Shown here: piece after piece, positions 1-38,392 of the stretch
How positions within the stretch are numbered: position 1 is the stretch's first letter
Layout of the letters: the number at the start of each line of letters is the position of its first letter
DNA from: a virus
Length of the DNA stretch: 38,392 bases
Virus record (IMG/VR): IMGVR_UViG_3300030099_006052
Coordinates: 1 to 38,392 of that record
Strand: one strand, 5' to 3'
Notes under the pieces: generated by a model
Databases searched by the model: none
Told to the model about the DNA's origin: nothing
The model's input: only the letters and a program-made list of their open reading frames with translations
Translations under genes and position numbers: made by a program

Positions 1-1
1 T

Positions 2-436
2 TTTGATAATCCAGTAGCGTCAGAATATTTTGAAAATACTACTGCCAACAATGAAGTTATTTTAGGTTTGACAGACGGAGCGACACAAATGTTTTTACAT
101 GAAACAGGTAATAATGCAGATGGTGCAGCTATCACAGCATTTGTAAAATCAGGTGTTGTTCAAATAGGAGAGGGTAATGAGTTTTCTTTCGTGTCAAAAC
201 TAATACCTGATATAGAAGATCAAGAAGGAACGCTAAATGCTAAACTTGAATTTAAAAATTATCCTAACAATAGCACAAGTGTTACAAAAACCGTTACGTT
301 TGCAGACGACACAGACTTTGTAAGTCTGCGTGGTAGAGGTAGAGAGTTTACAGTTAATGTAGTATCAAACACAACAGGAACAGCATGGAGGTTGGGGACA
401 CAACGTTTTGACATTCAACCCGATGGTAGAAGATAA
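2..436 (+). CDS. Virion/tail structural protein, 3' end only
   Basis: The reading frame is open from the first bases of the window to a TAA stop, so only the C-terminal 144 residues are present and the true start lies upstream. The sequence is polar and beta-prone. It ends in TAWRLGTQRFDIQPDGRR, a W-R-L-G...D-I...D-G-R-R ending that I associate with large phage structural proteins built from repeated beta modules (tail hub, stopper or propeller-like). No enzymatic motif is visible. It precedes other small virion-type genes and the large internal proteins, which fits a tail or neck role. A TTG at position 68 could be read as a start, but the in-frame coding upstream of it argues for a truncated longer gene. 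The exact virion role is inference. Confidence 0.7.
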   Translation, partial: FDNPVASEYFENTTANNEVILGLTDGATQMFLHETGNNADGAAITAFVKSGVVQIGEGNEFSFVSKLIPDIEDQEGTLNAKLEFKNYPNNSTSVTKTVTFADDTDFVSLRGRGREFTVNVVSNTTGTAWRLGTQRFDIQPDGRR

Positions 437-445
437 AATCAATTT

Positions 446-940
446 ATGATTTTAAAAGTTAACGAACAATTTAAAGATCAAAAATTTGATCTACAACAAG
501 TATATTTTGTGCCTAAATTTTTTTCTATAGAAAATCCAATCGATTTTAACAGATTGACATCTATCATGGATGTCTACGAAGACAAAATTGTAGATCTTAA
601 AAAACCTAATTTAATTAAAATACTCAATTTAGAACTTATGCCTGATATTTTAAAAATACAAGAAATGGTAAAAGAATTACTTGTTAATAATTATAACATG
701 AACACTGCAATATTTGCTTCTTTAAATAAAAACGCAATATCAGAAACACATCAGGATATGGAGAGTGTTTTTTTAATTCCTACTTACGGATTAGTTAATT
801 ATATTATTTACGAAGGTGAGAAATTTATTAAAAATTTTCAACTAGGAGTTGGTGATTTGTTAGTCATTCCTAAAAATGTTACCCATTCTGCAATACCTCT
901 TTGTCCTAGAATTGTTGTCAGTGTTGGTGTATATAATTAG
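446..940 (+). CDS. Small JmjC/cupin-like Fe(II) dioxygenase
   Basis: The 164-residue product has a weak N-terminal half and a C-terminal double-stranded beta-helix signature. Residues 101-104 read THQD, an H-x-D metal pair (H102, D104). Residues 136-147 read GDLLVIPKNVTH, the G-D-x-L-x-I-P...H pattern that supplies the distal histidine (H147). An arginine at 155 could contact a co-substrate carboxylate. This H-x-D...H layout is that of JmjC-like, cupin-fold 2-oxoglutarate/Fe(II) oxygenases. Such enzymes hydroxylate proteins, nucleic acids or small molecules; the substrate here is unknown. The gene sits 9 nt after a structural gene and 2 nt before the next small gene, with no clear ribosome binding site. 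It is shorter than typical members, so a structural, non-catalytic cupin is the main alternative. Confidence 0.6.
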   Translation: MILKVNEQFKDQKFDLQQVYFVPKFFSIENPIDFNRLTSIMDVYEDKIVDLKKPNLIKILNLELMPDILKIQEMVKELLVNNYNMNTAIFASLNKNAISETHQDMESVFLIPTYGLVNYIIYEGEKFIKNFQLGVGDLLVIPKNVTHSAIPLCPRIVVSVGVYN

Positions 941-942
941 TT

Positions 943-1116
943 ATGGCAAAATTAACCATTACTAGATTTCCTGATCCCAGAGACGAGTATGACAGAGGAC
1001 AACAAGCTGAACTCATTAGACAATTAGAGGATTTAATATTACAACTCAATAGTTCTTACACACAAGATACTCAAGAGGAGTCAACACGTAGAAGTTGGTT
1101 TTTTAGTAATGGCTGA
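943..1116 (+). CDS. Small conserved-type phage protein (57 aa)
   Basis: A 57-residue frame begins at ATG 2 nt after the previous stop and ends in TGA, overlapping the next gene by 8 nt. The product starts MAKLTITRFPDPRDEYDRGQ and is followed by a predicted amphipathic helix rich in Gln and Leu (QLEDLILQL). I recall similar short proteins with a P-x-P-R-x-x-Y-D-x-G-Q start next to tail or neck genes of marine podoviruses, so it is probably a small virion or assembly protein. The tight packing on both sides supports it as a real gene. The function is not known to me. Confidence 0.65.
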   Translation: MAKLTITRFPDPRDEYDRGQQAELIRQLEDLILQLNSSYTQDTQEESTRRSWFFSNG

Positions 1117-1465
1117 TGTATTCAAAAGATTTATTACAAACGTGACAACCACAGATTTAACGACTGTTTTCACTGTGCCCACTGCTAACGTAGCCTCTAC
1201 ACCTCCTGTGCCGGTATCTACCTTTATAGTCAAAACAATTAATGTCCATAACTATGATGGTAGTTCTTCAGTGACTGTAGACATTGATCACAACGACGGC
1301 AGTGCAGATTTTCAAATATTTCAAGTCGATGTTTCAGCGACCAACACAAACACCATAAGCACAAGCATGGTTTATGAAGAGGGGGACTCTCTTAAAGTAC
1401 AAGCAAATGCAGCATCAAGAGCCATGGTTGAAGTATCTTTACTTGAGGTAAAACAACAACAATAA
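1109..1465 (+). CDS. Probable beta-rich virion protein (118 aa)
   Basis: The product is rich in Thr, Val and Ser with alternating polar and hydrophobic residues (for example FIVKTINVHNYDGSSSVTVD, residues 39-58), typical of a beta-sandwich. There is no cysteine, no signal peptide and no catalytic motif. It overlaps the preceding 57-aa gene by 8 nt, which suggests translational coupling. Its size, fold character and position in the tail block suggest a tail, neck or head-decoration component. I do not recognise a specific family, and the virion role is inferred from context. Confidence 0.6.
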   Translation: MADVFKRFITNVTTTDLTTVFTVPTANVASTPPVPVSTFIVKTINVHNYDGSSSVTVDIDHNDGSADFQIFQVDVSATNTNTISTSMVYEEGDSLKVQANAASRAMVEVSLLEVKQQQ

Positions 1466-1505
1466 TAGTATTGATTTCCTAGTTTTAAGCCTATAAAACT
1501 ATATT

Positions 1506-1754
1506 ATGGCAAAGATTGTAGACGAACCAGTGCTTCTACGACATGACACAATAGAGGGTAAACAAATACCTGTTTATAGTGCTAAAGTTGAAACAACGGT
1601 TACAAATACAAAAACAGGACATGAATATAGCTCTCATGAAGAAGTAGAAGCTGATATCGCCGACCCTGCAACAGATACTAAAGAAGAAGACATACGTAGA
1701 GACGTGCACGTTATCGCACCTAATTTATTTGGGGGCGCAGCAACAGGGGAATGA
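1506..1754 (+). CDS. Unknown small phage protein (82 aa)
   Basis: The 82-residue product is acidic, with a likely beta N-terminal half (IPVYSAKVETTVTNTKTGHE) followed by an acidic stretch (EEVEADIADPATDTKEED). No membrane segment or known motif is visible. The start ATG has no good Shine-Dalgarno sequence; the 40-nt gap before it is AT-rich and may hold a weak promoter. The stop lies 3 nt before the next gene, so it is part of the virion operon. It may be a small structural or assembly factor, but I cannot assign a function. Confidence 0.55.
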   Translation: MAKIVDEPVLLRHDTIEGKQIPVYSAKVETTVTNTKTGHEYSSHEEVEADIADPATDTKEEDIRRDVHVIAPNLFGGAATGE

Positions 1755-1757
1755 TAG

Positions 1758-3065
1758 ATGCTAAAAAAATTTATAGAGGGTGTTAAAGACGTTTTACCAG
1801 CGATCGGTGGCACTATTGGATATGCTGTTGCAGGCCCTGCAGGAGCAGCTCTTGGTTCCGGTTTAGGCTCTATCGTCAGAGGAGATCCTGGTCAAGAAGC
1901 TTTTCAAAATGCATTATTAGCTGGGTCCATTGGTGCTGGTGGTCAACGTTTCTTATCTGGTGGCTCAGGACCAATTGGACAATTTTTTTCAAGAGGAACA
2001 ATACCAGGTGTTGTTGGTGACACAGGAATATTAAGATCATTTAGTCAACGTAGTTTTTCTCCAAGTATGACAAAGTTAGGGTTTGGCGGTAAGTATTTAC
2101 CGGTTGAGCCTGAAGTAAGTGCAAGAATGATTGGAGCTAATACTCCTGTTTATGATACAGGCACCGGTAAAACAATCATGACAGGTGGTCAAACAATTAG
2201 TGGAGATACATTAGCAGAATTTGATAGGTTAAAAAACTTAGGCACTGGTGAGAGCGACGTAAAAATATTAGAAATGGCAAGAGAAAATGTTTTAAGTGGC
2301 GAAGCAGGTGGCGATGAGGGCATTTTAAGTCAAGTCTTAAGCTTTGGAAAAGAAAATCCAGAATTAGTATTAGCTGGGGGTGTTTTGTTAGATAGATTAG
2401 GTTTTTTTGATGAAGGTGATAAAGATCAATTACCTAAGCCACCAGAAATAGGCTCTCAAGGTTCACTGCCTGGAGGCATAGCTAGATTAGTAAATCCTGT
2501 TTTGACTGCAGGTGGTCAGTTCTCATATGACATGAGTGCAAACGGTGGCATCATGAGGGCAAAAAAAGGTAAGCAAGCTAAAACGGTTGCTCCAGATGAT
2601 CTTGAAGAGTTTTTAAATGATCCAAGTAGATTTATTCAAACCTCTCCTAATGCTCCTAAACTTTATGACAGAGATCAAAAGTTTAAGGTTCTTGAAAGAC
2701 TAGGTATTGTAGGTAGAGCAGCAGAGGGTATGTTAATGGAACGAAGGTTTAACCCTGAGGGCGGTTTTCAAGAAATGAAAGAAGGTAACATAGCAAGCTT
2801 TCAAGAAAACAGTCCAAGAAGAGATTTATTTTTAGAAAGAGATGGTCCAATATCCGATGACCGTGGATCACCGGACAAGGACACTGTATTCGCAAAACTA
2901 GCTGATGGGGAATTTGTAGTTAATGCTGACACAGTCGCCGATATAGGTTATGGTATGGGTGCAAAAAGTTTAGATCAGGCAAAAGAAATGGGTGGATCTT
3001 TCTTTTACGGATTACAAGATGCTCAAAAGAAGGGTATATTAGGTAATATGGTAGGTATGGCATAA
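1758..3065 (+). CDS. Glycine-rich virion/ejection-type protein (435 aa)
   Basis: Residues 14-42 form a glycine-zipper hydrophobic stretch (IGYAVAGPAGAALGSG), a pattern seen in proteins that insert into or line membranes. The C-terminal part contains DTVFAKLADGEFVVNADTVA (about residues 379-398), a D-x-V-x-A-x-L-x-x-G-E-F-V-V-N motif that recurs in phage tail and tape-measure-like proteins. AGGGGA lies 8 nt before the ATG. The stop codon overlaps the next start as TAATG, so the two genes are probably coupled. It is the first of five consecutive structural genes ending at the endolysin, and I infer an internal virion or DNA-ejection protein. It is not a classical tape measure, being short and without long coiled coils. 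Confidence 0.6.
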   Translation: MLKKFIEGVKDVLPAIGGTIGYAVAGPAGAALGSGLGSIVRGDPGQEAFQNALLAGSIGAGGQRFLSGGSGPIGQFFSRGTIPGVVGDTGILRSFSQRSFSPSMTKLGFGGKYLPVEPEVSARMIGANTPVYDTGTGKTIMTGGQTISGDTLAEFDRLKNLGTGESDVKILEMARENVLSGEAGGDEGILSQVLSFGKENPELVLAGGVLLDRLGFFDEGDKDQLPKPPEIGSQGSLPGGIARLVNPVLTAGGQFSYDMSANGGIMRAKKGKQAKTVAPDDLEEFLNDPSRFIQTSPNAPKLYDRDQKFKVLERLGIVGRAAEGMLMERRFNPEGGFQEMKEGNIASFQENSPRRDLFLERDGPISDDRGSPDKDTVFAKLADGEFVVNADTVADIGYGMGAKSLDQAKEMGGSFFYGLQDAQKKGILGNMVGMA

Positions 3066-4018
3066 TGGCAACTCAAGAACAAATTATTAGACAAGCACCT
3101 TTTATTGAAAACAGAACGGAACAGCTTTTACAGTCTGTGTTCGGACCTAGCGGAGTTGCTAATGTAGCTCAAACAATCCCTGCTGCTAGTGTTGCAGCAT
3201 TTCAACCTTTACAGAATACTGCTTTTTCAGCAGCAAATACTGCAGCCAGTCAAGGTGTGTCCTCTGGCATAGGTGCTTTTCAACCTTTTTTAGGGACAGC
3301 TACATCTCAGTTGGGTGCTGCAGGAAGCACCATGGGTGCAGGTATTGGAACAATAGGACAGGGTGTAGGATTTACAGGACCATCAAACGTGCAACAGTTC
3401 ATGGATCCTTATCAACAACAAGTTACTCAACAAGCTTTAGCTGAGATTGACAGACAGGCAAATATAGCTAGACAAACAGCAGCAGCTCAGGCGATAGGAG
3501 CAGGTGCCTTCGGTGGTGGTCGTGAGGGTGTGCAAAGAGCTGAACTTGATAGAAATTTACAAGATATTAAATCAAGAAGAATTGCAGAGGATCTGCAGAG
3601 AAACTTTTTGCAGGCTCAACAACAGCAACTTAGAACCGCAGCTACTTTGGGTCAATTAGGTCAACAAACTTTGGCCGGTGGCATCGCACAAGCAGGATTA
3701 GGAGAACAACTCGGTGCTCTAGGCAGTAGAGCTCAGCAAGCAGGTTTTGCAGACACACAACAATTATTAGGACTTGGTGCATTACAACAACAACAAGAAC
3801 AAATGCAACGTGATGTGGCTCGTCAAAATGTTTTAGAGGCACAAAGAGAACCGTTTGGTAGAATACAGTTCGCTTCGGATATTTTAAGAGGAGTGCCTTC
3901 ATCTCAACAAACTTTCGTAACGCAGCCTTCTCCTTCACCATTTAGTCAATTACTTGGTGCCGGTGTTGGTTTAGCGGGGATTAGCTCTTTATTAAACCAA
4001 AGCGGATTTAGTATCTAA
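3065..4018 (+). CDS. Gln/Ala-rich virion protein (317 aa)
   Basis: The product is low in charge and very rich in Gln, Ala and Gly. A central helix-forming section (about residues 115-270) contains FMDPYQQQVTQQALAEIDRQ and AIGAGAFGGGREGVQRAELD. I recall this Y-x-x-Q-V...AFGG-G-R-x-x-x-x-x-A-E arrangement from structural proteins of uncultured marine phages, but their role is unproven. It starts in a TAATG overlap with the preceding gene and ends in the same kind of overlap with the next. It is probably an internal or tail-associated protein released during ejection. Confidence 0.6.
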   Translation: MATQEQIIRQAPFIENRTEQLLQSVFGPSGVANVAQTIPAASVAAFQPLQNTAFSAANTAASQGVSSGIGAFQPFLGTATSQLGAAGSTMGAGIGTIGQGVGFTGPSNVQQFMDPYQQQVTQQALAEIDRQANIARQTAAAQAIGAGAFGGGREGVQRAELDRNLQDIKSRRIAEDLQRNFLQAQQQQLRTAATLGQLGQQTLAGGIAQAGLGEQLGALGSRAQQAGFADTQQLLGLGALQQQQEQMQRDVARQNVLEAQREPFGRIQFASDILRGVPSSQQTFVTQPSPSPFSQLLGAGVGLAGISSLLNQSGFSI

Positions 4019-6693
4019 TGAATGACATATACAACAGAAAAATGTTTGTTCAGGGCTTCAATCGAGGCAGAAGAGTTAGTCGATATGGTTTACCTGCCGG
4101 AGCTGGTCAAGATAGTTTGGGTGGTGCCTTATTAGGTTTTGATGTTTTTGGTGGTTTTGAAAAAGCAAAAGATTTAAGAACTCAAGGTATACAAGACCCT
4201 GAGGGATCATACCCTTACGCTAAAGAGGGTTTAAGTCAATTATTTAGCACTGTGCCTGAATATTATTCACAAGGGTACAATCAAGTATTAGCTCCTTTTT
4301 TAGATGTTGCAAAACAAGGTATTGGTGAAGTTGCGATCGGTTTTGGTGCTTCAAGGGGGACTGTCTCTAGATCAGGTTTATTGGATCCTGCCGGTAGATT
4401 TGAAACAGAAGCTAACCCATATGGTCTTCCAGTAAAACCAGGCTTGTTTGGCAACCCACGTGAAAACATGATTATTGCCTTTGATCAGGAATACCCAAGA
4501 GGCAGTGAGAAAAGAAAAGCTTTCATAGTTGATAAGGCACAAGAGCCTGGTTTTAGTTCTAAGCTAGCTATGTACGGTGTATCTCAAACAGAAATTGCTG
4601 CTTTAAATGATAGAATTATAGAAGCAGTCGGTCCTCCTGATCCTCAGTTTGAAACAAAAGATGACTTTTTAAAAAAACCTGGTTCTGGTTATCAGGCAGG
4701 AGAAAACAATTTAATTAAGCTTCTTCAAGGAGAAACTTTTAAAGAAACAAATCCTGGTGATCTTAATGTTATGCAGGAGATCATTGATGCAAGAAAAAAA
4801 GAAGCACAAGGCGACGACCTAGGTGAGCAAGAAAAAACTAATTTAGAGGGAGGTTCAACCGGCACTGAACCAGGTAGTGATGAAAATATAAGTGACTATG
4901 AAAAAGAGTTAGTGGGTGAATTGCAAAGTGCTGAAGATCAAAAAGAAGCTTTTAACTTTGAAGATGAAGTAGATAAATTAAAAAAGATTTTATCAGAGCA
5001 AACTGATGTCGATGATCCTACAACACCTGCTCTACTTCTCTTACAGTTAGCCTCAAATTTAATATCTGGTAAAACAAGTGAAAGAGGTTTTACTGGTTTC
5101 TTAGATGTATTAGGTCAAGCCAGTCAACCTGTTTTAGACAGTGCTATAAAATTATCTGCTGCAGAAAGAGCTAGAAAACAAGAAATAGGTGCATCAGCAG
5201 TCGCTCTGGCTTTAGAAAAAGAAAAAGATTTAATAGAGGCTGCCCAGGCTCAAGCAGATAAGGTTCTTGATTTGAATGAACCTTTTGATGAAACTAGATT
5301 CATTCATGAATTAAGAATAGGACCTAATGGAGAAAAGCTTGGTTACACGGATACATTACCTATTCCTGTCAACTCACTTGCACAAGCAGCTCCTTATTTA
5401 GAACTACAGCCTTTTATTGTTCAAACAGAGGACGGTAAAACTAGAACCGTGGATTTACCTAGATTTGAAATGTTAAAAACAGACTCGCCTGGTGAATTTT
5501 TACCTGGTCTTAGAGATCCTGATGGATATTACAAATCTGGTGGACCTCATCAACTTTTACAAGAAATACTAAAAAATATGTCTGTTGCTCAATCTTTCAC
5601 ACAAAACATATTAAATGATGAAGAGTCTAGTTTTTCTTTAGTGGGTGCTCCTTACTTAGTTCAAAACTTTGCATTTAAAGCTGCCGACATAGTTGATGGT
5701 TTTTTAAATGATAAAGATCTTCAAGCACGGCTAGGTGATGATTTTTCCGTTGCAGGGGTAGAACAATTAAAGGGACAGATACAACAAATTCAAAGTGATG
5801 ATAGGTATGATCAACCTCAAAAAGATATAATGGTGCAAAACTTATTACTCGAAGCATCTGGTTATAATTACAGAAACGCTTTAGTGGTAAAAAGTGAGGA
5901 GTTAATAAACGCTCCAATAAATGTCGGCGGTCAAGTTTACACTCTTAGAGAACTAGCTTTAGCAGAACCAGGAACTTTTGAAAATCAAGAAGTCATAATA
6001 GAAGGCGCAACAACTGATTTAATGTTAAAATCTGGTAACACATTGAGGTTAGAGGGTGATGAAATAATAAGAGAAGCAAATGAAAAAATAAATACTATTG
6101 TAAGAGCATTGAATGCTAGTCAGATAGGTTACAACGTACAAGATGGTCAATATGATATAAGACCCATAGACAGTTTCGATGATCAAGCAATAAGTATGAA
6201 TGTGTTTGGTAAAAATTTAAAAATATCAAATAAGATTTCGCAAGTTCAAACTTATTCTACTTTATTAGCTTTTGGTTTTGCTCAAACAATTCAACCTGAT
6301 CAAAGATTGTTGAAAGACACTATTGAAAAATCATTGCAGAACTTTTCTATTACAGACTTAACATCTGGTCCTAAACAGGTTAGAGGCCGTGTAGAGGCTT
6401 ATCAAAAATTGTTAGAAGACTCTTATAATAACATTATTAATAATACATTTACTGATGCCTACGCTCCAAGATATCAATACTTTGATGGTAAAAAATCAAT
6501 AACTGAGTTTAAAGGAAATGATGCTATTACATACGCTGGTAGTAATCAGAATAATTTAAATGTTAATTTCAATGCTCAAAACACAGGTGCAAACCAGTCC
6601 ATAAACACTGGTCAAAATAATGCAGCGAAAGATAATTATTATAATTTAACTGAGTTTTTAGAAGAGGTGAACAGGGAGGCTTTGACACAATAA
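4018..6693 (+). CDS. Large internal virion-type protein (891 aa)
   Basis: A long hydrophilic product. The N-terminal 200 residues are Gly/Pro-rich, residues about 260-330 are strongly acidic (GDDLGEQEKTNLEGGSTGTE and beyond), and the remainder is mostly helical with a Asn/Gln-rich C-terminal tail. No enzymatic motif is evident. It is bounded on both sides by TAATG overlaps. The series of 435, 317, 891, 925 and 187 aa products followed by a lysozyme resembles in size and position the internal core proteins of podoviruses (compare T7 gp14-gp16), but I see no sequence similarity to those, so the role rests on context only. Confidence 0.6.
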   Translation: MNDIYNRKMFVQGFNRGRRVSRYGLPAGAGQDSLGGALLGFDVFGGFEKAKDLRTQGIQDPEGSYPYAKEGLSQLFSTVPEYYSQGYNQVLAPFLDVAKQGIGEVAIGFGASRGTVSRSGLLDPAGRFETEANPYGLPVKPGLFGNPRENMIIAFDQEYPRGSEKRKAFIVDKAQEPGFSSKLAMYGVSQTEIAALNDRIIEAVGPPDPQFETKDDFLKKPGSGYQAGENNLIKLLQGETFKETNPGDLNVMQEIIDARKKEAQGDDLGEQEKTNLEGGSTGTEPGSDENISDYEKELVGELQSAEDQKEAFNFEDEVDKLKKILSEQTDVDDPTTPALLLLQLASNLISGKTSERGFTGFLDVLGQASQPVLDSAIKLSAAERARKQEIGASAVALALEKEKDLIEAAQAQADKVLDLNEPFDETRFIHELRIGPNGEKLGYTDTLPIPVNSLAQAAPYLELQPFIVQTEDGKTRTVDLPRFEMLKTDSPGEFLPGLRDPDGYYKSGGPHQLLQEILKNMSVAQSFTQNILNDEESSFSLVGAPYLVQNFAFKAADIVDGFLNDKDLQARLGDDFSVAGVEQLKGQIQQIQSDDRYDQPQKDIMVQNLLLEASGYNYRNALVVKSEELINAPINVGGQVYTLRELALAEPGTFENQEVIIEGATTDLMLKSGNTLRLEGDEIIREANEKINTIVRALNASQIGYNVQDGQYDIRPIDSFDDQAISMNVFGKNLKISNKISQVQTYSTLLAFGFAQTIQPDQRLLKDTIEKSLQNFSITDLTSGPKQVRGRVEAYQKLLEDSYNNIINNTFTDAYAPRYQYFDGKKSITEFKGNDAITYAGSNQNNLNVNFNAQNTGANQSINTGQNNAAKDNYYNLTEFLEEVNREALTQ

Positions 6694-9470
6694 TGAAAAC
6701 TTATATGACATTAGCTGATGTTTTAGAGGCCGTAATGAAAGGTCAACAAAAAACAAACATGCCTGAGGTAAGTCCCGGCATACCTTTAGCAGACGTTCGT
6801 GCCATGGCAGAGGGTGACTTAGTTGAAGCTGGCACAGAACCTGATTTAGCTAAAGATGCAAAGTTACCAAAAGTAAGTATACTTGGTATTGATTTCACTC
6901 AAGCTGCAGAAAAATATTCAACTGATCCTGGTCGATTTGAAACTGCGAAGATACCTCTTGATAAAATGAAAGCCATAATTAATCAAGTGGCAACTGTGGG
7001 TATGGAAAAAGGTGTGCCTGAAGATTTAATTATGCAGGACATACAAACTTACATGAACCGTTTTGGTTACACAGAAGACATGTTACACCCCGAATCTGCA
7101 AGAGTAAAAAACATAGATGATAGATATAAATATTTTACGAATAGACCTAACCCCTTGCCTGCTTTTAAGCTTTCAAGTGATATAGCTGCTAGTGTGGGTG
7201 GTGCTATTGCGGGAGCAAGAGTTGGAGCAAAGTTTGGTAGATTTTTTGGTTTACCTGGCGCAGCGATTGGTAGTATCTTTGGAGGCACCGCGGGTTTAAT
7301 AGCTAGTTTAGCTAACTACGAAAACTTAGTTACTGACCTTAATAGAAAAGGTGTTTTATATAGCCCTACTTTTGATGAGTTTGGTGACATGATAGGTTTT
7401 GAGCAAGGCATTAATCGACCGACTCAAGATGAATTAAAAGAATATTTAAAAAAAGAAGCTCAATTTGACTTAGCTTTTGGTGGTGCCCTCGTGGCTGCTA
7501 GACCTGTTCTTGGTTTATTTAAAGCAGGTTTTAATAAATTAGTCGGCGTAGATCCTAAAGTATATCAGAGATTAAAAGACATAGGAGTAGATCCAGGTAG
7601 AGCTGAAGTTTCAAGTATTCCAATTATCAACTCTTTTCCTAATACGTTTGGTAGAATACCTTTTTTTGGTCCTGCCTTTCAAAAAGCTTACAAGAAAAAT
7701 GCAGAAAAATTTGCAAAAGAAGGTGAGAGATTAATACCTGGGTTTAAAGATTTAACCATTGCAGCTCAAGGTGGACCAGCCACGATCTTGGCTGAGATGG
7801 GTGTCAATGTTAGAAGAGCTTTTTTAGATGCTAACGATGCAGCAATAAAAGAAGTGGTTAGACAATATAATCAAGTCGCAGACATAGGTCAGCAAATGGG
7901 TAAAGCTTTTGATATTCGTGAATTAATAAATGTTGCTAGACCTCTTCTTAAAAAAATTCAAGCGTATGAAGATCTTGCACCTGATAAATCAAGTGCGCAA
8001 GCTTTTAGAATTATAAATGAAATACTCGATCCCAAGAATCCAGCCAACATTCCTGCAAACGGATTTGTAGATTATAACAGATTTAAGGCCTTGCGGTCAT
8101 CAATAGCTGGTGCAATAGGTAACATGACTGAGGCAGGCACTAAGAGAACATACAAAGAAGGTGTTGATGATTTTTTAGCCTTAGGTAGGGTATTAGACAC
8201 AGCAGGAGGTAAACCAATTATGCCTGCTGGTATGAACCCTACAGAGTTTAACAACCTTAGAGATGCTTTTATGAAAACTTTAAAAGATGCTGATACTAAC
8301 TACGCTCAAACAGTTACATTGTTTGGCGGCACATTAAATCGTAATTTTAAAGGTGTGGGAGATTTTTACATTGAAGATCAAATAAGACTAGGTGGTGACT
8401 TTACTAATGAAATATTTGAAAAGGCTTTCAAGTTTAATTCAATTGAAGGTGTAGAAACAATAAGAAAGATATTTAGTAAAGTAGATGGCGGTGATCAATT
8501 ATTTAGAGATGCCGTTGCATTTAAAGTAGGTAAATCTTTTAGAGATGCGTTTGTATCTGAAGGAGCAGAAAGATTTGGACCAAGAGCTGCTTTGGAGGAT
8601 ATGGGCACACTTCGTTTCAGCACAGAAATGTTTAAAAAGAATTTAGGATTAGATCAAGTATCTAGTCTAGACAACTCTACATTACAAGGACTCAGTCATG
8701 CTTTGAAGAAAGCAAACTTAATAGGTGATGGTGGTAAAGCTTTAGACGTAGATACTCTAAGAGATTTTTCAAATGCCACTGCTTTATTTTTCAATAATAA
8801 AAATTTTAATATGTCCACTTTCTTAGCAAGAAGAGCTCAGATTGGTGGTACAAAATCTATTTTAAGATCCATAACAGGTGGTGGTTTAGTTGCAACCGGT
8901 GGTGCAGTGACTGCTGGTGTGATACCAACATTAATAGGTTTGTTAGCTGCTCGATATTCATCAAGATTGTTTGCTAATCCTTTCGTCATTAGACCATTCG
9001 CTGAAGCTTTAAAGGCTGCAGCAGACGGTAGGTTTTTAAAAAATCCTAAGGAAGTTGAAAACGTAGCAAGGTTACTTAAAAATTTATTTGATCAAGATAA
9101 AGAATTGTTTACTGATATGGAAAATGATTTCAATGAAATACAGTCCAGAGCGGCTAATAATAGAATGTTTGATCTTGGATCAACGTTCTTTAATAATAAA
9201 GTTAATATGAATAACGCTAAGTTTGTAGGTGAAATAGTGAACAAAAATAAAAATCAAATACCTGAGGTAGCTAATACTGTTGTTTCTGCAACATCACAAG
9301 AGGCGCAGTCACCAGAAACACAAGTTAAAATACCTAATCAAACTGAGGTGGCTAGACCAATAGTTCCTGATATTAATGAAGTTATTAACAGACCTTTGTC
9401 AGCACAAAGAGCTGAGGTTTTATTTCCACAAGATGAGCTATTACAAGCGTCCTTAAGGAGAACAACGTAA
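6693..9470 (+). CDS. Large internal virion/ejection protein with membrane-type segments (925 aa)
   Basis: The largest product in the window. Two hydrophobic glycine-zipper regions stand out: around residues 163-206 (GGAIAGARVGAKFGRFFG, then AIGSIFGGTAGLIASL) and around residues 726-765 (GGGLVATGGAVTAGVIPTLI). Such segments are expected in ejection proteins that form a channel across the host envelope. The rest is mainly helical with many Lys/Asp/Asn residues and no transglycosylase or protease motif that I can recognise. The TAATG overlaps at both ends show coupling with the neighbouring structural genes. The ejection role is inference from size, segments and position. Confidence 0.6.
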   Translation: MKTYMTLADVLEAVMKGQQKTNMPEVSPGIPLADVRAMAEGDLVEAGTEPDLAKDAKLPKVSILGIDFTQAAEKYSTDPGRFETAKIPLDKMKAIINQVATVGMEKGVPEDLIMQDIQTYMNRFGYTEDMLHPESARVKNIDDRYKYFTNRPNPLPAFKLSSDIAASVGGAIAGARVGAKFGRFFGLPGAAIGSIFGGTAGLIASLANYENLVTDLNRKGVLYSPTFDEFGDMIGFEQGINRPTQDELKEYLKKEAQFDLAFGGALVAARPVLGLFKAGFNKLVGVDPKVYQRLKDIGVDPGRAEVSSIPIINSFPNTFGRIPFFGPAFQKAYKKNAEKFAKEGERLIPGFKDLTIAAQGGPATILAEMGVNVRRAFLDANDAAIKEVVRQYNQVADIGQQMGKAFDIRELINVARPLLKKIQAYEDLAPDKSSAQAFRIINEILDPKNPANIPANGFVDYNRFKALRSSIAGAIGNMTEAGTKRTYKEGVDDFLALGRVLDTAGGKPIMPAGMNPTEFNNLRDAFMKTLKDADTNYAQTVTLFGGTLNRNFKGVGDFYIEDQIRLGGDFTNEIFEKAFKFNSIEGVETIRKIFSKVDGGDQLFRDAVAFKVGKSFRDAFVSEGAERFGPRAALEDMGTLRFSTEMFKKNLGLDQVSSLDNSTLQGLSHALKKANLIGDGGKALDVDTLRDFSNATALFFNNKNFNMSTFLARRAQIGGTKSILRSITGGGLVATGGAVTAGVIPTLIGLLAARYSSRLFANPFVIRPFAEALKAAADGRFLKNPKEVENVARLLKNLFDQDKELFTDMENDFNEIQSRAANNRMFDLGSTFFNNKVNMNNAKFVGEIVNKNKNQIPEVANTVVSATSQEAQSPETQVKIPNQTEVARPIVPDINEVINRPLSAQRAEVLFPQDELLQASLRRTT

Positions 9471-10033
9471 TGGCTATGAGTTTTAAAGATTTACAAAGAA
9501 ATATGTTGAACCTTGACCGTGGTAGTAGCGCAGCAAAAGCTGAGATGGCACGAGATGTATTTTTTGACGGTCGTGAAGATGTGCCGGTTGAGAGATTAGC
9601 CAGAAGAGTTTTTCAAGATCAAAGAGAAAAAGATTTTATAAATAAGTTTACTAAGCCTGTGGGTGGTGAAGGCGTAACAGGTCTTTTACAATTAACTCCA
9701 GACGCTCCTAGAACTTTAGTTCAAGAAAAAGAACGTTTGGCTAAAATGTATGGACCAACTCTTAGAGAGATCGGTGGAGATTTTATGGCAGGTCTTGGCA
9801 GCATAGCAAAAGATTTTAATCCCATATCATTTATTCCAGGGGCCAATATGTTAATGAGCGGAATAAATGCAGCTAGAGATATATTTTTTCCTCCACCGCC
9901 AGTGGTTAATTACGGTGGTAGTGTAAAGGGCACAGTGACAGAGGAGTCTCCAATGACCACAGGGGTTATTAATGTTCTGCCTGATACTTTTTTTGTTCCT
10001 TTTAGCGAAACATTAGATAGACTAGGATTATGA
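9470..10033 (+). CDS. Probable virion-associated protein (187 aa)
   Basis: A 187-residue product starting in a TAATG overlap with the 925-aa gene and overlapping the endolysin start by 4 nt (ATGA). The middle contains FMAGLGSIAKDFNPISFIPG and a proline run (FFPPPPVV), then a short soluble tail. One moderately hydrophobic stretch (about residues 120-140) is not a convincing membrane span. Position between the internal virion genes and the lysozyme suggests either a last small structural protein or an accessory of lysis or ejection. I recognise no family. Confidence 0.55.
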   Translation: MAMSFKDLQRNMLNLDRGSSAAKAEMARDVFFDGREDVPVERLARRVFQDQREKDFINKFTKPVGGEGVTGLLQLTPDAPRTLVQEKERLAKMYGPTLREIGGDFMAGLGSIAKDFNPISFIPGANMLMSGINAARDIFFPPPPVVNYGGSVKGTVTEESPMTTGVINVLPDTFFVPFSETLDRLGL

Positions 10034-10491
10034 TTAAACTTACAGATGCCCTGAAAGCACGGGTACAGGACCATGAAGGCCTGCGCACATCCATGTACTT
10101 GGATAGTTTGGGAAAGGCCACGATCGGCATAGGCCACCTTATTCAGCCCCACGAACGAGAAAGATACGCAGAAGGCGTAGAAATCTCTATGGATGAAGTT
10201 AATGAATTATTTGAATTAGATTTAAATAAAGCAGCTGCGGGGGCTGACCATCTTATAGACGAGTGCATTGGACACGATTTACCACAACACATATCAGAGG
10301 TGATTCTTGAGATGGTGTTTCAGCTGGGTACAAATGGCGTTCGAAAATTTGCCAAGATGTGGAAAGCAATGAGAGTTAAAGATTGGAAAACAGCAGCACT
10401 AGAAATGAAAGATTCTAGATGGCACTCACAGACTCCTAAGCGCTGTGAGCACTTAGCTGAAATTGTGGCTAACTCCGGGCCTAATTATTAA
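10030..10491 (+). CDS. Endolysin, T4-type lysozyme (glycoside hydrolase family 24)
   Basis: The 153-residue protein hydrolyses the MurNAc-GlcNAc bond of peptidoglycan at the end of infection. The catalytic signature is complete: E16 in DHEG, D25 in YLDSLG and T31 in ATIGIGH, with the same 9- and 6-residue spacing as E11, D20 and T26 of T4 lysozyme. Length is close to the 164 aa of T4 lysozyme. There is no signal peptide or signal-anchor, so export should depend on a holin; the likely holin is at 36019-36414. The start overlaps the previous stop as ATGA. Later residues WHSQTPKRCEHLA match the end of the family domain. It faces a minus-strand gene 2 nt away, with no obvious terminator between them. 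Confidence 0.93.
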   Translation: MIKLTDALKARVQDHEGLRTSMYLDSLGKATIGIGHLIQPHERERYAEGVEISMDEVNELFELDLNKAAAGADHLIDECIGHDLPQHISEVILEMVFQLGTNGVRKFAKMWKAMRVKDWKTAALEMKDSRWHSQTPKRCEHLAEIVANSGPNY

Positions 10492-10493
10492 TA

Positions 10494-10709
10494 TTACTTA
10501 CTTTTATGAGATTCTAGATGCTCTTCAATAGCATCCCATACTTCAACGTTTGACCAATGATGTAACACGGCTTTTGATACATCTTCGTGTAAAACTTTTA
10601 AAGTTCTAATTCCTAAAGCAACAGGCTTTCCTTTGTTCTCATATATGTGGTCAACTTCATCTCTTGTAAGACTTAAAAAGACCTCACCGTTTTGGTACAT
10701 TATTCTCAT
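10494..10709 (-). CDS. Unknown small protein (about 71 aa)
   Basis: Last gene of the minus-strand accessory cassette. I choose the ATG whose first bases overlap the TGA of the upstream PP-loop gene (ATGA); a GTG three codons earlier (10718) and an ATG three codons later (10700) are possible. The product has a beta start, then a helix (LTRDEVDHIYENKGKPV), and a helical, His/Trp-containing C-terminus (AVLHHWSNVEVWDAIEEHLE). There are no metal-binding cysteines and no membrane segment. Coupling to the PP-loop gene hints at a shared function, but I recognise no family. Confidence 0.5.
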   Translation of the reverse strand: MRIMYQNGEVFLSLTRDEVDHIYENKGKPVALGIRTLKVLHEDVSKAVLHHWSNVEVWDAIEEHLESHKSK

Positions 10710-11548
10710 ACTCCACACATCCCTTCACAATCGTTAATGGCAACGCCACCGAGTTCATCAAACATATTAATCTGTTTATCTTCTGCTTTTTTATCTATAT
10801 CTATTTCACTTAAGGGCTTACCCTCTTTAGTAACAAATACAGTGTAACCTTCACGCATACCTTTAAACCCACCATTAATCTTTTTTTCAAATTCAATAAC
10901 GTGTTGAAACTCTTCAGGTGAATTATCTTTTAAATATTTCCACTCTTTCCATGTTTTATAAGGACAAAAAGTACAAGCTGATCTTGGTGGTTTAGGCATG
11001 GCGTGATCATCAAACCATTTCTTACACATCGCTCTGGTTATGTTTCTATCCACTAAAGGATATACATTTCTAATCCAAGGCTTTCTAGCATCTTTAACAC
11101 GATACATCTCATCACGAGATATACCCATGATCATATCAACAACAGTGCCTTTCTTAACACGTTGTCCTTTCTGATACCCCATGTGCTGTCTAATAAATCT
11201 ATGAATAGGTTCTATTTTATAATGACCTGTGCACTGCCTGGTAAGAATACCCATGCTATGTTTATTTGGGTCTTTTGTAAAAAAAGGTGGGGTTCTTGAA
11301 GTATGTAAACCCTCTGCTGCCTCAATAGAGTCTGTTTCAATGTTACCAGCGCTAATTACATGAATAGGGTAATTTTTTATTTTACTCTTCATCCAATCAA
11401 ACCAATCATAAACTTCTTTTGGTTCTGCCATGGTGTCGGCGAACACGGCGAAGTCAGGCATTGGTCCCACCTCACCATACTCATACATAAAAGCCAGCGT
11501 GCTTGATTGCACTCCCGCTCCTAAAGATAATACACTTAAATCAGCCAT
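10706..11548 (-). CDS. PP-loop ATPase, PAPS reductase/DndC-like (280 aa)
   Basis: Residues 8-16 are SLGAGVQSS, a variant of the S-G-G-x-x-S PP-loop that binds ATP in adenine nucleotide alpha-hydrolases such as PAPS reductase, NucS-type thiolases and DndC. Cysteines cluster at 106, 175, 192 and 195 (SACTFCPY) and again at 274 and 278 (DCEGMC), suggesting a metal or Fe-S site or redox chemistry. Enzymes of this fold adenylate a substrate and may transfer sulfur to nucleic acid or reduce sulfate esters. Phage homologues are common but rarely characterised; nucleic acid modification or counter-defence is plausible here. Dnd partners (DndA, D, E) are absent, so a true phosphorothioation system is not supported. 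The gene overlaps the upstream helicase by 13 nt. Confidence 0.75.
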   Translation of the reverse strand: MADLSVLSLGAGVQSSTLAFMYEYGEVGPMPDFAVFADTMAEPKEVYDWFDWMKSKIKNYPIHVISAGNIETDSIEAAEGLHTSRTPPFFTKDPNKHSMGILTRQCTGHYKIEPIHRFIRQHMGYQKGQRVKKGTVVDMIMGISRDEMYRVKDARKPWIRNVYPLVDRNITRAMCKKWFDDHAMPKPPRSACTFCPYKTWKEWKYLKDNSPEEFQHVIEFEKKINGGFKGMREGYTVFVTKEGKPLSEIDIDKKAEDKQINMFDELGGVAINDCEGMCGV

Positions 11549-12978
11549 TGCTTTAACTCCTCTCCCATGACTTGTGTCGCTATGTTAATCTTATTTCTTA
11601 AACTTTGTACAATCTTATCATCTACAGTGCCTTCAGTTACTAAGTCAACATAAGTGACTTTTGATGTTTGTCCTATGCGGTGCACTCTATCCTCCGATTG
11701 TAACCGGACTTCTAAGTCATAAGAGTTACTATAGTATATCACAGTGTGACTCTTGGTTAAAGTTAAACCATAGCCTCCTGTTTTAGGATTACCTACAAAA
11801 TAACGAAGCTCCTCGCCATTTTGAAACTCATCCACAATTTGTTGTCTTTCCTCGCTCGGTGTGTCTCCATAAAAAGTAGCAACTGATCGTGGACCGTGCA
11901 CCTTTGAAATTTCTGTTGCAATTGTTTGAATGTCATGTCTATAGTTTGCCCAAATTAAAACTTTGCCTGATGTCTCATCTAATATACTCATTAATTCTTT
12001 TAACCTGTTATTCTCTACTGCTTTTACTTCTCCGTTATCTAGCTTCACATGGCCACAAACTATCTGGTGTAGCCTTAATATTTGTGTCAGCGCTGATAGT
12101 GCTGTCAATCTTTCTCCCTCTAATTCTGCTATTGCCATTCTTTTCATGGTAACATACATCTCTAATTGTTTTGGAGTCATTGATACATTACGAACTTGAT
12201 ATATTTTCTCAGGTAGATCTAAACAATCATCTTTTAAAACTCTGTATGAAAAATTATCTAACTTATCGGCTAACTCACCAAGTCTTTGATAACTGACTAT
12301 CATACTAAACTGATGTGTAGGCATATTTCTTTTTACCATTACACAGTATCTATTCTTAAATGTCCAAAAAGAACTAAACCCTAATAAGTCTTCACTTAAA
12401 AAAGCACATTGTGCATATAGATCTATCGGTGAACGAGTAACAGGAGAACCTGTCATGATGCGTCTGTATTTAATTAGCGGGGATAATTTTAAAATATTTT
12501 TAGTCCTGGCCGCAGTAGGATTTTTTATTGTAGTGCTTTCATCTACAGCCACCATAGCTTTATGTGATAACAAAAACTTTTTTGCAAAATCAACACCTTT
12601 TTTAGTGCTAAAAGCTTCTACGTTCATTAATAAAATTTTAAAATTATCATTAGGTAAAAAAACTTTTTCTAATTTTTTTCTATCCTCTGCTTTATTATCT
12701 GACCCCCACACGAATATGTCAGGAGTTATGTGGTCAGGTAAATGACTTTTAAGTTCTCTTTTCCAGTTTTTATAAACAGTCTTAGGTGCTATGACCATTA
12801 GTGTTTCAATATCACCTCTATCCCACAGCCAACTAGCATTATATATTGCAACTAATGTTTTACCTGTACCCATTTCCATGAACCAAGCAAACTCTTCCTT
12901 ATCAAGGGCAGCGCCCAGTGCAGCTAATTGATGAGCAAAAGGCTCAGTCTTAAACGGATAGTCCTGTAATTTTTTCAT
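11536..12978 (-). CDS. SNF2-type SF2 helicase (480 aa)
   Basis: All main SF2/SNF2 motifs are visible: Q-like region PFAHQLAALGA, Walker A EMGTGKT (residues 35-41), motif Ia VIAPKTVYKNW, DExx box AVDEST (144-149), motif III MTGSP (175-179), motif IV VLIWANYRHD, motif V GGYGLTL and motif VI VHRIGQTSKV. R-I-G-Q is diagnostic for the SNF2 family. The 480 aa length equals a bare helicase core without extra nuclease or bromodomain. It probably translocates on double-stranded DNA to remodel protein-DNA complexes or support replication or recombination. The gene is first in a minus-strand operon with the PP-loop gene and is transcribed from the divergent promoter region at 12994-13033. Confidence 0.9.
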   Translation of the reverse strand: MKKLQDYPFKTEPFAHQLAALGAALDKEEFAWFMEMGTGKTLVAIYNASWLWDRGDIETLMVIAPKTVYKNWKRELKSHLPDHITPDIFVWGSDNKAEDRKKLEKVFLPNDNFKILLMNVEAFSTKKGVDFAKKFLLSHKAMVAVDESTTIKNPTAARTKNILKLSPLIKYRRIMTGSPVTRSPIDLYAQCAFLSEDLLGFSSFWTFKNRYCVMVKRNMPTHQFSMIVSYQRLGELADKLDNFSYRVLKDDCLDLPEKIYQVRNVSMTPKQLEMYVTMKRMAIAELEGERLTALSALTQILRLHQIVCGHVKLDNGEVKAVENNRLKELMSILDETSGKVLIWANYRHDIQTIATEISKVHGPRSVATFYGDTPSEERQQIVDEFQNGEELRYFVGNPKTGGYGLTLTKSHTVIYYSNSYDLEVRLQSEDRVHRIGQTSKVTYVDLVTEGTVDDKIVQSLRNKINIATQVMGEELKQWLI

Positions 12979-12993
12979 TTCTTTCTAATCATG

Positions 12994-13021
12994 AATATAA
13001 TGCTTGAAATTGTAATATCAA
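12994..13021 (-). promoter_or_regulatory. Candidate promoter for the helicase/PP-loop cassette
   Basis: On the minus strand TTGATA (13021-13016) and TATATT (12999-12994) are separated by 16 nt, close to a sigma70 -35/-10 pair, about 15 nt before the helicase start. Its -35 region overlaps that of the divergent promoter. Confidence 0.5.
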
Positions 13022-13033
13022 GTACTATATAAT
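13004..13033 (+). promoter_or_regulatory. Candidate promoter for the replication operon
   Basis: TTGAAA (13004-13009), an 18-nt spacer and TATAAT (13028-13033) precede the TTG start at 13056. The spacer contains half of a palindrome CTTGA...TCAAG (13003-13007 and 13018-13022), so one dimeric regulator could control both divergent promoters. Confidence 0.55.
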
Positions 13034-13055
13034 TACGTTAGAAAGAAGGTAAATA

Positions 13056-13373
13056 TTGAGTAAAGTATATGTAGTACAAGAAATGCCTGGTAAGGACATT
13101 TTATCTGCTGATAAGTATGGTGAACTTGTCCCTGTCATGCCACCCAACTATCAAGTTATCCTGAGTCCAGGACCAGCTGTTGCTAAGATGAAGCGTGCAA
13201 TCAAATCGTTTACAGACGATGATTACATACTTTGTATGGGCGACCCTTCTTTGATAGGCATTGTGTGCGCATATTGCTCAGAGTTGAATGGTGGTAAATT
13301 TAATCTGTTGAAGTGGGATAAAAGACACGAAAAGTATTATCCTGTATCAATAGATCTCTATAGGAGAACGTAA
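13056..13373 (+). CDS. Unknown protein, first gene of replication operon (105 aa)
   Basis: Starts at TTG with GAAGG about 9 nt upstream. The product begins SKVYVVQEMPGKDILSADKY and contains DDYILCMGDPSLIGIVCAYC, with cysteines at 69, 77 and 80. The alpha/beta character and G-D-P-x-L-I-G are distinctive, but I cannot tie them to a nucleotide-binding family with confidence. I recall similar short proteins ahead of SSB and primase genes in phages. It overlaps the next start by 1 nt (TAATG). Likely a replication accessory or early regulator, by position only. Confidence 0.6.
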   Translation: MSKVYVVQEMPGKDILSADKYGELVPVMPPNYQVILSPGPAVAKMKRAIKSFTDDDYILCMGDPSLIGIVCAYCSELNGGKFNLLKWDKRHEKYYPVSIDLYRRT

Positions 13374-13939
13374 TGACTAACGCATCTATACTTGAGTCTT
13401 TAGAAGAATCATCTAAGGATTTAGGTAAACTTGACGATGGATCTTTGTCCTCATTGGGCTCGAAGTGTCATGAAATCGAATCAACTGTAGCTGAACTTGA
13501 GAATATTGAGTCACATAAAAAAGGTCTCAATCAAAAGTTACAGAAGTTGTATGATGAGACAGCCGAGTTGCTTAGGGCTAAGAATCTTTCTTCACTTACC
13601 TTGGCTAATGGATCAAAAGTCACTGCATCTGAGAAAGTAGTAGCACATATCAAGAAAGATATTCAATCTGAAGCTTTTGATATACTACGAAAAAAAGGAT
13701 TTGGTGATCTGATTAAGCGTGAGGTAAAAGCAAACTTCGCAAAGGGCGAAGACTCTCAAGCAGAAATGTTCATACGTGCAATCGAAGAGCAAGGACTTCA
13801 ACCGGTGGATGATGCCAAAATACATCCAAGCACTCTTAAAGCTTTTTTCAAAGAGCAGCTGGATAAAGGCAACCCGCACGAATTACCTTTAGATCTTTTC
13901 GGGGTACATGTTTTGAACGAAATAAAAATAAGGAGATAA
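13373..13939 (+). CDS. Coiled-coil phage protein of unknown function (188 aa)
   Basis: Residues 1-75 are a helical, Leu/Glu/Lys-rich coiled coil (ELENIESHKKGLNQKLQKLY). The C-terminal section reads KIHPSTLKAFFKEQLDKG then LPLDLFGVHVLNEIKI, an H-P-x-T-L-K...D-L-F-G-V arrangement I recall from widespread phage proteins coded near single-strand binding or recombination genes. No catalytic motif is visible. It starts in a TAATG overlap and ends 2 nt before the SSB-like gene. A role as a DNA-metabolism accessory is inferred from position. Confidence 0.65.
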   Translation: MTNASILESLEESSKDLGKLDDGSLSSLGSKCHEIESTVAELENIESHKKGLNQKLQKLYDETAELLRAKNLSSLTLANGSKVTASEKVVAHIKKDIQSEAFDILRKKGFGDLIKREVKANFAKGEDSQAEMFIRAIEEQGLQPVDDAKIHPSTLKAFFKEQLDKGNPHELPLDLFGVHVLNEIKIRR

Positions 13940-13941
13940 AT

Positions 13942-14775
13942 ATGCGTAAGAGAAAAACCGTAAATAAAAAGAAACTGTCTACTGGTAAAGCAGTGCAGGA
14001 AAAGAAAACACAGTCAGTTGCAACTGTGACTCTTGATAGCTTAGAAGCTCTCAGTGGTAGAGGCTTACAAAATGTATCTAACGATACAATGGCTACACCA
14101 AGAATAAAAATATTAATGCAACTTTCGCCAGAACTAGAAGAGATAGAGGGTGCGAAGGCAGGTATGATTTATAATACCGTGACTCAAGAACTGTACAAAT
14201 CTGATGAAGGTTTGAGAGTCGTGCCTTGTTACTTTCAGCTTCAGTATGTTGAGTGGGCTGACCGTGGACAAGGTTCAGGTGCACCTATCAATGTGTATGA
14301 TGCTAACTCTGATATTCTGATGAAAACAAAAAGAGATGATCAGAATAAGGATAGGCTTGACACTGGTAATTACATTGACACTTGTCATAACCATTTCGTT
14401 TTGGTTATTGGTAAAGATGATGTGCCATCACCTGCTGTGATCACGTTTAAGTCTACACAGCTTAAACACAGTAAGCGTTGGAACACCATGATGAAGAGAC
14501 AGTTCTTAAAAGGAAAGAACGGAAACTTGTTCGCTGCTCCTGCTTTTGCTCACGTTTATAAGTGGACAACAATGAAGGAGTCAAACGACAAAGGCACTTG
14601 GTATGGTTGGAATGGTCCTACCAAGGAAGCAGTTCTCACCGAGCTACCTAACGGTGGTGAGTTGCTAAGCATGGCGAAAGAGTTTGAAGAAAGTTGTAGA
14701 AAAGGTGAAAGAAACGTTTCTTATGAAGAAGCAGAGACTTCATCTGATACCACAGATTCAAGCATACCATTTTAA
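13942..14775 (+). CDS. SSB-like single-stranded DNA-binding protein (277 aa)
   Basis: The N-terminal 30 residues are very basic (MRKRKTVNKKKLSTGK). The centre contains beta-rich sequence with aromatic residues suitable for stacking on ssDNA (VVPCYFQLQYVEWADRGQG, WYGWNGP). The end is acidic and finishes DTTDSSIPF. A terminal I-P-F after an acidic stretch is the hallmark of bacterial SSB tails (E. coli DDDIPF), which recruit partners. The core is not an obvious OB-fold match to E. coli SSB, so this is probably a phage-specific SSB. An AGGAG lies 6-8 nt before the start. The gene is followed directly by a strong terminator-like hairpin, so its mRNA may be made in excess over the downstream primase. 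Confidence 0.7.
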   Translation: MRKRKTVNKKKLSTGKAVQEKKTQSVATVTLDSLEALSGRGLQNVSNDTMATPRIKILMQLSPELEEIEGAKAGMIYNTVTQELYKSDEGLRVVPCYFQLQYVEWADRGQGSGAPINVYDANSDILMKTKRDDQNKDRLDTGNYIDTCHNHFVLVIGKDDVPSPAVITFKSTQLKHSKRWNTMMKRQFLKGKNGNLFAAPAFAHVYKWTTMKESNDKGTWYGWNGPTKEAVLTELPNGGELLSMAKEFEESCRKGERNVSYEEAETSSDTTDSSIPF

Positions 14776-14782
14776 ATTAACT

Positions 14783-14809
14783 AGGGGGCTATAAGCCCCC
14801 TTTATTTTT
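14783..14809 (+). terminator. Rho-independent terminator after the SSB-like gene
   Basis: GGGGGC (14784-14789), loop TATAA and GCCCCC (14795-14800) form a 6-bp all-GC stem, extended by one A-T pair, followed by TTTATTTTT. It lies 8 nt after the SSB stop and just before the primase start. It is probably a partial terminator that lowers expression of the genes after it. Confidence 0.9.
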
Positions 14810-14819
14810 GGGAGTGCAT

Positions 14820-16322
14820 TTGAAATACGAGAAATTTAGAGAGATATTTAAGGGTTTGGATAGAGCCTATGGTGTCTATTATAAAGGTGAAACAAAGGAG
14901 AATGGTAAGCTTTCTGGTAAAGCTTACATTAAAAAAGAGCCTTTGTTTGATCAATACTATGATGCTCATCTAGACGGTAAGGACCCTGGATTAGGAGTAA
15001 TTCCTATCATGGACGATTCCAATTGTTTTTGGGGTTGCTGTGATATTGATAAATATCCTCTAGATTTCAAAGCCATAATAAAAAAATTAAGAAACAAAAA
15101 TATTCCTATGATTGTGTGTCGTTCTAAGAGTGGCGGGGCACATCTATTTCTTTTTGCTAAACAGCCTGTGCCTGCATCTTTAATGAGAACTAAGTTATCA
15201 GAGATAGCTGCTTCTTTAGGATATGCAGATTGTGAGATATTTCCAAAGCAAGAAGAGATAAAAAAAGATAGAGGAGATACAGGTAATTTTTTAAATCTAC
15301 CTTATCACGGTGGTGATGAGAGTATGAGATATGCCATGGATGATGAGGGCAACTCACTGTCTGTGGAAGAGTTTTATCAATTATATGATAAATATGTTTT
15401 GACTCCAAAAGAACTGAAAGATGTAAAGGTTGTTGAAGAGTCAAGAGAGTTAAAGGATGGTCCACCTTGTTTGGAAACTTTGATGGCTGAGGGTTTCCCT
15501 GAAGGTACAAGAGACAATGCTTTGTATCAATACGCAGTGTATGCAAAGAAAGCTTTTCCTGATCACTGGCAAGATAAAATATCTGAGTTCAATCATAAAT
15601 ACATGGACCCAGCGTTATCTATAAACCAAGTAAATAAAACGATCAGGCAACATGAAAAGAAAGAATATGCGTACAAGTGTAAAGATCAACCAATGTGTTC
15701 ACATTGTAATTCTAATTTATGTCGTCAAAGACAATTTGGTATTGGTGTAGATTATGAACATAAGTTTGGTGATTTGACAAAGTATCAATCCGATGAATCT
15801 GTTTGGTTTCTAAACGTTGATGGTAGGCGTTTAGAGTTGACCACAGATAGCCTGTTCGAGCAGTCTAAGTTTCGAAAAGCTTGTATGGATAACTTAAATG
15901 TACTCCCAAATCCATTAAGTAATAGAGACTGGACTGCTCGTATTCAGCAGCTACTACAATCAGTCGAAATAATAGAAATGCCCAAAGAGGTTAGAAAGGA
16001 AGGTCGCTTTGAACAACATCTCGATAATTTCATTAATGATCAAGGTAAGGCACTCAATATTGAAGAGATTCTTATTGGAAAAGCCTGGTCAGAAGACGGA
16101 AAAATCTACTTCAAAATGTCTTCACTAGAAGAATATTTAATGAAGAAAAGGTTTACTGAGTTTACTACAACTCAGATGGGAGCACGTATCAAGCAAATAG
16201 GTGGTGGTGACACTCGTAAGAGAGTTCGTGGTCGCTTGGTTTACATGTGGTACGTGCCCGACCAAGAGAAAGAAGAGGTAAATTTAGATTTACCATCTAT
16301 GAAGGAGGAGATACCATTTTAA
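14820..16322 (+). CDS. AEP-type primase/primase-polymerase with SSB-like C-terminal tip (about 500 aa)
   Basis: I place the start at TTG 14820, which has GGGAG 5 nt upstream; TTG 14808 and GTG 14814 are in frame but overlap the terminator tract or the ribosome site. D75-I-D77 (CCDIDKYP) and SKSGGAH (102-108) match the D-x-D and S-x-H motifs of archaeo-eukaryotic primases, and NFLNLPYHGG (156-165) follows as in phage and plasmid members. Residues 228-260 (GTRDNALYQYAVYAKKAFPD) resemble a PriCT helical domain. Cysteines 287, 293, 296 and 301 form a likely zinc or Fe-S site. The protein ends MKEEIPF, very like an SSB tail. It should prime lagging-strand synthesis for the polymerase at 18914-20830. 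No DnaB-type helicase is present, so one of the SF1/SF2 helicases or a host enzyme may unwind. Confidence 0.78.
   Translation: MKYEKFREIFKGLDRAYGVYYKGETKENGKLSGKAYIKKEPLFDQYYDAHLDGKDPGLGVIPIMDDSNCFWGCCDIDKYPLDFKAIIKKLRNKNIPMIVCRSKSGGAHLFLFAKQPVPASLMRTKLSEIAASLGYADCEIFPKQEEIKKDRGDTGNFLNLPYHGGDESMRYAMDDEGNSLSVEEFYQLYDKYVLTPKELKDVKVVEESRELKDGPPCLETLMAEGFPEGTRDNALYQYAVYAKKAFPDHWQDKISEFNHKYMDPALSINQVNKTIRQHEKKEYAYKCKDQPMCSHCNSNLCRQRQFGIGVDYEHKFGDLTKYQSDESVWFLNVDGRRLELTTDSLFEQSKFRKACMDNLNVLPNPLSNRDWTARIQQLLQSVEIIEMPKEVRKEGRFEQHLDNFINDQGKALNIEEILIGKAWSEDGKIYFKMSSLEEYLMKKRFTEFTTTQMGARIKQIGGGDTRKRVRGRLVYMWYVPDQEKEEVNLDLPSMKEEIPF
16303..16308 (+). promoter_or_regulatory. Ribosome binding site that points to an AUU start
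   Basis: A perfect AGGAGG ends 7 nt before ATT at 16316. No ATG, GTG or TTG in the methyltransferase frame lies between it and the first conserved motif, so this site decides the start. Confidence 0.65.
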
Positions 16323-17404
16323 AACATTTAGATTTATTCTCAGGTATAGGTGGATTTAGTCTTGGTTTAGAGGAGGCAGGATTAGTTGATACGGTGGCTT
16401 TTTGTGATTGGGAAGCTTACTGTCAAGAAGTTTTAAGAAAACATTGGCCAGGCGTGCCAGTGTATGGAGATATAAAGGAGCTAACACATGAAAGACTCAG
16501 AGCAGATGGAATTGATTCCATCGACATCATCACAGGAGGATACCCCTGTCAGCCTTTCTCAGTCGCTGGACGACAAAAAGCTGAAAAGGATCCGAGACAT
16601 CTCTGGCCAGAGTATTTTAGGCTTGTCAAAGAACTCAGGCCAACTTGGGTCATTGGAGAAAACGTTAGTGGACACGTTAAACTCGGTCTCGACACCGTAC
16701 TCGAGAACTTGGAGAGTGAAGGTTACTCAACAAGGACGTTTAGTATTTCAGCTTCGAGCATCGGTGCCAACCATCAACGGGAAAGGATCTGGGTTATTGC
16801 CCACGCCAACGACACAGGAGATAGAACATCAAAACATCAATTTAACAAAGACAGGGAGAAGATTATCAAAGGACGGGAAGAGCAGTCACAGTTTGAACTT
16901 AGCAGATACGGTGAGGGTTTGGAGAACTCCAGATGCTCACAGTGGCCGTGGAGCTTCGAGCAAGGAAAGAATGAAGATGAAATTAGAGAAGGGTATGCCA
17001 ATCAGTCTGAACGATCAAGTGGCACATCCAAACTTGATGTGGCCGACTCCAAGGGCATCAGCAGCGATGGCAGAGGACATCAAGAATATACAGAAGCGGG
17101 GCACAGAGAGGGGCAGGTTGGAGGAGAGGGTGGCTCTAAGGTGGCCGACTCCAACAACAAACGACAGCAAGAACAACGGGGGAGCATCTCAACTACGATC
17201 AGGCAGGAGAGGTTATGGAAAGAATCTAAATGCTGTAGTAGCGCAGAGATCTCAAAATGGTGGGAGTCTGAACCCAACGTGGGTCGAGTGGCTCATGGCT
17301 TACCCAAAAGGGTGGACAGACTTAAGTGCTTAGGTAATGCAGTTGTGCCTATCATTCCATACCTGATTGGTAAAAGTATTCTAGAGACATACGACATTGA
17401 GTAA
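16316..17404 (+). CDS. DNA (cytosine-5) methyltransferase, probable AUU start (362 aa)
   Basis: Transfers a methyl group from SAM to C5 of cytosine in DNA. Motif I LDLFSGIGGFS (residues 5-15), motif IV GGYPCQPFS with catalytic C78, motif VI ENV (115-117), motif VIII NHQRERIWVIA (about 153-162) and motif X-type LGNAVVPIIP (339 onwards) are all present, so the enzyme should be active. The first conserved residues follow an ATT codon with AGGAGG 7 nt upstream; a GTG at 16247 is in frame but lies inside the primase gene and would add 23 unrelated residues. Residues about 165-310 (target-recognition part) are very polar and low in complexity, apparently because another frame of the same DNA is also coding (16488-17333). 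No cognate restriction enzyme is adjacent, so it likely protects phage DNA. It overlaps the next start by 8 nt. Confidence 0.88.
   Translation: MLKHLDLFSGIGGFSLGLEEAGLVDTVAFCDWEAYCQEVLRKHWPGVPVYGDIKELTHERLRADGIDSIDIITGGYPCQPFSVAGRQKAEKDPRHLWPEYFRLVKELRPTWVIGENVSGHVKLGLDTVLENLESEGYSTRTFSISASSIGANHQRERIWVIAHANDTGDRTSKHQFNKDREKIIKGREEQSQFELSRYGEGLENSRCSQWPWSFEQGKNEDEIREGYANQSERSSGTSKLDVADSKGISSDGRGHQEYTEAGHREGQVGGEGGSKVADSNNKRQQEQRGSISTTIRQERLWKESKCCSSAEISKWWESEPNVGRVAHGLPKRVDRLKCLGNAVVPIIPYLIGKSILETYDIE
16488..17333 (+). CDS. Out-of-frame gene nested in the methyltransferase gene, W/L-P-T-P protein (281 aa)
   Basis: A 281-codon frame lies wholly inside the methyltransferase gene, shifted by one base. 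It has its own AAAGGAG (16474-16480) exactly 7 nt before ATG. The product carries four related T-P motifs: LPTP (104-107), WRTP (145-148), WPTP (185-188) and WPTP (219-222), and ends LNPTWVEWLMAYPKGWTDLS. I recall a phage and bacterial family with S-x-T-W...Q-L-x-x-S-x-P...LLPTP...LNPxWVEWLMGxPxGWT, often next to C5 methyltransferases, and this product fits it from about residue 70. The same DNA read in the methyltransferase frame gives the equally typical GRVAHGLPKRVDRLKCLGNA, so both frames look selected. The function is unknown. Confidence 0.65.
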   Translation: MKDSEQMELIPSTSSQEDTPVSLSQSLDDKKLKRIRDISGQSILGLSKNSGQLGSLEKTLVDTLNSVSTPYSRTWRVKVTQQGRLVFQLRASVPTINGKGSGLLPTPTTQEIEHQNINLTKTGRRLSKDGKSSHSLNLADTVRVWRTPDAHSGRGASSKERMKMKLEKGMPISLNDQVAHPNLMWPTPRASAAMAEDIKNIQKRGTERGRLEERVALRWPTPTTNDSKNNGGASQLRSGRRGYGKNLNAVVAQRSQNGGSLNPTWVEWLMAYPKGWTDLSA

Positions 17405-18917
17405 TACAAACATTATCTTTGGTCCACCAGGGACAGGTAAGACGACTAGGTTATTGCGTATTGTTGAAGAGGAGTTGGAACGTGGAACACCACCCGACCG
17501 CATAGGATATTTTGCATTTACCCGCAAAGCTTCTCGTGAAGCAATTGATCGAGCCTGCACAAAATTTAATTTACAAAGAAAAGATTTTTCTAACTTTAGA
17601 ACTTTACATAGTCTTGCTTATCACTCTTTATCTTTAGATAAAACAAATGTTATGAAAGATGAGCATTACAATGAGTGCTCTGACTTGCTTCAAGTTAAAT
17701 TAAAAAACGCAGATAAAACTGTAGATAATTACGGTGCTTTCGTAGCTGAGGATATTTATATGCAGCTCATAAATTTAGCTAAAGTTACAAACGAGCCTTT
17801 AAATAAAGTGTTTCATGAATATGGTCATGTGCCTGGAGGTTGGTTGAAGTTGGATTATGTTGACAGAGCTTTGAAAAGATACAAGGAGGAAAGAAACTTA
17901 TTTGATTATACAGATATGGTCATGGAATATAATAAACAAAAGCCACAGTGTAAGTTAGAGGTGTTGATAGTTGATGAGGCTCAAGACTTGTCTTACATAC
18001 AGTGGCAGATGATAAACAACATGAAAGATCAGGTAGAAAGGGTTTATATAGCTGGAGATGATGATCAAGCCATATTCAAATGGTCAGGTGCACAGCCTGA
18101 TTTTTTAATAAAATTAGAGGGAAAGAGAGAAATACTAAATCAATCATATAGAGTGCCAATAGCAGTGCATAGAGTGGCAAATAGTTTAGTGTCAAGGATA
18201 GATAATAGGGTGCCAAAAGAATACAGGCCTAAGCCTGTGTCAGGTTTTTTGGAAAGACACATACATCGTTTTGACTCGGTAGACTTGAAACATGGATCAT
18301 GGCTCCTCCTGGCCAGGACTAATTACATCGCTGATCAGCTTGTCATGGAGTTACGGGACATGGGCATGTATTATGAGAAGTTTGATAATCCATCTGTGTC
18401 ACAAAAATTAGTAGAAGCAATACGAACTTGGGAAACTTTACAAAAAGGTGATAAGGTTTCTTTTGATCAAGTAAAGAATTTGTATTCATATTTTAAATTA
18501 GAGAAAGATGTAGCTAGAGGTCATAAAGGTTTGACAGGTGTAGATGAAAAGAAAATGTTTAATATCGCAACACTGGGCACGGAACATGGACTTAAAGTAG
18601 AACAACAAACGCCATGGCATTATGCACTAAGTTTAGTGTCAGAAACAATGAAAGTTTATGTATTGTCTTTACTGCGAAATAATGAAGAGATAGATTTTAA
18701 ACCAAGAATAAAAGTATCAACTATTCATGGTGCAAAAGGTGGTGAGGCTGACAATGTTATGTTGTTAACTGACATTACAAAAAGAGTAGAAGAAGGTTAT
18801 CTGATAAACCCAGATGACGAGAGAAGGGTATTTTACGTTGGAGCTACAAGAGCAAAACAGTCCTTGCATCTAATAGCTAGTCAAAGTAATTTAGAATTCT
18901 CAGAAATATTTAGATGA
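17397..18917 (+). CDS. UvrD/Rep-like SF1 DNA helicase (506 aa)
   Basis: Starts at TTG, overlapping the methyltransferase stop by 8 nt. Walker A FGPPGTGKTT is at residues 8-17, motif Ia AFTRKASREA follows, motif II VDEAQD is near residues 190-198, motif III AGDDDQAIFKWSGA near 220, motif IV LNQSYRVP, motif V STIHGAKGGEADNV, and motif VI VFYVGATRAKQSL near the end. D-E-A-Q-D and the F-Y-V-G-A-T-R box are typical of UvrD/Rep/PcrA. The product is shorter than UvrD (about 720 aa), with reduced accessory subdomains, as in other phage forms. It should unwind DNA 3'-5' ahead of the phage polymerase or act in recombination. It overlaps the polymerase gene by 4 nt (ATGA). Confidence 0.93.
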   Translation: MSNTNIIFGPPGTGKTTRLLRIVEEELERGTPPDRIGYFAFTRKASREAIDRACTKFNLQRKDFSNFRTLHSLAYHSLSLDKTNVMKDEHYNECSDLLQVKLKNADKTVDNYGAFVAEDIYMQLINLAKVTNEPLNKVFHEYGHVPGGWLKLDYVDRALKRYKEERNLFDYTDMVMEYNKQKPQCKLEVLIVDEAQDLSYIQWQMINNMKDQVERVYIAGDDDQAIFKWSGAQPDFLIKLEGKREILNQSYRVPIAVHRVANSLVSRIDNRVPKEYRPKPVSGFLERHIHRFDSVDLKHGSWLLLARTNYIADQLVMELRDMGMYYEKFDNPSVSQKLVEAIRTWETLQKGDKVSFDQVKNLYSYFKLEKDVARGHKGLTGVDEKKMFNIATLGTEHGLKVEQQTPWHYALSLVSETMKVYVLSLLRNNEEIDFKPRIKVSTIHGAKGGEADNVMLLTDITKRVEEGYLINPDDERRVFYVGATRAKQSLHLIASQSNLEFSEIFR

Positions 18918-20830
18918 ATGAATTCAATTGGATACTACCAGAATACAAAGAAGAAAGGATTGAAGCTTACATGAGCAACCAAATACCAATGTTTCAACCA
19001 CCAAGTGAATGGTTGCCACCTGAGAGCATTCCTAATTTGAGTGATGCAAAAGAAATAGCAGTAGATTTAGAAACAAGAGATGAAAAAATAAAAGAGTTAG
19101 GACCTGGTTGGGCTACTGGAGAAGGAGACGTTATTGGTGTAGCTGTGGCTGTAGAGGGTTGGAAAGGTTACTTTCCTTTGAAACATCCTGGTGGTGGTAA
19201 CTTTGATGAGAAAATATTTTATAGAAATTTTAAAAAATTAATGGCTTTGCCAAACCGTAAAATTTTTCATAACGCAATGTATGATGTGGGTTGGCTAAAA
19301 CAAAAAGATATTCAAGTGAATGGTAATTATATTGATACAATGATTGCAGCTCAAATTATTGATGAGAATCGTATGGGTTACTCTCTCAATGCTGTTGCTA
19401 AAGATTACCTGGGTGAAAAAAAGAATGAAAATTTATTATATGAAGCTGCGAAAGAGTGGGGCGTTGATCCAAAAGGTGAGATGTTTAAGCTCCCCGCTCA
19501 GTTCGTGGGACCTTATGCAGAACAAGACGCTGACCTGACTTTACGTTTGTGGCATCGTTTAGAATCAGAAATATATAAACAAGATCTAGTTTCCGTCTTT
19601 TCTCTTGAAACCAATATACTTCCTGCGTTGATAGAGATGAAGTGGAGAGGCGTACGGGTTAACACCAGTCGTGCTACTCAAATTAAAGAGAATCTTTTGG
19701 AAGAAGAGAATGCCCTCCTTACAAAAATAAAATCTATTTCAGGAGTTTCTGTTGATGTTTGGGCAGCACGATCCGTCGCCAAAGCCTTTGATGCTATGGA
19801 CATACCTTACAATAGAACTCAAAAAGCAAAAGAGCCTAAGTTTGATAAAAATTTTTTAGCGACTCACAATAGTGATCTTGCAAAGCTTGTGGTTCAGGCT
19901 CGTGAAATAAATAAGGCCAGGACTACATTCATTGACACAATTATGAAACATCAAAAGAAAGGTCGTATACATGCAGAGATACATCAAATGAAGTCTGATG
20001 TGGGTGGCACAGTAACTGGTAGATTTTCTATGAGCAATCCTAATTTACAACAGATACCTGCTCGTAATGAAAAGATAGGTCCTATGATTAGAAGTTTGTT
20101 TATACCTGAGGAGGGAGCAAAGTGGGGTTGTTTTGATTACAATCAACAAGAGCCCAGACTTGTGGCTCACTATGCTGCTATAACCAGGAATGGCCTGGAG
20201 GGTGCTGACAAAGTCATTGATGGATATAACAGTGACCTGGACTTTCATGGCACTGTGGCTGAGATGGCTAACATTGATCGTAAGATTGCAAAGACAATTA
20301 ACTTGGGACTATTTTATGGTATGGGTAAGGGTAAATTAAAAAGTCAATTGGGATTAAATGATGAGCAGGCTGATGAGTTATTTAAAACCTATCACAGCAG
20401 AGTTCCTTTTGTAAAACAACTCACGGATCAAGCATCAAAGTCTGCACAAGAAAATGGTTTTGTTAGAACTTTACTTGGACGTAAATGTCGTTTTGATTTG
20501 TGGGAGCCAAACAGTTTCGGTATACACAAACCGTTGAACAGGGACCAGGCAACAAAGGAACATGGAAAAAATATTAGACGAGCGTTTACATACAAAGCAC
20601 TAAACAGATTAATACAAGGTAGTGCAGCTGACATGACAAAGAAAGCAATTTTAGATTTATATAAAGAAGGGATAGTCCCACACATACAAGTTCATGATGA
20701 ATTAGATTGTTCTTTTGACTCTGAGATTCAAGCAAGGAAGATTGAGAAGGTTATGGTTGAATGTGTCGATTTAAAAGTCCCAGTAAAGGTGGATTGTGAA
20801 ATTGGCGATAATTGGGGAGAAATCGAGTAA
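18914..20830 (+). CDS. polA: Family A DNA polymerase with 3'-5' exonuclease, Leu762 type (638 aa)
   Basis: The replicative polymerase of the phage. The proofreading domain has ExoI VDLET (D51, E53), ExoII HNAMYD (D124) and ExoIII YAEQD (Y201, D205). The polymerase domain has motif A CFDYNQQEPR (D408), motif B R456...K460-TINLGLFYG and motif C VHDE (H594, D595, E596). The 5'-3' exonuclease domain of bacterial Pol I is absent, as usual in phages. Aligning R456 and K460 with R754 and K758 of E. coli Pol I puts L464 at Phe762. Leu762 enzymes are common in marine virus surveys and have been linked to slower, more faithful synthesis and possibly temperate or less virulent lifestyles. Starts in an ATGA overlap with the helicase and is the last gene of the operon. 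Confidence 0.95.
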   Translation: MNEFNWILPEYKEERIEAYMSNQIPMFQPPSEWLPPESIPNLSDAKEIAVDLETRDEKIKELGPGWATGEGDVIGVAVAVEGWKGYFPLKHPGGGNFDEKIFYRNFKKLMALPNRKIFHNAMYDVGWLKQKDIQVNGNYIDTMIAAQIIDENRMGYSLNAVAKDYLGEKKNENLLYEAAKEWGVDPKGEMFKLPAQFVGPYAEQDADLTLRLWHRLESEIYKQDLVSVFSLETNILPALIEMKWRGVRVNTSRATQIKENLLEEENALLTKIKSISGVSVDVWAARSVAKAFDAMDIPYNRTQKAKEPKFDKNFLATHNSDLAKLVVQAREINKARTTFIDTIMKHQKKGRIHAEIHQMKSDVGGTVTGRFSMSNPNLQQIPARNEKIGPMIRSLFIPEEGAKWGCFDYNQQEPRLVAHYAAITRNGLEGADKVIDGYNSDLDFHGTVAEMANIDRKIAKTINLGLFYGMGKGKLKSQLGLNDEQADELFKTYHSRVPFVKQLTDQASKSAQENGFVRTLLGRKCRFDLWEPNSFGIHKPLNRDQATKEHGKNIRRAFTYKALNRLIQGSAADMTKKAILDLYKEGIVPHIQVHDELDCSFDSEIQARKIEKVMVECVDLKVPVKVDCEIGDNWGEIE

Positions 20831-20924
20831 ATTAAATCGGTTTTAAGGACCGTACAGGGGTGTTTTAGATGTGCTCGTGTATGATTGCCTTCGGAAAAAA
20901 ATTAAGAAAATAACTAATTAGGAC

Positions 20925-20954
20925 TTGTAATTACATTATGAGATAATATATAAT
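20925..20954 (+). promoter_or_regulatory. Candidate sigma70-type promoter after the polymerase gene
   Basis: TTGTAA (20925-20930), 18-nt spacer, TATAAT (20949-20954), within a very AT-rich gap and 33 nt before the first micropeptide start. It would begin a new operon of small genes. Confidence 0.45.
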
Positions 20955-20987
20955 TAATTATAAACAGAAAGTAGAAAGGAGATCGAC

Positions 20988-21065
20988 ATGGAATATACAA
21001 TACCAAGTTGGATCGAATTAATATTAATACAGAACGAAGAAATGGAGAGTGAATGCTCAGAGTAA
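20988..21065 (+). CDS. Micropeptide, 25 aa
   Basis: A 25-codon frame (MEYTIPSWIELILIQNEEME, then SECSE) with a perfect AAAGGAG (20975-20981) 6 nt before ATG. The strong ribosome site, a candidate promoter upstream and a 13-nt overlap with the next micropeptide support translation. It may be a leader peptide that sets translation of the following genes, or a functional small peptide; nothing in the sequence decides between these. Confidence 0.45.
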   Translation: MEYTIPSWIELILIQNEEMESECSE

Positions 21066-21118
21066 TAATCGGTTGTTGCATTGCTATTGCCATCTTCGTA
21101 TGGATGGGATGGTTGTAA
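21053..21118 (+). CDS. Membrane micropeptide, 21 aa
   Basis: Starts inside the previous micropeptide gene and ends in TAA overlapping the next ATG (TAATG). The product is a single hydrophobic span: MLRVIIGCCIAIAIFVWMGW plus Leu, with one Arg near the N-terminus. This looks like a membrane-inserted micropeptide. Overlap with both neighbours suggests coupling. The function is unknown, and a pure coupling role cannot be excluded. Confidence 0.45.
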   Translation: MLRVIIGCCIAIAIFVWMGWL

Positions 21119-21279
21119 TGACAGACACGGGTAAATACAAATCGGTAGCGGTTAAGAAACCAAGCTACCAAAAACTCAAAAGCATGGCTGAACAAGATTA
21201 TAGATCTGTTGCTAGCTTTATAGAGTTCTTAGTTGACAAGGAAGCTGAAGAAAGGAGAAAGTCAAATGCCAACAAGTAA
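21118..21279 (+). CDS. Small ribbon-helix-helix-like protein (53 aa)
   Basis: I take ATG 21118, which overlaps the micropeptide stop as TAATG; a GTG at 21049 is in frame but would add 23 residues that merely re-read the micropeptides. The product YKSVAVKKPSYQKLKSMAEQ, then DYRSVASFIEFLVDKEAEER, has a short beta strand followed by two helices, the layout of Arc/CopG-type DNA-binding proteins, which act as dimers or tetramers. It could be an early repressor of phage or host promoters. The 3' end overlaps the next gene by 14 nt. RHH assignment is from pattern alone. Confidence 0.6.
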   Translation: MTDTGKYKSVAVKKPSYQKLKSMAEQDYRSVASFIEFLVDKEAEERRKSNANK

Positions 21280-21898
21280 AAAGAAAGAGCCAGAGAATAT
21301 TCAAGTACCTGGAATAAAACTACAAGACTGCGTAATTACAGTGAAGGGGAGTTCACCTTTAATTTGTAACAAGTGGTCAGAAAAAGCAAAACAAGAAATC
21401 AGAGATAAGCAGATGAAAATAGCTAAAGCCGCAGGTAGAGAAGCGAAGGATCCTGAAAAGTGTTTCAACGATTCTTTATACAAGATGCCTGACGGTTCAG
21501 GTTATGGTTTTCCTGCAATTGCATTCAAGGCAGCTGCGGTTAACGCTTGCTCTCACATTGAGGGTTTAACAAAAGTCTCTGCACGTGGATCATTTCACAT
21601 ACCTTGTGATCTTATTCCTATCAAGGGTAAGCCAATCATGAGAGAGGATATGGTTCGTGTAGGTATGGGCGCTGCTGATCTTAGATACAGAGGTGAGTTT
21701 ACAGATTGGGAAGCTAGCATTCCTGTTAAGTATAACTCTAACGCTTGGTCAATTGAACAGTTGATCAACGTATTTAACGTTGCTGGATTTGCATCCGGTG
21801 TTGGTGAGTGGAGACCACAGAAGAATGGTAACTTCGGTATGTTCTCAGTCACTGAGGTTCAAAAGATGGAGTATGATAAGGAGGTAAAAATTGCCTAG
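21266..21898 (+). CDS. Conserved phage protein of unknown function (210 aa)
   Basis: Starts at ATG 21266 with AAAGGAG 8 nt upstream, preferred over a TTG 33 nt earlier. The sequence contains VKGSSPLICNKWSEKAKQE, a Lys-rich helix, SGYGFPAIAFKAAAVNACSH, MREDMVRVGMGAADLRYRGE, and near the end GFASGVGEWRPQKNGNFGMF. I recognise this combination from many dsDNA phages, where it lies near recombination or replication genes, but no function is established that I know of. The conserved G-V-G-E-W-R-P loop near the C-terminus suggests a nucleic acid- or nucleotide-binding role (inference). It overlaps the next gene by 8 nt. Confidence 0.7.
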   Translation: MPTSKKKEPENIQVPGIKLQDCVITVKGSSPLICNKWSEKAKQEIRDKQMKIAKAAGREAKDPEKCFNDSLYKMPDGSGYGFPAIAFKAAAVNACSHIEGLTKVSARGSFHIPCDLIPIKGKPIMREDMVRVGMGAADLRYRGEFTDWEASIPVKYNSNAWSIEQLINVFNVAGFASGVGEWRPQKNGNFGMFSVTEVQKMEYDKEVKIA

Positions 21899-22400
21899 AG
21901 TAAAAGTAGTAAGTGATAAAGAGTACGTTTGGAGAGAAGGTACAAGATATTCAGTGGAGGCACAGGTTGCTGGAGAGCATCTTGAGTCTTTGGAATACAA
22001 GCACGGGGCTCTCACCCCAGACCTGGTTGTGCGGGAGGCTAGAAAGAAGAGTTCACCTCTGCACCCATGCTTTACGTGGGACGATACAAAAGCAGCTGAG
22101 AGCTATCGAAAGTTTGAGGCCAGGAAACTAACGGGATCAGTCCTCGTCGTGACTCAGCAAACAACTGAACCTGTTCGTGCTTTTCATAGTGTTCCTATAA
22201 CCATAACGTCTGACGATGAGCAGGCTCGAGGTTATGTTTCACTGGACGTGGCGATCGCAGACGAAAGTCATAGAAACCATTTGTTGCAACAAGCGTTTCG
22301 TGATTTAGCTACCTGGAGAAGTAAATATGCGGAGTTGAAAGAACTTCATAGTATTTTTTCCCAGGCAGATCGCCTTGTAGAGAAATATTCTATTAGATAA
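21891..22400 (+). CDS. Conserved phage protein of unknown function (169 aa)
   Basis: TTG start overlapping the previous stop by 8 nt, with AAGGAGG 4-5 nt upstream. The product contains ALTPDLVVREARKKSSPLHP, CFTWDDTKAAESYRKFEARK, EPVRAFHSVP and a C-terminal helix (RDLATWRSKYAELKELHSIF). The L-T-P-x-x-V-V...S-P-L-H-x-x-F-x-W-D-D order is familiar from many phages of Gram-negative hosts, always paired with a partner like the gene upstream; the function is unknown. The WDD motif and helical tail suggest a DNA-binding or replication accessory role. The gene ends just before a region able to form nested stem-loops. Confidence 0.7.
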   Translation: MPRVKVVSDKEYVWREGTRYSVEAQVAGEHLESLEYKHGALTPDLVVREARKKSSPLHPCFTWDDTKAAESYRKFEARKLTGSVLVVTQQTTEPVRAFHSVPITITSDDEQARGYVSLDVAIADESHRNHLLQQAFRDLATWRSKYAELKELHSIFSQADRLVEKYSIR

Positions 22401-22405
22401 TAGAA

Positions 22406-22468
22406 TGATTGGTGCTAACCTATACGGCGGTTAGTTAAATGTTTCTTTCAATGTTAAACAGCCAATCA
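22406..22468 (+). other. Nested inverted repeats in the gap before a 33-aa gene
   Basis: TGATTGG (22406-22412) pairs with CCAATCA (22462-22468), and inside it CTAACC (22415-22420) pairs with GGTTAG (22429-22434) over an 8-nt loop. No U-tract follows, so it is more likely a structured leader, operator or processing site than a terminator. Confidence 0.5.
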
Positions 22469-22489
22469 ATACTTAGAAAGGAAAGAAAG

Positions 22490-22591
22490 ATGGAATATAA
22501 TTATGATCACATAATTAAAATTTTATTAACTAAAGCAGGATGGATAAGGGTTCCTTTATACCTTCCAAGAGAGGAGAAAGATGGTAAGTAA
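22490..22591 (+). CDS. Small protein, 33 aa
   Basis: ATG with GAAAGGAAAG upstream; 33 codons giving MEYNYDHIIKILLTKAGWIR and a short tail. It overlaps the next gene by 11 nt, so the two are probably coupled. A Y-D-H-I start and an amphipathic middle are visible; no family is recognised. It may act as a leader peptide for the 77-aa gene. Confidence 0.45.
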   Translation: MEYNYDHIIKILLTKAGWIRVPLYLPREEKDGK

Positions 22592-22814
22592 AGTAGGATG
22601 GTCGATGGAAGAAGAAATACAAGAGTACAGAGAGTTGTACGAAAAAGTAGAAGAGGCTGTGATACTATTAAAAGCAGCTCAAGAGTTAAAAGCTTTTCTT
22701 TATCTTGATCCTCTACAACAAGAACATTTTAAGGTTACAATTCATGATCTTGAAAGTTTCTTGTCTGTGATAGATGAAGCTTCGACTGTTGAGATTGACC
22801 AGTCGCCCGTTTAG
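22581..22814 (+). CDS. Small helical protein (77 aa)
   Basis: ATG with GAGGAG 5 nt upstream. The product is almost entirely helical and acidic (EEEIQEYRELYEKVEEAVIL, then LKAAQELKAFLYLDPLQQEH), compatible with a coiled-coil dimer. No membrane span and no metal site. Its stop codon lies exactly where the G-rich period-5 tract begins, so its transcript must run into that tract unless processed. It is not a TRAP-type protein, which is beta-rich. The function is unknown. Confidence 0.55.
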   Translation: MVSKVGWSMEEEIQEYRELYEKVEEAVILLKAAQELKAFLYLDPLQQEHFKVTIHDLESFLSVIDEASTVEIDQSPV

Positions 22815-23269
22815 GCAGGAGAGGTGGGGCTGGGTACGTTGTGATGAGGTAGTTTACGGCAGGAGTGGTGAGGTCGGGTACGTTCTGGTGGTAGCAAGGT
22901 GTGTTGTGGCAGGCGAGGTTAGGTGAGTTACGTTGAGGTGAGCTTAGTTCAGGAGCGGTGTTTACATGGCAGGTGTGGCGAGTTGTGTCTCGGTGGGTTA
23001 CGATTGCGGACAGGTTGAGTCAGTTCGGGGTATGGTGTTGTGAGGCGTGGATTGGTGAGGCAGGTATGGAAAGCAGTGGTAAGTCCAGTCGTGGTTTGGA
23101 CCGGCATCTTACGGCAGGCGGGGCGAGGTCGGGTTAGTTGCGGAGGGGTAGGTCACGGCAGGCGTGGTAAGTTTGAGCGAGGTATGGTCGGTCTTGTTGC
23201 GGCAGGTGGGGTGAGGCGCTGTCAGGTGAGGAATGGTGTAGGTATGGCGAGGCTGGAAAGGAGTTTTGA
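22814..23269 (+). repeat. G-rich, strand-asymmetric period-5 repeat tract
   Basis: About 455 nt without a convincing gene. The + strand is rich in G and T and poor in C and A, unlike the AT-rich surroundings. Read in fives it gives runs of N-N-G-(G/T)-(T/C), e.g. CAGGC GTGGT AAGTT TGAGC and CAGGT GTGGC GAGTT GTGTC. The third base is mostly G over most of the tract, with occasional 1-nt register shifts. A larger unit begins with GGCAGG, found at 22814, 22858, 22908, 22968, 23059, 23113, 23157 and 23201 (steps 44, 50, 60, 91, 54, 44, 44). Period 5 is incompatible with codon structure, so frames such as 23040-23285 are by-products. The tract lies between two small + strand genes, so it is probably transcribed. 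Confidence 0.85.
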
Positions 23270-23401
23270 ATGGATGATAAAATAAAAGCGATGCAGGTAG
23301 TAAATGATTACATAAGATTTGACCGTGCATCATCGAACGTGACCGCAGCTTGGGAGACTGTGTTACGTTACATAAAGAGTTTGGAAAAGAGTGTAAAATA
23401 A
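23270..23401 (+). CDS. Small protein, 43 aa
   Basis: ATG preceded by AAAGGAG (23257-23263) at 6 nt, directly after the period-5 tract. The 43-residue product (MDDKIKAMQVVNDYIRFDRA, then helix SSNVTAAWETVLRYIKSLEK) is a helical, mildly basic protein. Base composition returns to that of the rest of the genome exactly here. A TGTTACGT octamer, the same as the iteron-like motif at 25186-25426, lies inside it at 23361. Family unknown. Confidence 0.6.
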   Translation: MDDKIKAMQVVNDYIRFDRASSNVTAAWETVLRYIKSLEKSVK

Positions 23402-23410
23402 TTATACTCA

Positions 23411-23434
23411 TAAGTGGATTCTTTATCCCACTTA
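23411..23434 (+). other. Hairpin after the 43-aa gene
   Basis: TAAGTGG (23411-23417) and CCACTTA (23428-23434) flank a 10-nt loop. No T-run follows, so termination is uncertain. The remaining bases to 23548 show no gene I can support. Confidence 0.4.
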
Positions 23435-23548
23435 GATCCAAGAATGCCGACACCTTGGCTGGCCTAGTAGTGTTAACGAAACCCCTGGTGGTGTGACTGA
23501 TGGAGAGACATCTTTTAGAAAGTCAAGAAAACAATTTTAAAAAATCTT

Positions 23549-23577
23549 TTGAGGTTGGGATTGTAATTTTATATATT
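23549..23577 (+). promoter_or_regulatory. Candidate sigma70-type promoter
   Basis: TTGAGG (23549-23554), 17-nt spacer, TATATT (23572-23577), about 30 nt before the start of a 42-aa gene. Confidence 0.45.
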
Positions 23578-23606
23578 GGAGTTTCGACACTAAATAGGAG
23601 GTCCAA

Positions 23607-23735
23607 ATGGAAAACTTAGAAGAGAAATATCAAGAAGCGTTGCAAGCGATAGCTTACCTGCACAATGAATTACTGTCTGTAAAGCACTGTCAGTGTGGCG
23701 ATGATGAAGCAACAGAAGAGGATGACGAGGCCTAA
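23607..23735 (+). CDS. Small acidic protein with C-x-C, 42 aa
   Basis: ATG with AGGAGG (23596-23601) at 5 nt. Product: helix MENLEEKYQEALQAIAYLHN, then VKHCQCGDDEATEEDDEA. H27-C28-Q-C30 could bind a metal; the last 12 residues are mostly Asp and Glu. A DNA-mimic or anti-regulator role is possible but only a guess. It converges on the minus-strand genes and overlaps the last of them by 4 nt. Confidence 0.6.
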   Translation: MENLEEKYQEALQAIAYLHNELLSVKHCQCGDDEATEEDDEA

Positions 23736-23744
23736 TACAGGCCT
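23728..23744. terminator. Hairpin between convergent genes, possible weak bidirectional terminator
   Basis: AGGCCT (23728-23733), AATAC, AGGCCT (23739-23744): a 6-bp stem with 5-nt loop exactly at the meeting point of convergent genes. No T-tract on either strand, so any termination would be weak or factor-assisted. Confidence 0.35.
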
Positions 23745-23947
23745 TCGTGTCCCTGCTCGAAGTATTTATTTTTTAAGTGCCTGTCCCAAAAAGACTTTCC
23801 ATTCGCTACAATGATGTTCCACTCACGATGGCTGAATCTTTCCATTGTACCATCTTTGTATTCCACCTCGTAGATCATGTCATGACCTCCTGAGTCAGTC
23901 TGTTGTTCAAACACCTTTAGCTGCTTAATTATATCTTTTAGCTTCAT
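23732..23947 (-). CDS. Unknown small protein (71 aa)
   Basis: Third gene of a minus-strand cassette; starts at ATG 23 nt inside the end of the upstream gene. The product begins with a helix (MKLKDIIKQLKVFEQQTDSG), then beta-type VEYKDGTMERFSHREWNIIV. No motif is recognised; it is compact and soluble. Its last bases overlap the convergent + strand gene. Confidence 0.5.
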   Translation of the reverse strand: MKLKDIIKQLKVFEQQTDSGGHDMIYEVEYKDGTMERFSHREWNIIVANGKSFWDRHLKNKYFEQGHEGLY

Positions 23948-24206
23948 GGTATTTTAAATACTTAATCTCTTTTACCATACCTTTGGGAATAATTGCAACC
24001 CTTCCTCCTTCCTGCCCACCGTCATCACACCAGTCTGCCATCAAAGATATTTGATTTTCATCGTCTTTTACTAGCCAACCTATTGAAAAACAACCCGCAG
24101 TGGTCTTTTTTATAATGTCTTTAAATTCTACCCACCCAGAAAACGGCTCGGTAGCGTCTTCCCATCGGACTATCACAATCGGTGTAGTCTTCAGGTTAAA
24201 TTTCAT
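23925..24206 (-). CDS. Unknown protein (93 aa)
   Basis: I start it at the ATG that overlaps the methyltransferase TGA (ATGA); a start 45 nt earlier (24251) is possible. The product is beta-rich: MKFNLKTTPIVIVRWEDATE, then FSGWVEFKDIIKKTTAGCFS and IGWLVKDDENQISLMADWCD. The layout resembles small phage SH3/OB-like or DUF-type proteins that begin with I-V-x-W-x-D-A, but the function is not known. Coupled to the methyltransferase. Confidence 0.6.
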   Translation of the reverse strand: MKFNLKTTPIVIVRWEDATEPFSGWVEFKDIIKKTTAGCFSIGWLVKDDENQISLMADWCDDGGQEGGRVAIIPKGMVKEIKYLKYHEAKRYN

Positions 24207-24841
24207 GCCGTCTTTCTTAAGATATTTTGACCAGGCACCAATTTTAAACATTTAGTGTGTTCTGTTCCTTTTGATACTGAAAACCATTGTTCGTGTCCTT
24301 GTATAAAATCAATTGAGCTATTACCTGGGCACTTTCCTTTTGAGAAAGTATCATTCACAGCCTGTTGAACCGATCCTAATGCCATGTCATCACCGACCAT
24401 GGTCCCGCCTTCTTTAAGCTTGGGCCACCAGTTTAGTATGTCTTCCATAACTGGCTCATACTCGTGGGCTCCATCTATAATGATGGCTTGAAAATGTTTG
24501 TTATGGAATCTTTTTAATGTGTTTGCATCATCTGATCTTGATTTAACAGGTGTTAATATGCCTTTGTCTATGAATACTTGGCAGTTTTTTAAGAACTCGT
24601 CATAGAAACCACCTACGATGTCTAAGTTTGCATGTTCAGAGCTACCTTCGAAAGTGTCTAATGCGTAGACATGTAGCTTTTTACCTGAGTTGATAATGCT
24701 AGTGGCCAGGTAAGATGTTGACCTGCCCATGAAACTACCTATCTCTAAGATCTCATCACCGTCTTCACATAGATCTATGAGTTGGTCGTACGCTTCGTGC
24801 ATGTTAAACCATCCAGGTATTTTAAAGTAAGTTTGTTTCAT
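24203..24841 (-). CDS. Class I SAM-dependent methyltransferase, Methyltransf_24-like (212 aa)
   Basis: Start at ATG 24841, with AAGGA 9 nt upstream; two in-frame ATGs at 24874 and 24892 lack ribosome sites. Motif I is EILEIGSFMGRSTSYLA (residues 30-46), followed by acidic VYALDTFEG (59-66) for the SAM ribose, AIIIDGAHEYEPVMEDI (119-135) as post-motif and GGTMVGDDMALG near 145-156. This E-I-G-x-x-x-G-x-S-T...I-D-G-x-H-x-Y set is typical of Methyltransf_24 enzymes that modify small molecules or sugars, often in surface-glycan loci. A role in altering the host surface or a nucleotide/sugar is possible. First gene of a three-gene minus-strand cassette. Confidence 0.75.
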   Translation of the reverse strand: MKQTYFKIPGWFNMHEAYDQLIDLCEDGDEILEIGSFMGRSTSYLATSIINSGKKLHVYALDTFEGSSEHANLDIVGGFYDEFLKNCQVFIDKGILTPVKSRSDDANTLKRFHNKHFQAIIIDGAHEYEPVMEDILNWWPKLKEGGTMVGDDMALGSVQQAVNDTFSKGKCPGNSSIDFIQGHEQWFSVSKGTEHTKCLKLVPGQNILRKTA

Positions 24842-24881
24842 TTTATTCTGTCCTTTATAAATTCTACTATTCATTGGAGAC

Positions 24882-24937
24882 TTGTGGGACATTAAGTCTT
24901 TGCGGAGACATCGTTATTAGGAGGAACGGTCCCACAA
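24882..24937. promoter_or_regulatory. 9-bp inverted repeat in the divergent intergenic region
   Basis: TTGTGGGAC (24882-24890) and GTCCCACAA (24929-24937) are perfect inverted copies 38 nt apart, between the minus-strand methyltransferase cassette and a + strand gene. Suitable for a looping dimeric regulator or an RNA stem. Confidence 0.5.
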
Positions 24938-24978
24938 ATCAGTGTACAACCCTAACATATTCTATTAGATTTTGATAT

Positions 24979-25182
24979 ATGAAATATTTTTTAATTATTT
25001 GGTTATGTATTAACGATCCGAACTTGCCGTTGAGCAATACCTGTCAACAATTGATCTTGGATAATGAACCGTTTGATACAGTTATAGCCTGTAATGAAGA
25101 AGCAGCTGCAATATATCAGAGTGTTAAGCCAGCTGGTAATGTTTACCTAACAAGCTTTTGCTCATTAAAACCATCAAAATAA
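24979..25182 (+). CDS. Small exported cysteine-containing protein (67 aa)
   Basis: The first 10 residues are hydrophobic (MKYFLIIWLC), a short signal- or lipoprotein-like start, followed by a soluble part with further cysteines (TCQQLILDNEPFDTVIACNE and TSFCSLKPSK). Four cysteines suggest disulfides in the periplasm. No ribosome site is visible before the ATG. I recall comparable short proteins in marine phages but know no function. It may be a superinfection-exclusion or envelope factor (guess). Confidence 0.5.
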   Translation: MKYFLIIWLCINDPNLPLSNTCQQLILDNEPFDTVIACNEEAAAIYQSVKPAGNVYLTSFCSLKPSK

Positions 25183-25185
25183 TGC

Positions 25186-25426
25186 TGTTACGCATATAGT
25201 TTATTAAATTAAAATAAAAAATAAAAAAATAAAAAAATGGACCGTTTGTTACGTAACACTATATAAATATTAATATAATATATATATATCAATCGTTTTA
25301 GCTGTTACGTGGGTGTTACGTGGGTATCCCAACGTTACGTAACAGTGGGAATAATTAGGATTGATTTTACTTTAAATCTATGAAAAGTGTATCCTAATGA
25401 CAAAAACAGACGTAACAGACGTAACA
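25186..25426. repeat. Iteron-like TGTTACGT cluster with AT-rich stretch
   Basis: Seven exact copies of TGTTACGT, on either strand: 25247 (+), 25251 (-), 25303 (+), 25314 (+), 25337 (-), 25410 (-) and 25419 (-), plus a 7/8 match at 25186. Two pairs fuse into the palindrome GTTACGTAAC (25249-25258, 25334-25343). Between them lie A-rich repeats (ATAAAAAA, 25213-25238) and a run of alternating AT (25261-25290). Iterons beside an easily melted AT stretch are typical of replication origins; operators for a phage regulator are the alternative. The last two copies are inside the small terminase gene. Confidence 0.75.
25354..25398 (+). promoter_or_regulatory. Inverted repeat covering the terS start codon
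   Basis: ATTAGGAT (25354-25361) and ATCCTAAT (25391-25398) are perfect inverted repeats; the second includes the first two bases of the ATG at 25397. In RNA this could hide the start; in DNA it could be an operator. Confidence 0.45.
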
Positions 25427-25933
25427 ACAAAGCTACAAGAAAGATTCGATCACTTTCCAGGACTAACTCCTAAGCAGGCTAAGTTTGCTCAATTGATAGT
25501 CTTGTATGAGGGTAGAAAGACCGCAACACAAATAGCGATTGAAAGTGGTTTCTCTGAAAAGACTGCAAGACAACAAGCTAGTAACATGCAGAACCCAAAG
25601 ATGTTTCCTAAGGTTGTTGATGCCATACAGCATTACAGAGTTCAGTTTTATAGAAAGTATGAAACAAGTTATGATAAGCATTTGAAAAGAATGTATGAAT
25701 TATCCTCAAGAGCAGAAGAGGCAGGCAATTGGAATGCTGCCGTAGCTGCTGAGAAAAATAGAGGCCAGGTGGCAGGGCTGTATATTGATAAAAAAGAGAT
25801 AAAATATGGAACTATTGATAGTATGAGCATGGAGGAAGTCGATGCAAAAATTGTTGAACTTGAAAAAAGATTATCTGGTGAATCAGCTAAGGTGATAAAT
25901 GCCAGTGACGAACAAGAAACAGCTCAAAGGTAG
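25397..25933 (+). CDS. terS: Terminase small subunit (178 aa)
   Basis: The N-terminal half reads LTPKQAKFAQLIVLYEGRK, then IAIESGFSEKTARQQASNMQ, a helix-turn-helix of the terminase small subunit type (L-T-x-K-Q...F...A-x-x-A-G-Y/F-S-x-x-T-A-R-x-x-A). It is followed by helical segments for ring assembly and an acidic C-terminal tail that would contact TerL. It recognises the packaging start on phage DNA. The large subunit lies 2.3 kb downstream instead of adjacent; two nucleases and a repeat array separate them. The AT-rich iteron region is immediately upstream, and two of its octamers are within codons 5-10. Confidence 0.75.
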   Translation: MTKTDVTDVTTKLQERFDHFPGLTPKQAKFAQLIVLYEGRKTATQIAIESGFSEKTARQQASNMQNPKMFPKVVDAIQHYRVQFYRKYETSYDKHLKRMYELSSRAEEAGNWNAAVAAEKNRGQVAGLYIDKKEIKYGTIDSMSMEEVDAKIVELEKRLSGESAKVINASDEQETAQR

Positions 25934-26288
25934 TTGGGCTCATCAAGCTGCACTGTTATGGCTTTTAGACAGGGGGTATTATGTATTCACTAATGTTTTT
26001 GGCTATGGCCCAATTGATGTTGTTGCTGTTAATGACCTGGGTGATATAGAGTTGTTTGATGTTAAGGTTGCAGGATTTAGAAACAATAAAGATACAAAGG
26101 GCTCTAAACAATTAATAAACAGAGTGCTGACAGAGGAACAGAAAGATATGGGTGTTAAACTATTGTACGTTTTTGAGGACGGCACGTGCAGAGTTCAGAT
26201 GGAAAGAGGTGAATGGTTGAAAAAACAAAAACAAAAAAGAGATAAGAAAGGTAGATACATAGGTAGTGGCATCGACACCGGAGAGTAG
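25899..26288 (+). CDS. PD-(D/E)XK-type nuclease, resolvase-like (129 aa)
   Basis: ATG inside the terS tail (35-nt overlap). The sequence KGSWAHQAALLWLLDRGYYV has the N-terminal helix pattern of restriction-like nucleases. It is followed by YGPIDVVAVN (catalytic Asp in P-I-D) and LFDVKVAG (D-x-K), the second half of the active site. Length and layout resemble Holliday-junction resolvase-like or single-domain endonucleases. The C-terminus is basic (KKQKQKRDKKGRY), suited for DNA binding. Together with the next gene it forms a pair of nucleases between the terminase genes; resolution of branched DNA before packaging is a reasonable inferred role. Confidence 0.7.
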   Translation: MPVTNKKQLKGSWAHQAALLWLLDRGYYVFTNVFGYGPIDVVAVNDLGDIELFDVKVAGFRNNKDTKGSKQLINRVLTEEQKDMGVKLLYVFEDGTCRVQMERGEWLKKQKQKRDKKGRYIGSGIDTGE

Positions 26289-26700
26289 ATTATCAAAGAA
26301 AGTAAGAACTAACTTTACTAATGTACACTTTTTAAAAATTGACTCTTGGTCTACACCAGGTATGCCTGATTTATACGGTCTTTACAAATGGGGTAATGAC
26401 AACCCAGGTACTTTTTGGATGGAACTCAAGTGTACAAAAATTAACAAGTTGGGACTAAGTCCACAGCAAGTTGCCATAAATTTCAAGCTGTCTGAGTACA
26501 ACGTACCCAATTATATACTTGCCGAAAGCCTCTCTCGGCGGCAGCTCAAAATATTTCCAGGAAGCAGGGTTCAGGACTGTGCGAACGATGGTTTTAAGTC
26601 CATGAGCCATGTTGCATGTTTCGATGGCCCCTACGATTGGACAGCCGTGGAAAAATCCGTGGTCCAAGTCTCCCCACACCATACCGATCTTATAGTATAA
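26266..26700 (+). CDS. VRR-NUC-like nuclease (144 aa)
   Basis: GTG start, overlapping the upstream nuclease by 23 nt. The core reads STPGMPDLYGLYKW, then FWMELKCTKINKLGLSPQQV. G-x-P-D...E-x-K...L-S-x-x-Q is the catalytic and helical signature of VRR-NUC domains, which cut branched or modified DNA. Family members are usually about 100-130 aa, so this one is slightly long. The extra C-terminal end (roughly the last 17 codons and the stop) is coded by the first copy of the promoter-like repeat at 26651-26700, so this tail is probably not under strong protein selection or was added by the repeat. Confidence 0.75.
   Translation: MASTPESRLSKKVRTNFTNVHFLKIDSWSTPGMPDLYGLYKWGNDNPGTFWMELKCTKINKLGLSPQQVAINFKLSEYNVPNYILAESLSRRQLKIFPGSRVQDCANDGFKSMSHVACFDGPYDWTAVEKSVVQVSPHHTDLIV
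26651..26700 (+). promoter_or_regulatory. Promoter-like repeat, copy 1
   Basis: AAAAATCCG (26651-26659), GTCTCCCCA (26668-26676), TATAGT (26691-26696). It lies in the 3' end of the VRR-NUC-like gene. A GC-rich stretch with GCTC/GAGC arms (26712-26727) follows. Confidence 0.65.
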
Positions 26701-26753
26701 AAAGTTCCCGCGCTCCCGCCCGCGAGCAGCTTTTCACGATTCAACACTACATC

Positions 26754-26802
26754 TTGAAAAATCCGAAGCAACTAACACCGGATCTTGTGTTATGCCTATA
26801 AT
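26754..26802 (+). promoter_or_regulatory. Promoter-like repeat, copy 2
   Basis: TTGAAAAATCCGAAGC (26754-26769) and a perfect TATAAT (26797-26802); box B is degraded (AACACC). A hairpin AGCGGC/GTCGCT (26812-26831) follows. Confidence 0.65.
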
Positions 26803-26842
26803 AAAACCAGGAGCGGCCCAGGCACGTCGCTGCCGTGAATCC

Positions 26843-26891
26843 TGAAAAAATCCGAAGGTCAAGTCTCCCCATTTTTGGTATGAAATATAAT
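26843..26891 (+). promoter_or_regulatory. Promoter-like repeat, copy 3
   Basis: TGAAAAAATCCGAAGG (26843-26858), GTCTCCCCATTTTTG (26863-26877), perfect TATAAT (26886-26891). Hairpin ACCGG/CCGGT (26898-26919) starts at the predicted +1. Confidence 0.7.
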
Positions 26892-26994
26892 AAATTAACC
26901 GGATCCCGCTCGCGCCGGTACAAAAAAAATCTTCTTCTTTTAAGGTTTTTTGCCGAATCGAGATCCGTGATTCAGGGTAAAAGTGCCGATATAC

Positions 26995-27043
26995 TTGAAA
27001 AATCCGAAGCTGCGGTCTCCCCATTTTTGAAATGGCATATAAA
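26995..27043 (+). promoter_or_regulatory. Promoter-like repeat, copy 4
   Basis: TTGAAAAATCCGAAGC (26995-27010), GTCTCCCCATTTTTG (27015-27029), TATAAA (27038-27043). This is the copy closest to copy 3 in sequence. The GC-rich segment after it (27049-27070) folds less clearly than in the other copies. Confidence 0.7.
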
Positions 27044-27096
27044 AAAAAGGTGAGCTCCGGGCCACGTCGCAGCATAACTTTTCTTCATAAAAAAGC

Positions 27097-27126
27097 TTGA
27101 AAAATAAGGGCAAATCACTATATATA
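27097..27126 (+). promoter_or_regulatory. Candidate sigma70-type promoter for the 52-aa membrane protein
   Basis: TTGAAA (27097-27102) with TATATA 16-18 nt downstream (27119-27126). It also resembles a degenerate box A of the array (TTGAAAAATAAGGGC), so it may be a diverged copy with a normal -35. Confidence 0.5.
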
Positions 27127-27179
27127 TAGGATCAGGTTGTCTCCCTGGTACAGGTGGACATCCCAGTCAGGAGAAAGAT

Positions 27180-27338
27180 ATGAATTTATTAGCAATTGCA
27201 GGTCTAATTTGGGCATTCCTCTTAGCCATTGGTTTCGAGATGAAAGGGGGGACCTTGATATTACTGGTCTTTTTGGTCATCGCTGGACTGGTCGAAGGTG
27301 CACGAGAGGTAGGGGGTTTCATCAATGTGCTCCTATAA
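27180..27338 (+). CDS. Small two-helix membrane protein, holin-like (52 aa)
   Basis: ATG with AGGAG (27169-27173) at 6 nt. Two hydrophobic spans: NLLAIAGLIWAFLLAIGF (2-19) and GTLILLVFLVIAGLV (24-38), joined by E-M-K-G and followed by a short tail. Two-span proteins of this size include class II holins and antiholins. A better holin candidate is at 36019-36414, so this could be an antiholin, a second holin or an unrelated membrane peptide. It sits alone inside the promoter-like array and its stop overlaps the start of copy 5. An alternative frame covering 27137-27451 has no ribosome site and no recognisable product. Confidence 0.6.
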   Translation: MNLLAIAGLIWAFLLAIGFEMKGGTLILLVFLVIAGLVEGAREVGGFINVLL

Positions 27339-27381
27339 AATCCGAGGCAGCTGTATCCCCGTTTGCATGGGACGCACTAAT
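27333..27381 (+). promoter_or_regulatory. Promoter-like repeat, copy 5
   Basis: TAAAATCCGAGGCAGC (27336-27351), GTATCCCCG (27353-27361), ACTAAT (27376-27381). A perfect 18-bp palindrome CCCGCTCGGCCGAGCGGG (27391-27408) follows, flanked by A-runs; on the minus strand it is followed by ACTTTTTTT and would look like a terminator. Confidence 0.65.
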
Positions 27382-27417
27382 AAAAAAAGTCCCGCTCGGC
27401 CGAGCGGGGGTAAAAAT

Positions 27418-27471
27418 CTTCGGAAGAAATCCGAAGCGAAAGTATCCTTGATAACATAGGATTTTACTAAT
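27418..27471 (+). promoter_or_regulatory. Promoter-like repeat, copy 6
   Basis: CTTCGGA (27418-27424) and TCCGAAG (27430-27436) make an inverted repeat of box A; GTATCC (27442-27447); ACTAAT (27466-27471). A hairpin CTGGGC-TCT-GCCCAG (27479-27493) begins at the predicted +1 or +2. Confidence 0.65.
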
Positions 27472-27549
27472 AGAAAATCTGGGCTCTGCCCAGCTGATGC
27501 CAAAAGCTAAAAAAAATTTTTGAGTTTCTTGTTTGGTTGTCAAGAAATG

Positions 27550-27606
27550 GTTGGGGTAAAAAACAATTAACATTTTTTTTATTTTGTTATTGTAATTTAT
27601 CCCAAC
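27550..27606 (+). other. Long imperfect inverted repeat before a 91-aa gene
   Basis: GTTGGGGTAAA (27550-27560) and TTTATCCCAAC (27596-27606) pair over 11 positions with one G-T wobble, enclosing an A/T-rich loop. A weak promoter TTGTAA-17-TTTAAT (27590-27618) overlaps the right arm, so this could be an operator. Other bases between 27494 and 27646 hold no gene I can support. Confidence 0.45.
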
Positions 27607-27646
27607 TTAATATTTAATATTAGTTAGAAAGGAGAAAGTAAGAAAC

Positions 27647-27922
27647 ATGACAACTGAACTAGAACAAGTCTTACAGATAATTCAAGGTGGAAAAAAAGCA
27701 AGTACTTCGCACCTTAATTCTGCTTGGCAAAAACAAATGTTAGGTTGGGTTTACTCAACTGCTTTGGAATCTGCCATTATGACTTATCTAACTTCAAATG
27801 ATATGAGTAAAGAAAATCTTATTAGAACATTACTTACTATCATTCAGAATAAACCTAGTGACATGCAAAGTTCAATATCTGAACAAGTCCAGTCAGAACT
27901 TGAAAAAGTCCTGAACAACTAG
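27647..27922 (+). CDS. Unknown helical protein upstream of terL (91 aa)
   Basis: ATG with AAAGGAG about 12 nt upstream, a long but usable spacing. The product is mainly helical (MTTELEQVLQIIQGGKKAST, ... MTYLTSNDMSKENLIRTLLT) with Gln and Ser and no cysteines. It stands alone between the promoter-like array and the terL promoter. It might be a regulator or terminase accessory by position. I recognise no family. Confidence 0.55.
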   Translation: MTTELEQVLQIIQGGKKASTSHLNSAWQKQMLGWVYSTALESAIMTYLTSNDMSKENLIRTLLTIIQNKPSDMQSSISEQVQSELEKVLNN

Positions 27923-28151
27923 GGTTATACCTGTAAAATAATTTCCTGTGATGGTGGTTCTCTGCCATCACCAAATCCACCCCCCACATATCCACACACA
28001 TAAAGTCAGCATACTATATTTAGTAGTCCCATTGGTTTTGGAAAGTCAAAACTGTTTTTTTTTGCACCCCCCACCCCCCTTTTTTACTTAGTATAGGACA
28101 GAAGAGTGTAAAGACCAAGTTTTGCACATACACAACCTCTTACAAAAAGTT
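27923..28151. other. Intergenic region with hairpin and C-runs before terL
   Basis: No supported gene. GTGATGG (27948-27954) pairs with CCATCAC (27965-27971). Three C6 runs follow (27980-27985, 28067-28072, 28074-28079), the last two as CCCCCCACCCCCC preceded by a T9 run and followed by T6. On the minus strand these are G-runs that could form a quadruplex or a packaging/regulatory mark. Confidence 0.5.
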
Positions 28152-28180
28152 TTGAAAAAGGGGACCCAATTTGCTATACA
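28152..28180 (+). promoter_or_regulatory. Candidate promoter giving a leaderless terL mRNA
   Basis: TTGAAA (28152-28157), 17-nt spacer, TATACA (28175-28180). The expected start point falls on or next to the ATG at 28187, and no Shine-Dalgarno sequence precedes that ATG. Confidence 0.55.
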
Positions 28181-28186
28181 AAGTCA

Positions 28187-29653
28187 ATGGGAATCAACAT
28201 TGAGGGGCTAACCCCCTTAGAACAAGAAGAGACGTTAAAGAAACTCCTCTTAAGAAAAAAAATTTTAGAATTACAAAAAGATCAGAAAGAAGATTTTTTG
28301 ACCTTTGTAAGATCTGTGTGGCCAGAGTTTATAGCTGGACGACATCATAAAATTATTGCAAAAAAATTTGAGGCTATCGCCACCAAGAAAATTAAAAGAC
28401 TTATTGTCAACATGCCTCCACGACATACAAAATCTGAATTTGCATCTTATCTTTTTCCTGCATGGATGATGGGCCGTGAACCACGACTCAAGATAATTCA
28501 AACATCACACACGGCAGAATTAGCACAACGCTTTGGTCGTAAAGTTAGAAACTTAATCGACACACAAGATTATCAAAACATCTTTCCTGGCATGGAATTA
28601 TCGGCGGACTCCAAAGCAGCTGGTCGTTGGGAAACGAACCAAGGAGGAGAATACTTTTCTGCGGGTGTCGGTGGAGCAATAACAGGTCGTGGTGCTGATC
28701 TATTAATTATAGACGACCCACATTCCGAACAAGACGCACTTAGTGCAACGGCGTTAGAAAATGCGTGGGAGTGGTATTCATCAGGTCCTCGTCAGCGTTT
28801 ACAGCCTGGTGGGGCTATCGTCATTGTTATGACTCGTTGGAATACAAAAGATATCACTGGAGAACTGATCAAGGCTCAAGGACAACCGAAAGCGGATCAA
28901 TGGGACGTAATAGAGTTTCCAGCTATCATGCCGTCAGATAAACCAGTGTGGCCTGAGTATTGGCAAAAAGAAGAATTAGAATCTGTTAAAGCTTCTATCT
29001 CCCTTGCTAAGTGGAATGCTCAGTGGCAACAGAACCCTACAGCCGAAGAAGGAGCAATCATCAAACGTGAATGGTGGCAACCATGGGAAAGTTCCAAGAT
29101 GCCTGGCCTGGCACACGTGATACAATCTTACGATACTGCATTTAGCAAAAAAGAAACGGCGGACTATTCCGCTATCACTACATGGGGTATTTTCTGCCCT
29201 GATGAAAAAACACCAAATATAATTTTACTAGATATGAAAAAAGGTAGGTGGGACTTTCCTGAGATGAAAGAGGTCGCCTATGATAGTTACAAGTATTGGG
29301 AACCAGAGTCCGTGGTCATCGAAGCAAAAGCATCGGGCACACCATTAACGCAAGAATTACGAATGCGAGGTATTCCTGTTATCAACTTTACACCGAGCAA
29401 AGGCAATGATAAGTTGAGCAGAGTAAACTCAGTAGCCCCTCTATTTCAATCTGGGGTCGTATGGTACCCAGAAGGGGAAGCTTGGGCGGAAGAGTTAATC
29501 GAGGAATGTGCAGCTTTTCCTTATGGAGAGTATGACGACCTTGTTGACTCAACGACCCAAGCCTTGATGAGATTTAGACAAGGTCGTTGGATAGAGTTGT
29601 CTGATGATTTTGAGGACGAACCGACAGGTAGACAAAAAAGGGAATATTATTAA
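28187..29653 (+). CDS. terL: Terminase large subunit (488 aa)
   Basis: The DNA-packaging motor. ATPase domain: Walker A-like NMPPRHTKS (residues 75-83), Walker B DLLIIDDPHSEQD (171-183), motif III VMTRWN (214-219). Nuclease domain: SYDTAFSKKETADYS near residue 308 supplies the first catalytic aspartate, VVIEAKASGTPL the second region, and YDDLVDSTTQALM near 458 the last. P-P-R-H-x-K-S is a common variant in podovirus and siphovirus terminases. Length is normal. Its start has no ribosome site but a promoter -10 lies 7 nt upstream. The next gene begins in a TAATG overlap. Confidence 0.95.
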   Translation: MGINIEGLTPLEQEETLKKLLLRKKILELQKDQKEDFLTFVRSVWPEFIAGRHHKIIAKKFEAIATKKIKRLIVNMPPRHTKSEFASYLFPAWMMGREPRLKIIQTSHTAELAQRFGRKVRNLIDTQDYQNIFPGMELSADSKAAGRWETNQGGEYFSAGVGGAITGRGADLLIIDDPHSEQDALSATALENAWEWYSSGPRQRLQPGGAIVIVMTRWNTKDITGELIKAQGQPKADQWDVIEFPAIMPSDKPVWPEYWQKEELESVKASISLAKWNAQWQQNPTAEEGAIIKREWWQPWESSKMPGLAHVIQSYDTAFSKKETADYSAITTWGIFCPDEKTPNIILLDMKKGRWDFPEMKEVAYDSYKYWEPESVVIEAKASGTPLTQELRMRGIPVINFTPSKGNDKLSRVNSVAPLFQSGVVWYPEGEAWAEELIEECAAFPYGEYDDLVDSTTQALMRFRQGRWIELSDDFEDEPTGRQKREYY

Positions 29654-32133
29654 TGCCAGGTAATTTTGAAAGTTTGAACTCTTTAGATTTTTTAAGAGGC
29701 TTTAAAGAGGGCGATCAAGTAGATAACGATCGTTTTAAAGAAACTTCAGACATTGTCACTGACATGGCAGAGAACAGAATAGAGGGGATGAGCGAAGACG
29801 AGGCTAGAAGTTTAGGAGAGACCCTTCGTGATTTCTTTTCTAATAAAGATTCAGTAGACGAATTTAGAAAAAAAAATGCAAAAAAAATTGAAGCAGATAA
29901 AAAATTAGTCGGAAAAATTTTAAACAGCACTCCTGCTGGACAACTCAAAAAATTTATAGGTAAAGCTATTGTCAAAAATTATGGTCCACAGTTTGTGGAC
30001 ATGACTGAAAATTTTTTCAAAAACATTCTTCCTATAGAAGATAAGACTGTGCCAACCCAAGTTAATTGGGCAGACTCATTAAGCAATCAACCCTATCAAA
30101 ACAAAGCGTATAACAACGATCAATATTTAGATGCAGGGGCAGGACTTAATACAAACTTTTCCAATATCCGTGCTTATCTAAACATGCTTCCTGACAATCA
30201 ACAAATTAGTACAAAAGATTTATTAGGTGAGCTAAGAAGATTAGGAACAGAGAAATATAACGAAACTCCTTTTGGTAAATTTTATAATCCTGCTGAATTA
30301 AGAGAATCAGGTTTTGAATATTCATTATTACAAATGATTAACAAAGATCCTAACGCATCTATGACTACGACTGAGTATATAAACATGTTTAATAAAACAG
30401 ATCCAAAAACAAGTTTTAAAGGATTTGAAAGCCGATTATCTACTCAGGACAACCTCTTACAAAACTATCGTGTTGGTTTAGAAAACTTAGAGGCTCAAAG
30501 GGGAGGTACAAAAGAATTTGGAGATTTAAAATTTAATTTGATGAGTGACTTACAAAATCAGTTTGAAACATTAAATGAAACTTTAAGAAACCTACCTGAA
30601 GACGTAGATAAAGGAGAGTTCGTTGGTACCATGATCAAAGATGCAGGGAAACCTATCTATGAACAAATTAAAAAAAATACAAAACAAATTAGAAGACTTA
30701 TGCAAGGTGAACTTTCTACTGTTAGCAATTTAGCAGATGTGTTTAGATTCACAGGTAGTAAAGCTAAAAAAGCAAGAGATATTGCATACTTAAAAACACA
30801 AAACCAAGAGTTACAACAGTTGTTAAGCGCTGTGATGGACATGGGCGGAAACACAGGATTTCAAACACCCGCTCAAGCTTATTTATCTGCGGGGCAAAGC
30901 AGTTACTCATTAGGAGGAGGTAGAAACTATAGCGTTAAGGGAATAGTTTTCGAACCTAGAAACGTTCCTGGATTCGATGAGGGAGCTAAACGATCAACTC
31001 ACTTCTCAAGTAATTTTGATGGAGTAGATACTTTTCATGTTAGGAGCGCAGACTACAAAGATATATCAGGTTTAGACACGACAATCATTCAAGAGGTTCA
31101 ATCAGATCAAGAGGAGCCTCGAAGAAAACAAAAAAGTGTTCAAGATCCGTCAGCAGACTTAAAAATAAATGCTCTTATGAAAGAAATAGAGGACTACACA
31201 GCAAATTCAGTTTTGCCTGAAATGAATAAAAGAAACATAGGTGAAAGTGTTTTACAATCATTAGAGAGTCTTTACGGCAGAATGATGGATGAGTTTCAAA
31301 CACAAATTAGTGACGCTGAAGGTAAACAAGTAAACCTACCTAGTTTTGATAAATATGTTAATGATTTTTTAAGTGAGCAAATGGCAAATGGTCAGATTGA
31401 TAAGGCCAGGAGAGATGAGATTTATCGTTTTTACAAAAGAATTAAACCTCTCTATAGTTTAAAAAATCAACTATACAATGTTCAAAAAAAATCAGGCGGT
31501 GACTACAGCGCAATAATGCCTTTTGTATCTAACCCACAGTTGTATGCAGAGCAAGCTATTTGGCAAACGTCTTTGGAATCTTTGAACAGAGGAGTTAATT
31601 TTTTATCTTGGTTACCTGGGGAAGTTCAAACACAAGTTCAACATGGTAGTTCAGGTGTTGATTTTACTGATCCTGAGGCGATTTTAAATCAATATGGTAA
31701 ACAAGCTCAAGGTCATTTTAATTTTTATGGTTCAGCAAAAAACCCTGAGAACAACACCATGTATAAAGCTGCAGAAAACGTAATTAAAAAGTATGATAAA
31801 ATGGCAGAGATTTTAGGGTGGGAGAACTATGAGTCACCTAAACTATATGCTCAGGGTAATGAATTTTTCAATCTTCAAGGAGATCAGTTTGGCACGGGTA
31901 ATACGTATGATCAACAGCCTATGTTGTCAAAAAACCAAACAAGAGGTAAAGTCCCTAGTATAAAAACAGGTTACGGTTTCATAGACTTTACTCCTATGAT
32001 AAACTCCTTAACTAATAAACAGAAAGAAAGGTTAGAAACAATTAACTTAAATAACTTTCCATCTTACAAACAAGGTGGACAAGTGGATAGTCCTAGTTTA
32101 GTTTCTTTAGAAGAGGTTATAAATGGCAGTTGA
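29653..32133 (+). CDS. Large protein between terL and portal, polyvalent-protein-like (826 aa)
   Basis: A long, mainly helical, hydrophilic product. Residues about 463-490 read HVRSADYKDISGLDTTIIQE followed by VQSDQEE. The E-V/I-Q-S-D motif after a beta strand resembles a segment (H-x-R-F...E-I-Q-S-D) of large phage polyvalent proteins that enter the host with the DNA. Later parts have QYGKQAQGHFNFYGSAKNPE and a lysine-rich helix. No protease or nuclease motif is clear. Position between terL and portal is unusual for an internal protein; it may be a head-enclosed protein delivered with DNA. It overlaps the portal start by 11 nt. Confidence 0.55.
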   Translation: MPGNFESLNSLDFLRGFKEGDQVDNDRFKETSDIVTDMAENRIEGMSEDEARSLGETLRDFFSNKDSVDEFRKKNAKKIEADKKLVGKILNSTPAGQLKKFIGKAIVKNYGPQFVDMTENFFKNILPIEDKTVPTQVNWADSLSNQPYQNKAYNNDQYLDAGAGLNTNFSNIRAYLNMLPDNQQISTKDLLGELRRLGTEKYNETPFGKFYNPAELRESGFEYSLLQMINKDPNASMTTTEYINMFNKTDPKTSFKGFESRLSTQDNLLQNYRVGLENLEAQRGGTKEFGDLKFNLMSDLQNQFETLNETLRNLPEDVDKGEFVGTMIKDAGKPIYEQIKKNTKQIRRLMQGELSTVSNLADVFRFTGSKAKKARDIAYLKTQNQELQQLLSAVMDMGGNTGFQTPAQAYLSAGQSSYSLGGGRNYSVKGIVFEPRNVPGFDEGAKRSTHFSSNFDGVDTFHVRSADYKDISGLDTTIIQEVQSDQEEPRRKQKSVQDPSADLKINALMKEIEDYTANSVLPEMNKRNIGESVLQSLESLYGRMMDEFQTQISDAEGKQVNLPSFDKYVNDFLSEQMANGQIDKARRDEIYRFYKRIKPLYSLKNQLYNVQKKSGGDYSAIMPFVSNPQLYAEQAIWQTSLESLNRGVNFLSWLPGEVQTQVQHGSSGVDFTDPEAILNQYGKQAQGHFNFYGSAKNPENNTMYKAAENVIKKYDKMAEILGWENYESPKLYAQGNEFFNLQGDQFGTGNTYDQQPMLSKNQTRGKVPSIKTGYGFIDFTPMINSLTNKQKERLETINLNNFPSYKQGGQVDSPSLVSLEEVINGS

Positions 32134-34507
32134 TAAAGGCATAAATCAAAACGAAACAATTGAAGTTGCAAAAGTGGGAACCGAAGTTCAAATGAGCGGT
32201 CCTGCAACTGACGATAGGTTTTTAATTGAAGAGGACGGCTCTGCTGTAATGAATCCTGAACAGGTTCAAGAACAAGTTGATTTTGGTTCTAACTTAGCAG
32301 AGTTTATGGAAGACGATGAGTTAGAAATGTTGTCTAATGAATTAAGATCTGAATATGAATCAGATAAAACCTCTCGTGAAGAATGGGAGATGGGATACAC
32401 TAAAGGATTAGATCTTTTAGGATTTAAGTATGAAGAAAGAAGTAGACCTTTTGATGGAGCCAGTGGTGTTTATCACCCGCTACTCTCAGAGTCTGTTGTT
32501 CAGTTTCAAGCGCAAGCATATAAAGAAATGTTACCAGCTGGAGGACCAGTTAGAACACAGTTAGTTGGTATAAGAACTCCTCAGTCAGAAGCACAAGCGG
32601 ACAGAGTTAAAGAGTTTATGAACTATTACATTACAGATGTAATGGAAGAATATGATCCTGAAATGGATCAAATGTTATTTCACTTACCTTTAGCAGGATC
32701 TGCTTTTAAAAAAGTTTATTATGATGGAGCCCTGAATAGAGCAGTGTCAAAATTTGTTGCAGCTGAAGATCTCGTTGTGCCTTACATGACATCAGACTTA
32801 GAGTCTGCTGAGCGTGTGACTCATCTTGTAAAGATGACAGAAAACGAAATTAGAAAACAACAAGTGTCAGGTTTTTATAGAGATGTAAAAATTAACCCTT
32901 ACGACGAAGAGAGTGACGTTCAAGAAAAATACAATGAATTAGAGGGAACTAAAAAAGAAGAAAGTTATCAAGATTATACTTTGTTAGAAATGCACGTTTT
33001 GTTAGACTTAGATAATTTTGGTGATGTTAATGAAAAAGGCGAAAAGACAGGAATTAAAATACCGTATATTGTTACTATTGATGAAGGCTCAGGTAAAATT
33101 TTATCAATCTATAGAAACTTTGGTAGAGGTGATCCTCTTAAAAAGAAAACTCAATATTTTGTACACTACAAATTTTTACCCGGTCTTGGTTTTTATGGCT
33201 TTGGTCTTATTCATATGTTGGGTGGTCTTACACGAACTGCAACTGCATCTCTTCGTCAATTGCTTGATGCAGGAACGTTGTCAAATTTACCTGCTGGGTT
33301 CAAGTCTCGTGGTTTCAGAATAAGAGATGATGATCAACCAATTCAACCTGGAGAGTTTAGAGACGTTGATGCACCTAACGGTATATTAAGAGACTCACTT
33401 CTTCCTTTACCTTACAAAGAACCGTCAGGAACATTATTTCAATTACTAGGATTTTGTGTTGATGCAGGTAGACGTTTTGCAGCTATCGCTGATATGAAAA
33501 TGCCTGAGGGTGGATCAGAGATGCCTGTTGGAACAACTATGGCACTTCTTGAGCGAGGCACAAAAGTTATGTCAGCCATTCACAAAAGATTACATAACGC
33601 TCAAAGAGCAGAGTTTAAATTATTATCAAAAATATTTGCTTCTTACTTACCACCTAACTATCCGTACATGACTCCTAACGGAGATAACTTTGTTAAACAA
33701 TTAGATTTTGATGGTAGGGTAGATGTTCTTCCTGTTTCAGATCCAAATATTTTTTCAGTATCACAAAGAGTGACTATGGCTCAAATGCAATTACAATTAG
33801 CACAGAGCAAACCTGAAATGCACAATCTGTATGAAGCTTACAGAAGAATGTATGAAGCTTTAGGTGTTCAACAAATTGAAACTATTTTACCACCTCCCTC
33901 TCAACCAATGCCTGAAGATCCTGGTGTTGAAAATTCAAAGGCACTAAAAGGTGGTCAGTTACAAGCTTTTCCTCAACAAAACCATGACGCTCATATTGAA
34001 GCTCATAGGTCGTTCATGTCGTCTCAACTTGTAAGATCTCAAGTAGCAGTGCTTGCGATCTTACAAGGACACGTATCTGAACACGTATCTTTAGCCGCAA
34101 GAGCATCAATCATGCAAGTTGTGCAACAACAGATCGCTCAGTTATCAGAACAGTTTGGTGGTCAAATACCTCAACAAGTTCAACAACAAATTATGAACGA
34201 GGCAGAGTCTCAAGTTGCACAGATTGTTGCCGTTATAACAAACAAAATGGTGCAAGAAGAAACAGAAGGCATGTCACAACAAGCTCAAGATCCAATTATT
34301 GAATTAAAAAATAAAGAATTAGATCTAAGAGCTGCTGAGATTCAAAGAAAAGCTCAAGAATCTATGATGCAGTTTCAAATGGATCAACAAAAGTTAGATC
34401 AAGACAGAACCTTGGCGGAAAATAAGTTGCAAAGCCAAGAGGATTTGACAGAATATAGACAGGAAATGGCAATAAAAAGGGATCAATTGAAAGCGAACAG
34501 AGGATGA
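32123..34507 (+). CDS. Portal protein (794 aa)
   Basis: Forms the dodecameric ring at the head vertex through which DNA is packaged and leaves. The N-terminal and central part carries patterns I associate with podovirus-type portals: PFDGASGVYHPLLSESVVQF, LPLAGSAFKKVYYDG (around 190-205), FLPGLGFYGFGLIHMLGGLT (around 355-375) and FKLLSKIFASYLPPNYPY. The last 120 residues are a Gln/Glu-rich coiled coil (for example ELDLRAAEIQRKAQESMMQF), which may be the barrel extending into the head. Length is in the range of long podovirus portals (T7 536, P22 725 aa). It follows terL by one gene and overlaps the next start by 4 nt. Confidence 0.85.
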   Translation: MAVDKGINQNETIEVAKVGTEVQMSGPATDDRFLIEEDGSAVMNPEQVQEQVDFGSNLAEFMEDDELEMLSNELRSEYESDKTSREEWEMGYTKGLDLLGFKYEERSRPFDGASGVYHPLLSESVVQFQAQAYKEMLPAGGPVRTQLVGIRTPQSEAQADRVKEFMNYYITDVMEEYDPEMDQMLFHLPLAGSAFKKVYYDGALNRAVSKFVAAEDLVVPYMTSDLESAERVTHLVKMTENEIRKQQVSGFYRDVKINPYDEESDVQEKYNELEGTKKEESYQDYTLLEMHVLLDLDNFGDVNEKGEKTGIKIPYIVTIDEGSGKILSIYRNFGRGDPLKKKTQYFVHYKFLPGLGFYGFGLIHMLGGLTRTATASLRQLLDAGTLSNLPAGFKSRGFRIRDDDQPIQPGEFRDVDAPNGILRDSLLPLPYKEPSGTLFQLLGFCVDAGRRFAAIADMKMPEGGSEMPVGTTMALLERGTKVMSAIHKRLHNAQRAEFKLLSKIFASYLPPNYPYMTPNGDNFVKQLDFDGRVDVLPVSDPNIFSVSQRVTMAQMQLQLAQSKPEMHNLYEAYRRMYEALGVQQIETILPPPSQPMPEDPGVENSKALKGGQLQAFPQQNHDAHIEAHRSFMSSQLVRSQVAVLAILQGHVSEHVSLAARASIMQVVQQQIAQLSEQFGGQIPQQVQQQIMNEAESQVAQIVAVITNKMVQEETEGMSQQAQDPIIELKNKELDLRAAEIQRKAQESMMQFQMDQQKLDQDRTLAENKLQSQEDLTEYRQEMAIKRDQLKANRG

Positions 34508-34815
34508 GCATAGGAAGAAACCCAACAAAACTGTCTAGAAAACAAATTGAACAGATTCAAAAGCTAGTAAAGAACCAATCTCGTCAAAAAAGACTAACTC
34601 CCGAAAACTATAGGGCGGCTTTGATGAAAAATTTAGCTTTGAGAGCAAAAAATGGCGGAAAAATGTCGGTTTCAGCGGCCTTTAAAGAGTTAAAAAAGAA
34701 CCCACCTAAAGTTTTAGGCAAAACGGCAAAAAAATATGGCAAAAAAAGAGCAGAAAAACAAAAAGTTGCAATCGCCCTCTCAAAAGCAGGAAAAACTCGT
34801 ACCAAAAGGGCTTAA
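34504..34815 (+). CDS. Small very basic protein (103 aa)
   Basis: Starts in an ATGA overlap with the portal gene. The product is rich in Lys and Arg (QIQKLVKNQSRQKRLTPENY; KKYGKKRAEKQKVAIALSKA) with no acidic cluster, consistent with nucleic acid binding or head-internal packing. Its last 80 nt are shared with the next gene in another frame. Family unknown; possibly a head-associated basic protein. Confidence 0.6.
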   Translation: MSIGRNPTKLSRKQIEQIQKLVKNQSRQKRLTPENYRAALMKNLALRAKNGGKMSVSAAFKELKKNPPKVLGKTAKKYGKKRAEKQKVAIALSKAGKTRTKRA

Positions 34816-35059
34816 ACATCAACTAAAGGCGATTACACCAGAGCAAATGGAGGATTTGCAGACCGTTATCCGTGATCAAACCAATAATAGCCTTCAATAC
34901 ATCACCGAAGAGTTCGATCCGTTGATAGTTGCGAGCGCATATCTGTCAATAGTCCGACAACTCTACATGTTATACCTAAACAAAGATGAAGCTGACGCAT
35001 TGTTCGAGTGGGCAAAGATGAATATGGACCCAAACTTCAAAAGGGAGCACTTGCATTAG
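34736..35059 (+). CDS. Small protein (107 aa) with 80-nt overlap
   Basis: The chosen ATG lies inside the basic gene and has no ribosome site; starts further in (TTG 34766, ATG 34847) are possible, and the first 25 residues are lysine-rich because they re-read the lysine codons of the upstream gene. From about residue 33 the sequence is normal helical protein: ITPEQMEDLQTVIRDQTNNS, then FDPLIVASAYLSIVRQLYML. The second helix is amphipathic or mildly hydrophobic. Role unknown; perhaps a small head or assembly factor. Confidence 0.55.
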   Translation: MAKKEQKNKKLQSPSQKQEKLVPKGLKHQLKAITPEQMEDLQTVIRDQTNNSLQYITEEFDPLIVASAYLSIVRQLYMLYLNKDEADALFEWAKMNMDPNFKREHLH

Positions 35060-35084
35060 AACAAAAATAATGTAATTTTTTTGT

Positions 35085-35462
35085 ATGACTACTGACCCAA
35101 AAAAACTAGGTCCTTCGATGAGACCACTTATTGAATCCATTTTAAAAAAAGCTGTAGCTGCAGGAAACATTTCTCCAAAAGTTTTGGAACAAAGAATCAA
35201 AGATCTTGATTTAATAGATGCAGGTAAAAAACCCACTGGTAAAAAAGCAGGTGGACTAGCAGAAGCCACCGCTAAACTAAAAGCTCAAGGATTAAAAAAA
35301 GGTAGTCAGGTAAAAAAGAAGAAGAAAAAGAAAAGTTTCCCAGATTTAAATAAAGATGGCAAAGTAACAATGAAAGATATCCTTATTGGTCGTGGTGTTA
35401 TTAAAAAAGCTAAAGTCGGCATGCAAATGAAGGGCACAAGCCCATTGATTAAAAAGAGATAA
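35085..35462 (+). CDS. EF-hand/dockerin-like small protein with KGTSPLI tail (125 aa)
   Basis: The C-terminal third contains PDLNKDGKVTMKDILIGRGV, a D-x-N-x-D-G-x-V-x-x-x-D calcium-binding loop of the dockerin/EF-hand type with its following helix. Before it is a run of lysines (KKKKKKK), and the protein ends QMKGTSPLIKKR. A nearly identical ending is found in the next gene. The calcium loop may stabilise a virion protein in seawater (inference). No enzymatic motif is present. Confidence 0.65.
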   Translation: MTTDPKKLGPSMRPLIESILKKAVAAGNISPKVLEQRIKDLDLIDAGKKPTGKKAGGLAEATAKLKAQGLKKGSQVKKKKKKKSFPDLNKDGKVTMKDILIGRGVIKKAKVGMQMKGTSPLIKKR

Positions 35463-35464
35463 TC

Positions 35465-35770
35465 ATGGCTGTACAACAATTAGCAAAAGATCAAGCAAAA
35501 AGAGAAAAGAAAAATCAAAAAGATTTAGATAAAAAGTTTAAAGAAGATGAAGAGAACGCTCTAAAAGATACTCAACGAATGATAGACTTAATGGAGAAAA
35601 TTTATAAGCAACCCGAACAACAAGACCGACCAACACCCTTTGGACTTCCTCCTAGAGAAAGAGGGCCTGGCGGACCAATGTTAGAAGCCAAAGCAGGCAA
35701 GCTAGTTAAATGCGGAGCACAGATTAAAGGCACGAGCCCACTAATCAGAAAAAGAAAGGGGAAAAAGTAA
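35465..35770 (+). CDS. Small charged protein with KGTSPLI tail (101 aa)
   Basis: Begins 2 nt after the previous gene. The N-terminal half is a highly charged helix (AKREKKNQKDLDKKFKEDEE), the middle is Pro/Gly-rich (PFGLPPRERGPGGP), and the end is QIKGTSPLIRKRKGKK. The last 10 or so residues match the end of the preceding protein, though the DNA has diverged, so the tail is under protein-level selection or is a short duplicated signal. It ends in a TAATG overlap with a 47-aa gene. Function unknown. Confidence 0.6.
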   Translation: MAVQQLAKDQAKREKKNQKDLDKKFKEDEENALKDTQRMIDLMEKIYKQPEQQDRPTPFGLPPRERGPGGPMLEAKAGKLVKCGAQIKGTSPLIRKRKGKK

Positions 35771-35913
35771 TGGACAAAGCTACAGATAATAATACTGTTA
35801 TTGACGGTAAAAAAGTTCCTTACAAGTCACCTGTGGTTGACCCTGCAAAGTCTAAGACTCAAGGTCAAAAAGCAGTGCAAGTAAAGAAGAAACCATTTAA
35901 AGGAGTATTCTAA
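35770..35913 (+). CDS. Small basic protein (47 aa)
   Basis: TAATG overlap with the gene before and after. The product is MDKATDNNTVIDGKKVPYKS, then PVVDPAKSKTQGQKAVQVKK, ending KPFKGVF: polar, basic and Pro-containing, probably disordered. The K-P-F-K-G-V-F ending may be a binding tip. The strict overlap on both sides supports it as a gene. Confidence 0.6.
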   Translation: MDKATDNNTVIDGKKVPYKSPVVDPAKSKTQGQKAVQVKKKPFKGVF

Positions 35914-36026
35914 TGGATATGATTAAATCCCTAAAAGCTAAATGGGACAACCTAAATAAAAAAGGAAAGATGTTAGTTGGTGGAGCAGCTGTTGTTGTTA
36001 TCTACTTAATAGTCACTAATGTTTAA
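35913..36026 (+). CDS. Single-span membrane protein (37 aa)
   Basis: Starts in TAATG and overlaps the holin start by 8 nt. The N-terminal half is basic (MDMIKSLKAKWDNLNKKGKM) and the rest is one membrane span (LVGGAAVVVIYLIVTNV). Directly upstream of the holin, it could be an antiholin, a holin partner or a spanin-like fragment; the basic N-terminus would stay in the cytoplasm. Function is not established. Confidence 0.6.
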   Translation: MDMIKSLKAKWDNLNKKGKMLVGGAAVVVIYLIVTNV

Positions 36027-36414
36027 TCTTTTAGTAGGTCCCCTCTCAAACTTAGTTGGTAATGCGGTCAAAGGTTTTGTCGAGACTAAAAAGGCAAAAG
36101 CTGAATTAGCATTAACAGAAATTAAAGCACAGAAGTCTCTCAAAGAGCAGCAGATCGCAGGTAAAATTGGATGGGAGGCTTCTGCTGTCGATCAAATGAA
36201 AGGCAGCTGGAAAGACGAACTAATTTTAATATGCCTGTTGGTTCCAGCGGTGGCAGTCTTCATCCCTGGATGGACACCTCATATCAAAGCGGGTTTTGAG
36301 GCTTTACACTCACTCCCTGATTATTATAAGCATCTCTTATACATCGCCTGTAGCGCAAGCTTTGGAATCAAGGGAGCAAAAGGTGCAATGGGTCTAATAA
36401 CTAAGAAAAAATGA
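36019..36414 (+). CDS. Holin, 3TM/GTA-holin-like (131 aa)
   Basis: After an amphipathic N-terminus (residues 1-50) comes WKDELILICLLVPAVAVFIP (64-83), the first clear span, then GFEALHSLPDYYK and a second span LLYIACSASFGIKGA (about 106-120). W-K-D-E-x-x-x-x-x-L...P...F-I-P-G...G-F-x-A-L-x-x-x-P-x-Y/W-Y is the pattern of 3TM holins of phages and gene-transfer agents, as I recall them. It would form lesions in the inner membrane so that the endolysin at 10030-10491 can reach the cell wall. It overlaps the cationic peptide gene by 4 nt (ATGA). Confidence 0.7.
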   Translation: MFNLLVGPLSNLVGNAVKGFVETKKAKAELALTEIKAQKSLKEQQIAGKIGWEASAVDQMKGSWKDELILICLLVPAVAVFIPGWTPHIKAGFEALHSLPDYYKHLLYIACSASFGIKGAKGAMGLITKKK

Positions 36415-36521
36415 TAAAAAAATCAAAAGCAATAAAAGGTGTAATTAAAGGTTTGAAGAAAGCCTCTAAGTTACACGCTAAACAAGCTAAGACATTAAAG
36501 AAAGTCATTAAAAAAAAGTAG
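36411..36521 (+). CDS. Lysine-rich cationic peptide (36 aa)
   Basis: ATGA overlap with the holin gene and 1-nt overlap with the next start. The peptide has 15 lysines in 36 residues and no acidic residue. Hydrophobics at I8, V11, I12, L15, L21, L29, V32 and I33 fall on one face of a helix (KAIKGVIKGLKKASKLHAKQ), as in membrane-disrupting cationic peptides. Position directly behind the holin suggests a lysis role, comparable in idea to the disruptin of phage phiKT. Binding to DNA or to a head protein is the alternative. Confidence 0.55.
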   Translation: MIKKSKAIKGVIKGLKKASKLHAKQAKTLKKVIKKK

Positions 36522-36712
36522 TGGATATATTTCAATTATTCACTTTGTTTAAAAAACAAATAGAAGAGCGTGAAGCAAATTTAGTTGATACGGTAACAGC
36601 TGGTGTCAAAGACTGGGATGAATATAAGTATTTGACAGGCAAGTTAGAAGCATTAAAGTCAACAAAATTAGAAATGCAAGAAACAATGAAGAGGTTTGAA
36701 GAACATGAGTAA
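36521..36712 (+). CDS. Small coiled-coil phage protein (63 aa)
   Basis: GTG start overlapping the previous stop by 1 nt. The product FQLFTLFKKQIEEREANLVD, then DWDEYKYLTGKLEALKSTKL, is helical and ends in a Glu-rich helix. I recall the pattern A-N-L-V-D...K-D-W-x-E-Y-K-x-L-x-G-x-x-x-G/A-L from small proteins in many phage head operons. Function unknown; perhaps a head assembly or packaging accessory. It overlaps the GroES-like gene by 8 nt. Confidence 0.6.
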   Translation: MDIFQLFTLFKKQIEEREANLVDTVTAGVKDWDEYKYLTGKLEALKSTKLEMQETMKRFEEHE

Positions 36713-37112
36713 GTTAATATTGCCTGATTATTTGGCAAAAAAAGAAGAGAAAGCGAAAGAACTATCTGATATGCAAAAACTACCTCAACCAACAGGTTGG
36801 AGGCTTTTGATAATGCCACACACTGGCGTTAGAAAAACAAAAGGTGGGGTTCACCTTACAGACAAAACTCAGGAAGAAATTCAATTGACAACTAATGTAG
36901 GATTAGTCTTGAAAGTTGGGCCAGATGCGTATAAAGATAGTAATAGATTTTCCGAGGGTCCTTGGTGCAAGGAAAAAGATTGGGTTCTTTTTGCTAAGTA
37001 TGCGGGCTCTAGGATTAAGATCGATGGTGGGGAGTTAAGACTTTTGAACGATGATGAAGTTTTAGCAGTTATAGAGGATCCGGAAGACATATTACATGCA
37101 ACATATAAATAG
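36705..37112 (+). CDS. GroES-like cochaperonin (135 aa)
   Basis: I start at ATG 36705 with AAGAGG 10 nt upstream; TTG 36696 has no usable ribosome site. The domain runs from PTGWRLLIMPHTGVRKTKGG (residues 29-48) through GLVLKVGPDAYKD to DWVLFAKYAGSRIKIDGGEL and LLNDDEVLAVIEDPEDI. This is the cpn10 fold: N-terminal strand, mobile loop (about T41-T55), V-x-x-V-G-P, roof strands and N-D-x-D-I/V-L-A. Phage cochaperonins such as T4 gp31 cap GroEL and enlarge its chamber to fold the major capsid protein. Position right before the scaffold and capsid genes fits this job. The N-terminal 28 residues are an extra charged extension. Confidence 0.88.
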   Translation: MSKLILPDYLAKKEEKAKELSDMQKLPQPTGWRLLIMPHTGVRKTKGGVHLTDKTQEEIQLTTNVGLVLKVGPDAYKDSNRFSEGPWCKEKDWVLFAKYAGSRIKIDGGELRLLNDDEVLAVIEDPEDILHATYK

Positions 37113-37132
37113 ACTCATGGAGGTCATGGCCC

Positions 37133-38059
37133 ATGCCGGAAAAACAAATGGTAGATATCGACACATCAGGCAACCCTGTTGATGTAGATATAAAAGAAGA
37201 ACAGAAACAAGACGAAGTCGAAGTTCAAGAACAAGAAACTTCCGTTCGTGAAGTTAAACCAGATCAACCACAAGAAGATACTGAGTTAGATGAACATTCT
37301 GATAAAGTTCAGAAGCGTATTGATAAACTTACTGCTAAAATGCGTGAGGCAGAACGCAGAGAAGCAGCTGCTCTTGAATATGCAGAAGGACTAAAAAAAC
37401 AGTATTCTGATTTAGATAATAAATATAAAAAACTCGATGATGGTTATCTGAATGAGTTTAAAAACAGAGTTGAAGTCTCAAAGACAGCCTTGCAAGAAAA
37501 ATATGCAAACGCAGTTAAAGCAGGAGATGTAAAAGCTCAGGTTGAAGCTCAAGAAGAATTAACTAGATTAACAATTGACGCTGAGAGATTAAGAGCAACA
37601 CAAGCTCGTCAAAGCAAAGAACCTGAACAAGGCACTGAAGTTAAAACAGAGCAAGCGACAAAACCGACTGAACAAAAAAAACCAGATCCAAAAGCGGAAG
37701 CTTGGGCTCAAAAAAACCCTTGGTTTGGTTCAGACGAACCGATGACGTATACTGTTTTCTCAATTCACAAAAAACTTGTGTCAGAAGAAGGATTTGACCC
37801 AACCTCAGATGAGTATTATAGTGAGATAGATAAACGTATGAAAAAAGAGTTTCCTCATAAATTCAGTCATGAGGCTGATGTGGACGTGTCTACTGATGAC
37901 AGACCCGTGCAGACTGTAGCAAGTGCTAACCGTTCACAATCTAAAAATGCACGCAGCAAAACTGTGAGACTCACACCCTCACAGGTAGCAATTGCAAAGA
38001 AGTTAGGTGTGCCACTAACAGAGTACGCTAAGTACGCAAACAAAGGAGGTCAAGCATGA
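37133..38059 (+). CDS. Scaffolding protein (308 aa)
   Basis: GGAGGT lies 8 nt before the ATG. The product is highly charged and low in hydrophobics: acidic N-terminus (DVDIKEEQKQDEVEVQEQET), long coiled coil (KRIDKLTAKMREAERREAAA to about residue 165), Glu/Lys/Pro linker, and a basic helical C-terminus (VRLTPSQVAIAKKLGVPLTE). This is the build of phage scaffolds, whose basic end binds the inner face of the capsid protein. Position after the cochaperonin and at the portal-capsid interval supports this. There is no protease domain. It overlaps the next start by 4 nt (ATGA). Confidence 0.75.
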   Translation: MPEKQMVDIDTSGNPVDVDIKEEQKQDEVEVQEQETSVREVKPDQPQEDTELDEHSDKVQKRIDKLTAKMREAERREAAALEYAEGLKKQYSDLDNKYKKLDDGYLNEFKNRVEVSKTALQEKYANAVKAGDVKAQVEAQEELTRLTIDAERLRATQARQSKEPEQGTEVKTEQATKPTEQKKPDPKAEAWAQKNPWFGSDEPMTYTVFSIHKKLVSEEGFDPTSDEYYSEIDKRMKKEFPHKFSHEADVDVSTDDRPVQTVASANRSQSKNARSKTVRLTPSQVAIAKKLGVPLTEYAKYANKGGQA

Positions 38060-38392
38060 CAACTAAAACCTCAAGATCTGCTGACACGCGGGAAAAAACT
38101 CAACGTAAACGTGTTTGGCAGAGACCGTCATCACTTGATGCACCGCCTGCGCCCGATGGATATATCCATCGTTGGATAAGAGCAGAAGTCCAGGGATTTC
38201 AGGACACTAAGAACGTAATTAATCGTCTTCGTGAGGGTTATGAACTAGTAAGAGCGGACGAACACCCAGACTGGCACTTACCAACAATTGAAGATGGAAA
38301 ACACGCAGGGGTCATAGGAGTAGGTGGCTTATTGCTGGCTCGTATCCCAGAAGAGCTTATTGCTCAACGAAATGCTTATTATGCAGGTCTAA
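38056..38392 (+). CDS. Head-module protein, 3'-truncated by the window
   Basis: ATG with AAAGGAGGT 5 nt upstream, overlapping the scaffold stop; open to the window end (112 residues seen). The sequence has a basic start (TREKTQRKRVWQRPSSLDA), then DGYIHRWIRAEVQGFQDTKN, VINRLREGYELVRADEHPDW and HAGVIGVGGLLLARIPEELI. I recall this order (R-W-I/V-R...L-R-E-G-Y-E-x-V...G-V-I-G-V-G-G-L-x-L-A-x-I-P-E-E) from a small protein between scaffold and major capsid genes in marine phages. It does not look like a capsid protein itself. Function unknown. Confidence 0.65.
   Translation, partial: MTTKTSRSADTREKTQRKRVWQRPSSLDAPPAPDGYIHRWIRAEVQGFQDTKNVINRLREGYELVRADEHPDWHLPTIEDGKHAGVIGVGGLLLARIPEELIAQRNAYYAGL

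Follow-up and report, generated by a model that had tools for sequence, protein, structure and literature searches.

A G-rich pentamer tract in a viral genome is very probably the guide array of a VIPR system that differs from that of phage SUSP1

The window that we analyzed is a viral DNA of 38,392 nt (positions 1 to 38,392 of IMG/VR record IMGVR_UViG_3300030099_006052), in which a G-rich tract of the plus strand begins at position 22814. With a probability that we put at about 95%, this tract is the array of guide RNAs (vrRNAs) of a phage-encoded VIPR system. VIPR, or Viral Interference Programmable Repeat, is a CRISPR-like system of viruses that was reported in a preprint of April 2026 (PMC13142463), and comprises a viral RAMP protein together with vrRNAs in which GGY alternates with NN, there being 9-16 repeats of the pentamer GGY/NN "or a related consensus" (PMC13142463). 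The NN letters of a vrRNA pair with DNA, one base is left unread between the pairs, and genes of rival phages are repressed (PMC13142463). The Vipr protein has a RAMP-type G-loop and thumb, vrRNAs co-purify with it, and a small accessory gene adjoins vipr, published as vap1-6 (PMC13142463). Seven VIPR types have been distinguished, array architectures vary, some guides are aimed at rival VIPR loci, and the reference is the type II system of Escherichia phage SUSP1 (PMC13142463). What we describe here is of this already known kind, its architecture differs from the SUSP1 reference, and motifs of methyltransferases and of HIT proteins come forward as candidate targets.

The pentamer lattice and its GGCAGG-marked units

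The plus strand of 22814-23269 contains 207 G, 117 T, 77 A, and 55 C. Within it, the G positions are autocorrelated at a lag of 5 (0.308, z 6.7), with more peaks at lags of 10, 15, and 20, and these four peaks were equalled in none of 1000 dinucleotide shuffles, which bears out the 5-nt periodicity claimed in an earlier note that had been made from the letters alone. When laid out in the lattice register, the pentamers of the window read YNNG(G/T), with a pyrimidine at the first position in 87%, G at the fourth in 89%, and G or T at the fifth in 95%. Also as the note had it, there are eight exact GGCAGG hexamers that are 44-60 nt apart but for a single gap of 91 nt (the unit starts in Table 1; successive gaps of 44, 50, 60, 91, 54, 44, and 44 nt). 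Each GGCAGG corresponds to a single 4-nt lattice step (GGCA), after which the pentamer rhythm resumes, and in the window family the units so delimited hold 8-12 pentamers apiece.

The array sits intergenic inside a run of same-strand genes. The TAG stop of the 77-aa small ORF that precedes it overlaps its first G, and a small gene like that at 23270-23401 follows the array in relatives too (L005_10 cluster). An ORF check gave no open reading frame of a normal kind across 22814-23252, and the tract is non-coding, as well as being no simple slippage repeat, both of which the note had rightly held. It had also placed the tract at 22814-23269; here, the start stands but the end does not, since the lattice stops at about 23252, and 23253-23269 includes the ribosome-binding site from which the small gene that follows would be translated. 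Rfam returned no match for the window and none for 16 array loci, a blastn search of the region against phage records gave no match, and a literature search for G-rich phage pentamers under that description turned up nothing useful.

Table 1. Features of the window locus, and tRNA genes located beside the array in four relatives
Feature	Position	Strand	Remarks
vipr gene, RAMP/Cas7-like, 210 aa	21266..21898	+	ATG at 21266; open frame from TTG at 21233
Second gene, presumed vap, 169 aa	21891..22400	+	motif LHxxFEWDDxxAA, C-terminal helices
Small ORF between second gene and array, 77 aa	22581..22814	+	homologues in 14 loci
Very probable vrRNA (guide) array	22814..23252	+	about 8 units, each starting GGCAGG; YNNG(G/T) lattice
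Unit 1, 44 nt	22814..22857	+	NN = GA GG TG AC GT GA AG AC
Unit 2, 50 nt	22858..22907	+	one 6-nt step; NN = GT GA CG AC CT GT AA GT GT; variants common to many relatives
Unit 3, 60 nt	22908..22967	+	NN = GA TA GA AC GA GA TA CA GC GT AT; also in L009, L011, L013
Unit 4, 91 nt	22968..23058	+	probably a pair of guides, with no intact GGCAGG at their junction
Unit 5, 54 nt	23059..23112	+	NN = AT AA GT AA CA GT TT CC AT AC; limited to the window and its near-twin L002
Unit 6, 44 nt	23113..23156	+	NN = GG GA CG TA GC GG AG AC
Unit 7, 44 nt	23157..23200	+	NN = GT AA TG GA AT CG TT GC; NN identical in most relatives
Unit 8, last	23201..23252	+	NN = GG GA GC CA GA AT GT ...
Ribosome-binding site AAGGAG	23258-23263	+	
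Small downstream gene, 43 aa	23270-23401	+	
tRNA-Cys beside array (relatives)	L006:3092-3165, L009:3299-3372, L012:6508-6581, L015:6756-6827		

Linked genes and comparison with known systems

Upstream of the array is a gene whose family profile (63 homologues) matches the PDB entry 36pp_D, "SUSP1 Vipr protein", with an E-value of 1.7e-14, and as a single sequence the window vipr matches PDB 36pp with an E-value of 5e-5. Moreover, a Foldseek search with the AF2 model of the window Vipr (pLDDT 92.5) led to type VII Cas7 (8z4j) and type III-A Csm3 (8do6), with E-values of about 1e-6 to 5e-6, and the vipr family has a conserved loop, GxGEWRPxKxGxxG, in which the glycines are invariant or near-invariant, a possible counterpart of the RAMP G-loop. 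For the second gene, the AF2 model (pLDDT 91.8) gave weak winged-helix-like folds in Foldseek, the profile of its family did not match the SUSP1 gene beside vipr, and Pfam, NCBIfam, and PADLOC gave no family for it. The vipr family likewise has no Pfam family and no PADLOC match, and both families are listed as of unknown function in PHROGs (phrog_4652, phrog_15946). Presumably, the second gene (21891-22400) is the accessory vap of its VIPR type.

Both families accompany the arrays at large. Among 135 array loci, 93 have the vipr family and 85 the second family, with the next-best family reaching 18, and the second gene lies at a median distance of 10 nt from the array. All copies of both are on the array's strand, and nearly all are upstream of or beside it. 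When the count is confined to IMG/VR loci that were found by the lattice pattern (see below) and have at least 2 kb upstream, 68 of 78 carry vipr, the second gene, or both; the orders counted are vipr-second gene-array (46), vipr-array-second gene (24), and array-vipr-second gene (4). A tie to recombination genes, as mentioned in the earlier note, was not borne out, Vipr and this one other being the recurrent families around the arrays.

In likeness to VIPR, a phage-encoded Vipr RAMP protein is adjoined by a small second gene, intergenic tracts of GGY/NN-like pentamers stand on the RNA strand, and two units of relatives have targets that are read with a 1-nt skip, the skipped base being the wobble base. 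When run on the SUSP1 genome, the same lattice detector found tracts on both sides of vipr that have a repeated 3' tail and lack GGCAGG. While this tail is repeated for each guide in SUSP1, the window units are tail-less and abut at the 4-nt GGCA, and the window scaffold is relaxed to G(G/T)(T/C/A) compared with the published GGY. In further contrast to SUSP1, the second gene of the window is of another family than the gene beside the SUSP1 vipr, and our targets belong to a methyltransferase motif and to a motif of HIT proteins. The window thus has neither the conserved 3' tail nor the SUSP1 second gene, which are features of VIPR type II (the SUSP1 clade). With its Vipr match on the one hand, and a different tail, different marks, and a different second gene on the other, the window is therefore VIPR but not of the SUSP1 type.

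A likeness to class 1 CRISPR-Cas (type III-A and type VII) is seen in the Cas7/Csm3 fold of the Vipr model and in an array of interchangeable guide units, and by analogy may extend to a periodic protein-RNA filament. However, the window is without CRISPR repeats, only the 6-nt GGCAGG being constant, and where CRISPR spacers are contiguous, the guide here would be noncontiguous and phage-carried, its variable letters being dinucleotides. CRISPR RAMPs break the pairing at every sixth base, without a 5-nt RNA step.

Guide units among relatives and their targets

As relatives, we took 17 related IMG/VR loci that were found with the protein encoded at 21233-21895. A matching tract is present in 16 of these 17 records, and its location is the same wherever a locus reaches that far. 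Pieces of the tract match among relatives with 71-100% identity, and many are rearranged. When cut at GGCAGG, the arrays fall into discrete types of unit, which reappear from phage to phage in changing order. Comparison of orthologous units (14 groups, 40 variants) gave variable columns in 18%, 5.5%, 2.3%, 4.7%, and 14% of cases at pentamer positions 1 to 5. Here, 10 of 256 NN columns are variable versus 41 of 256 for Y plus K (p 5e-6, to be taken as indicative, the alignment columns not being fully independent), and since the former rarely vary when compared with the latter, the dinucleotides are constrained while drift affects Y and K of the scaffold. The earlier view, namely that inner letters vary and the spacing is selected, accordingly holds between different units but fails between orthologous ones, where NN is conserved.

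Beyond the relatives, a degenerate lattice pattern picked out at least 120 IMG/VR stretches, the great majority being long arrays (up to 1583 nt), set in DNA with a GC content of 36-71%. In bacterial genome contigs, the same pattern gave 119 matches, most of which were discarded as chance; five are long high-scoring arrays, probably on prophage or phage contigs, and six are short weak ones. As the pattern contains GGCAGG, loci found by it are not independent evidence for the mark; GGCAGG is also present in the relatives and in four cultured phages, which were found through the protein and are thus independent of the pattern. No array is present in the first 14 kb of HTVC023P, HTVC027P, and 023Pt_psg01, which have a related polymerase.

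Unannotated VIPR arrays adjoining vipr and second-family homologues were noticed in Saal (NC_023580; L270:3591-3832), UmaThurman (NC_031249; L271:4357-4662), Ecliptus (OP820472; L272:3990-4195), and Cy-LDV1 (BK059895; L273, minus strand, 4278-4454 and 3520-3676), with UmaThurman gene 40, annotated over the array, probably being spurious. In phage DSL-LC04 (OR003939), an unannotated gap (L030, minus strand, 5072-5365) contains a lattice tract without GGCAGG, and the adjoining gene, annotated as a helix-turn-helix regulator, has a weak match to the vipr family. Four relatives have a tRNA-Cys gene whose end is just a few bases away from the first unit of the array (Table 1), and there, processing at the 3' end of the tRNA could release the 5' end of the guide RNA precursor. 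A 1.6-kb array (L050, minus strand, 1968-3550) has a near-identical insert, GGGAGCAGCAGCATCCGGCG(C/T)AAAGGGATGGAC, that recurs several times, finds no match in Rfam, and could be a processing element.

For targets, units of the window family were scanned against IMG/VR for exact matches under the 1-nt skip rule. One unit of L005 (NN = AC CA AT GG AA GC GT CC GT GA), queried with its last nine NN (18 bases), has 16 exact matches, and all 16 read (Q/H)(I/M)GNAVPV(E/D) in frame 0. At least 15 of these are in methyltransferase-like frames, with the exception located in a short frame (L310), and all five that were examined in Pfam proved to be C5-cytosine DNA methylase (PF00145). Variants of this unit in two arrangements, carried by other relatives, read YKQIGNAVTV and KQ(F/L)GNAVAV, which, judged by their letters, look like forms of the methyltransferase motif. 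A 49-nt unit of relatives (NN = CA AT CA TT AT CC CG TA AA) has two matches, which both read HIHLIPRYK in frame and both fall in HIT-domain genes (PF01230). For the methyltransferase and HIT guides alike, the skip base is the codon wobble position. Comparison patterns from the window family (units 5, 3, 6, and 7) had 0, 0, 3, and 10 matches, which places the 16 and two in-frame matches to single families far from chance.

The methyltransferase and HIT guide units are absent from the window's own array. Of the units that it does have, 3, 5, 6, and 7 were scanned; no exact target in IMG/VR was found for unit 3 (first nine NN) or unit 5, and the three matches of unit 6 have no gene or frame in common. 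With unit 7, four of the ten matches are in wobble phase and read ANRISQFT on the opposite strand (L326, L328, and L330, which are near-identical in the matched protein, and L329), making this motif of a marine phage protein a weak candidate for its target. A search for more window-family targets on candidate rival contigs or family contigs found none that was convincing. When the guides of all arrays were compared with 2.6 Mb of sequence, allowing up to 2 mismatches, the 1-nt skip gave matches for 37 of 792 guides versus 26 when shuffled, and skips of 0, 2, and 3 nt for 30, 17, and 19 of 792, and any excess with the 1-nt skip is slight at best. With vipr and second-family genes as the targets, the all-array guides stayed near the shuffled control. 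A guide thought to be aimed at vipr itself (QMGKAV) was dropped, as its 16 exact matches are methyltransferases. Single guides from two other arrays, L233 (from an Acetatifactor MAG) and L149, read conserved vipr motifs with 1-3 mismatches in several loci, one motif being GMGTADLRYR (L233) and the other LSL(L/I)DAGG, which is read on the opposite strand; such guides fit the preprint's remark on guides against rival VIPR loci.

The window itself encodes a C5-cytosine methyltransferase (16247-17404; PF00145) with the motif CLGNAVVP; inside this methyltransferase gene, a second open frame of 281 aa (16488-17333) runs on the same strand and has no Pfam match. The near-twin and L003 also encode a C5 methyltransferase, and all three are without a methyltransferase guide. 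Conversely, relatives with methyltransferase guides show no methyltransferase in their available contigs, these being incomplete and related to one another. Self-avoidance, whereby carriers of the methyltransferase are without a guide against it, is a lead from this comparison.

Proposed mechanism, alternatives, and significance

As a VIPR system, the array would be transcribed and its transcript processed into single-unit vrRNAs, with GGCA marking the boundaries and each unit between GGCAGG hexamers making up one guide. Vipr would coat the guide at one pentamer per step, the G(G/T)Y letters being the scaffold that the protein binds, while both N letters would face outward and pair with DNA, with one target base unread between pairs (NNxNNxNN...). 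The guides would be aimed at protein-coding motifs of other phages, and as the unread base would be at the codon wobble position, synonymous changes would give no escape. Going by the experiments of the preprint (PMC13142463), target binding would repress transcription in rivals, and here the second gene would probably act as an accessory vap. Among its options, the earlier note had listed an RNA track on which a protein moves in 5-nt steps, and this plausible idea matches a vrRNA bound by Vipr, a RAMP protein; its interpretation is partly supported overall, having overlooked the guide letters, the two upstream partner genes, and the interchangeable units.

More tentatively, and as something that we would rather doubt than assert, the 4-nt GGCA of a tail-less array might be the only punctuation of one-guide modules that move between phages, guides directed to the best-conserved codons within protein families (e.g., QIGNAVPV of C5 methyltransferases) might hit many unrelated rivals, and carriers of the methyltransferase might drop the guide.

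A different reading takes the array to be a decayed one, formerly functional and now drifting, by which both the GKY scaffold and the 91-nt unit 4, without an internal GGCAGG, would be explained. In fact, the second scaffold G is T in 28% of window pentamers and 27-28% across the window family, compared with 11% in other arrays and 3% in the four cultured phages. However, the relaxed scaffold is common to relatives, two of whose guides exactly match natural motifs, the NN of orthologous units are under constraint, and both vipr and the second gene have open frames and are conserved, all of which makes decay improbable. Less probable still is a purely structural binding track of RNA or ssDNA, such as for a TRAP-like ring or a recombination filament, wherein the variable letters would be meaningless. 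The binding sites of TRAP are (G/U)AG triplets spaced about 5 nt apart, and the resemblance to these lies in G-containing RNA motifs with a 5-nt step and repeated G positions. Yet both the motif and the protein family are different, position 3 of the window pentamers being A in 33%, unlike (G/U)AG, and the linked gene being a RAMP; moreover, the variable letters are informative here, as orthologous units keep NN while the scaffold letters drift, and the NN strings of two relatives spell conserved protein motifs in frame. Scarcely credible is a DNA-level element (an origin, R-loop, or switch-like recombination region) selected for G richness and strand bias, given that the array, G-rich on one strand and reshuffled between relatives though it is, always lies on the strand of the linked genes, keeps its lattice in phages of 36-71% GC, and is tied to a guide-RNA-binding protein family, with nothing in support of the origin, R-loop element, or transcript protector that the earlier note had also listed.

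Read as a VIPR guide array, the tract adds an independent marine family to a system that came to light just months ago, in a preprint with two systems as its main basis, and brings evolutionary evidence that the dinucleotides carry information. The units that are shared and shuffled among relatives amount to a natural experiment on guide turnover, and the in-frame targets at conserved enzyme motifs fit the wobble-skip idea, in which one guide hits a whole gene family. Moreover, the system becomes testable in laboratory strains through cultured phages of the same architecture, namely Saal on Mycobacterium smegmatis and both UmaThurman and Ecliptus on Gordonia.

Follow-up and report, generated by a model that had tools for sequence, protein, structure and literature searches.

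In the 38.4-kb virus record analysed here (the window, at its full length), the interval between the genes on the small-terminase side and terL holds an array of six units, all on the plus strand at 26653-27500 (Table 1). Each unit consists of a box A (AAATCCG), a box B (GTMTCCCC) and a box C similar to TATAATATAA, with AAATCC at the first base of the unit. Box C follows 38 bases after the start of AAATCC in units 1 to 5 and 39 bases after it in unit 6. The sequence-only reading had described six units of fixed geometry between terS and terL, and all six are present and spaced as it described: its A-C distances (36, 36, 36, 36, 36 and 37) are exact when counted from ATCC, and box B lies 13 bases after ATCC in five units. 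The exception is unit 2, in which box B is degenerate and CC alone is kept.

Table 1. Features of the array and of the region up to terL (window coordinates; sequences in brackets)
Feature	Positions	Strand	Box A	Box B	Box C	Remarks
144-aa ORF	26266-26700	+				3' end carries unit 1
Unit 1	26653-26725	+	26653-26662	26668-26675 (GTCTCCCC)	26691-26700 (TATAGTATAA)	GC block ~26707-26725
Unit 2	26759-26831	+	26759-26768	degenerate (AACACCGG)	26797-26806 (TATAATAAAA)	GC-rich stretch after box C
Unit 3	26848-26920	+	26848-26857	26863-26870 (GTCTCCCC)	26886-26895 (TATAATAAAT)	GC block
Unit 4	27000-27072	+	27000-27009	27015-27022 (GTCTCCCC)	27038-27047 (TATAAAAAAA)	GC block
52-aa ORF	27180-27338	+				hydrophobic; inside array; no family match
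Unit 5	27338-27410	+	27338-27347	27353-27360 (GTATCCCC)	27376-27385 (ACTAATAAAA)	GC block with strong hairpin
Unit 6	27427-27500	+	27427-27436	27442-27449 (GTATCCTT)	27466-27475 (ACTAATAGAA)	GC block
91-aa ORF	27647-27922	+				first gene downstream of array; clade-specific
Conserved non-coding stretch	27990-28186	+				directly before terL; GGGGACCC and other blocks
terL	28187-29653	+				large terminase subunit

The array is interwoven with small genes. Box C of unit 1 overlaps the stop codon of the 144-aa ORF, relatives of which are found at the same place in HTVC027P, HTVC023P and psg01 (27-29% identity). The final stop-codon base of the 52-aa ORF is also the first base of box A of unit 5; upstream of this ORF lies an AT-rich promoter-like stretch (CACTATATATATAG). 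The product of the 91-aa ORF is predicted to be helical and gave no fold match.

The TerL of the window is 63-68% identical to those of the Pelagibacter phages HTVC027P and HTVC023P and of the phages 023Pt_psg01 and DSL-LC04, and the gene content (AEP-type primase, UvrD helicase, DNA polymerase A, SNF2 helicase and portal) fits the HTVC023P/HTVC027P group. There is no close record for the window among deposited phages; in IMG/VR, many contigs encode a TerL 91-99% identical to it. From these similarities, the window phage is likely to be an uncultured relative of HTVC023P/HTVC027P-type pelagiphages. A C-5 cytosine methyltransferase gene (16488-17333 of the window) was detected, among the compared genomes, several of which are fragments, only in the closest relatives (G001 and G015). 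SAR11 is a very common ocean bacterium, and the array-bearing viruses are related to SAR11 viruses. HTVC023P-type pelagiphages are described as widespread in the sea (PMC9599517).

Scanning relatives with iterated matrices, one weak single match in G017 being set aside, we found 105 distinct units and 34 contigs with at least four units (4-7 per array), always co-oriented. Independent cases are fewer, since many of the contigs represent one virus recovered almost unchanged from different samples. The array lies upstream of terL wherever the fetched stretch includes terL, and it occupies this one locus and no other in the array-bearing genomes read; in the window, a scan of both strands gave no seventh unit. 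The search of the rest of the genome and of relatives places the motif at the same locus across one clade. Removal of units at least 85% alike left a non-redundant set of 56, which falls into two subtypes. The window type reads AAATCCG...GTMTCCCC and its A-C distance is 38-39 bases. The sister type reads AAATCCC...GACCCC(A)...TATAATATAA and its A-C distance is 35-37 bases, except that the first unit of sister-type arrays often has 39. The array is absent from HTVC027P, HTVC023P, psg01 and DSL-LC04 (50 of 61.5 kb read) and from the IMG/VR relatives read with about 65% TerL identity. Among the matches listed, an A-B pattern scan of the genome collection gave no stretch with two units, and a B-C pattern in viral contigs gave mostly chance single matches.

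The array is not due to chance. When a matrix built solely from sister-type units of other phages is run over both strands of the 38 kb, its four best sites are all among the six window units, so the pattern does not depend on the window alone. With a matrix that includes the window units themselves, the six score 22.9-33.0 bits, against a threshold of 14 bits at which 1.85 Mb of Markov control sequence (both strands counted) yielded 11 matches. A match to TATAAT in five of six positions is found 34-42 bases past box A in 39 of the 56 non-redundant units, against 0-1 of 56 in equally wide stretches further downstream.

Within the unit, AAATCC is nearly invariant in both subtypes, G at A+15 is found in 32/37 and 17/19 units of the two subtypes, and every unit of the aligned non-redundant set has C at A+19 and A+20, so that A and B form one rigid module. 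The A-B spacing is rigid and the A-C distance varies from 35 to 39; the B-C distances of the two subtypes are two bases apart, and within each subtype they vary by one base. Box C has the consensus TATAATATAA, with TARTATAR as its steadiest part, and the TATAAT match is highest at the box C offset, with only background levels further downstream. A rigid A-B module with a slightly elastic gap to box C is arranged as the upstream site/-35 and the -10 of a promoter would be. In an alignment of window-type arrays from four viruses, mean per-column conservation is 0.98 in A, 0.95 in B and 0.90 in C, compared with 0.78 between A and B and 0.76-0.81 after C.

The -35 region separates the subtypes. 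The sequence-only reading had called the -35 box unlike TTGACA, which holds for the window copies (GTCTCC and GTATCC are far off) but not for all copies, since some sister-type hexamers come close (for example TCGACC and CTGACC); counting all units, the hexamer 17 bp upstream of TATAAT has at least four of six TTGACA matches in 13 of 56. Such hexamers, together with the good -10, are what one would expect if the units were ordinary constitutive sigma70 promoters, stacked for strength like A1-A3 of T7 and read by the host polymerase without a further factor, with box A upstream-element-like or incidental and box B a tolerated poor -35. We consider this unlikely for the array as a whole, and possible above all for the sister type, because boxes A and B are better conserved than most of the -10, the window-type hexamers bear so little resemblance to TTGACA, the conserved CC is placed where a -35 has no need of it, and the same loci hold normal TTGACA promoters. 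A canonical TTGACA-N17-TATATA promoter was detected inside the interval in 7 of the 12 array loci examined, so two promoter classes coexist there. Upstream of terL in seven loci (L005, L006, L009, L012, L013, L016 and L017), the spacer of the canonical promoter contains TCCCAAC or GTTGGGA-like words, which are possibly an operator. Two further candidates were rejected: GANTC (CcrM/GcrA) clusters between units are enriched in one array only (L021, p 0.01), and the sigma32-type CTTGAA...CCCCAT has the wrong spacing by inspection, with CTTGAA not conserved.

The unit has a fourth element that the sequence-only reading had missed, a GC-rich block of about 20 bp that begins 16 bp past the first base of box C. 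G+C rises from 12% in box C to about 80-86% at C+20 to C+30 (86% at C+20 to C+25) and returns to about 40% by C+35; the position of the block is constant and its sequence is not. An RNA hairpin at each transcript start was convincing by eye, but the mean Z is -0.6 against shuffles, and strong hairpins occur in 7 of 56 units versus 1.7 expected, only a modest enrichment. As the hairpin signal is weak against shuffles, we call the element a GC-rich block.

The sequence-only reading had suggested that the units may make a set of short RNAs. In favour of one such RNA per unit, most units lie 76-150 bp apart with little space for an open frame between them, and the GC-rich start could fold in some units. 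This product is not favoured, and we regard it as very unlikely: conservation is lower past box C than in the boxes, terminator-like T runs on the plus strand follow only 2 of 56 units, the terminator scan of the window gave no plus-strand site after its units, and an Rfam search of the array gave sub-threshold matches only, none at the gathering score. With so few plus-strand terminators, transcription is expected to continue across the small ORFs, the 52-aa and 91-aa ones among them. On the minus strand, several terminator-like sites of the window scan fall on the GC stretches of units, and an A-run stands just before the GC stem in 20 of 56 units, as if box C and the GC block were a minus-strand intrinsic terminator whose promoter look is only apparent. 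We give almost no credence to this explanation, given that 36 of 56 units have no A-run, stems are weak or absent in most, and boxes A and B have no role in a terminator.

The location between terS and terL also suggests an iteron-like protein-binding array for the initiation of packaging or replication, with box C as an AT-rich melting or bending element. Array-less relatives carry unrelated, lineage-specific direct repeats in the same interval, and TerS diverges along with the repeats. Nevertheless, box C is a match to TATAAT whose distance is promoter-like and whose spacing varies, and a better packaging-site candidate lies nearby, which makes this explanation quite unlikely in our view. 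The stretch of about 190 bp abutting terL is much more conserved than the array, with blocks that are almost invariant across the clade (CTAGTAGTCCCA, TTTTGCACATACACAAC and AAAAGGGGACCCAATTTG), and its GGGGACCC/GGGGTCCC block is also found before terL in the array-less HTVC023P, HTVC027P and psg01. On account of this conservation and of its presence in array-less relatives, this stretch is a stronger candidate packaging site or late promoter than the array.

The repeats of the array-less interval are GCTTGAA heptads in HTVC027P, 33-nt repeats in HTVC023P and GGGCCCACCC repeats in psg01; array-less repeat loci lie at 16499-17746 of L084, 12469-15072 of L085 and 15417-17855 of L086. In the terS-terL interval of a more distant relative (L078, 3289-3372 and 3855-3938), a duplicated cassette, a terminator followed by the promoter-like CATATAATCCCA, precedes each of two small genes. 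In a high-GC relative, non-coding DNA (L051, 3144-3275) contains a GC-rich block plus TTTGATGCAATATAA that is present three times in tandem.

HTVC027P, the closest relative to have been studied, is reported to lack an RNA polymerase gene and to use the host polymerase throughout infection, and its transcriptome paper suggests that early genes without known function may start the switch of host transcription (PMC12753301). We searched for known factors in the window and in two near-complete relatives. Sigma region 4 (PF04545) gave no match there, with controls matched in 14 genomes, and MotA (PF09114) gave none, with sub-threshold matches only in control genomes. Ogr_Delta (PF04606) and Mor (PF08765) were without match in the window, G001 and G004, and each was above the cut-off in one control genome; the single-subunit phage RNA polymerase (PF00940) was not matched, nor was it in the control. 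A co-occurrence search for an activator returned several clade-specific small proteins, none with a DNA-binding family; the clade-specific candidate genes encode 221, 169, 108, 91 and 71 aa. The sequence-only reading of promoters that need a phage activator or an altered sigma is partly supported. Promoters of a non-standard class are the best reading, given the clade-wide boxes, the single orientation, the spacing and the -10. The need for an activator or an altered sigma is no more than plausible, as no homologue was found in the window and the two relatives and some sister-type -35 hexamers come near TTGACA.

We consider it fairly probable that the array is a set of tandem non-canonical promoters of one class, read by the host RNA polymerase with a DNA-binding factor at A and B. 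Box A (AAATCC) would be placed at about -50 and box B (GTMTCCCC or GACCCC) at -35 or slightly below it; the -10 would be box C (TATAATATAA), and the GC-rich block would be the start of the transcribed stretch. All units would fire rightward, out of the interval that separates the small-terminase side genes from terL. We infer that sigma domain 2 of the host polymerase would read box C, and that a DNA-binding protein, of phage or host, would occupy A-B, replacing the normal -35 contact or acting alongside it. Together the copies could drive strong, factor-dependent transcription through the small genes of the interval, some of which the canonical-looking promoters may serve before the factor is present. 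Against the promoter reading, these phages show the class at none of their other operons, a distribution that would be unusual for a general activator, box B is lost in unit 2, and unit 1 is inside coding sequence.

The array would grow, shrink and be partly homogenised by duplication. Copy number varies between arrays, two units in one relative (G005) agree almost throughout from box A to box C, the stretch from AAATCC to TATAATATA being identical, and one sister-type unit overlaps the end of a 58-aa ORF, as units 1 and 5 of the window overlap ORF ends. These overlaps and the identical units indicate that the array turns over by duplication with the boxes kept. As units related by duplication share their orientation, that orientation is not independent evidence for promoters.

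Judged from its sequence, the array probably lets the virus switch on the locus with a factor of its own. We put forward only tentatively the wider proposal that an undescribed promoter class (A at -50, B at -35, C at -10 and a GC-rich start), in a single-locus array of 4-7 copies in a pelagiphage-like lineage, has a phage factor replacing the host-sigma -35 contact and may represent an independent appropriation of sigma without an own polymerase. Promoters are not mentioned in the main text of two HTVC027P papers and of an HTVC023P-type genome paper, and our literature searches found no description of these boxes or of the array. The array offers a sequence-defined target for how HTVC023P-type relatives switch host transcription without their own polymerase, and an example of a promoter class amplified at one locus instead of spread over operons.

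Activator-dependent phage promoters are a known kind; the boxes, the GC block and the stacking at a single locus appear new. In the promoters of P2 Ogr/P4 Delta and of Mu Mor/C, an activator site lies upstream of or over a poor -35 with a sigma70-like -10, as in the array; they are dispersed, have other site sequences and lack a GC block. The tandem early promoters A1-A2-A3 of T7 are strong, and like the array they stack several co-oriented promoters in a short stretch, with ordinary -35 boxes where the array has a replaced -35 and shared boxes A and B. The middle promoters of T4 (MotA/AsiA) keep the sigma70 -10 and replace the -35 by a phage-specific box at nearly fixed spacing, again like the array; the MotA box (WWWTGCTTTA, centred at -30, 12±1 bp from the -10) is absent from the array, whose position-by-position profile shows GACCCC or GTMTCCCC at that place, and T4 has nearly 60 such promoters, as opposed to one cluster here (PMC2988021). 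The likeness to middle promoters that the sequence-only reading had drawn is therefore functional and does not extend to layout, middle promoters being dispersed at operon heads and the array confined to one locus. The nearest parallel in layout is the clusters of CtrA sites in phages of Alphaproteobacteria (vB_BsubS-Delta and others), found in one large gap by a small ORF, where many copies of one transcription-factor site are likewise packed together (PMC9437464). CtrA sites themselves were rejected as a candidate, TTAA-N7-TTAA occurring 0-1 times per array examined, and each site of the array has its own -10.
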